From: a virus
IMG/VR virus record: IMGVR_UViG_3300042691_009763
Coordinates: 1-32,291 of that record
Length of the DNA: 32,291 bases
Strand: one strand, 5' to 3'
In this document: piece by piece, positions 1 through 32,291 of the stretch
How the letters are laid out: each line of letters opens with the position of its first letter
Numbering within the stretch: the stretch's first letter is position 1
The notes under the pieces: generated by a model
The model's database searches: none
What the model was told of the DNA's origin: nothing
What the model saw: the letters and a program-made list of their open reading frames with translations, nothing else
Translations under genes and position numbers: made by a program

Positions 1-1426
1 GCGCCTGGATGATCTTGACGGCGCGCGGCCTGCTCATGCCCATCGTGGCCATCAGTTCCTCGACGGTATGGGCGCTGCCCTGCATGGCTCGCTTCTGGCG
101 GCGCAGGGCCTCCAGTTGATCGGCGCCCAGCTCCACCAGCTCGCCATCCTGCTGGTCGACCCTGCGCTCCTTCGGCGGGTACACGTGGCCGCAGGTCGGG
201 CACTGCGGCGCCGGCCGGTGGATGGTGAAGCACTTCGGACACGTCGTGATGTTGACGTCGGGCTCGTTGTCGTTGGCCGCGGCGCGCTTCCTGGGCTTGA
301 CGCCGTCCAGCGACCACTCGCGTTCCTCGTCGGGCAGCCCATGCGTGGCAACGGCGCCGACGTGATCCAGGATGACGGCCTCGGTCTTGCCGGGGAACGT
401 GCGCAGCGCGCGGCCCACCTGCTGGATGTAGAGCGACAGCGACTGTGTGGGCCGCAGCATGATGGCGACCTCGATGGCGGGAAGGTCGAACCCCTCGCTG
501 ATGATGTCGCACGACGACAACACCAGGGTTTCGCCGGACTCGAACCGCTTGATGGTGCGGTCGCGCTCCAGGGCGTCCAGCGTGCCGTCCAGGAACTCGG
601 CTGGCACGCCGGCCTGGCGGAACTCGGCGGCCACGTGCTGGGCGTGGGCCACCGACACGCAGAACGCCACGGCGCGGCGGCCTGGCGTCAGCCGCTTGTA
701 GTGCTCCACGCTGTCGCCGGTGATGCTCGGCCGGTCCATGGCGTCGGCCAGTTGCTCCTTGGCGTAGTCGCCGGCACGCGTGCGCACGCCGGTCAGGTCC
801 AGAGCGTTCGGCGGCGCGAAGATGCGGTACGGGCTCAGAAAGCCGGCGTCGATCAGCTCGCGCATGGTGGGCCCCATCACCATGTCGTCGGCGAAGCCTC
901 CGGCTCCCAGCCCCAGGCCTTTGCCGTCCAGCCGGCAGGGCGTGGCCGTCACCGGCAGCAGCTTGGCCGCCGGGTAGGCGCTCACCACGCGACCCCACGT
1001 GCTGTCCATCGTCAGGTGGTGCGCCTCGTCGATGACGATCAGGTCGGGCGCCGGGTAGTCCTCCAGGCGCTTCACCAGGGTCTGCACGCTGGCCACGAAC
1101 ACGCGGGCGTGCGGGTCCACGAACGTGCGGCCGTGCGCCTTGAACTGCTCGACCTGCACCTGGCGCACGATGGGGCCGGGCGCGATGACGCGGTGCCGGG
1201 TGCCGAAGCGCGCCAGCGTCATGGCGATCTGCTTCACCAGCTCGGCGCGGTGGGCGATCAGGTAGACGCACCGGCCCTTCCCGGCTGCGCTGGCCGTGAC
1301 GTAGCTGAAGATCGTCGTTTTCCCGCCGCCCGTCGGCAACACCAGCAGCGGGGCACGCCGGCCCGCGGCGTAGGACTGGCGCACGCCGTTGACGGCGGTG
1401 GATTGGTAGGGGCGCAGTTGGATCAT
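1..1426 (-). CDS. SF2 DEAD/DEAH-box helicase, 3' end outside window
   Basis: ATP-dependent DNA or RNA unwinding or translocating enzyme of superfamily 2, likely used in phage replication or recombination. Translation from ATG 1426 gives at least 475 residues with no stop before the window edge. Visible motifs are the Q-motif-like N-terminus (LRPYQ), Walker A PTGGGKTT (31-38), DEAH (133-136), motif III TAT (160-162) and motif VI QQVGRALRT in the second RecA-like domain. A four-cysteine zinc-knuckle pattern (CPKC...CPTC) follows near residue 400. The start overlaps the stop of the preceding gene as ATGA, so it should be translationally coupled as the sixth gene of the leftward early operon. The fold is certain; the exact role is not. 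Confidence 0.93.
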   Translation of the reverse strand, partial: MIQLRPYQSTAVNGVRQSYAAGRRAPLLVLPTGGGKTTIFSYVTASAAGKGRCVYLIAHRAELVKQIAMTLARFGTRHRVIAPGPIVRQVQVEQFKAHGRTFVDPHARVFVASVQTLVKRLEDYPAPDLIVIDEAHHLTMDSTWGRVVSAYPAAKLLPVTATPCRLDGKGLGLGAGGFADDMVMGPTMRELIDAGFLSPYRIFAPPNALDLTGVRTRAGDYAKEQLADAMDRPSITGDSVEHYKRLTPGRRAVAFCVSVAHAQHVAAEFRQAGVPAEFLDGTLDALERDRTIKRFESGETLVLSSCDIISEGFDLPAIEVAIMLRPTQSLSLYIQQVGRALRTFPGKTEAVILDHVGAVATHGLPDEEREWSLDGVKPRKRAAANDNEPDVNITTCPKCFTIHRPAPQCPTCGHVYPPKERRVDQQDGELVELGADQLEALRRQKRAMQGSAHTVEELMATMGMSRPRAVKIIQA

Positions 1427-1653
1427 GCGGCGTCTTCGTCGGTGTAAAAGCCCGCGGGGATCGGGCGCCGAAGCGGGTCCTCGTCAATCGGTCGGCGGCG
1501 CTCCTGCTCGGCATTGGCTGCTTGGGCCATTGACCTGGCGCCGCGCTCCGTCAGGGCGTCGCCAATGCTGTGCAAAATGGCCGTGCCCGGAACCCGGTAG
1601 ACCGCGTGCCAGCGGCCGTCGGCGGCTTGGTGGGTGTGATGGTGCAGGGTCAT
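1423..1653 (-). CDS. Hypothetical 76-residue phage protein
   Basis: Small soluble protein with a His-rich start (MTLHHHTHQ) and an acidic, proline-containing C-terminus (PIPAGFYTDEDAA). I do not recognise its family. The case for it being real is positional: its ATG overlaps the stop of the DUF4031 gene (ATGA) and its TGA overlaps the helicase ATG, so it fits exactly between two recognisable genes. The reading frame stays open further upstream, but that part runs through the two preceding genes in another frame and looks like low-complexity shadow. No membrane segment is visible. Confidence 0.75.
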   Translation of the reverse strand: MTLHHHTHQAADGRWHAVYRVPGTAILHSIGDALTERGARSMAQAANAEQERRRPIDEDPLRRPIPAGFYTDEDAA

Positions 1654-1919
1654 GCGGCCGCCTGCTTCTCGCGCTTGGCCCGTAGGATCTCGACAAGCCT
1701 GTGCCTGTCGATCTCGACCGCCCCGGCCTTGACCGCCAGGGCGCGCTTGGACAGCGCAATGTCGAAGTGCTCTCGCGGCGTGCCGGCCTTCTGCAACCAC
1801 TTCCGCGCTACGCCGATCTGGTCGGCCATGGCCAGCAGCTCCTCGGTGGTGTCGGCAAGCATGTGGCACATCTTCATCCGTCCGAACGGGGCGCGCATGT
1901 CGTCGACGTAAACAGTCAT
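1650..1919 (-). CDS. DUF4031 domain protein
   Basis: Protein of 89 residues matching the DUF4031 family, found in phages and bacteria, with no established biochemical role known to me. Recognisable stretches are the N-terminal TVYVDDMRAPFGRMKMCHM, then EELLAMADQIGVARKWLQ and the GTPREHFDI motif. The whole family length is present. Start ATG 1919 overlaps the methyltransferase stop (ATGA) and its own stop overlaps the next start. It is the fourth gene of the leftward early operon. The conserved Asp and His residues suggest a metal or nucleotide site, but that is inference. Confidence 0.88.
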   Translation of the reverse strand: MTVYVDDMRAPFGRMKMCHMLADTTEELLAMADQIGVARKWLQKAGTPREHFDIALSKRALAVKAGAVEIDRHRLVEILRAKREKQAAA

Positions 1920-3145
1920 GCCGCCCCCGAAAACAGGTCAGCAGTGCGGGGCTTGTCGTCGTTTGCTGCGTTGATGCGCGCGCGTGCAATTTCCAGGTAC
2001 TCCGCCTCCCGCTCGATGCCGACAAAGCCAAAGCCCTCCATCATGGCCGCCTTGCCTGTGCTGCCGCTGCCCATAAACGGGTCTAGCACCAGGCCACCAG
2101 GCGGGGTGACGAGGCGGCACAGGTAGCGCATGAGGTCGGTGGGCTTCACCGTCGGGTGGTGGTTGCCGTTGCGCGCCGGCCAGTCGGCATCCTCGCGATC
2201 GCGCATGGTGGCGTGCATGGCAACGGCGGGAGTACTCGACCCACCAACACCTTCGTTCCGATCGGTCCGACTCGCCTTGGCGCAGTAGAAAAACCGGGCG
2301 GCGGATCCGGTGTCGGCGTGGAAAGCACCAGGCACGCGGTCGCGCTTGCCGGTCACCCGGCCAACACTGGCCGCGCTCGACTCGTCACCACGCACGGGCG
2401 CCGCGGCTCCAGACTGGGCAGGAAAGCACGCCAGCACTTCGTCGCTCCCGTCGTGGATGAGGTTGGCGGGCCACCGACCGGGCGGCTGAACGAACTCGCG
2501 GCCTACAGTCTTCCCGGCCACGTTCATGCCGCTCGAGTTCAGCGAGCCGGACACCTGCCGGCCACCCTCATCCGCGTAGGCGCCGCCGCTAAGGTCATCC
2601 GACGTGGGCACCCTGCACCCGTCGATGTTCAGCGCCCCGGTACCATGCTCCAGCACGTTGGCGGCCACGGTGCCAGCCAGCGGCTTGCGGGCAACGGTGA
2701 TCGGCTCCAGGGCGGGCTTCAGGGCGGTGCCCCAGCCTTGCCAGTCGCCGGCCAGGTTGCGCGACTTCGGAAACCCCGACCCGTAGACCCAGGCGATCAT
2801 GTCGCGGATCTCGAAGCCGGCGTCCTCAATGCGCGCGGCCATGCGATGCTGCGTCCGCGTGCCGGCAAACGCCAGCAGGTGAGCGCCCGGCTTCAGCACG
2901 CGCAAGCACTCCACCCACACATCGACGGGCGGAACATCGCTGTCCCACTTCAGGCCCATGAATCCGCCCTTGGTGGCGCCAGCCTTCGCGCGGGAATACG
3001 GGTTGTCGGCGCCCTTACCGCCAGGCCCGCCGCCGTCGTTGGTCAGACCATACGGCGGGTCCGTGACGACGGCGTCCACGCTGGCATCAGGCATGCCGCG
3101 CAGGATCTCCAGGCAGTCGCCGTGGTGCAATGCAAATGTATTCAC
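1916..3145 (-). CDS. DNA methyltransferase, N4/N6 type (beta-class order)
   Basis: S-adenosylmethionine-dependent DNA amino-methyltransferase of 409 residues. Catalytic motif IV lies near the N-terminus (TDPPYGL, residues 28-34). SAM-binding motif I lies near the C-terminus (DPFMGSGSTGKAA, from about 355), after TVKPTDLMRYL. That order (IV, target-recognition region, I) is the beta class, whose members make N6-methyladenine or N4-methylcytosine. Start is GTG 3145, overlapping the TGA of the upstream gene (GTGA). The frame stays open upstream only as a shadow of that gene. No restriction endonuclease is encoded nearby, so it looks like an orphan phage methylase that may protect phage DNA from host restriction or affect regulation. 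Target sequence cannot be read from here. Confidence 0.93.
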   Translation of the reverse strand: MNTFALHHGDCLEILRGMPDASVDAVVTDPPYGLTNDGGGPGGKGADNPYSRAKAGATKGGFMGLKWDSDVPPVDVWVECLRVLKPGAHLLAFAGTRTQHRMAARIEDAGFEIRDMIAWVYGSGFPKSRNLAGDWQGWGTALKPALEPITVARKPLAGTVAANVLEHGTGALNIDGCRVPTSDDLSGGAYADEGGRQVSGSLNSSGMNVAGKTVGREFVQPPGRWPANLIHDGSDEVLACFPAQSGAAAPVRGDESSAASVGRVTGKRDRVPGAFHADTGSAARFFYCAKASRTDRNEGVGGSSTPAVAMHATMRDREDADWPARNGNHHPTVKPTDLMRYLCRLVTPPGGLVLDPFMGSGSTGKAAMMEGFGFVGIEREAEYLEIARARINAANDDKPRTADLFSGAA

Positions 3146-3357
3146 ACCCGCCCCCAGCAGTTGAAGGCGCGGCGCACCAGGTAGCCCCGGACGATCGACA
3201 GCACCGTGAAGATGATCGTGATGCCGATGTTCTGGCTGAGCGTGAAGGCGTGCCCGAACAGCGGGTAGACGACGAAGGAAGCCAGGACCGAGACCACGAA
3301 GCCGACGGCAACCCCGGCAACGGTCTCGACCAGCGACATGCGGCGGGACTGACTCAC
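3142..3357 (-). CDS. Small two-TM membrane protein, DUF7220-like
   Basis: Protein of 71 residues with two hydrophobic segments (about 9-32 and 41-60) and basic ends (QSRR at the start, RGYLVRR after TM2). This resembles the DUF7220 family of small phage membrane proteins that usually sit among early genes. The start is GTG 3357, overlapping the stop of the ribbon-helix-helix gene (GTGA). An alternative ATG six codons later (MSLVET) lacks an obvious ribosome binding site. Function unknown. A holin role is less likely because it is not in the lysis cassette. Confidence 0.8.
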   Translation of the reverse strand: MSQSRRMSLVETVAGVAVGFVVSVLASFVVYPLFGHAFTLSQNIGITIIFTVLSIVRGYLVRRAFNCWGRV

Positions 3358-3542
3358 TTCCCGTCCCCGCCTTCCTTCTGCTCGGCCTGCCGGCGGCGCT
3401 CCAGATCGGCCTCCAGCGCCCGCCGGATGATGGCCGACCGCTGCACGGGCAGCCCCGTGCGCTGGGCCTCGGCCTCGGCCAGCTCGTCAATGCGCGCAAC
3501 CAGATCGGCTGGCGCCCTGAAGTTGATGTAGACGTGGTCCAT
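3354..3542 (-). CDS. Ribbon-helix-helix (Arc/CopG-like) DNA-binding protein
   Basis: Protein of 62 residues with the MetJ/Arc/CopG arrangement: a short N-terminal strand (DHVYINFRAP) for major-groove contacts, then helix A (ADLVARIDELAEAE) and helix B (QRSAIIRRALEADL). The basic/acidic C-terminal tail is probably disordered. ATG 3542 is chosen because GGAAAGGA lies 5 nt upstream. A longer frame to ATG 3578 would add 12 residues but has no comparable site and would run into the probable promoter. As first gene of the leftward operon, next to the divergent promoters, it is a good candidate for an autorepressor or early switch (inference). Confidence 0.85.
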   Translation of the reverse strand: MDHVYINFRAPADLVARIDELAEAEAQRTGLPVQRSAIIRRALEADLERRRQAEQKEGGDGK

Positions 3543-3666
3543 GTAAATCCTTTCCATCTGTTGCGTGGTGTCGGTCACTATACAACAAAACGCGCCACGC
3601 GGAAAAAGTCTGTGCTATATTGTGGCCGTGCAAAACGCTTGCACCGTCAACGAACCAAGGAGCGAC
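3543..3666. promoter_or_regulatory. Divergent early promoter region
   Basis: AT-rich gap between two divergent operons. Rightward: an extended -10-like TGCTATATT at 3613-3621 (TG plus TATATT) with no good -35 box. Leftward: TATAGT at 3582-3577, about 35 nt before the ribbon-helix-helix start, with a poor -35 (TTTCCG). ATACAAC at 3580-3586 overlaps the leftward -10 and resembles the GTACAAC motif found around the integrase. Assignments rest on hexamer resemblance and position only. Confidence 0.45.
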
Positions 3667-4695
3667 ATGAACGACAACTATTTGCAGGGCGTGTTCCTGG
3701 ACATGCCGAACGCCGAATACCACGGCGGACACCCGCACATCGGCAGCAGTGGCTTCAAGCTGCTGGAGCGCAGCCCGGCGCACTACTGGGCGGCGAACGT
3801 CGACCCCGAACGCGAGCGCAGCGAACCCAGCCGCGTCATGGTCATGGGCACGGCCTGGCATACCGGCATCTTCGAGCCCCACGACTTCGAGGGCGCGTAC
3901 GCGGCCAAGCCCGACATTTCGGCGGCCAGCACGGTGGCCAAGCTGCTGGACGAAGCCCTGGCCGACATGGACGCCTTCGCGCAGAAGTACGTCGGCATCC
4001 CCGAGGGCATCAGCCGGACATCGAAGGAAGGCAAGGCGCTGCTGGCCGATCTGGCGGCCGCCGGCAAGACAGGCGTCGACGAATCGAAGCTGGCCGAAGT
4101 GCTCGATCTGGCGCCGCCACTCGTCGGCAAGACCCTGCTGGGCGCCGACGACCTGCACGCGGTGCGCGCCATGGTCAAGGCCGCCCGGGCGCACCCGATC
4201 ACCAAGATCATCATGGACCAGCCGGAGGGCTTGGCCGAGGCGTCAGTGTTCTGGGTGGACGCCGAGACCGGTGCGCCGTGCCGCGTGCGGCCGGACTACG
4301 CGGTGCCGCCCTGCGAGATGTTCCCGAACGGCCTGATCGTCGACGGCAAGTCCAACGACGACAGCGGCCCCGAGGGCTTCGCCCGCAACTGCTGGAACTC
4401 GCAGATGTACTACCAGGCGGCTTGGTACTCGGACGGCATGCAGCGCCTGTGGAATACCAAGAAGCCGCCGGTCTTCATGTGGCTGAGCCAGGAGCGCGAC
4501 CCGCCCTATGCCACGGCCTACTACGCGGCCAGCGTTGACCTCGTGGCCTACGGCCGCAAGAAGTACCGGCGTCTGCTGCGCGTGTTCGCGGAGTGCCTGA
4601 GCACCGGCAAGTGGCCGGGCTACCCGACCACCGTGCAGTCGCTGGAACTGCCCACCTGGGCGGCCAAGATCGTGCAGGACGAGGTGGCGGCATGA
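3667..4695 (+). CDS. PD-(D/E)XK exonuclease, RecE (exonuclease VIII)-like
   Basis: Predicted double-strand DNA exonuclease of 342 residues that would generate single-strand tails for phage recombination. The N-terminus has the family pattern for a small exonuclease VIII-like domain (MPNAEYH, GSSGFKLLERSPAHYW). GTAWH (61-65) supplies the conserved His region. VDGKS (225-229) carries the D-x-K metal-site motif. QMYYQAAWY (from 246) matches the Q-x3-Y motif of the nuclease superfamily. Start ATG 3667 has AAGGAG 4 nt upstream; the frame to 3565 would run through the promoter. It overlaps the dUTPase start by ATGA. Together with the ATPase and SSB downstream it forms a recombination module. Confidence 0.9.
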   Translation: MNDNYLQGVFLDMPNAEYHGGHPHIGSSGFKLLERSPAHYWAANVDPERERSEPSRVMVMGTAWHTGIFEPHDFEGAYAAKPDISAASTVAKLLDEALADMDAFAQKYVGIPEGISRTSKEGKALLADLAAAGKTGVDESKLAEVLDLAPPLVGKTLLGADDLHAVRAMVKAARAHPITKIIMDQPEGLAEASVFWVDAETGAPCRVRPDYAVPPCEMFPNGLIVDGKSNDDSGPEGFARNCWNSQMYYQAAWYSDGMQRLWNTKKPPVFMWLSQERDPPYATAYYAASVDLVAYGRKKYRRLLRVFAECLSTGKWPGYPTTVQSLELPTWAAKIVQDEVAA

Positions 4696-5165
4696 AGGTG
4701 CGCGTGCGCAAACTCGACCCGGCGGCCAGCCTGCCGAAGTTCGCCACCCCCGGCTCGGCCTGCTTCGACCTGGTGGCGCTGGACGTCAACGGCGACACCG
4801 ACTGGAGCTACCCGCTCCGCCAGGGCTCGACCGTGCAGTGCGGCACCGGCCTGGCCTTCGAGATCCCGGCCGGGCACGTCATGCTTGTCTTCAGCCGCAG
4901 CGGCCAGGGCTTCAACCACGGCATTCGACTGGCGAACTGCGTGGGCGTGATCGACAGCGACTATCGCGGCGAGGTCAAGGTAAAGCTGACCTGTGACAAG
5001 CCCGACGAAAGCAACCGGATGCCCTACGACGTCCGGCCCGGCGAGCGCGTCGCCCAGGCGCTGATCCTGCCGGTGCCCGCCGTGGAACTCGAGCTGGCCG
5101 ACGAACTCAGCACCACCCAGCGCGGCGCCGCGGGCTTCGGCTCCACGGGTTCCGCATCTTTTTGA
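4692..5165 (+). CDS. dut: dUTP diphosphatase
   Basis: Trimeric-type dUTPase of 157 residues that hydrolyses dUTP to dUMP and pyrophosphate, keeping uracil out of phage DNA. All five family motifs are present in order: 1 GSACFDLVA (21-29), 2 FSRSG (67-71), 3 NCVGVIDSDYRGE (82-94), 4 RVAQALILPV (119-128) and 5 RGAAGFGSTG (144-153). The conserved Asp of motif 3 and the C-terminal glycine-rich arm are intact. ATG 4692 overlaps the exonuclease stop (ATGA), giving the normal family length; the upstream open frame is a shadow. Confidence 0.96.
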   Translation: MKVRVRKLDPAASLPKFATPGSACFDLVALDVNGDTDWSYPLRQGSTVQCGTGLAFEIPAGHVMLVFSRSGQGFNHGIRLANCVGVIDSDYRGEVKVKLTCDKPDESNRMPYDVRPGERVAQALILPVPAVELELADELSTTQRGAAGFGSTGSASF

Positions 5166-5187
5166 TCACCACCACCGAAAGGAAACC

Positions 5188-6162
5188 ATGACATTCCAAG
5201 TCCGCAAAGCAGAGCGCCAGGGCGCGCGCCTGCTCATTCAACTGTCCGGCGTGTCCGGCTCCGGCAAGACCTGCACCGGGCTGCAGCTCGCCTACGGTCT
5301 GGCCGGCGGCAACGCCGACAAGATCGTGATGATAGACACCGAGAACCGGCGCGGCAGCCTGTACGCGAACAGCCTGCCGCAGCCCTTCAACATCATCGAC
5401 TTCTACGCGCCCTTCAGCCCGACACGGTACATCGAGGCCATCGGGGCCGCGTGCAAGGCCGGCGCCGAGGTCATTGTCATCGACTCGGTGACGCATGAGT
5501 GGGAGTCCGAGGGCGGCTGCGAGTGGATTGCCAACCAGACGCGGTTCCCCGACTGGAAGCGGGCCAAGGCTGAGCACAAGCGGTTCATGACCTACATGCT
5601 GCAGAGCCCGGCACACATCATCGCCTGCACCCGGGCGCGCGAGAAGGTGGACTTCAGCGACCCCAAGAACCCGCGCCCGCTGGGCATCCAGCCGATCCAG
5701 GAGAAGAACTTCAGCTTTGAGGCCACGGTCAGCCTGATGATGCACGACCAGGGCAAGCGCCAGGACGTGCTGAAGTGCCCAGCAGAGCTCCAGCAGGTGC
5801 TTGGCCGCGGCCAGGGCTATGTCACGGCCGCCGACGGCAAGGCCCTGCGCCAGTGGGTGGACGGCGCAGCCCCGATTGACCCCGCCATCGAGCAAGCACG
5901 CGGGCATCTGCTGAACGTGTGCGAGCGCGGGCTGGACGCCTTCAAGGCAGCCTGGAACGCCCTGAGCGCAGCGCAGCGCAAGGCCCTGGGCACGGGCTTC
6001 CGGGACCAGTGCGCGGCCAGCGCCACCGCCTTCGACCAGCAGCGCCAGGCGGCGCAGGAGATGGGCGGCAGCACCGACAATCCGGCTGTGGCGGCTCTGA
6101 ATGCCGCCGCTTCCCAGCAGGCTCCGGCGGCCAGCCAGGCCGACGAAGGCGACGTTTTCTAA
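5188..6162 (+). CDS. RecA-like AAA ATPase, AAA_24 type, possibly Sak4-like
   Basis: Phage nucleotide-binding protein of 324 residues with Walker A GVSGSGKT (21-28), an acidic strand ending in IDTENRRG (49-56) and Walker B VIVIDS (95-100). A RecA-type core is followed by a C-terminal Ala/Gln-rich tail ending in an acidic tip (ADEGDVF), similar in style to an SSB tip. Family knowledge: proteins of this kind (AAA_24, Sak4 group) act as phage single-strand annealing or strand-exchange factors and are often encoded with an SSB, as here. That specific role is inferred from the neighbours. AAAGGA lies 5 nt before ATG 5188. Confidence 0.85.
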   Translation: MTFQVRKAERQGARLLIQLSGVSGSGKTCTGLQLAYGLAGGNADKIVMIDTENRRGSLYANSLPQPFNIIDFYAPFSPTRYIEAIGAACKAGAEVIVIDSVTHEWESEGGCEWIANQTRFPDWKRAKAEHKRFMTYMLQSPAHIIACTRAREKVDFSDPKNPRPLGIQPIQEKNFSFEATVSLMMHDQGKRQDVLKCPAELQQVLGRGQGYVTAADGKALRQWVDGAAPIDPAIEQARGHLLNVCERGLDAFKAAWNALSAAQRKALGTGFRDQCAASATAFDQQRQAAQEMGGSTDNPAVAALNAAASQQAPAASQADEGDVF

Positions 6163-6199
6163 CCACGGACCCGGCCCGGCAACGGGCTGGCATCATCAC

Positions 6200-6547
6200 A
6201 TGACCGACATGGACCACCCCGACTACACCAGCCTCGCTACCGTGCTGCAGGCCGCCTATGACCAGGCCTCGCGCGGCAAGGGCCGGGAGCGCCACGCCGT
6301 CACAGGGCAGCCTTTCGAGGAACAGCCGATGTCCTCGATCAACCGGACGCTTGGCAGCATCGACGGCTTTCTGTACCAGGCCGCGAAGAAGGCCCAGGAA
6401 GCCCGCCGGCTGCCCTACGGCCGCGCGCAGGCCGAACTGCTGGGCGCCATCAACTACCTGGCCGGCGCCGTGATCGCGCTCGACACGTGGGCGCAGCACA
6501 CGCTGCCTGACGCGGCCGGCAAGACAGCTTCTCAACACACCAACTGA
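6200..6547 (+). CDS. Hypothetical phage protein in the recombination operon
   Basis: Soluble protein of 115 residues. It contains an amphipathic helical stretch (SSINRTLGSIDGFLYQAAKK) and a second helical stretch (AELLGAINYLAGAVIALDT) too polar to be a clear membrane span. I do not recognise the family. ATG 6200 is used because it lies just after the ATPase stop; ATG 6209 is equally possible, and neither has a strong ribosome binding site. It sits 9 nt upstream of SSB and reads with it, so a DNA-metabolism accessory role is plausible but unproven. Confidence 0.7.
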   Translation: MTDMDHPDYTSLATVLQAAYDQASRGKGRERHAVTGQPFEEQPMSSINRTLGSIDGFLYQAAKKAQEARRLPYGRAQAELLGAINYLAGAVIALDTWAQHTLPDAAGKTASQHTN

Positions 6548-6556
6548 AAGGACCCC

Positions 6557-7003
6557 ATGCAACTCATCGGATTGGCCCGCCTTGGCCGCGACGCGGAAGC
6601 CCGCACCGTCGGCGACAACGTCGTCGCAAACCTCAGCCTCGCCTTCGACTACTACGACCCCAAGGCCGAGAAGAAGCGCAGCACCACCTGGGTGGACGCT
6701 GCTCTGTGGGGCAAGCAGGCGACCAGCCTGGAACAGTACCTGCTGAAGGGCACCCAGGTCTGCTGCACCATCGACGACCTGCACATGGAGACCTACCAGG
6801 GACGCAACGGCGAGGGCGTGAAGCTGACGGGCCGTGTCAGCAGCATCAAGCTGGCCGGCGGCCGTAGTGAGCAAGGCGGCTCCGGCGGTGCACCCGCACC
6901 CGCCCCAGCCCCGCGACCCAGCGCCGCACCTGCACCGCGCCCGGCCCCGGCCCCAGCGCCTGCCAGCGGCTTCAACGACATGGACGACGACATTCCGTTC
7001 TGA
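6557..7003 (+). CDS. ssb: Single-stranded DNA-binding protein
   Basis: OB-fold SSB of 148 residues. The N-terminal domain has the pattern GxARLGRDAEAR, then SLAFDYYDP, TTWVDAALWGKQA and the C-terminal strand region of the OB fold (GEGVKLTGRVSSIKL). A long Ala/Pro linker (about 110-138) leads to the acidic tip DMDDDIPF, the classical motif for docking partner proteins. The N-terminus is a shortened version of chromosomal SSBs, as often in phages. AAAGGA lies before ATG 6557. It is the last gene of the rightward early operon and is followed by a terminator. Confidence 0.94.
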   Translation: MQLIGLARLGRDAEARTVGDNVVANLSLAFDYYDPKAEKKRSTTWVDAALWGKQATSLEQYLLKGTQVCCTIDDLHMETYQGRNGEGVKLTGRVSSIKLAGGRSEQGGSGGAPAPAPAPRPSAAPAPRPAPAPAPASGFNDMDDDIPF

Positions 7004-7030
7004 CCTGGGCGCCCCGGTTGATCGACATCA

Positions 7031-7056
7031 AAGCCACCCCGCCCGGGTGGCTTTTT
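7031..7056 (+). terminator. Rho-independent terminator after ssb
   Basis: A perfect 9-bp stem AAGCCACCC (7031-7039) / GGGTGGCTT (7045-7053) with a 5-nt loop runs into five Ts (7052-7056), 28 nt after the ssb stop. It should end the rightward early operon and isolate the regulator genes that follow. Confidence 0.92.
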
Positions 7057-7066
7057 AACGTCGGCC

Positions 7067-7465
7067 ATGGACCCTATTCGAGTCACGAGGCCGCGCCATC
7101 GCGCGGCGATCCTGCGCGCCGTCATCGGCATCATGCGCCTTGACGGCGAGGCCTACCAAGGCACGTCACGGCTTGGGCCGGCCGTGGAGAACTCGTTGAT
7201 CATCCAGGCCATTGTGCTCGGCCAGGCCGACGGCAGGCCCATGACGGCCTCCGACATCGCCGGGTATCTGGGCGTGCCTCGATCCACCGTCATCCACAGG
7301 ATTGACAGGATGCCCAAGCGGATCGGCGTCATGCGCCACAAGAGGGGGCGCCGGGTTGAATATAGTATTGCGATTGCCAACGACCCGAAGGTAATTGCGG
7401 CTCTGGTCGAGGAGTGCAAAGCAATTACAGTTGCCTGCCGGGAACTGTCGAAACCCGACACATAG
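7067..7465 (+). CDS. Winged helix-turn-helix transcriptional regulator
   Basis: Basic protein of 132 residues. Residues 60-80 (TASDIAGYLGVPRSTVIHRI) form a typical helix-turn-helix in the style of MarR/IclR regulators. The following RVEYSIAI looks like a wing strand. The N-terminus is Arg-rich. ATG 7067 gives a full domain but the upstream ribosome binding site is weak; ATG 7133 is an alternative. It lies just after the early terminator, so it probably has its own promoter, which I could not place. It may be a phage control protein for lysogeny or integrase expression, from position only. Confidence 0.75.
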   Translation: MDPIRVTRPRHRAAILRAVIGIMRLDGEAYQGTSRLGPAVENSLIIQAIVLGQADGRPMTASDIAGYLGVPRSTVIHRIDRMPKRIGVMRHKRGRRVEYSIAIANDPKVIAALVEECKAITVACRELSKPDT

Positions 7466-7505
7466 GGAATTGATCTACGGCCGCGAATTTAATACCCCGT
7501 TAATT

Positions 7506-7524
7506 GCTCGCGGCTGTCGCGAGC
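7506..7524. promoter_or_regulatory. 7-bp inverted repeat upstream of the XRE-type gene
   Basis: GCTCGCG (7506-7512) and CGCGAGC (7518-7524) are perfect inverted arms around GCTGT, 20 nt before the GTG of the next gene. There is no T-run, so it is more likely an operator or leader hairpin than a terminator. ATACAAC follows at 7527-7533. Confidence 0.4.
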
Positions 7525-7543
7525 CCATACAACGGGGGTTGAG

Positions 7544-7801
7544 GTGACGCCGGAAGAACTGCTGAAAATGCAGAGTGAACTAGGCTTGTCGGACGGGAAG
7601 ATGGCTCAGGCGCTCGGCGTCACGCGCCAGACGTGGAGAAACTGGCGGCGCGGGTGTCGGTGCCCGCTGTTTGCTCAGAACGCCCTGCGGTGGATGATGG
7701 AGCTGCGGCGAATCTCGCCGGCAAACGATAACCTGCCAGCCAAAATCAAGGCCCTGGCCGTGGTTGCTGTCGCCTTGTTCAGCGGCGAGATAGCCGCCTA
7801 G
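7544..7801 (+). CDS. Small XRE/Cro-type helix-turn-helix protein
   Basis: Protein of 85 residues with a Cro/C1-type helix-turn-helix: LGLSDGKMAQALGVTRQTWR (13-32) then NWRRG, the usual recognition-helix pattern of one-domain phage regulators. The C-terminal 25 residues are hydrophobic (IKALAVVAVALFSGEIAA) and may serve dimerisation or contact a membrane. GTG 7544 is preceded by GGGGG; a shorter start at ATG 7568 would still keep the motif. Gene order (regulator, regulator, integrase) suggests control of lysogeny or excision. The stop TAG is at 7799-7801, so the first GTACAAC repeat begins at its last base. Confidence 0.78.
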   Translation: MTPEELLKMQSELGLSDGKMAQALGVTRQTWRNWRRGCRCPLFAQNALRWMMELRRISPANDNLPAKIKALAVVAVALFSGEIAA

Positions 7802-8050
7802 TACAACACGGCGGTACAACATGAGGCGTCGCGTCAAGGCGGCGCCTCGCATATTCTGGGTAATCCGTCCCATCCATCATGGGGGCGATATTGAAAAGCC
7901 ATTTCCGGCTTGCGTGTCCAACCATTTGCACCTGCATAGCTATTTGCCCCTGATCGGCCTATCGGTTTACCTGCTTCGATGTTGTACGTTGAACCGTTTC
8001 CCGCCTGCCGGTACAACAAAATCGCACCGATGGGGTGCATGTTGTACCGG
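7801..8050. repeat. Cluster of GTACAAC / GTTGTAC motifs in the integrase leader
   Basis: The heptamer GTACAAC occurs on the + strand at 7801-7807, 7814-7820 and 8011-8017, and inverted (GTTGTAC) at 7981-7987 and 8041-8047. The first two are direct repeats 13 nt apart. Variants ATACAAC occur at 3580-3586 and 7527-7533. Five copies in 250 bp of GC-rich DNA suggest protein binding, either integrase/excisionase arm sites or operators of a neighbouring regulator. The 259-bp gap 7802-8060 holds no credible gene. A further 6-bp stem GAGGCG/CGCCTC begins at 7823. Confidence 0.7.
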
Positions 8051-8052
8051 AG
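8008..8052 (+). promoter_or_regulatory. Hairpin overlapping the integrase ribosome binding site
   Basis: CCGGTACAACA (8008-8018) and TGTTGTACCGG (8040-8050) are perfect 11-bp inverted arms. An inner stem GCACC (8024-8028) / GGTGC (8034-8038) lies between them. The probable ribosome binding site GGAG (8049-8052), 8 nt before GTG 8061, begins inside the right arm. A folded transcript would therefore partly hide it, and as duplex DNA the same palindrome could be an operator. Confidence 0.6.
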
Positions 8053-8060
8053 ACTGACCA

Positions 8061-9149
8061 GTGGGTAGCATCATCGCCCGCAAGCGCAAAGACGGCGGCA
8101 CGTCCTTCCTGGCGCAGATCGTCATGAAGCAGGGCGGCGTCATCACGCACCGCGAGAACAAGACATTCCCGGGCCGGCGCGAGGCTGCCGGATGGATCGC
8201 CAGGCGCGAGGCCGAACTGGAGAGCCTGGGCCGCCAGCAGGAAGACCCTCGCCTGTCCGACGTCATCGATCGATACACCAGCGAATCTCTGGCCAAGATC
8301 GGCAGGACCAAGGCCCAGGTGCTGGGAGCCGTCCGACGCACACCGCTGGGCGCCATGCGCTGCAGCAGGATCACGAGCGCCGACATCGTGGAATTCGCCC
8401 GCCACCTCGGCGCCGGCGTGGCCCCGCAGACGGTGCACAACTACCTTTCGCACCTGGCCAGCGTGTTCGCCATCGCCCGGCCGGCCTGGGGCTACCCGCT
8501 GGACCGTCAGGCGGCTCTCGACGCCATGGCGGTGTGCAAGCGCATGGGGTTCACCAGCCGCAGCCGCGAGCGGGACCGCAGGCCGACCGTGGACGAGCTC
8601 GACCGCCTGCTGGAGCACTTCACGGCCAGCCGGGCGCGGCGAGCCGACAGCAACCCGATGGCTGACATCGTGCTGTTCGCGGTGTTCAGCACCAGGAGGC
8701 AGGAGGAGATCACGCGCATCACCTGGGCCGACCTCGACGTCGAGCACAGCCGGGTGCTGGTGCGCGACATGAAGCACCCCGGCGAGAAGATCGGCAACGA
8801 TCAGTGGGTGGACCTGCCGCCCGAGGCATTGGCCGTGGCGCTGCGCCAGACGCGCTCAGGGCCGCGAATCTTTGCCGCCAGTACCGACGCCATAGGCGCG
8901 GCCTTCACGCGCGCCTGCAGGCTCCTGGGCATCGAGGATCTGCACTTTCACGACTTGAGGCACGACGGTGTCTCGCGCCTGTTCGAACTCGGCTGGTCGA
9001 TCCCGCACGTGGCAGCCGTCAGCGGGCACCGGAGCTGGCAGAGCCTGAAGCGGTACACCCACATCAGGCAGCGCGGCGACAAGTATGCGCAGTGGCGGTG
9101 GCTGACGGCGGCCGGGAACCCCCAACCCGACAGCTTGAGTGCTGCTTGA
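8061..9149 (+). CDS. int: Tyrosine-type site-specific integrase
   Basis: Phage integrase of 362 residues catalysing attP x attB recombination through a Tyr-DNA intermediate. It has an N-terminal strand-rich part (3-35), a core-binding SAM-like domain (about 64-165) and a catalytic domain. Catalytic residues fit the family: Arg in STRRQEEI (R213), Lys in MKHP (K238), HDLR (H297/R300), GH (H323) and the nucleophile in RYTHI (Y332). Start is GTG 8061 with GGAG 8 nt upstream, inside a hairpin arm. It converges on the late operon, with the late terminator only 20 nt past its stop. All active-site residues are present, so it should be functional. Confidence 0.95.
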   Translation: MGSIIARKRKDGGTSFLAQIVMKQGGVITHRENKTFPGRREAAGWIARREAELESLGRQQEDPRLSDVIDRYTSESLAKIGRTKAQVLGAVRRTPLGAMRCSRITSADIVEFARHLGAGVAPQTVHNYLSHLASVFAIARPAWGYPLDRQAALDAMAVCKRMGFTSRSRERDRRPTVDELDRLLEHFTASRARRADSNPMADIVLFAVFSTRRQEEITRITWADLDVEHSRVLVRDMKHPGEKIGNDQWVDLPPEALAVALRQTRSGPRIFAASTDAIGAAFTRACRLLGIEDLHFHDLRHDGVSRLFELGWSIPHVAAVSGHRSWQSLKRYTHIRQRGDKYAQWRWLTAAGNPQPDSLSAA

Positions 9150-9168
9150 CCGTCAGGAGCAATGTAAC

Positions 9169-9196
9169 AAAAAAAGCCCCGGCACATGACCGGGGC
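9169..9196 (-). terminator. Rho-independent terminator of the leftward late operon
   Basis: Arms GCCCCGG (9176-9182) and CCGGGGC (9190-9196) form a perfect 7-bp GC stem with a 7-nt loop. On the minus strand it is followed by seven Ts (A-run 9169-9175). It lies 38 nt past the Rz stop and ends transcription of the late genes before it reaches the integrase. The + side lacks a T-run, so it should work in one direction only. Confidence 0.93.
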
Positions 9197-9234
9197 GAAA
9201 TGGCTGGAGAACCAACCAAGGAGACAGGGGTATT

Positions 9235-9738
9235 CTACCGCGTTAGCGCGTCATAGCTGCGCTGGCAGGCGAGGCCGGCGGCTCGGGCTGCGTCAGCATG
9301 TCGAGCAATTCCATCCGCAGCCTCGTCAAGCCGGCGCTGCACGTCGGCAAGCAGATCGGCGGTGGCAACGGCTGACGGGCCGCTGACGGCAGGGCCGGCG
9401 TCACCGGAGGCTCGACCACAGGTGGCGGTAAGGGAGGCGAGACGGTCGCGCAGCCGCTGGCCAGCATCAGTGGCAGCAGCAGCATCAGCGCGGGCGCGCT
9501 CCAGGGCTTGGTGGGCTTCATCGGCGGCTTTCTGCACCTCTGCGGTGCGGCGTCGTTCTTCGGTGCGAGCTTGTTCGCCAGCCTGCCTGGCGGCCTCAAA
9601 CATGGCCTGCATCTGCTCGGCGTGCCGGGCGCGCGTGTCGGCATGGTCTGACTGCTCGCCAGACAGCCGTAGCGTTTGCCAGCCTGCCAGCAGCAGGGCG
9701 CCGGCCAAGGCAATTGACAGGGCTCTGGTGACGATCAC
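9235..9738 (-). CDS. Rz-like inner-membrane spanin (DUF2514)
   Basis: Lysis protein of 167 residues of the DUF2514 / Rz type. It has one N-terminal membrane segment (about 5-22, ALSIALAGALLLAGW), then a long charged helical region rich in Ala, Glu and Arg (30-110) that would cross the periplasm as a coiled coil. It works with the outer-membrane lipoprotein encoded inside the same DNA. Start GTG 9738 overlaps the endolysin stop (GTGA); the alternative GTG two codons upstream would overlap more. It is the last gene of the lysis cassette and of the whole late operon. Confidence 0.9.
   Translation of the reverse strand: MIVTRALSIALAGALLLAGWQTLRLSGEQSDHADTRARHAEQMQAMFEAARQAGEQARTEERRRTAEVQKAADEAHQALERARADAAAATDAGQRLRDRLASLTATCGRASGDAGPAVSGPSAVATADLLADVQRRLDEAADGIARHADAARAAGLACQRSYDALTR
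9243..9521 (-). CDS. Rz1-like outer-membrane spanin, nested inside the Rz gene
   Basis: Protein of 92 residues in a different frame, wholly inside the Rz-like gene and ending 8 nt before its stop. It has a lipoprotein signal: basic N-terminus (MKPTKPW), hydrophobic core (ALMLLLPLML) and a lipobox ending ASGC with Cys24. A proline-rich mature region follows (PPLPPPVVEPP), the hallmark of Rz1 o-spanins. It would be lipidated and anchored in the outer membrane, pairing with Rz to fuse the two membranes at lysis. ATG 9521 is picked because it gives a clean signal peptide; the frame is open further upstream without one. The ribosome binding site is weak (GAAAG), as is common for nested Rz1 genes. 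Confidence 0.86.
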   Translation of the reverse strand: MKPTKPWSAPALMLLLPLMLASGCATVSPPLPPPVVEPPVTPALPSAARQPLPPPICLPTCSAGLTRLRMELLDMLTQPEPPASPASAAMTR

Positions 9739-10682
9739 AGCCACCCCTGGTACTTCGGGCTGCGCACGACAAGCACATCGTGGACGTGGTGGCGGTTGAT
9801 GTCGCAGGCGCTGCGCCCGGCGTAGAGCGGGGCGCGAGACTTCAGGCAGGCGTGCTCGACGTGGCCGAACCACTGCTGAGGGTCGCAGCCGGCCTTGAGC
9901 CCGCAGGCGCGGCGCTCCTTCTGCACGCCACCCATGCCGCCGTTGTAGGCTGCGTCGGCGAACGCCAGCCGCTGGCCGTGGTCCTCGACGACATGGAGGG
10001 CCAGGAAGTCGCCGCGCGTCTTCAGGATGACGGCGCGAAGCTGCAGGTCAGGCCGCTGGTAGACGTTCGCCCATGACCACTCGCGCAGCGCCGGATGGCG
10101 GTCTCGCATCTCCTGCAGGGCGTCGAAGCGCAGCCGTCCATCCGGATGCCATGCGCGCGTGATCTGCCCCAGCCCGGCGCCCTCCTCGCGCGCCGACTTC
10201 AGGCGGCTCGACGGGTTCCAGCAGCGGCTGTGCCGCAGCGTGATGCAGCTCTCGTGCTCGACGAGGGCCGGCAGCAATTCGCGCCTGGGATGGTCGGGCC
10301 AGTGCCGGGCCTGCTCAGCCCGGAAGGTCGCGCGGTGGGCCTCGGCTGCGGCGGGGATGTAGGTGCGCACGTCCTGGGCTCTCGCCAGGCCTCCGAACAG
10401 GCCCATGAGCCCGTAGGCGACGATGGCCAGCGCGATGAGCGCCAGGCCGGCGCCGATGGGGTGCTCGCCAGCCCTGCCGAACAGCCGCCGGGCGTCGGCC
10501 TCGGGGTAGTCGTGCAGGGCCTTGCGCGCCAGGTGCACGAAGCCCACGGCCAGGAGCGGCGTCACCAGGGACAGCAGCAGCATGCCGGTGGTCACGCCCT
10601 TGTCGGGGTCAGTGGCCAGCAGCGCGCCCAGGACGACTGCGGAGCCGCCCAGCAGGAACAGGTAGCGGAATCTTGGCTTCAT
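9735..10682 (-). CDS. Membrane-anchored endolysin (SLT-type lytic transglycosylase)
   Basis: Peptidoglycan-cleaving protein of 315 residues. Three hydrophobic segments lie in the first 100 residues (about 7-23, 31-50, 76-99). A C-terminal domain follows with the lytic transglycosylase signature: catalytic Glu-Ser in EHESC (E144), GAGLGQI (168-174) and AYNGG (245-249). Five Cys in 146-295 may form disulfides once outside the cytoplasm. ATG 10682 is chosen because GGAGG lies 5 nt upstream; an open extension of nine codons overlaps the tiny ORF before it. Multiple membrane spans are unusual for an endolysin and suggest export without holin passage. A virion-associated role is possible, but position supports lysis. 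Confidence 0.85.
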   Translation of the reverse strand: MKPRFRYLFLLGGSAVVLGALLATDPDKGVTTGMLLLSLVTPLLAVGFVHLARKALHDYPEADARRLFGRAGEHPIGAGLALIALAIVAYGLMGLFGGLARAQDVRTYIPAAAEAHRATFRAEQARHWPDHPRRELLPALVEHESCITLRHSRCWNPSSRLKSAREEGAGLGQITRAWHPDGRLRFDALQEMRDRHPALREWSWANVYQRPDLQLRAVILKTRGDFLALHVVEDHGQRLAFADAAYNGGMGGVQKERRACGLKAGCDPQQWFGHVEHACLKSRAPLYAGRSACDINRHHVHDVLVVRSPKYQGWL

Positions 10683-10726
10683 CACAGCCTCCACCAGAGA
10701 TAGGGCCACAGCAGCCAGAACATCAT
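10682..10726 (-). CDS. Possible 14-residue hydrophobic peptide in the lysis cassette
   Basis: A tiny ORF, MMFWLLWPYLWWRL, with four Trp and almost entirely hydrophobic. Its ATG overlaps the stop of the holin-like gene (ATGA) and its TGA overlaps the endolysin ATG (TGATG). It therefore exactly bridges two real genes and could keep ribosomes moving between them. It could be a membrane-active peptide or only a coupling device. No homology can be claimed at this length. Confidence 0.45.
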   Translation of the reverse strand: MMFWLLWPYLWWRL

Positions 10727-10956
10727 TTGTCGGCCTTGGTATCGAGGCGGTCGAAGATCTTGCCCAGCATATCCTTGACCTCCTTCAAGCCTTCCTTGAA
10801 GTCGTCCTTGGCCACGTAGGACTTGGGTAGGTCTTCGCGCAACTTGGCGAGATCGGCCTTGAGTTCCTTGACTGCCGCCCACATTTCGCGGGCGAACCAC
10901 CCGACGACGGCAGAGAAGAGGCCAAAGACGATGTTAAGCAGTGTCTGGATGTCCAT
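10723..10956 (-). CDS. Holin-like one-TM protein with coiled coil
   Basis: Protein of 77 residues: one N-terminal hydrophobic helix (about 5-21, TLLNIVFGLFSAVVGWF), then a charged heptad-like helix (REMWAAVKELKADLAKLRED) and a Lys/Asp-rich tail. The layout recalls XhlA-type haemolysin/holin-accessory proteins. It sits directly upstream of the endolysin in the lysis cassette, which supports a holin or holin-regulator role. It lacks the second or third membrane span of classical holins, so the assignment is inferred from position. ATG 10956 has only a weak ribosome binding site. Confidence 0.75.
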   Translation of the reverse strand: MDIQTLLNIVFGLFSAVVGWFAREMWAAVKELKADLAKLREDLPKSYVAKDDFKEGLKEVKDMLGKIFDRLDTKADK

Positions 10957-10969
10957 GTCGTCGATGGGT

Positions 10970-11116
10970 TCAGGGGGTGGGCCGGATTCTATCCCGACAA
11001 GCCGTCGCGTCGGCAGTCGGAAAGCATTGGTCCACCAGCACCGTGAACGCCGGCTGGTGGCACGGCGCTGATGACCCCGGACGCTTCCGCGCCGGCCCCG
11101 CCACGGTCGGGGGCAT
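10970..11116 (-). CDS. Possible 48-residue small protein between gpD and holin
   Basis: This ORF fills the otherwise empty gap between the late control gene and the holin-like gene. It starts at ATG 11116, 3 nt after the gpD stop, with AAGGA 7 nt upstream, and ends 13 nt before the next start. The product is basic and proline-rich (RKRPG, RDRIRPTP) with three Cys (19, 31, 40) and no membrane span. I recognise no family. An internal 8-bp inverted repeat (CCACCAGC 11032-11039 / GCTGGTGG 11053-11060) could instead mean this gap is a structured RNA spacer. Confidence 0.4.
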   Translation of the reverse strand: MPPTVAGPARKRPGSSAPCHQPAFTVLVDQCFPTADATACRDRIRPTP

Positions 11117-11119
11117 TGG

Positions 11120-12091
11120 TCAATCCTTGGACTCCAGTTGCAGGCTGCAGGTGTAGCCGTCGCCTGACACGCTGTGCGTGACGGCGTTGATCACCCAGCC
11201 ACCGCCGTCGATGCCGGCGCGAAAGCCGGTCAGCGTCGCTGTTCGCTCGGCGCTCATCGTCGGGTCGCCGATCAGGCCGTTGATGCTCATCTTCCCCGTG
11301 CCGCGCGTCAGAGACTTCAGCTTGCTGTCGGCGGCTCGCCGCGCTTCGGCCTCGCTGGCGTAGCTGTTCTTCAGCGCCATGACGGGCTCTCCGCTGCCGG
11401 CCTGCACCTCGGCGCGCTCGGCGGCGTCGGTGTCCTGCCAGTAGGCCTTCACGCTCTTGTACCTGCCGCGCTCCGTGATCGTGGCGCTCCAGCTCTCGCA
11501 CTGGCTGGCGTCGATCATCGCCGCAGGCAGGTTGCCGCCCGCAGCCGTCTTGCCAGACGCATGCTCGGCCACCACCAGGCGGCCGTCCGCCACTTTGCAG
11601 GTGGCGCCCTGATCGGCGCAGATGCGCTGCAGAAGCTGCAGGTCGCTTTCCGTCTGGTCGACGTGGCCGAGGTTGCGCGACGCCAGGCCGGCCGCGATGG
11701 CTGGCTGCAGGCCGTTGTCGGCGGCGATGGTGCGCACCAGCGTGCCCAGCGTGACGTTCGGCCAGCTTCGCTCCTTAGGGGCCTTGATCTTGCCGGTCAT
11801 GTCGGCGGCGTTGGCGCGGATCGTCATCTCGCGGGCCGGGCCGCTGACGTCCACCTCGTCCACCACGTAGGAGCCCATCTTCACCAGGGCCTGGCCGACG
11901 TAGCCCAGCGAGACCTCGATCTTCGCGCCGGTCTTGGGGAACTCCAGCCGCTGGTCGCGGTCGTCGATGACCAGCGTCAGCCGGTCGGACTTCACGCCGG
12001 CCTCGTCGGTGATCTCTGCCGACAGCAGCCGATCGACGACCAGCGCCGTGATGTTGGCGCCGTCAGCGGTGATCTTGTAGGCGACGCGCAT
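11120..12091 (-). CDS. D: P2 gpD-like tail protein (phage late control D family)
   Basis: Protein of 323 residues of the phage late control D / gpD family, the baseplate hub homologous to T4 gp27 and VgrG. It forms the ring through which the spike and DNA pass. Family marks are the N-terminal ITADGANIT, repeated beta-strand regions, WPNVTLGTLVRTIAADNGL, and QTESDLQLLQRICADQGA in the middle. The C-terminal part from LTRGTGKMSINGLIGDPT is also typical. Start ATG 12091 overlaps the previous stop (TGATG). Despite the family name, such proteins are mainly structural. No Ogr-type activator gene is seen next to it. Confidence 0.92.
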   Translation of the reverse strand: MRVAYKITADGANITALVVDRLLSAEITDEAGVKSDRLTLVIDDRDQRLEFPKTGAKIEVSLGYVGQALVKMGSYVVDEVDVSGPAREMTIRANAADMTGKIKAPKERSWPNVTLGTLVRTIAADNGLQPAIAAGLASRNLGHVDQTESDLQLLQRICADQGATCKVADGRLVVAEHASGKTAAGGNLPAAMIDASQCESWSATITERGRYKSVKAYWQDTDAAERAEVQAGSGEPVMALKNSYASEAEARRAADSKLKSLTRGTGKMSINGLIGDPTMSAERTATLTGFRAGIDGGGWVINAVTHSVSGDGYTCSLQLESKD

Positions 12092-12492
12092 CAGTCGTCC
12101 CGCCAGTCGCCCGGCAGGTCGGGCAGGTCCAGGGTCTGGCCGGCGTACTGGTGGGTGCAGTCACCGAGGAACTGCACGCGGCCGTCGGTGATGAAGGTGT
12201 GGCAACGCTTGTCCACCTGGGGCACCTTCACGTTTTGCTCGCCCGCGTCCCTGCGCGCCTGCGCTTCGGCGACGTCTCGCTTGAGGGCCTCCGGGTTGCC
12301 GATGTTGGCTGGCTCAGTCCACCACACCAGCACGCTTGGTGTGAATGTCGGCTTCTCAGCGTCTCCATTCCATCCCCAGCGTGGTCCGAGTCCTTCACCT
12401 ACTCGGACCTGGTGCAGCATGTCGCAGCCCTGGCACCAGTAGCCCAGGCCGCCGCCTTCGATGTTGCGCAGCTTGCGCGACAGCATTCCCAT
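12091..12492 (-). CDS. DUF6527 family protein
   Basis: Protein of 133 residues with the DUF6527 pattern: MLSRKLRNIEGGGLGYWCQG, C-x2-C (WCQGCD), WGWNGDAEKPTFTPSVLV, then RCHTFITDGRVQFLGDCTH and a final LDLPDLPG. Conserved Cys and His suggest a zinc site. Family knowledge: these proteins are common in phages, sometimes mislabelled as anaerobic dehydrogenases, and have no proven function. ATG 12492 lies 2 nt after the gpX stop; a second ATG at 12486 is possible. It sits between tail protein X and gpD, an unusual spot for a non-structural protein. Confidence 0.85.
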   Translation of the reverse strand: MGMLSRKLRNIEGGGLGYWCQGCDMLHQVRVGEGLGPRWGWNGDAEKPTFTPSVLVWWTEPANIGNPEALKRDVAEAQARRDAGEQNVKVPQVDKRCHTFITDGRVQFLGDCTHQYAGQTLDLPDLPGDWRDD

Positions 12493-12494
12493 GA

Positions 12495-12707
12495 TCAGCC
12501 CCACAGCCGAATCGGCTGCACCTCTGTCGCGGGCTTGGGAATGTCGGGCAGCGTGATCGTGGTGTTGACGGGCAGCACCGGCCCCAGGCTCGCCAGGCCG
12601 GGGTTCGCGTCCAGCACCAGCTCCACGGCGCCGGACTGCTGGCCGTAGAACTTCCAGCAGATGAAGTCGAGCGTGTCGCCCTCCTCGGCGCGGTAGGTGG
12701 CGGTCAC
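12495..12707 (-). CDS. X: Tail protein X (LysM-like)
   Basis: Protein of 70 residues matching P2 gpX: a short LysM-type fold beginning YRAEEGDTLDFICWKFYG and ending in the PVNTTITLPDI strand. In P2-like phages it is a small baseplate or tail protein encoded next to gpU and gpD, as here. Start is GTG 12707, overlapping the gpU stop (GTGA). Confidence 0.93.
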   Translation of the reverse strand: MTATYRAEEGDTLDFICWKFYGQQSGAVELVLDANPGLASLGPVLPVNTTITLPDIPKPATEVQPIRLWG

Positions 12708-13108
12708 AGCGCGTCCTCCCCGTACTCGACCATCGACAGCCGGAACTCAATGCGCCGCGGCGTGCCGTTGTCGAAGAACACCGTGCGGGTCTCCTCGATG
12801 CCGGTGACGCACCACAGCCCGCAGTATTGGCCGACCGACTCGAAGGCGTAGATCAGCGGCAGCGGCAGGCCTGAGACAGCCTGGGCGCGCAGCGCCGCGA
12901 CCTGGCCGATGCCGCCACGATAGTGCGGGTAGATGACGCCGTTCAGCGTTATGGTGTCGGCGCCGCGCCCCGTGTTCTGCTGCGCCGGCTGCCGTCCGAT
13001 GCGGTCCTTGGCCTGCCACTTGTACGTGCTGGTGCGCTGCAGCTCCTGGAAGGCTGCGGTGTCGATGCCGAACGTGAACTCGCCCAGGCGGGCCATGTAG
13101 GTGCGCAT
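12704..13108 (-). CDS. U: Tail protein U
   Basis: Protein of 134 residues of the P2 gpU family, a tail component thought to act in tail assembly with the hub proteins. Typical features are the opening MARLGEFTFGIDTAAFQEL, RTSTYKWQAKDRIG, the GADTITLNGVIYP motif and the closing RRIEFRLSMVEYGED. ATG 13108 follows the tape measure stop by 2 nt; ATG 13096 four codons on is an alternative start. The order tape measure, U, X, D is the P2 order. Confidence 0.94.
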   Translation of the reverse strand: MRTYMARLGEFTFGIDTAAFQELQRTSTYKWQAKDRIGRQPAQQNTGRGADTITLNGVIYPHYRGGIGQVAALRAQAVSGLPLPLIYAFESVGQYCGLWCVTGIEETRTVFFDNGTPRRIEFRLSMVEYGEDAL

Positions 13109-13110
13109 GG

Positions 13111-15159
13111 CTAGTACCCGAGAGCGTCTGTGAGCATGCCGCGGCGGTTGGCCGCCTTCTCGCGCTCGCGGCGGTCCATCTCGGCGCGTACCGCCTTGGC
13201 GGTCGCCGCCGGGTCGCTGGCGCTGCCCTGCACGGTGATGTTGTACTGCGGATGATTGGTCTGGTTGATGGTCGGGCCGCTGCGCGCGGCCGGCACAACG
13301 GCTGCAGCAGCCGGGGCGCCGGTCATCGCAGCCCCTGGCTTCTGGCCGGCGCCGACGAGGTTCTTCGCGCCCTGCCAGGCGCTGCCTATGCCGTCACCGA
13401 TGCTGCTGGCTGCGGCCTTCACCTTGTCGACGGTCTGGAAGATCCACGCCGTCTTCTCGGCCAGCCAGTCGATCACGGCCCCCACGGCGGACTTGATGGC
13501 GTCGAAGGCCGAAATCGCGGTCTCCTTGATGGTCTGCCAGACGGCGACCAGGCCGCCCTTCACGGTCTCCCAGTTCTGCCAGAGCACGAAGCCGGCGAAC
13601 GACAGCAGCGTCAGCGCGATGCCGATGGGGTTGGTCAGCAGGAACACGGCCAGCGTCTTGAAGGCCGTGCCGATCATCGCCAGGGTGGTCACCAGGCCCT
13701 TGCCGAATGCGAGCCATGCAGCGCCAGCCGTGGCCGTGCCGGTGGCGAACATCATCAGGAAGCCGGCCGCGCTGAACAGTGCGGCACCAAGCTGGCCGAT
13801 GCTGACGATGAGCGGCGCGAACTTCAGCGCCACGATGATCATGCCCAGGTTCTCCCAGCCTCCGACGAAGGCCGCGATCTTGGCCGTGGTGTCCACGATG
13901 GACTTGCCGAGGGCCCAGGCGTTCTCGGCGAAAGCCACCAGGGACTTGCCGGTGCGCTCGGCCCAGGTCTGCAGCTCGCCATTGGCCGCCATGCGGTCCA
14001 GCGTGCCCAGCAGATCGCTCAGCCGGCCCTTCATCCACTCGAACAGGCCGGCGTTCATGGTGTTGTTGGCGAAGCGCGCCCACTGGTCCTTGACGTTGGA
14101 CACCATGCCGGCCCAGGTGCCGGACAGCTTGTCCATGGCGCCGCCGTACTTCTCGTTCCAGATCGCGGTCAGCGTGGACTCGATCATCTTCCGGTTCTCG
14201 GCGTCGACGGTCTTCGTGCGCTGCCGCCCGGCCTTGTCAGTGAACTCGTAGGTGATTTGGCCGCCCTTCTTGCTGCCCTTGATGCCGAACTCTTTCAGGC
14301 GCTCGTTCTCGCCCGTGATGGCGTCTGCAATGGCCTCCACTGCCTGCATCACGGGCTTGCCCATGGCGGCCCCGGTGTCGCCCAGCGTCCTCAGCAGGCC
14401 GTTGGTCGGGTCGAGGCCGTAGGCCCGCAGCTTCACGAAGGCCTGCGTCACCTCGGCCAGTTCGAACGGCGTCTTGGCGGCGAAGTCGCTCACCCACTTC
14501 ATGGCCTTGTCGGCGCCGGCCGCGCTGCCCTCGGTGGTCTCCAGGATGGTCTTGAACTTTTCGAACTCGCTGGCGACGTCGACGAAGTTCTTCTTGAAGA
14601 AGTACCCCAGGCCGGCACCGGCGACAGCGGCCTGCGTCGCCAGGCTGCGGAACTTGGACCCGACCTCGCCGAAGGCTTTGCCGACACCGGAATTCGCCAC
14701 ACCGGCCAGCGCCGTCATGCGGTTCTGGGTGACCTCAAGCTGGCGCTCGAGCTTCTTCTGATCGTCGGCCAGGTTCTTCGTGCTGATGCCGGCGTCCGTC
14801 AGCGCTTTGCGCATGTTGGCCAATCGCTCACGGCTGCGCGCGAAAGCCTCGCCGGCCCGGTCTGCGGCGGCCTGCGCGCGGCGCAACTCGGCTGCCTGCT
14901 TCTTGGTCGGGTTCTCGGTGGCGGCCAGCGCCTGGGCGAACTGCTCGGCCTTCACCTTGGCGGCCTGCCAGGCGTAGCCGGCTTGCTTGGTGTCTTCCGT
15001 CAGCTTGCGGAAGCCGGCCACGTTCTGCAGCCGGCCGTCAAGCGCGCGGACGGTGCCGCCCAGGCGGCTCATCTGGTCATCGGCAGCCCCGAATGCGGAC
15101 TTGAAGGTGCCAGCAAACGTCGCGCCGATCTCGACATTCACGCTGCCAGCAGTCTTCAT
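13111..15159 (-). CDS. Tail length tape measure protein
   Basis: Protein of 682 residues that sets tail length and occupies the tail lumen. Residues about 55-150 are helical and coiled-coil-like (many Ala, Gln, Lys, Glu). Residues 190-290 hold the conserved tape-measure block (SEFEKFKTILETTEGSAAGA, WVSDFAAKTPFEL). Residues about 428-528 are strongly hydrophobic, possibly inserted into the host membrane during injection. The C-terminus contains NQTNHPQYNITVQGSA and a basic end. At about 1.5 angstrom per residue this predicts a tail near 100 nm. It follows gpE/E' by 2 nt and leads into U. Confidence 0.94.
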   Translation of the reverse strand: MKTAGSVNVEIGATFAGTFKSAFGAADDQMSRLGGTVRALDGRLQNVAGFRKLTEDTKQAGYAWQAAKVKAEQFAQALAATENPTKKQAAELRRAQAAADRAGEAFARSRERLANMRKALTDAGISTKNLADDQKKLERQLEVTQNRMTALAGVANSGVGKAFGEVGSKFRSLATQAAVAGAGLGYFFKKNFVDVASEFEKFKTILETTEGSAAGADKAMKWVSDFAAKTPFELAEVTQAFVKLRAYGLDPTNGLLRTLGDTGAAMGKPVMQAVEAIADAITGENERLKEFGIKGSKKGGQITYEFTDKAGRQRTKTVDAENRKMIESTLTAIWNEKYGGAMDKLSGTWAGMVSNVKDQWARFANNTMNAGLFEWMKGRLSDLLGTLDRMAANGELQTWAERTGKSLVAFAENAWALGKSIVDTTAKIAAFVGGWENLGMIIVALKFAPLIVSIGQLGAALFSAAGFLMMFATGTATAGAAWLAFGKGLVTTLAMIGTAFKTLAVFLLTNPIGIALTLLSFAGFVLWQNWETVKGGLVAVWQTIKETAISAFDAIKSAVGAVIDWLAEKTAWIFQTVDKVKAAASSIGDGIGSAWQGAKNLVGAGQKPGAAMTGAPAAAAVVPAARSGPTINQTNHPQYNITVQGSASDPAATAKAVRAEMDRREREKAANRRGMLTDALGY

Positions 15160-15161
15160 TC

Positions 15162-15553
15162 TCAGCCCTCAGAAACGCCCGTGGCCTTATTGTAGGCCCT
15201 GGCGTGCTCGATCCATTCGGCCACGTCGTCCTCGTCCATTTCCATGACGTCGGCGTGCGCGTAGCCCAGCCGCACCAGGTTGTGCGCAGCCGCCATCAAG
15301 GCGCCGTACTCGAACCGAAAAAACCCTGCAGCGTCTCCGTCAGCTTGGCGTAGTCCAGCGCGTCCAGCTCGTCGATCACGGCGGGCGGCACCTCGCACAG
15401 GTTGGCGATCAGCGCGATCTCGCGGTCCTCGTCGGTCTTCTGCTTGGCCGCCATGCGCCTGTCCCGGACCTTGCAGCGGCGCATGTTCAGGGACTTGTAC
15501 TCTTGGCCGTCGACGGTGACGGGAAACTGCAGGGGAATGCTGGTGGTGGTCAT
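15162..15553 (-). CDS. Tail assembly chaperone gpE+E' (-1 frameshift product)
   Basis: Predicted 130-residue fusion: the first 79 residues of gpE, then a -1 slip at TTTTTTC (15323-15317), then 51 residues in the new frame starting RFEYGALMAAAHNLVRLG and ending KATGVSEG at TGA 15162-15164. The E' part resembles the P2 GpE family, has no start of its own in a sensible place, and joins exactly at the slippery site. In P2-like phages E and E+E' chaperone tape measure and tube assembly, and the ratio is set by frameshifting. The slip is inferred from sequence. Confidence 0.85.
15296..15553 (-). CDS. E: Tail assembly chaperone gpE (unshifted product)
   Basis: Protein of 85 residues of the phage tail assembly chaperone type. 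It has SIPLQFPVTVDGQEY at the N-terminus, a basic middle (MRRCKVRDRRMAAKQ), and a helical EDREIALIANLCEVPPAVID region. It ends GFFGSSTAP just after the slippery site. Start ATG 15553 lies after a hairpin that separates it from the tube gene. Being directly upstream of the tape measure is the diagnostic position for this chaperone. Confidence 0.9.
   Translation of the reverse strand: MTTTSIPLQFPVTVDGQEYKSLNMRRCKVRDRRMAAKQKTDEDREIALIANLCEVPPAVIDELDALDYAKLTETLQGFFGSSTAP
15317..15323 (-). other. Programmed -1 ribosomal frameshift site TTTTTTC
   Basis: On the minus strand the heptamer T-TTT-TTC is correctly phased for the gpE frame (GGT TTT TTC GGT). It is an X-XXY-YYZ slippery sequence like the TTTTTTG known from P2 gene E. 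A -1 slip continues into an open frame of 51 codons whose product matches the E' family. Confidence 0.87.
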
Positions 15554-15567
15554 CGCGGTCTCATCAG

Positions 15568-15596
15568 AAAAGCGGCCGGGTCATCACTCCCGGCCG
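15568..15596 (-). terminator. Hairpin with short T-run between tube gene and gpE
   Basis: Perfect 8-bp arms CGGCCGGG (15573-15580) / CCCGGCCG (15589-15596) are followed on the minus strand by C and TTTT. It fits a partial terminator or an mRNA-stabilising hairpin that lowers expression of gpE and the tape measure relative to the abundant tube and sheath. Confidence 0.65.
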
Positions 15597-15609
15597 TGTT
15601 GCGGAACGA

Positions 15610-16110
15610 TTACAGGCCCAGGGCTGCGCGCTGGTCGGCGAGCTGGTCCACGCCGTTGATCACGCGGATCATGTTCTCGGCGTCGATGTTCACGGCAGCG
15701 ACGCCGTTGATGGTCTCGCTGTACTTGCGCAGGCTGTAGGTCAGCGTGGTGGTCTGCTTGCCGCCCACTGACCACGCGCCGACGTCGCGCGACTTCAGGC
15801 CGCCCAGCGCCTGGATCACCACGGACTGCGCGGCCTCGCCCTGGCGCTGAATGGCGCCCATGACGCGCAGCGGTACGCCGGCGCCCAGCAGGCCGAAACC
15901 GGCGATCACGGACTCGTCGTAGTCTGACAGCACGATGGAGAGCTCCATCATTTCCATGCCGAGGTCCACTTCGACCGGCATGTCCATGCCGCCGGCACGG
16001 TGCTCCTCGGTCGCCAGAGACAAGGTGGGAAGCGTCACCTCGTCGGCCCGGCCTGCGTAGCCGAAGCCGTCGATCATGACGTTGAAGTTTCGCAGGTGGC
16101 GGGGCAGCAT
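15610..16110 (-). CDS. FII: Major tail tube protein (gpFII)
   Basis: Protein of 166 residues of the P2 FII family, which polymerises into the inner tail tube. Diagnostic features are the opening LPRHLRNFNVMIDGFGYAGR, EVTLPTLSLATEEHRAGGMD, and the central VDLGMEMMELSIVLSDYD. LTYSLRKYSETINGVAAVNID lies toward the end. ATG 16110 overlaps the sheath stop by one base. It is normally among the most abundant virion proteins, and a hairpin follows the gene. Confidence 0.96.
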   Translation of the reverse strand: MLPRHLRNFNVMIDGFGYAGRADEVTLPTLSLATEEHRAGGMDMPVEVDLGMEMMELSIVLSDYDESVIAGFGLLGAGVPLRVMGAIQRQGEAAQSVVIQALGGLKSRDVGAWSVGGKQTTTLTYSLRKYSETINGVAAVNIDAENMIRVINGVDQLADQRAALGL

Positions 16111-17624
16111 CAGAGGATCTCCTCAATGTAGTCGGTGACGATCTTCGACCGGAACGTGATGTGCTCGGCCGGATAGGGAGGCGTGAACTCGAAGTCGAAG
16201 AACACCTTGCCGTCGGCGATGTTGGCCGGCGTGTTCAGACCAGGGCTCGGGAAGCAGCGGCCTCCCAGAATGGCGCCCTGCGCCTTGAGGCGGTCCATGT
16301 AGTCGTTCACGCCCTGCGCCACGTCTTCCAGGTACGTGCGCGTGATGTTGCGGTCCACAGCCCACATGTGAGCACGCAGGATCGAGTCGTTGATCATGTC
16401 GGCGGTGCGCACCACGGACAGGAAGGCGAACTTCGGATCGTCGCTGGCCGTGCGGTTGCCCCACAGCCGGTAGCCGTCCTGGCGGATGATCGTGGCGACC
16501 TCCTGCTCGTTCAGCAGGTTGGCGCGGCTGTTGGCGTCGCCCAGCGTGAAGTCGATACGGCGGCCGGTGCCGACGATGCCGTTGATGACCTGGTTCGAAG
16601 GGCTCCACCAGAACCCGCGGTCGTTGTCGATCTTGGCGATCAGGCCGGCCACCCGCGCGCTGGCGGGCTCGTTGACGATCTCGCCCAGGCTGTTGCGCAC
16701 CTGCACGGCGGGGTCGACGACGTACACGCGCTTGCTGCCCCAGTCACCACGGTACGTGATGGCCGCCGCGTCAGTGGTGTTCGGGCCGTCGGCGATCACG
16801 ACAGCGCGCAGGCGCTCGGCGATGCCGACCATTTCGGCAACGACAGCATTGGCGGTCGTCGTGCGGGCACTGGTGAAGCCTGGTGCGCACAGAATGCGCG
16901 GGCAGAAGCCGTTGCTGGACTCGCTGCCCAGGAAGGCGTGCACGCCCTCGTAGGCGCCCGTCGAGACGTTCACGCCACCGATGACGTTGGTCACCGTCGC
17001 GGCGTCGTTCATGCCGGCGGCGACACGCACCACCACGACGACGGCGCCGGTCTGGTCGAAGATGCCGTCCAGCGCGGCGGGCAGCGTGCCGTCCGTGCCC
17101 AGCTTGGCCGCCATGGCTGCGTCGCCGGGCACCAGCACCGGGGTGTTCAGCGGGAACACGTCGTCGAGTCCGCCCGAAAGCTCGGTGCGGCGCAGCGCAG
17201 TCAAGATACCGGAGCCCGTGCTGGCGCCCGTGTTGGTGATCGTGAACAGGGCGTGCGCGGTGGGGTTCGCCTCGATGGCCGTCTTCAGCGCCGTTGCGGT
17301 CGTGGTGATGGCGGCGGACGGGCCGGTCGCCAGGTTCACCGTCACGTCGCGGCCAGTGACGCTGATGGACAGCGTGGCGTTGTTCGTGCCGGGGTTCACC
17401 AGGCGCAGCGAACTGGAGTTGCCCAGCTCGCCGGCCAGCTTGCTGGTGAACGTCAGCGCGTTGTTGCTGCTGACCACACCGATCTGCAGGGCGGCCTTGA
17501 CCTCCTGCTGCGAATTCGGCGCCGTGCCGATGACACCGATCACGCTCGACCGGACGGTGCGAATGGGGCGCGGGCCGTCGCTGATTTCAACGACCTCGAC
17601 GCCATGCAGGAAGGTTTCAGGCAT
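16110..17624 (-). CDS. FI: Contractile tail sheath protein (gpFI)
   Basis: Tail sheath monomer of 504 residues, the contractile outer layer around the tube. It begins ETFLHGVEVVEISDGPRPIR, the typical start of P2 FI. A conserved domain in the second half holds ITYRGDWGSKRVYVVDPAVQ, WWSPSNQVINGIVGTGR and GYRLWGNRTASDDPKF. The C-terminus is the usual FDFEFTPPYPAEHITFRSKI block. Residues about 45-130 form an extra beta-rich insertion (GRDVTVNLATGPSAA) that lengthens it over P2 FI (about 396 residues). AGGA precedes ATG 17624. A promoter-like region lies upstream. Confidence 0.95.
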   Translation of the reverse strand: MPETFLHGVEVVEISDGPRPIRTVRSSVIGVIGTAPNSQQEVKAALQIGVVSSNNALTFTSKLAGELGNSSSLRLVNPGTNNATLSISVTGRDVTVNLATGPSAAITTTATALKTAIEANPTAHALFTITNTGASTGSGILTALRRTELSGGLDDVFPLNTPVLVPGDAAMAAKLGTDGTLPAALDGIFDQTGAVVVVVRVAAGMNDAATVTNVIGGVNVSTGAYEGVHAFLGSESSNGFCPRILCAPGFTSARTTTANAVVAEMVGIAERLRAVVIADGPNTTDAAAITYRGDWGSKRVYVVDPAVQVRNSLGEIVNEPASARVAGLIAKIDNDRGFWWSPSNQVINGIVGTGRRIDFTLGDANSRANLLNEQEVATIIRQDGYRLWGNRTASDDPKFAFLSVVRTADMINDSILRAHMWAVDRNITRTYLEDVAQGVNDYMDRLKAQGAILGGRCFPSPGLNTPANIADGKVFFDFEFTPPYPAEHITFRSKIVTDYIEEIL

Positions 17625-17649
17625 CTTTCATCCTCGTAAATCGTTTGAC

Positions 17650-17693
17650 ACTATACATGGGCTATTCTACACAGCCCGCGGCAAAACTGTCAC
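17650..17693 (-). promoter_or_regulatory. Candidate leftward promoter for sheath and downstream tail genes
   Basis: On the minus strand GTGACA (17693-17688) and TAGAAT (17669-17664) are separated by 18 nt. Each matches the sigma70 consensus at five of six positions. A second -10-like TATAGT lies at 17655-17650. The 116-nt gap before the sheath gene is the longest in the structural block apart from that before the holin gene. GGGCT/AGCCC arms flank the -10. An internal promoter would boost sheath and tube output. Confidence 0.6.
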
Positions 17694-17740
17694 CAGATCA
17701 AAGCGTTTGAACACCTGCACAGATCACAGGGGCTCGGCCG

Positions 17741-18076
17741 TCAGATGTGATCGCCGGACGGATCGATCGGATCGAGGACCGGCTCCAGGAACTTGACCAC
17801 GGCCAGGCGCCAGCCCTTGCTTTTCTGGTGTCGCTTCAGCCTGGCCGTCACGGTTGTCTCGCGCGGCAGCTCCAGCATCACGACGGTCATGACCAGCACG
17901 TTGACGAGCACGTCCAGCACGTAGCCGATCATCAACGTCGGGTAGCCCAGAGCCTTGCCGACTGCCGTGAGCTTTCCGGCGTCCCTCACCCTCTTCAGGT
18001 TCATGACGGCGCAGTAGAAGACATACAAGCCGTACGTGATGGCCAGCGCGAACAGGAGGTAGTTGAGGAGGCTCAT
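17741..18076 (-). CDS. Two-TM membrane protein of unknown function
   Basis: Protein of 111 residues with two hydrophobic segments (about 4-25, LNYLLFALAITYGLYVFYCA, and 47-69). A basic region (ARLKRHQKSKGWR) and a conserved-looking end (LEPVLDPIDPSGDHI) follow. Similar small proteins occur near tail fibre genes in proteobacterial phages, but I know of no function. ATG 18076 overlaps the fibre assembly stop (ATGA), so it is co-translated with the fibre genes. It ends the fibre block just before the sheath promoter. It may act on the host envelope during infection or lysogeny, for example in surface modification or exclusion; this is a guess from location. Confidence 0.75.
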   Translation of the reverse strand: MSLLNYLLFALAITYGLYVFYCAVMNLKRVRDAGKLTAVGKALGYPTLMIGYVLDVLVNVLVMTVVMLELPRETTVTARLKRHQKSKGWRLAVVKFLEPVLDPIDPSGDHI

Positions 18077-18420
18077 GCCGCCGGCCTCGGATAGCGCGCC
18101 TTGATTTCCTCGACCTTGGCCAGCCATTCTTGCATGGTCCCCTCGCCGCGCTGGGCCTTGAAGAACAGCGGGTCCGATTCATCGCGGTAGGCCGCAACGC
18201 GAGCCGCCGTCACGGATGCCGCGATTTCGGCGGCGGTTGGCGGCGGCGGGTCTTGCAGGACGGGGCGGCCAGCGGCATCGGCGACGATGCGCTTGCCGCT
18301 AGACTGGCCTTCCAGCAGGGCTGCGTGCTGCTCGGCTGTGATTTCGACAGCATCGGCTGGGATGTTGTTGCCGTGAAGGGCGGGATCGTAGAAGCCGCTG
18401 GTTTGCGCAGAGTAGAACAT
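18073..18420 (-). CDS. Tail fibre assembly protein
   Basis: Protein of 115 residues of the caudoviral tail fibre assembly (lambda Tfa-like) family. It begins MFYSAQTSGFYDPALHGNNI, then PADAVEITAEQHAALLEGQ, a proline hinge (LQDPPPPTAAE) and a C-terminal helical region (DPLFFKAQRGEGTMQEWLAK). Such proteins act as chaperones for trimerisation of the adjacent fibre and can remain at its tip. It starts 9 nt after the fibre gene stop. Confidence 0.93.
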   Translation of the reverse strand: MFYSAQTSGFYDPALHGNNIPADAVEITAEQHAALLEGQSSGKRIVADAAGRPVLQDPPPPTAAEIAASVTAARVAAYRDESDPLFFKAQRGEGTMQEWLAKVEEIKARYPRPAA

Positions 18421-18429
18421 GGTTTTTCC

Positions 18430-19683
18430 TTAGTGGCCGACGGCCATGAAATAACCGATAGTCGAAGCACCCGAACCGCGATTCCATGCAAAACCGGTTG
18501 TAGTGGGAGTCGATGTTAAATATGGCGCAGTCGCAGATGAGGCCATCCCTGAAACAGTGACGGACCGAACAGAGTTCGGAAACGCGATCGGGAAAGTTGC
18601 CGACCCAGTCGTTGCAGAAGACCCATCAAACGACCCCCACTGCACAATCAACCCACTCGGCAGCCGTTGCCAGCCGTTCGCGGAAAGCGACGACCCGAAG
18701 GCGCCAGCATTGCCAAACTGCGCCGTCCCGCCGCCGTGATACCAGAGCGCTCCGGTGCCCAGCGAATTCAGCACGATGCTGTCACCTGCACGCAGCGTGA
18801 CAGACGTCACGGTGTTGGTGGTGTTGTTCAGGACGATGGTGTCGCTGCCGGCGCGCTGAACGATGACATCGTTCACGCCGGTATTGATGATGTTGAACCT
18901 GGCGCCGGGCGACAGCGCGTTTGCAGCCGGCAGGGTCAGCGTAATGGCTGCGCCGGTCGTGGATGCGTAAATATCCATGCCGGCATGGGCTGCGCTCAGC
19001 GTGGTATTCGCCGTCAGGCCGACAAACCCCCGGGAGTTACCCAGTGCGCGCTGCACGAATTCAGTGGTGGCCAGCGAGGTGTCGGCGTCAAACTGTGCGG
19101 CGGTCGGCGCCGTGGGGTTGCCCAGCAGGGGCGTGTTCTCGGTCAAGCAGGTGAAGGTCAGCGACGTGGAGCCAATCGAGATGGCGCCGTTGGTGGTCAG
19201 GAACCAGAGCGTGTCAGCGTAGGTCGTGCCCTCCGTGACGAAAACGGCGACGCCGGATCGAATCTCGCTGTCGGCGTTCATGTCCTCTGCGCGCGCCCAG
19301 GCGCTGGCGCTCACCACGTAGATGCCGTTCTGGCTGGGCGTGGACTGGCTGCGCACCAGCACGCGATTGCCTGCCACCACAGCCACGCCGTCGATGGTCT
19401 GCGTTCCGGACAGCGTGATGTTGGCCGACGTCACGGCGCGCACGGGGTCCTTGAAGGCCAGCTTCATCAGCTCGGCCTGCACGTAGTTCTGCGTGGCGAT
19501 GCCCGGCGGCACCGTGGTGCCAGCCTCCAGAAGATCGACGCGCGACTTCAGGAAAGCCGTGCGGTTGGTCAGGTTCTTCAGCGGGGCGTTGGTGACGCCA
19601 CTCGGGCCGCCCAGCACGGGGTCGCTGGTTTCGATCTGGTAGACGCCAGCATCGTATTGAACAAGTTCGGGCAGGTTTGCCAT
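18430..19683 (-). CDS. H: Tail fibre protein
   Basis: Receptor-binding fibre of 417 residues. The N-terminus (DPVLGGPSGVTNAPLKNLTN) is the usual baseplate attachment region. The middle (about 80-330) is Thr/Ala/Ser-rich and beta-structured, with ASTTGAAITLTLPAAN and TIVLNNTTNTVTSVTLRAGD. The C-terminus from NGWQRLPSGLIVQWGSF to GYFMAVGH is the gp53-like fibre tip domain that binds host receptors. ATG 19683 overlaps the gpI stop (TAATG). Codon use is a little less GC-biased near the 3' end, as expected for a swapped tip domain. Confidence 0.92.
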   Translation of the reverse strand: MANLPELVQYDAGVYQIETSDPVLGGPSGVTNAPLKNLTNRTAFLKSRVDLLEAGTTVPPGIATQNYVQAELMKLAFKDPVRAVTSANITLSGTQTIDGVAVVAGNRVLVRSQSTPSQNGIYVVSASAWARAEDMNADSEIRSGVAVFVTEGTTYADTLWFLTTNGAISIGSTSLTFTCLTENTPLLGNPTAPTAAQFDADTSLATTEFVQRALGNSRGFVGLTANTTLSAAHAGMDIYASTTGAAITLTLPAANALSPGARFNIINTGVNDVIVQRAGSDTIVLNNTTNTVTSVTLRAGDSIVLNSLGTGALWYHGGGTAQFGNAGAFGSSLSANGWQRLPSGLIVQWGSFDGSSATTGSATFPIAFPNSVRSVTVSGMASSATAPYLTSTPTTTGFAWNRGSGASTIGYFMAVGH

Positions 19684-20249
19684 TATGCAGTCCCGTGGTT
19701 GAACGTTCCGTTGTAGAAGATCGCGCCGTCATAGGCGTTGTTGGCCTCGACGTAGATCAGTTCCTCAAGCGAGCAACGGGCTGGCGCAGTGTAACTCAAG
19801 ATGCGCCGCACCTGATCCGCCTGGGCGTTGGTGATCGGCCGCGTCAGGATGAACCGATACTTGGCCCAATCGGTGGTTTCGCCGTGAGTGATGAAACCGT
19901 TGTGCGTCTGCGAGCCGTTGTAGGTGACGCCAGACAGGCCCTCGATGATTGTGGCGTCACCGTAGCCCGAGTTTTGGATCACGCGGCGGATGCTGCTCAG
20001 CGTGCCCTTGCGGCGGTGGATGGCCACCGACTCCGCGATGGTGCGCCGCTTGAACTCCTCGGGCCACGTGGCGTCCCACTCGTCTACGTTGAAGGCCCAG
20101 GCCAGCCAGGGCAGCAGATCATCAGGGCAGGACCACGGGTCCCACTGGTCCGATATGGGCTGCGCGTCCAGCTCGCCTATGCGGGCCGTGGCCTGCTCGA
20201 CGTCACGCTCCTGCGACGTCGCGTTGCCTGGCAGGAGAACGTCACTCAC
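19683..20249 (-). CDS. I: Tail protein I (baseplate)
   Basis: Protein of 188 residues of the P2 gpI family, linking baseplate wedge and tail fibre. It has the typical LPWLAWAFNVDEWDATWPEE, RRTIAESVAIHRRKGTLSSI and VIQNSGYGDATIIEG blocks. Start is GTG 20249, overlapping the gpJ end by 8 nt (GTGAGTGA). It extends beyond the core family domain with a C-terminal segment (YVEANNAYDGAIFYNGTFNH) that may dock the fibre. Confidence 0.95.
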   Translation of the reverse strand: MSDVLLPGNATSQERDVEQATARIGELDAQPISDQWDPWSCPDDLLPWLAWAFNVDEWDATWPEEFKRRTIAESVAIHRRKGTLSSIRRVIQNSGYGDATIIEGLSGVTYNGSQTHNGFITHGETTDWAKYRFILTRPITNAQADQVRRILSYTAPARCSLEELIYVEANNAYDGAIFYNGTFNHGTA

Positions 20250-21147
20250 CGGTCCCGCCCACCGTCACATTGATGGCGGTGCACCACGCGGCCTGGTTCC
20301 AGGCGATCACCACGTCGGCAGCCGGCGCGGTCAGGCTGACGTTCTGCACGCCGGGCTGGTGCAGGGCGGCAAAAAGCCCGGACCTCGTGATGTCGCGGCC
20401 GATGCGGTGCATGTCGGCGGCGTAGGCCTGCGCAGCGGCCAGCGCGGCTGCCAGCGCGGTTTCCTGGCCGACTCCAGGGTACAGGGTGAGCACGGCCGTG
20501 ATGCTGTAGTTCACGATGCCGGCGCTCTGCACGACGACGGCGTCACACAGGGGCCGCACGGTGTCGACGCTCAGCGCGGCATAGACCGTGTTGACCAGCG
20601 GCGTGGAAGCCGCGCCGTTGCCGGTGCGCGACAGCACGGCCACGTTCACCTGCCCGGGCACCAGCGGGGGGCTGGCCACGGCCACGTCTTTGACGTCGCC
20701 GCTGGCGCTCAGCGCGTGGAATTGGTAGGCGCCCACGCTGCCGGCCGTCGTGTATCCCTCCAGAGACAGCAGGATGCGATTGCGGAAGTCGGCGTCGGAT
20801 TCGTAGGTCGGCGCCACGGGCGGCACCGCCGTGGGGTTGCCGGGGTCGATCACCAGGCGCTCGACGTTGTAGTTCGCCGCGATCTGGTCCAGGTCGGCGC
20901 CGGTGGCCAGCGCCAGCATGACGGACTTGGCGGCGTCGTTGATGCGCTGACGCAGCAGCAGTTCGCGGTAGGCCGCCACCTCCAGGATCTTGTAGGCCGG
21001 GTCAGACTCGACGAGCGCGCTGAACACGGGGTCGCGGGCCTGCAGGTCGGCCAGCATGGCGGCGAAGATGGTCTCGAAGTCCAGCGCCTCGATTACATCT
21101 GGCGGTTGGAGCTGCGAAAGATTTACCTGGGTGTAGGCGCCAGCCAT
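20242..21147 (-). CDS. J: Baseplate assembly protein J
   Basis: Protein of 301 residues of the P2 gpJ / gp6-like baseplate wedge family. Features are the N-terminal PPDVIEALDFETIFAAML, then DPAYKILEVAAYRELLLRQR, ATGADLDQIAANYNVERL and the DADFRNRILLSLEGYTTAGS block. ATG 21147 directly abuts the gpW stop (TAA then ATG). The order W, J, I, fibre is the P2 arrangement. Confidence 0.96.
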   Translation of the reverse strand: MAGAYTQVNLSQLQPPDVIEALDFETIFAAMLADLQARDPVFSALVESDPAYKILEVAAYRELLLRQRINDAAKSVMLALATGADLDQIAANYNVERLVIDPGNPTAVPPVAPTYESDADFRNRILLSLEGYTTAGSVGAYQFHALSASGDVKDVAVASPPLVPGQVNVAVLSRTGNGAASTPLVNTVYAALSVDTVRPLCDAVVVQSAGIVNYSITAVLTLYPGVGQETALAAALAAAQAYAADMHRIGRDITRSGLFAALHQPGVQNVSLTAPAADVVIAWNQAAWCTAINVTVGGTGE

Positions 21148-21498
21148 TTACGTAATCTCGATGCCTTCGAGCCGGATCGGTTCGTTGTTGACCAGTATTC
21201 TACCCTCAAGCGCCAGCACAATGCGACCCTCTTGTGAGGCCGACTCCAGGTAGACGCGGTCCAGCCGGAAGCGCGGCTCCCACTTCACCAGCGCCTCGGC
21301 GGTGGCGGCGAAAAGCTCGACCTTCAGCAACTCGCCCATCGGGTTGTCGATCAACTCGGGCAGGCGCGAGCCGTAGTCGCGCCGCATGACCCGCGTGCCG
21401 ATGCGCGTCGTCAGAATGTCCCGAATGGACTGCTTGAGGTGCCGGGCCCCATCCAGGCGCCGGCCCGTCTGCGCATTGATGCCGCTGAACTCAGCCAT
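21148..21498 (-). CDS. W: Baseplate protein W (gp25-like)
   Basis: Protein of 116 residues of the GPW/gp25 family, a conserved baseplate wedge and sheath-initiation protein. Typical are HLKQSIRDILTTRIGTRVMR, RDYGSRLPELIDNPMGE and a C-terminal strand (ALEGRILVNNEPIRLEG). ATG 21498 has GGAGG 7 nt upstream and lies 1 nt after the PAAR gene stop. The open frame further upstream is a shadow of that gene. Confidence 0.95.
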   Translation of the reverse strand: MAEFSGINAQTGRRLDGARHLKQSIRDILTTRIGTRVMRRDYGSRLPELIDNPMGELLKVELFAATAEALVKWEPRFRLDRVYLESASQEGRIVLALEGRILVNNEPIRLEGIEIT

Positions 21499-21499
21499 T

Positions 21500-21787
21500 T
21501 CATCCTCCCGCAAAAACACTGGGCGAGCCCTGCGCCACGACGCTGCCGCAGGCCACGGCGTCACCGATGCGCGCCAGAGCCTGCCCGTTGACGAACACGC
21601 TGGTGCTGCCGGCCGACAGCACCGACGCATGGCATGACGCCCCGCAGCAGTGAGACGCCCAGCCGTCGCCCTGGCGGTGGGCGCGGATGCCGTTGATGTA
21701 CACGTTGCCGCTGGCGCCCGTGGATGGCCTCGGCGGGAAACAGCCGTGGCCAGTGCACACATCGCCGAGTCTACTCGCTGCCGGCAT
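21500..21787 (-). CDS. PAAR-domain tail spike tip protein
   Basis: Protein of 95 residues with PAAR-type repeats: AASRLGDVCTGHGCFPPRP, GNVYINGIRAHRQGDGW and VFVNGQALARIGDAVACG. The several Cys and His are suited to the metal site at the tip of the cone. PAAR proteins sharpen the membrane-piercing spike of contractile tails. Length is standard for a one-domain PAAR. Start ATG 21787 overlaps the stop of the repeat protein by one base. No toxin domain is fused. Confidence 0.93.
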   Translation of the reverse strand: MPAASRLGDVCTGHGCFPPRPSTGASGNVYINGIRAHRQGDGWASHCCGASCHASVLSAGSTSVFVNGQALARIGDAVACGSVVAQGSPSVFAGG

Positions 21788-23448
21788 CAGACGGTCTCCA
21801 GAAGGTTGAGAAGGGCCGCGCGGTGGGCGTCCCAGTTGTTGGCCACGAACACGTCGAAGGTCCGGGTGTCGGACTGGGCGTTGTTCGAGACCATGATGGT
21901 GATGGATCGCGTGTCATCGACGGCAGTCGACGCCAGCCATTGGTATGGGTCGGAGCCGATCGGCACCGCCGCCGGACTGGGTGTCTGCCCGAAGGCGATG
22001 CCGTCCCGGTAAAAGATGTTGCCGGGCGGCATGAACAGGCTGCTGTCTCCGGACAGCGTGACGCCTCCCGCCCCCACGGTGACCACCACCGAAGCCGGCA
22101 GGCCGTTGGCCAGCACGGTGTAGACCTGCGGGCCGTTGACCGGCAGGATCTGCGCGGAGATGGTCTTGTTGACGGCGTCGCCCTTGACCAGCGCCAGGAT
22201 TTCCCCGGAGTCGTCGCTCCACGTCACGCCGGCCTGCTCGAAGGTGGCCGTGAGCGTCGCCTCTGCGGCAAGCTGCGCGGCCAGCCGGACGGCAGTCTGA
22301 AGGGATGCCGTGACCGACGAGACTGACTGCGGGCTGGCCGCGATCTGGATGGCCGTGGATAGCTGGGCAGTGATCGCCGCCTGGCCTGCCGTGCTGGCAG
22401 CCAGCAGGATGGGCGACAGCAGGGCTGCGGATACCGTGGCTTGGCCCTGAAGGTCGGCGGCGATAAGCCTCAGCGTGAACAGCTCGGAAGCGGATGCGCT
22501 CGCCTCGCCGGCCAGCGATGCCGCCAGTTGGATTCCGGTCGTGAGGGCGGCCGTGGACGATGCTTCGCCGGCCAATGCAGCTGCGAGGATCGTCTGTGTC
22601 GTCAGGCTGGCCGTCGTCGTCGCCAGCCCCTCAAGGCCTGCGGCCAGCCGGATGTCGGTCGTCAGCGACGCGCCGGAACTCGCTTCTCCAGACGTCGCAG
22701 ACGCCAGCAGGATGGCCGTTTCCAGATTCGCGGAGACCATCGCCTCGGCGGCCAATCCGGCGTAGAACAGCGTCTGCGTGGACAGTGCCGCGGCGGTTTC
22801 TGACAGCCCCTCCAGACCTGCCGCCAACCGGATGTCCGTCGCCAGACTTGCCGACTGCGACGACAGCCCCTCAAGGCCTGCGGCCAGCCGGATCTCGGTG
22901 CTGATCGACGCACTGGCGCTCGACTCGCTCGCGGTCTGCGCGCCCAGCAGGATCTGCGTCGTCAGAGCCGCGCTGGCGTCGGAAAGCCCCTCCAGGCCGG
23001 CCGCCAGCCGGATGTCGGTGGCGAGCGCGGCGCCGATGCTGGCCTCGCCTGCGGGGGCGGCCTGCAGCAGTACAGCCGTCGTCAGGCCGGCTGACGACAG
23101 GGCCTCGGCGCCCAGCGTGGCGGACAGCCTGATTTCAGTCTGCAGGCCGGCGCTGACGGTGCCGGTGGCCGTCAGGTCTGCGCCCAGGCGCGACGCGATC
23201 AGCAGGTCGGCGGTGATCTCTGCCGTGGCCTGCGCAGATGCCGCCAGCAGGATGGCGGTCTGAAGCTGCAGCCCCGTGACGGGCGCGGGGTCGTGGTACT
23301 GGCTGCCGTCGTAGGCATAGACGCCGTCGTGGACGATGCCTCGGGCGTCATGCTGGCGCGTGCCGTCATAGGACAGCACGCCATCGTGAAGCGTCGCGGC
23401 ACCGACTCCAGTGCGCGCAAGCGCGACTGCGGATGCCGCGAGCGTCAC
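21787..23448 (-). CDS. Tail-associated protein with seventeen 20-residue repeats
   Basis: Protein of 553 residues, Ala-rich. Residues 20-53 contain HDG/YDG units (LHDGVLSYDG, VHDGVYAYDG). Residues 62-402 are seventeen tandem units of 20 residues (one has 21) with pattern LxTxIxLAAxLxGxAxxxAx. Residues 403-553 form a separate domain beginning FEQAGVTWSDDSGE, probably beta-rich. I recognise no named family. Start is GTG 23448, 7 nt after the preceding stop. It is encoded between a virion protein and the PAAR tip, inside the baseplate block, so it is likely structural (a fibre or sheath around the spike, or a side fibre). The strict period suggests a solenoid or extended rod. Confidence 0.85.
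   Translation of the reverse strand: MTLAASAVALARTGVGAATLHDGVLSYDGTRQHDARGIVHDGVYAYDGSQYHDPAPVTGLQLQTAILLAASAQATAEITADLLIASRLGADLTATGTVSAGLQTEIRLSATLGAEALSSAGLTTAVLLQAAPAGEASIGAALATDIRLAAGLEGLSDASAALTTQILLGAQTASESSASASISTEIRLAAGLEGLSSQSASLATDIRLAAGLEGLSETAAALSTQTLFYAGLAAEAMVSANLETAILLASATSGEASSGASLTTDIRLAAGLEGLATTTASLTTQTILAAALAGEASSTAALTTGIQLAASLAGEASASASELFTLRLIAADLQGQATVSAALLSPILLAASTAGQAAITAQLSTAIQIAASPQSVSSVTASLQTAVRLAAQLAAEATLTATFEQAGVTWSDDSGEILALVKGDAVNKTISAQILPVNGPQVYTVLANGLPASVVVTVGAGGVTLSGDSSLFMPPGNIFYRDGIAFGQTPSPAAVPIGSDPYQWLASTAVDDTRSITIMVSNNAQSDTRTFDVFVANNWDAHRAALLNLLETV
22243..23265 (-). repeat. Tandem 60-bp coding repeats (17 copies)
   Basis: DNA encoding the 20-residue units. 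Several units are nearly identical at DNA level, for example the stretch reading GGCCTGCGGCCAGCCGGAT near 22636 and again near 22874, with close variants near 22817 and 22998. Such repeats could change copy number by recombination or slippage. Confidence 0.88.
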
Positions 23449-23455
23449 GTCAGTC

Positions 23456-23896
23456 TCAGTTGTCTTCTTGGAACGTGAACGTGCCCGCCGGGAAGCTCGG
23501 CGCGGCGTCGCCGTTGTTCACGGTCTTGGCCTGGGTCAGGTTGCCGTACAGCAGCAGGTTGCCGCCGGTGGCCGCGTCGAACACGCCCACGGCCACGATG
23601 GAGCCCCAGTTGGCCGTCGGCGCTGCGAAAGTGATGGCGGCGTTGTTGCTGGTGGTGCCGCCGGTGCCGGTGGACGCCGTGGTGCTGCCAGCCGACTGTG
23701 TGCCGGCGAAGCTGGTCAAGCTTCTGGCGACCGACACGCGGGCGTAACTGCCGCCACTCACCTCGGTGCCGCCTCCGGCGTCCGTGGGCGCGACCGTGAA
23801 CAGCGCATAGTGAAAGTTGGTCGGCGGCGTGAAGGTCTGCCCACGGAAGAACCAGTCGATCATCTGGTTCTCAAGGTAATTCGTCTTGGCTGCCAT
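23456..23896 (-). CDS. Phage virion/tail-associated protein, Gp80-like
   Basis: Protein of 146 residues with a recognisable N-terminus (NYLENQMIDWFFRGQTFTPP, then FHYALFTVAPTDAGGGTEVS and GGSYARVSVAR). It matches a widespread phage family often labelled tail fibre or Gp80-like. The rest is Gly/Thr/Ser-rich and beta-structured (NWGSIVAVGVFDAATGGNLL). Function is not established. Its place between baseplate V and the repeat protein supports a structural role at the baseplate. ATG 23896 lies 10 nt after the gpV stop. Confidence 0.8.
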   Translation of the reverse strand: MAAKTNYLENQMIDWFFRGQTFTPPTNFHYALFTVAPTDAGGGTEVSGGSYARVSVARSLTSFAGTQSAGSTTASTGTGGTTSNNAAITFAAPTANWGSIVAVGVFDAATGGNLLLYGNLTQAKTVNNGDAAPSFPAGTFTFQEDN

Positions 23897-23906
23897 GTGA
23901 AACTCC

Positions 23907-24413
23907 TCAGTTCAGGTCAATTCTAGTGGCCGTGAATCGGATGCCGGCCGCGTCCAGCTCGATCTTGCTGCCGTTGCACTCCAGCACCAGCTTCGTGCGG
24001 TCTGCGGTGATCTTCGTAGGCCCCAGGTCTGCCAGCAGGGTGTGGCTGGCGCGGTCGTACTCGATCACCGTGCCGTCGCCGTACACCGTGGTGTCCTTGT
24101 TGGCGTTGGCCGATGGTGCGCCAGCCGACTGCTGGAACACCCCGGTCAGAACCAGGCCCTGGCGCATGTCGCCGGTCGGGCTCAGCACCACGACCTGCTC
24201 GCCCACCTCGGGCGGGTCCCAGCGGCGCTTGGCGGCAGAGGCGCGGCCCGTGGACCACGGCAGCCATGCGGTTTCGATCTCGCCCGACTTGATGCGCACC
24301 CTGGCGTTGGCCAGATCGACGGCCAGCACGGTGCCGTACCGTATGGCGTTGGCCGTCCGGCGCTCCAGGTCGGGCAGCGCCAGTTCCTGGATGCCTTCGG
24401 TGCGCGCAGTCAT
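23907..24413 (-). CDS. V: Baseplate assembly protein V (central spike)
   Basis: Protein of 168 residues of the P2 gpV family, the trimeric spike with an N-terminal OB domain and a C-terminal beta-helix. Evidence: NAIRYGTVLAVDLANARVRI, SGEIETAWLPWSTGRASAAK, then RWDPPEVGEQVVVLSPTGDM and the beta-helical tail (LVLECNGSKIELDAAGIRF). ATG 24413 overlaps the previous stop (ATGA). The PAAR protein further down would cap its tip. Confidence 0.95.
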   Translation of the reverse strand: MTARTEGIQELALPDLERRTANAIRYGTVLAVDLANARVRIKSGEIETAWLPWSTGRASAAKRRWDPPEVGEQVVVLSPTGDMRQGLVLTGVFQQSAGAPSANANKDTTVYGDGTVIEYDRASHTLLADLGPTKITADRTKLVLECNGSKIELDAAGIRFTATRIDLN

Positions 24414-25009
24414 GCCAGATCGCCGGACCAGGCTGGCACATCGCAGGAGCCGTCATCGCAAGCCGACTGCACGGACTCCGGCGCGCGGGAATCAGGCCGC
24501 TCAAGCGTCTGGCGATAGGCGTCGGGGCCAGGGAACGAGTTGACGAACACCTGTGTCGGCAGAACGCCGGCCGGCTCGGTGATGCGCGGCGTCAGGTAGC
24601 GGCACTCGAAGTCCATGCGAAAGGCGCCCACCTGCTGATTGCCGCGCGCCGTGATCTCGGACGTCGTGGCGGTGAGCTCCATGTCGTCGCTCAGCAGGTT
24701 GCCCAGCGTTGGGTCGGCGTCGATGGCCGCCTCGACCTGTTCGGCCAGCCGGTCCAGCACGTCGTCCAGCTCGTCGCCACCGCCAGCCGCGGCCTCCACG
24801 CTGGCCGTCACCGTGCGCTCAAGAAGCCGGCCATCATTCGTGCGCTGGCTGCTCTCGTCGGCGGTGTAGACCGACAGCACGGCTTCGCGCTTCTGCAGGA
24901 TCTCCAGGATCGGCCGGGCCCGGCTGGTGAACACGTTGGGGCCGGCCAGTGTCTCGGCGGCCGCCAGGCGCTCAGCAATGGCGTCACGGATGCGCTGCCG
25001 GTAGTGCAT
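24410..25009 (-). CDS. Probable tail terminator / tail completion protein
   Basis: Protein of 199 residues with no family I can name. Residues 1-145 have a mixed alpha/beta pattern seen in tail terminators: an N-terminal helix (HYRQRIRDAIAERLAAA), a strand (AVLSVYTADESS), helices (DDVLDRLAEQVEAAID) and closing strands (FRMDFECRYLTPR). The tail (NSFPGPDAYRQTLE onward) is polar. It sits between the FII-like head-tail connector and baseplate V, where the tail terminator (lambda gpU-type) is expected. Assignment is from position and fold pattern only. Confidence 0.65.
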   Translation of the reverse strand: MHYRQRIRDAIAERLAAAETLAGPNVFTSRARPILEILQKREAVLSVYTADESSQRTNDGRLLERTVTASVEAAAGGGDELDDVLDRLAEQVEAAIDADPTLGNLLSDDMELTATTSEITARGNQQVGAFRMDFECRYLTPRITEPAGVLPTQVFVNSFPGPDAYRQTLERPDSRAPESVQSACDDGSCDVPAWSGDLA

Positions 25010-25012
25010 GGC

Positions 25013-25324
25013 TTACCAGTGCTCGTGGTAGTGGATGACGATCAGCTCGCCCTTGTAGTGGACGTCGTTGACGACGACGCGCTTGCCGCCCGGCAGTTCG
25101 ATTTCGTCGTTCTGGGCCAAGCTCGGAAGGGCCTGGCGTCGCGCGAGGATGCGAGGGACCATCGACGATATGTCGGCGGTCGAGCCCGGGCGCTCGGCCA
25201 GGTGGCCTGTCGTCTGGATGCCGAAGAACGGCTCCGAAGAGTCTGGCATGTGCGCCACCATCGCCTCCCCGAAGTCATCGGGGCTGAACAGCGCGGCCAG
25301 GTCTTCGGCGGTCTCGACGGGCAT
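25013..25324 (-). CDS. Head-tail connector, lambda FII-like
   Basis: Protein of 103 residues resembling the phage attachment family (lambda gpFII). Supporting features are an N-terminal helix (ETAEDLAALFSPDDFGEAMV), a central ILARRQALPSLAQNDEIEL, and strands ending in GELIVIHYHEHW. It would join the finished head to the tail. Start ATG 25324 overlaps the previous stop (TGATG). Its place after the capsid gene matches lambda order E, FI, FII. Confidence 0.8.
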   Translation of the reverse strand: MPVETAEDLAALFSPDDFGEAMVAHMPDSSEPFFGIQTTGHLAERPGSTADISSMVPRILARRQALPSLAQNDEIELPGGKRVVVNDVHYKGELIVIHYHEHW

Positions 25325-25575
25325 CAGCGCTTCCGGGCGGCCTTGGCGGGTGCGGGCTCGGGCTCGGCTTCAGCGGGCGGCTGGTCAACGGCGATGACCT
25401 CAGGCGCATCCGCAGCGGGTGCGGACTCGGTGTCCTCAGCGGACACGGCGGTGCCACGGCGGATCAGCACGTCGGCGTCGGCCTGGGTGATGCCGATCTC
25501 GTCGGTGTCGACGATGGACGGAGGCAGGTATTGCACGCCATTGGCGCGGATGGATTCTTTCAGCTTCAGTTTCAT
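25324..25575 (-). CDS. Small protein in the lambda FI position
   Basis: Protein of 83 residues. The first 45 residues (KLKLKESIRANGVQYLPPSI, DEIGITQADADVLIRRGTAV) look like a small folded domain. The rest is a disordered Ala/Pro/Glu tail (PPAEAEPEPAPAKAARKR). It holds the position of lambda FI, which assists terminase during DNA packaging, but similarity is not clear enough to name it. It follows the capsid gene terminator. Confidence 0.7.
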   Translation of the reverse strand: MKLKLKESIRANGVQYLPPSIVDTDEIGITQADADVLIRRGTAVSAEDTESAPAADAPEVIAVDQPPAEAEPEPAPAKAARKR

Positions 25576-25596
25576 CAGGGTCTCCAGAGCACAGGG

Positions 25597-25622
25597 AAAG
25601 AAAAGGCCGGTTGCCCGGCCTT
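25597..25622 (-). terminator. Terminator-like hairpin after the major capsid gene
   Basis: Perfect 8-bp arms AAGGCCGG (25603-25610) / CCGGCCTT (25615-25622) with a 4-nt loop. On the minus strand it is followed by TTTTCTTT (TTTT counted with the stem end). It lies 18 nt after the capsid stop and would reduce read-through to downstream genes, keeping capsid output high. Confidence 0.82.
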
Positions 25623-25639
25623 CTCGTCACCACCGGGAA

Positions 25640-26671
25640 TCAGATCACGGTGACCTTCTTCGAGCTGTTGGGGCGGTACGGCACCATCAGAGGAGCCGAC
25701 TCCAGCATCAGCATGCGCCGGCTGGGGTTCTTCTCCGTCCAGCTCTGAGCGTAACGCTCGCGGGCCACCAGGACGTCGACGTCCATGATGGCGCCGAAGT
25801 GGCGCACGCCCTCGACGCGGCGACCAGCCAGCACGACGGTGTTGTCGGGCATGTACTTCTTGGTCGAGCCGTCGGCGGGGTCGATGTAACTGCCGGTGTA
25901 GACCCAGATCTGGAAATTGCCGAGGTCGCCCTTGTACTGCACGCCAGCGCGGATGGCGGTCTCGGGGCTCAGCACCAGGCTGGAATTGTCGCCGCGGCGA
26001 ACGTCCAGCAGGCCCTTCACGGACGGCGCCTTGCGGAACAGGTTCCACGCCTTGACGTCCATGATCACGACATCGACGCTGCCGTCGAAGTCGGCGATCT
26101 GCTGCGACCAGTTCTCAAGCTGGGACGGAATGTCGGGCGCGTTGGCGTCCACCACCGACCAGCGGTCGTTCGTCAGCAGCGTCTCGGTCAGCGTGGCGTC
26201 ACGACCGAAGTCGATGACGGCGTTGAAGCCCTCGCCCACGATGGTCTGCCTGCCGTCGCGCACAGCCTCGATGGCCATCACCTCCAGCCGGCGGGTGAAC
26301 ATGCGGTTCTGGTCGGCCAGGTCTGCCACGATGTTCGCCTGCTGGCGCTGCGCCGGGCTCAGGTTGCCAGTCAGGGCCTCGCCAGCGCGACGCTTCAGGG
26401 CCTTGATCGGGTTGTGGACGCGCAGGTCCTTCAGGTAGGCGGGCTTCACCGACTTGGTGCTGTAGCCGACGGAATCCACGACCTTGCCTTCGTACAGCGG
26501 GTGCACGAAAGGCGTCAGGCGGGGCTTGTCGGTCACCTTGTCGAAGTAGACCTCCTCGGTGTCGTGCGTGAGCACTTCGGGGAAGAACAGGTCCAGGAAC
26601 ACGGTGGGAACGGGCGCGAGCTCGTCCACCACGCGGTTCAAGAAAGCGGTGCTGTAGATGTCGAATGCCAT
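25640..26671 (-). CDS. Major capsid protein (lambda gpE family)
   Basis: Capsid subunit of 343 residues with the HK97 fold in lambda gpE form. Recognisable regions are FLNRVVDELAPVPTVFLDLF, TEEVYFDKVTDKPRLTPFVH, then LKDLRVHNPIKALKRRAGEA and the late block GSYIDPADGSTKKYMPDNTV. The C-terminus (RRMLMLESAPLMVPYRPNSS) is typical. Length matches lambda E (341). It works with the decoration protein encoded just upstream. Confidence 0.96.
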   Translation of the reverse strand: MAFDIYSTAFLNRVVDELAPVPTVFLDLFFPEVLTHDTEEVYFDKVTDKPRLTPFVHPLYEGKVVDSVGYSTKSVKPAYLKDLRVHNPIKALKRRAGEALTGNLSPAQRQQANIVADLADQNRMFTRRLEVMAIEAVRDGRQTIVGEGFNAVIDFGRDATLTETLLTNDRWSVVDANAPDIPSQLENWSQQIADFDGSVDVVIMDVKAWNLFRKAPSVKGLLDVRRGDNSSLVLSPETAIRAGVQYKGDLGNFQIWVYTGSYIDPADGSTKKYMPDNTVVLAGRRVEGVRHFGAIMDVDVLVARERYAQSWTEKNPSRRMLMLESAPLMVPYRPNSSKKVTVI

Positions 26672-26683
26672 GTTTTCCCCCGA

Positions 26684-27070
26684 TCAGGCGGCCAGATTGG
26701 TTTTGAGGAAGATGCCGGCGTCACGCAGCCCAGCCTTGGTGGACGCAGCGGTGTGGCCCGCTCCGAACGTGAGCGCGGCGGTGTTGAACTCGCCGGTCAG
26801 GTAGGCGACCGTGGTCTTGTCGGCGCTGGTGGCGTCGGTGTCCTCGGCCAAGATGGCGGTTGGGGTCTGCGAGCCGTCAGAAGCCGCAGACGCCGACAGC
26901 ACGTACTTGCCCGAAGCGGTGATGCGGCCCAGCACGGCGCCGCGCGAGAGGTTGCCGGTGTCGAGAACGATGCTCTCGGTCACCACCGGCACGCCGTCGC
27001 CGGCGATCAGGTTGTCGTGAGTGTGAGAGCCGGCGGCGTTGTCAAAGGCCGGCTGCAGGTTCGTGGTCAT
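26684..27070 (-). CDS. Head decoration protein (lambda gpD family)
   Basis: Protein of 128 residues that trimerises on the capsid surface and stabilises the expanded head. It carries HDNLIAGDGVPVVTESIVLD, NLSRGAVLGRITASGKYVLS and a TPTAILAEDTDAT block, matching lambda D and its Pfam family HDPD. It starts 16 nt after the protease stop and ends 12 nt before the capsid start. Confidence 0.94.
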   Translation of the reverse strand: MTTNLQPAFDNAAGSHTHDNLIAGDGVPVVTESIVLDTGNLSRGAVLGRITASGKYVLSASAASDGSQTPTAILAEDTDATSADKTTVAYLTGEFNTAALTFGAGHTAASTKAGLRDAGIFLKTNLAA

Positions 27071-27086
27071 AGGTCAAAGCCTCCGA

Positions 27087-27527
27087 TTAAGCGTCGATGC
27101 CAGCCTTGCGGGCCAGTGCGGTTGCTGCCTTGGCTGCCTCCTCCAAGGTCGGCTCGGCGTCTTCGCCGCTGCCAGCCTTGGGCGGGTTCAGCTCGTCTTC
27201 AGTCTGCTTGAGCGCATCCAGGTGCTGGGCGCCGGCCGTGGCGGCGGGCTTCGCGGGCGCTCCGGCCTTAGCGGCCTTGATGATCTCGAAAGCCGCAACT
27301 TCGGGCTTCGTGCCGTCCGCCTTGAACTTGGCGATCAGCTCGGCCGTGCCGGGCATCTCCATCGCCTCGATGGCGGCGATGCGCTCACGCTCTGACTTGG
27401 CGGCCTCGGCGCGCAGGGCGTCGGCGTCCACCTTCTCAACCCCGGCGACCGCTGCTGCCGTAATCTCGGCTACCAGATCGGCGCGGTTTTCCGTCAGGCT
27501 GGCGACGGTCAGTTTCGAGTAGTCCAT
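27087..27527 (-). CDS. Predicted internal-start scaffolding protein (Nu3-like)
   Basis: In-frame product of 146 residues made from the 3' third of the protease gene, starting MDYSKLTVASLTENRADLVA. AGGAG lies 9 nt before ATG 27527. The product is highly charged and helical (AKSERERIAAIEAMEMPGTA), as a capsid scaffold should be. Lambda makes Nu3 from an internal start in gene C in the same way; use of the start here is inferred. Confidence 0.6.
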   Translation of the reverse strand: MDYSKLTVASLTENRADLVAEITAAAVAGVEKVDADALRAEAAKSERERIAAIEAMEMPGTAELIAKFKADGTKPEVAAFEIIKAAKAGAPAKPAATAGAQHLDALKQTEDELNPPKAGSGEDAEPTLEEAAKAATALARKAGIDA

Positions 27528-28343
27528 GGAATCAAGCTCCTGCTTCATCGATTGAAGTGTTCCCTCAAATGTGCCAATACCGTCGATCATCCCGCGCTTC
27601 AGAGCCTCAGATGCGACGAATACAGCGCCTTGTCCAAAGGATTCTAGCACCGTCTCTGCGGTCGTGTTGCGATTTCGCGCCACAGTGTCGATAAACACTT
27701 GGGCGAGCGCGTCGACGTTGCCCTGAATCTGAGCCGCGCCGGCATCGGTTTCCGGGCTGGCGTTCTTCATCGGCGACTGGCTGGACACGAACCGGTAGGA
27801 CTTCTCGCCGGGTCGGCCGTCCTTGACGGTGTAGCCCGCCTGCACGCCGATGCTGCCAGCGATGGCGGTGTCTGCGGTGATGATCTTGTCGGCCGCGCTG
27901 GCGATCCAGTAGGCGGCGCTGGCCACCGTGCCGCCCACGTAGGCCCACACGGGCTTTTCGGCCTGGCGCACCATGGCCGCGAATTCGCTGGCCCCGTTGA
28001 CCTCCCCGCCGGGGCTGTCGATGCTCAGCAACACAGAGCCGATGTTCGGGTCGGCCAGGGCCTGCGCGAAGTCGCGCGCCAGCACTTCGTAGCTGCTGGC
28101 GCCGCTGAACTCCGTCATCAGGTTGGCGCGGCGAAACAGCGGGCCTTCCACGGGGATCACGGCCACGCCGTCGCGCACGGTGGCCGTCATGGTGTTGCCC
28201 AGCGGGCGGCCCAGCTTGGCCTCCAGCGCCTGCAGGTTGCCGTGGTACTCGCTCTCGCGCTCCGCGATGCTGGCGATGGTCTCCAGCCATTCGGGCTGAA
28301 TGGCCCAGTTGGCGGCCAGCACGGCCTCGATGGCTTTCTTCAT
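27087..28343 (-). CDS. S49-family prohead protease with C-terminal scaffold
   Basis: Protein of 418 residues like lambda gpC. The N-terminal ClpP/SppA-fold protease domain (about 55-260) contains SIDSPGGEVNGASEF (107-121) and the catalytic Ser in GGTVASAAYWIAS (S142). It matures the prohead by cleaving scaffold and portal. Residues from about 273 are a charged, Ala/Lys/Glu-rich helical region serving as scaffold. ATG 28343 overlaps the portal stop (ATGA). Confidence 0.94.
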   Translation of the reverse strand: MKKAIEAVLAANWAIQPEWLETIASIAERESEYHGNLQALEAKLGRPLGNTMTATVRDGVAVIPVEGPLFRRANLMTEFSGASSYEVLARDFAQALADPNIGSVLLSIDSPGGEVNGASEFAAMVRQAEKPVWAYVGGTVASAAYWIASAADKIITADTAIAGSIGVQAGYTVKDGRPGEKSYRFVSSQSPMKNASPETDAGAAQIQGNVDALAQVFIDTVARNRNTTAETVLESFGQGAVFVASEALKRGMIDGIGTFEGTLQSMKQELDSMDYSKLTVASLTENRADLVAEITAAAVAGVEKVDADALRAEAAKSERERIAAIEAMEMPGTAELIAKFKADGTKPEVAAFEIIKAAKAGAPAKPAATAGAQHLDALKQTEDELNPPKAGSGEDAEPTLEEAAKAATALARKAGIDA

Positions 28344-29932
28344 TGGTCGTCCTCGTTGTCGCCCGGCGCGGCCGGCGCGGCGGCCGGCTGCGGCGCCAGC
28401 GGGTCAGCCGGCAGGGCGGTCAGTTGCGTGCGCTCGCGGCCGATCTGCGCCAGGTTGTCTTCGTAGTCGGTGCCGAACTGCTCGGCGGTGATCTGCTGGA
28501 TGGTCAGCGCGCCCGGGATGCCCAGCCACTCCTTGGCGGCCTTGGCTTCTTTCAGCGGGTCAAGCTGCCCCATGGGTGCGCCACGCCAGGTCGTGCCCAG
28601 CCAAGCGGCGCGGCGCAGCGGGTCATCAAAAAAGCCCGGCGCCTGCAGGTAGCCCCGCGCCACGGCCTCGCCGATGACCCAGGCGTACACGGGTTGGCAG
28701 TCGCTCGACACCAGCCACTGACGGCGGCGGCGGAACGACTTCCAGGCCTCCATGATGGCGGCACGGCTGGCGCTGTAGCTGGCCGTGAAGTGCTTCACCA
28801 GCACCTCGTGCGGCAGGCCCAGGCCCACGCCGATGTGCTTCAGGATGCTGGCCGTGAAGGGGTCGAATGCGGTGTTGGGCCGGTTCGGGTTGGCGAACTC
28901 CACGTCTTCGCCCGGCGCCAGGTCCATGATCATGCCGGACTGCAGCCGCGTCAGGCCGGTGCCGGTCGGCGTGATCTGCTGGCCCGCCACCTGGCCGGGG
29001 ATGGTGCCGGGCATGACTCCGCTGCCGGAGGGCATGGCGGTCTTGATGAAGACGCTGAACATCCCCGACACAACGGCGGCCGTCAGCTCGGCCTCGGTGT
29101 AGCGTCCAAGCTGCTTGAACTGCTCCATGACGGGCGCGAAAAGGCTGACGCCCCGCTTCTGGTCAGGCCGGCGGCGCACCCAGTGGTGCAGGCACAGCGG
29201 CGAGCCCTGCGCGTCGAAGGCCGGCACGCTGGTGAACTCGTTCGGGTTGCCGAGACGCGACAGGTAGGCGTCGCCCGGGTGATCCTTCAGGAAGTGGTAG
29301 CGCACGGGCTCGCCGTCGGCGTCCACCTCCACGCCACCAAACACCTTGCCGATGGGCGCATCCTTGCCGGGCGGCGTCATGCACCGGTCGGCCTCCACCA
29401 TCTGCAGGCAGGTGCCGAAGACCGAACCCTGGCGCGGCTTGAAGCGGCGCACCGTGAAGACGTCGCCAGACAGAAGGGTGTTGATCAGCACCAGCGCCTG
29501 GTGCTCCCAGTACGTGCCGCCACGCGTGACGTCAGACTCGCGGCTGTCGGCCCACATGTAGAAGAACCGCTCGGCCTGCGTCTGCCACGCCGAGGCCTCA
29601 GCCTCGGTCAGGCCAAGAATGGCGCGGTCGATGTTGGACTGAGGGCGCAGGCCGGTGGCCACCACGTTGTCGACGATGGTGTCCAGCGCGCCGAACGCCA
29701 GCGGATTGTTCCGGTCGAGGTCTCGGGCCTGCCAGCGCAGCGGGTCCATGTAAGGCAGCGTGTCGGCATCGGCGCTGCCCATGCTGACGTCCCATGCCGC
29801 GGTGTTCTTGTTGTCGCGCCGCACAGACTGGTAGCTCGACCCGATCTGCTGCCGGATCATGGCGGCAAGCGTTTCCTGCGGCAGGATCAGGCCGCCGAAC
29901 CGGCTGTCTTGCGGCGTCTGCACGTAGCTCAT
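28340..29932 (-). CDS. Portal protein (lambda gpB family)
   Basis: Protein of 530 residues forming the dodecameric ring at the capsid vertex through which DNA enters and leaves. It carries the lambda-family blocks RNNPLAFGALDTIVDNVVAT, RGGTYWEHQALVLINTLLSG, LHHWVRRRPDQKRGVSLFAP and PHEVLVKHFTASYSASRAAI. The C-terminus is Ala/Pro-rich and disordered. Length is close to lambda B (533). ATG 29932 overlaps the stop of the gpW-like gene (ATGA). Confidence 0.96.
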   Translation of the reverse strand: MSYVQTPQDSRFGGLILPQETLAAMIRQQIGSSYQSVRRDNKNTAAWDVSMGSADADTLPYMDPLRWQARDLDRNNPLAFGALDTIVDNVVATGLRPQSNIDRAILGLTEAEASAWQTQAERFFYMWADSRESDVTRGGTYWEHQALVLINTLLSGDVFTVRRFKPRQGSVFGTCLQMVEADRCMTPPGKDAPIGKVFGGVEVDADGEPVRYHFLKDHPGDAYLSRLGNPNEFTSVPAFDAQGSPLCLHHWVRRRPDQKRGVSLFAPVMEQFKQLGRYTEAELTAAVVSGMFSVFIKTAMPSGSGVMPGTIPGQVAGQQITPTGTGLTRLQSGMIMDLAPGEDVEFANPNRPNTAFDPFTASILKHIGVGLGLPHEVLVKHFTASYSASRAAIMEAWKSFRRRRQWLVSSDCQPVYAWVIGEAVARGYLQAPGFFDDPLRRAAWLGTTWRGAPMGQLDPLKEAKAAKEWLGIPGALTIQQITAEQFGTDYEDNLAQIGRERTQLTALPADPLAPQPAAAPAAPGDNEDDQ

Positions 29933-30156
29933 CGGACGAGCCCGTAGTTGACGCCGATGCCGCCTCGCTCCAGGCGCGCGACCTCGATCTCAAGTTGGCG
30001 CTCGCGCTCCTGCAGTTGCTTCAGGTTGGCGCGCGTAACCTGCCGCTGTGCGCCGCCGTCCATGATCATGTACGACTGGCCGCGCGTCAGGATGGCAGAA
30101 ATTGCCGTCCGAACCTCGGTCAGTTGTTGCTGTTTCACTTCCAGGGCTGCGGACAT
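29929..30156 (-). CDS. Head-tail joining protein, lambda gpW-like
   Basis: Protein of 75 residues similar in size and layout to lambda gpW: helix (VKQQQLTEVRTAISAILTR), beta-hairpin (SYMIMDGGAQRQVTRANL), helix (KQLQERERQLEIEVARLE) and a short basic end. It would plug the portal after packaging. ATG 30156 has an in-frame stop 12 nt upstream, so no longer start is possible. There is no clear ribosome binding site; CGGCGC/GCGCCG arms flank the leader. It directly precedes the portal gene, as in lambda. Confidence 0.85.
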   Translation of the reverse strand: MSAALEVKQQQLTEVRTAISAILTRGQSYMIMDGGAQRQVTRANLKQLQERERQLEIEVARLERGGIGVNYGLVR

Positions 30157-30234
30157 CGGCGCGTGTCAAGGGTTATCTGGCGCCGATTCTACTCGGAAAC
30201 TCAGTCCACACGCCATGTGGCAACGCTTAGCGGC

Positions 30235-30531
30235 TCACCTAACCCGGCAGCGCAGCGTAATGGTGCGGCTGTCTACACGCCCGACACTGGTGGTGATCGT
30301 GTTGGTCAGCACGTAGTTCTGCTCGGCGACTCCGCCTGCCGCGAAGACGGTGGCAAGCGTGTCGTCGATCACGGCGGCACGCGTCAGCGTGAGCCCCGCG
30401 CTGGCCGTCCAGTCGCTGTCCGTGATGGTCTCGCCATCGGTCAGCCAAGTGCTCCAGTCCACGCTGTAGTCCAGGTCTGAGCCCGGAGCATGCGCCGTCC
30501 ATCGCTTCCCATCGGGTTCGGTCTTGATCAT
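30235..30531 (-). CDS. Probable phage fibre-tail adaptor protein
   Basis: Protein of 98 residues, beta-rich. The pattern DLDYSVDWSTWLTDGETITD, then DWTASAGLTL, and a later VLTNTITTSVGRVDSRTITL resembles a small phage family labelled fibre-tail adaptor. Its ATG overlaps the stop of the 22-residue-repeat protein (ATGA), so the two are coupled and probably act together. Such adaptors join a fibre to the particle. A 78-nt gap with no gene follows it before gpW. Confidence 0.7.
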   Translation of the reverse strand: MIKTEPDGKRWTAHAPGSDLDYSVDWSTWLTDGETITDSDWTASAGLTLTRAAVIDDTLATVFAAGGVAEQNYVLTNTITTSVGRVDSRTITLRCRVR

Positions 30532-31661
30532 GCTGCGATCGTCCTGCTTTCGGGTTTGACCAGGATTATGCGCGGCTCAGCCCGCACGACGATGATGCGA
30601 TCCGGGTTCGGCTCATACACGCCATCGATGACCTGGCCGTCTGTGGCGGTGTTGGCCTGGGCGACGTCATTGGCGGCCAGCAGGTGCGTCTGAACGACGG
30701 CGCTGGCTGCGGCAATGTGATCCACCGCCACAGGGGCGGCCTGCAGCACGTGAACCTGGCCGACGGCGGCGGCCGTGCCGGTGTTGACCTGCTGCGCGCC
30801 CGACCCGGCAAGCTGGTGGATCTGCTGAACGCCTGCCGACGTTGACGTCGTCGGCTGGCTGGCGTTCGCGCCGGCAAGCGTGGTGGTGAGGCTAAATGCG
30901 CCCGACGTGCTGGTGTTCGGCTGCGCGGCCCCGGCTCCAGAGATCTGGTGCACCTGGGTGACTGCGGCGGCGGATGACGTCGTGTTCTGGCGTGCCGAGT
31001 TGGCGGCCAGCACGTGCGTCTGGGCGACTGCCGCGGACGTCGACGTGTGGTCGACGCGGACGCTGTTGCCGGTAAGCCCGGACGCGCCGGACACGGCCCC
31101 GCTGGTCGAGGTGTTGTCCTGCCGCGCACTGGCGCCGGCAAGGACGTGCGACGTGCTGACCGCGCCCGAAGTTGACGTGTTCGATGAGGCCGCGCCGTTG
31201 GCCGCCAGCACATGGGCCTGCGTGACTGCCCCCGACGTCGAGGTGTTCGGGACCGCGACGTTGTTGCCAGCAAGCGACCCGGAGCTGGAGATCGCTCCAG
31301 ACGTGCTGGTGTTGTCTTGGCGGGCGCTGGCCCCAGCAAGGACGTGGGTCTGCGTAACCGCGCCACTGGTGGATGTGTTGTCCTGACGGACGTTGTTGCC
31401 CGCCAGGGTGGCTGCGCCGGAGATGGCCCCGGAGGTGCTGGTGTTGTCCTGCTGTGCGTTCTCGCCCGCAAGGACGTGGGTCTGCGCGACCGCCCCGGAG
31501 GTGGACGTGTTGTCCTGGCGGACAGACGCGCCGGCCAGGACGTGCGTCTGAACGACGGCGCCGCTAGTGGACGTCGTGTTCTGGCGTGCCGAGTTGCCGG
31601 TGAGGGTTACACCGGGCCCTGCCCCGCCCGAAAGCCTTGGAACGCGGACGCGGAGCGGCAC
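30528..31661 (-). CDS. Structural protein with fifteen 22-residue repeats
   Basis: Protein of 377 residues. After a short N-terminus (LRVRVPRLSGGAGPG), residues 20-349 are fourteen tandem units of exactly 22 residues plus a fifteenth that diverges at its end. The pattern is LAGxSxRQDNTSTSGAVxQTHV. A C-terminal piece rich in Val/Ile/Arg (PDRIIVVRAEPRIILVKPES) could be the attachment domain. It looks like a beta-solenoid or fibrous shaft. Start is GTG 31661, 1 nt after the previous stop. Its gene overlaps the adaptor gene. I cannot name a family; a fibre or head/neck appendage is the best inference. Confidence 0.82.
   Translation of the reverse strand: MPLRVRVPRLSGGAGPGVTLTGNSARQNTTSTSGAVVQTHVLAGASVRQDNTSTSGAVAQTHVLAGENAQQDNTSTSGAISGAATLAGNNVRQDNTSTSGAVTQTHVLAGASARQDNTSTSGAISSSGSLAGNNVAVPNTSTSGAVTQAHVLAANGAASSNTSTSGAVSTSHVLAGASARQDNTSTSGAVSGASGLTGNSVRVDHTSTSAAVAQTHVLAANSARQNTTSSAAAVTQVHQISGAGAAQPNTSTSGAFSLTTTLAGANASQPTTSTSAGVQQIHQLAGSGAQQVNTGTAAAVGQVHVLQAAPVAVDHIAAASAVVQTHLLAANDVAQANTATDGQVIDGVYEPNPDRIIVVRAEPRIILVKPESRTIAA
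30615..31604 (-). repeat. Tandem 66-bp coding repeats (15 copies)
   Basis: DNA encoding the 22-residue units. The core ASTSGAV-type codons recur every 66 bp, and many units share long near-identical stretches (the RQDNTSTSGA coding segment appears five times). Units toward the C-terminal end (30615-30900) are more diverged, as expected if expansion happened in the N-terminal half. Confidence 0.88.
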
Positions 31662-31662
31662 G

Positions 31663-32291
31663 TCAGTTCCCGATCAGCGGCGGGCGGTTTTTGAACGGAT
31701 GCGCGGCGGGGAGGTTGTTCAGCGCAGTGATGTCACCAAATGAAGCTGCTCGCCATGCCATGTAGCCTTCCATGCGCTGGCGAAGCGCATTCGTTAGTGC
31801 AACACCTGTGAAGATAATCGCCTCGCGGATACGCCAGTTTGTCCATCGGCTAAACTTCACGCCGGAACCTACATCAACTGCCAAAGTCCCAACGTTAGAG
31901 CGCTGGGTCCAAGCGCCAGAAACCGTGCCGTCTACCGCGCCATTCCCCCAAGTGTTGATGAAGCCGTTGCCGATGGTGCCGCACAAGATGTTTGTTGTGC
32001 CGGTGGAGAAAGTCAGTGCGCCTGTGCCGTCATAGTTGCGCTGAGTGGCCGCAGTGTCATTTGTGTAACATGCGCTTTTTCCGTTCGACTTAATCATATA
32101 CGCCCATCCCGCCGTGGCCGGACCGAGCTCAGTGTAAAATTCAAACGGCGAGTTGTACGCATTGGTCCAAGACACTGCGCGCAACGACACGAAAAAAGAC
32201 ACAGGATAAACAAACGCCCAACCTTCGGGGCTGCGTTGAAGCGCGTCGTTTGAGCCGTCCCACAGAACCGATTGCGGTTGCAGAACGGCAT
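31663..32291 (-). CDS. Lectin-like (LamG/ConA-type) structural protein, 5' end outside window
   Basis: C-terminal 208 residues of a larger protein; the frame is open to the window edge, so a GTG at 32202 is not needed as a start. The pattern SVLWDGSNDALQRSPEGWAF, a series of beta strands (GYMAWRAASFGDI near the end) and the closing LPAAHPFKNRPP is the signature of phage LamG/concanavalin-like carbohydrate-binding modules. It probably binds glycans or decorates the virion. It runs 1 nt before the 22-residue-repeat gene. Codon use is less GC-rich than the neighbours, hinting at separate origin. Confidence 0.78.
   Translation of the reverse strand, partial: AVLQPQSVLWDGSNDALQRSPEGWAFVYPVSFFVSLRAVSWTNAYNSPFEFYTELGPATAGWAYMIKSNGKSACYTNDTAATQRNYDGTGALTFSTGTTNILCGTIGNGFINTWGNGAVDGTVSGAWTQRSNVGTLAVDVGSGVKFSRWTNWRIREAIIFTGVALTNALRQRMEGYMAWRAASFGDITALNNLPAAHPFKNRPPLIGN

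Follow-up and report, generated by a model that had tools for sequence, protein, structure and literature searches.

Three coupled genes at the right end of this 32,291-base virus record (the window, by which we mean the whole stretch of DNA analysed) probably make up the 3' portion of a mobile cassette for a neck fibre of the GP4/Bcep22 kind, which has entered the terminase-gpW interval of a myophage with a lambda-type head and a P2-type tail. They encode a lectin-like protein, a short-repeat protein that we call rep377, and an adaptor of the Gp77 family; the parts are known from other phages, and their combination and location are unusual.

Gene order at the right end of the window

Structural genes read leftward on the minus strand from the right contig end (Table 1), beginning with the lectin-like ORF (cut by the contig end) and continuing with rep377, the Gp77-family adaptor, gpW and the portal. 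Downstream of the portal come genes for an S49 protease, a decoration protein of the lambda D type and the major capsid protein, and further on those for the tail tube and contractile sheath, the baseplate and a tail fibre of the P2 type, which identify the phage as a myophage. The record has no repeat common to both ends. That coupled fibre-type genes adjoin gpW, as a preliminary description of this DNA proposed, is confirmed: a single base separates the lectin-like stop at 31663 from the GTG start of rep377 at 31661, and an ATGA overlap at 30531-30528 joins rep377 to the adaptor. The interval 30528-32291 proposed for them was too narrow, in that the adaptor gene (30235-30531) falls outside it. 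A promoter scan found none, and terminator-like sites occur near chance level.

Table 1. Features of the cassette, its surroundings and the second repeat-protein locus of the window
Feature	Position	Strand	Basis or remark
Lectin-like (LamG-like) virion protein	31663..32291	-	last 208 of ~277 residues, 95% identical to 277-aa protein of L009
rep377, rope-like protein	30528..31661	-	N-terminal MPLRVRVPR motif, ~15 repeats, C-terminal arginine tail
22-residue repeat region of rep377	30609..31598	-	residues ~22-351, last units degenerate
Arginine tail of rep377, R355-x8-R364-x8-R373	30543..30599	-	invariant columns, alignment A4
Gp77-family fibre-tail adaptor, 98 aa	30235..30531	-	Pfam PF23148 1.2e-23; PDB 8jou_D 5e-8
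Left boundary of insert	30192..30234	.	blastn: DNA similarity to cassette-free L002 starts at 30191
gpW-type head-tail adaptor, 75 aa	29929..30156	-	PHROG 118, 5.5e-13; 85% identical to L002
Lambda-family portal	28340..29932	-	PF05136 1.2e-98; anchor for comparison
Lambda D-type decoration protein	26684-27070		
Gp80-family protein (GP4 fibre I bead family)	23456..23896	-	PF23140 1.2e-42; 8jou_a 2.6e-10
rep553, second repeat protein, 20-residue period	21787..23448	-	follows Gp80 immediately; lacks both arginine tail and Gp77 neighbour
P2-type tail fibre	18430-19683

Terminase and the site of insertion

A terminase HMM search of the whole window returned no match, and the right contig end lies only 2,359 bp upstream of the portal. 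Related loci were gathered, mostly on the strength of a similar portal, among phage records, genomes and viral contigs; bacterial genomes were also scanned for the portal, where a single-protein query retrieved nothing and a profile scan retrieved 45 loci. Of the related loci, 80 contain both genes, and every one of them has terminase upstream of the portal, at a median distance of 435 bp (500 bp or less in 52 of the 80), and no Gp77, Gp80 or lectin-like gene occurs in the gap in any of these 80. The nearest relatives, L002 (portal 83% identical) and L003 (75%), have terminase followed by gpW and an empty site. Similarity of the window DNA to L002 begins at 30191 (blastn), between the end of the adaptor gene and gpW, and the cassette is therefore an insertion relative to close kin. 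The idea of an inserted appendage cassette thus gains support from the comparison with relatives, among which the order is not conserved throughout. The further suggestion that these genes stand where terminase belongs holds as regards insertion beside gpW, but replacement of terminase is unproven: its absence from the window is an effect of the contig edge, and the gene most likely lies just beyond it.

Other genes occupy the same slot elsewhere. Stutzerimonas/Pseudomonas phage ZRG1 has seven small ORFs between terminase and gpW, including an Nmad5-type gene, and a locus with a 46% identical portal (L017:1051-5210) carries a 4.2-kb insert there, which includes a protein of 508 residues that matches neither Pfam nor PHROG families. 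In L047 (9094-9585) a protein with a tail domain of the T4 gp10 C-terminal type lies in the terminase-portal gap, so the slot may repeatedly take tail-type genes.

The Gp77 adaptor and the rep377 repeat protein

Assignment of the 98-residue protein as a fibre adaptor is upheld by its membership of the Pfam Gp77 family (83.8 bits against a cut-off of 27), and it matches the structure of podophage GP4 (PDB 8jou chain D, E 5e-8). Podophages have neither a long tail nor a contractile baseplate. The 22-residue periodicity attributed to the neighbouring protein is likewise unmistakable: rep377 contains ~15 repeats, with a lag-22 score of 2.10 and a lag-44 score of 2.16 where the maximum of 200 shuffles was 0.40, and the repeat DNA shows periods of 66 and 132 bases. 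AlphaFold2 predicts rep377 alone as all-beta at modest confidence (mean pLDDT 62.7), each repeat forming two short strands. When this model was compared with PDB and BFVD by Foldseek, no hit fell below E 0.001, and repeat proteins of this kind (hereafter ropes) have no match among PDB sequences.

A short-repeat gene lies directly upstream of Gp77 in BcepIL02, where it is annotated as virion-associated, and in DC1, Itty13, PBC5, Atu_ph08, MaeJY04 and L008, an order that spans Burkholderia, Pseudomonas, rhizobial and Microcystis phages; in MaeJY04, PBC5, Itty13, DC1 and Atu_ph08 a Gp80 gene directly precedes the rope. Two records in this group appear to need correction: Agrobacterium phage Atu_ph08 (L113, ~2900-3450) has an unannotated rope-like ORF before Gp77 where the record calls an ORF on the opposite strand, and the Gp80-family protein gp53 of DC1 (L116:2190-2609) is annotated, probably wrongly, as a major capsid protein. 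The proposition that Gp77 is always preceded by a rope was rejected, because other kinds of gene lie upstream in most of 27 independent Gp77 loci drawn from ~1,170 bacterial genomes.

A conserved arginine tail

In an alignment (A4) of seven repeat proteins that precede Gp77, the only invariant residues are M1 and R355, R364 and R373 (rep377 numbering), the last three at an exact nine-residue spacing near the C terminus of rep377. The strict pattern R-x8-R-x8-R is present in 8 of the 8 main discovery cases, at a background of 2.2% in comparable ORFs, and is absent from the four repeat proteins that have no Gp77 beside them, one of which is rep553 of the window; BcepMigl, Atu_ph08 and CRP-345 carry variants that depart from it. 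As the motif was discovered on these same sequences, it was tested on the 27 independent loci. There, the three upstream proteins whose 20-22 residue periodicity is strongest (L140, L161, L162) all carry it, against 1 of the 24 others, on a period cut-off that was picked after the data were seen; the weaker repeat proteins of L135 and L164 lack the strict pattern. In Roseobacter phage CRP-345 a sequence resembling the arginine tail is encoded by a gene of its own, of 37 residues, which lies between those for the repeat protein and Gp77 (L104:7876-7989).

Identity and exchange of the lectin-like gene

The window holds 629 bases of the lectin-like gene, and the 208 residues encoded align at 95% identity with the end of the 277-residue protein shared by L009, L010 and L011; the L009 homologue matches PHROG 10356, a virion structural protein. 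The preliminary description had called this protein LamG-like, which the searches do not bear out: Pfam LamG models match none of six family members at E up to 10, and only the distant homologue S-CBS4 gp58 touches Laminin_G_3 (E 0.014; 16 bits against a cut-off of 27.6). The name 'lectin-like' that we use in its place is tentative: AlphaFold2 on six sequences gave an unusable model (pLDDT 32.5), so the fold is judged from weak similarity. A homologue in Pseudanabaena phage Pam2 (ON014754, 57610-58305) carries a neurotoxin-derived name that is probably an annotation artefact of a lectin-like fold.

In the Microcystis phage Mwe-JY26, whose genome is complete, lectin-like, repeat-protein and Gp77 genes form a triplet that matches that of the window and is preceded by genes of ~160 and ~140 residues. 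Homologues of both small genes are likewise found ahead of the lectin-like gene in L009, L054 and L055, and two such genes, of ~140 and ~150 aa, are expected just beyond the right end of the window. L054 has a Gp80-like gene further upstream, the equivalent of which would also fall beyond the contig end. In the low-GC viral contigs L012, L056 and L057, which may represent another phage type, the lectin-like gene follows other small genes and there is no visible rope.

At the DNA level the lectin-like gene is 92% identical to that of L009-L011, phages that have a portal of just 25% identity and carry the cassette between the portal and protease genes; the gene therefore moves between phages. 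Compared with L009, the gene is a mosaic in which blocks are either 98-100% or 84-92% identical, and identity collapses at the lectin-like stop codon. The GC content of the gene (0.56, against 0.667 for the window) stays at ~0.55 in the L009 locus, which has a GC of 0.67, and in the L054 locus, which has one of 0.50, from which it follows that its composition travels with it. Mosaic identity and constant composition fit a recent exchange of this gene, as judged from these sequence comparisons. Such exchange between unrelated phages suggests a route to new surface contacts that leaves the baseplate fibre untouched.

A second Gp80/repeat pair

The window encodes a further pair of such proteins, Gp80 and rep553 (21787-23896), between baseplate gpV and PAAR, a place from which it is absent in ZRG1. 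This pair might form another chain fibre, located at the baseplate.

A neck-fibre model and its alternatives

By our reading of the cassette as part of a neck fibre, a Gp77 ring would form around the head-tail connector, and rep377 would dock in this ring through its C-terminal arginine tail and extend as a flexible rope, with multiple lectin-like proteins strung as beads along the 22-residue repeats. The beads might bind sugars, and the whole would be a chain fibre that could make many weak surface contacts independently of the baseplate fibre. Among what we infer here, namely attachment, stoichiometry and binding, the neck attachment and chain form are well motivated, and the ring, the docking and what the fibre binds, if anything, are least certain. 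The original suggestion that the cassette may serve host recognition as a second system, apart from the P2-type fibre, is plausible.

The appendage could instead be attached at the tail or baseplate, the position beside gpW being a mere spot of insertion, and we regard this as unlikely though deserving of some weight. Actinophage Gp77 genes are found among minor tail genes, and the window's own rep553 is encoded among baseplate genes. The lectin-like cassette occupies differing genome positions in L009, L054, L055 and Mwe-JY26, so position alone says little. Against attachment there, the set adjoins head genes in GP4/Bcep22-like phages, and the solved Gp77 member is the fibre-tail adaptor of a podophage, GP4, which has a 15:12 fibre collar around its head-tail adaptor, as stated in the DEV paper (PMC10925440).

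Two other explanations seem to us very improbable, one of them a capsid coat made of the repeat and lectin-like proteins. PHROGs does place relatives of both in 'head and packaging', and the cassette genes adjoin head genes. Fibre I of GP4, too, reportedly also contacts the tail-vertex edges of the head. However, PHROG categories are annotation labels rather than tests, a lambda D-type decoration protein is already encoded in the window, and the Gp77 adaptor family is a fibre anchor that points to a neck ring, so the head decoration system that the preliminary description had entertained is not supported. Scarcely more credible is an assembly chimera, in which the right end of the contig would derive from another phage and the lectin-like gene would be foreign here; the contig does end within that gene, which differs in GC from the rest and is 92% identical to copies in other phages. 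But close similarity to L009 stops at the stop codon, and the junction with rep377 offers no shared word on which to join, which argues against misassembly. The low GC recurs in the L009 and L054 loci, the complete genome of Mwe-JY26 has the matching triplet, and rep377 and Gp77 are unaffected either way.

A broader version of the neck-fibre reading, which we put forward tentatively as possible rather than probable, would make the cassette a portable kit found in myophages, podophages and other tailed phages: a Gp77 ring, a rope in which R-x8-R-x8-R serves as docking code and repeat number sets length, and interchangeable beads, either Gp80 or the lectin-like protein with its two helper genes. 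Were this so, a second host-contact system might be gained or swapped by exchanging only the bead and the start of the rope. To our knowledge, structures of neck or chain fibres come from very few phages, and such fibres are rarely annotated. The cassette parts stand in existing records as hypothetical or merely 'virion-associated', and a signature of a short-repeat protein with a nine-spaced arginine end, followed by Gp77, would help to spot such fibres from sequence.

Comparison with known systems

ZRG1 is the nearest cultured relative (portal 63.5% identical), and its terminase-gpW slot is likewise filled, but with genes other than the lectin-like protein, rope and Gp77; nor does it have Gp80 or rep553 between gpV and PAAR.

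Anabaena myophage A-1(L) has a chain-like fibre on a 15-fold neck ring, and the carbohydrate-binding module at its distal end did not bind the host (PMC10966104). It resembles the window phage, for which a chain fibre on a neck ring is proposed, in being a myophage with several small genes in an operon, but A-1(L) has no rope, and its beads are trimers of gp81 linked head to tail. Searches by phmmer with Gp77 (to E 1), rep377 and the lectin-like homologue found no neck-ring or neck-fibre PDB chain of A-1(L).

GP4 is said to carry five chain-like fibres I, in which a rope protein connects Gp80 dimers and a 15-fold adaptor around the neck serves as anchor. BcepMigl gp56-gp59 parallels GP4 gp80-gp77 and ORF78 of GP4 is fibre II (PMC11966396), so the GP4 rope is probably gp79. 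The window shares with fibre I of the GP4/Bcep22 group (Gervaisevirus, Lessievirus) the Gp77 adaptor and, directly before it, a rope of 20-22 residue repeats with an arginine tail. It differs in that the lectin-like protein of 277 aa takes the place of Gp80, in that Gp80 is encoded elsewhere (23456-23896) with a repeat protein of its own, and in that the phage is a myophage with the cassette at the terminase-gpW site.

The unannotated triplet of Mwe-JY26 belongs to a different phage lineage, follows the major capsid gene and has a rope of 834 aa with a 23-residue period. Its gene order is nonetheless identical and its rope ends in the nine-spaced arginine tail; Gp77 is 38% identical, and the lectin-like protein is 26.5% identical over the full-length L009 homologue and 32% identical to the partial protein of the window over 96 residues.
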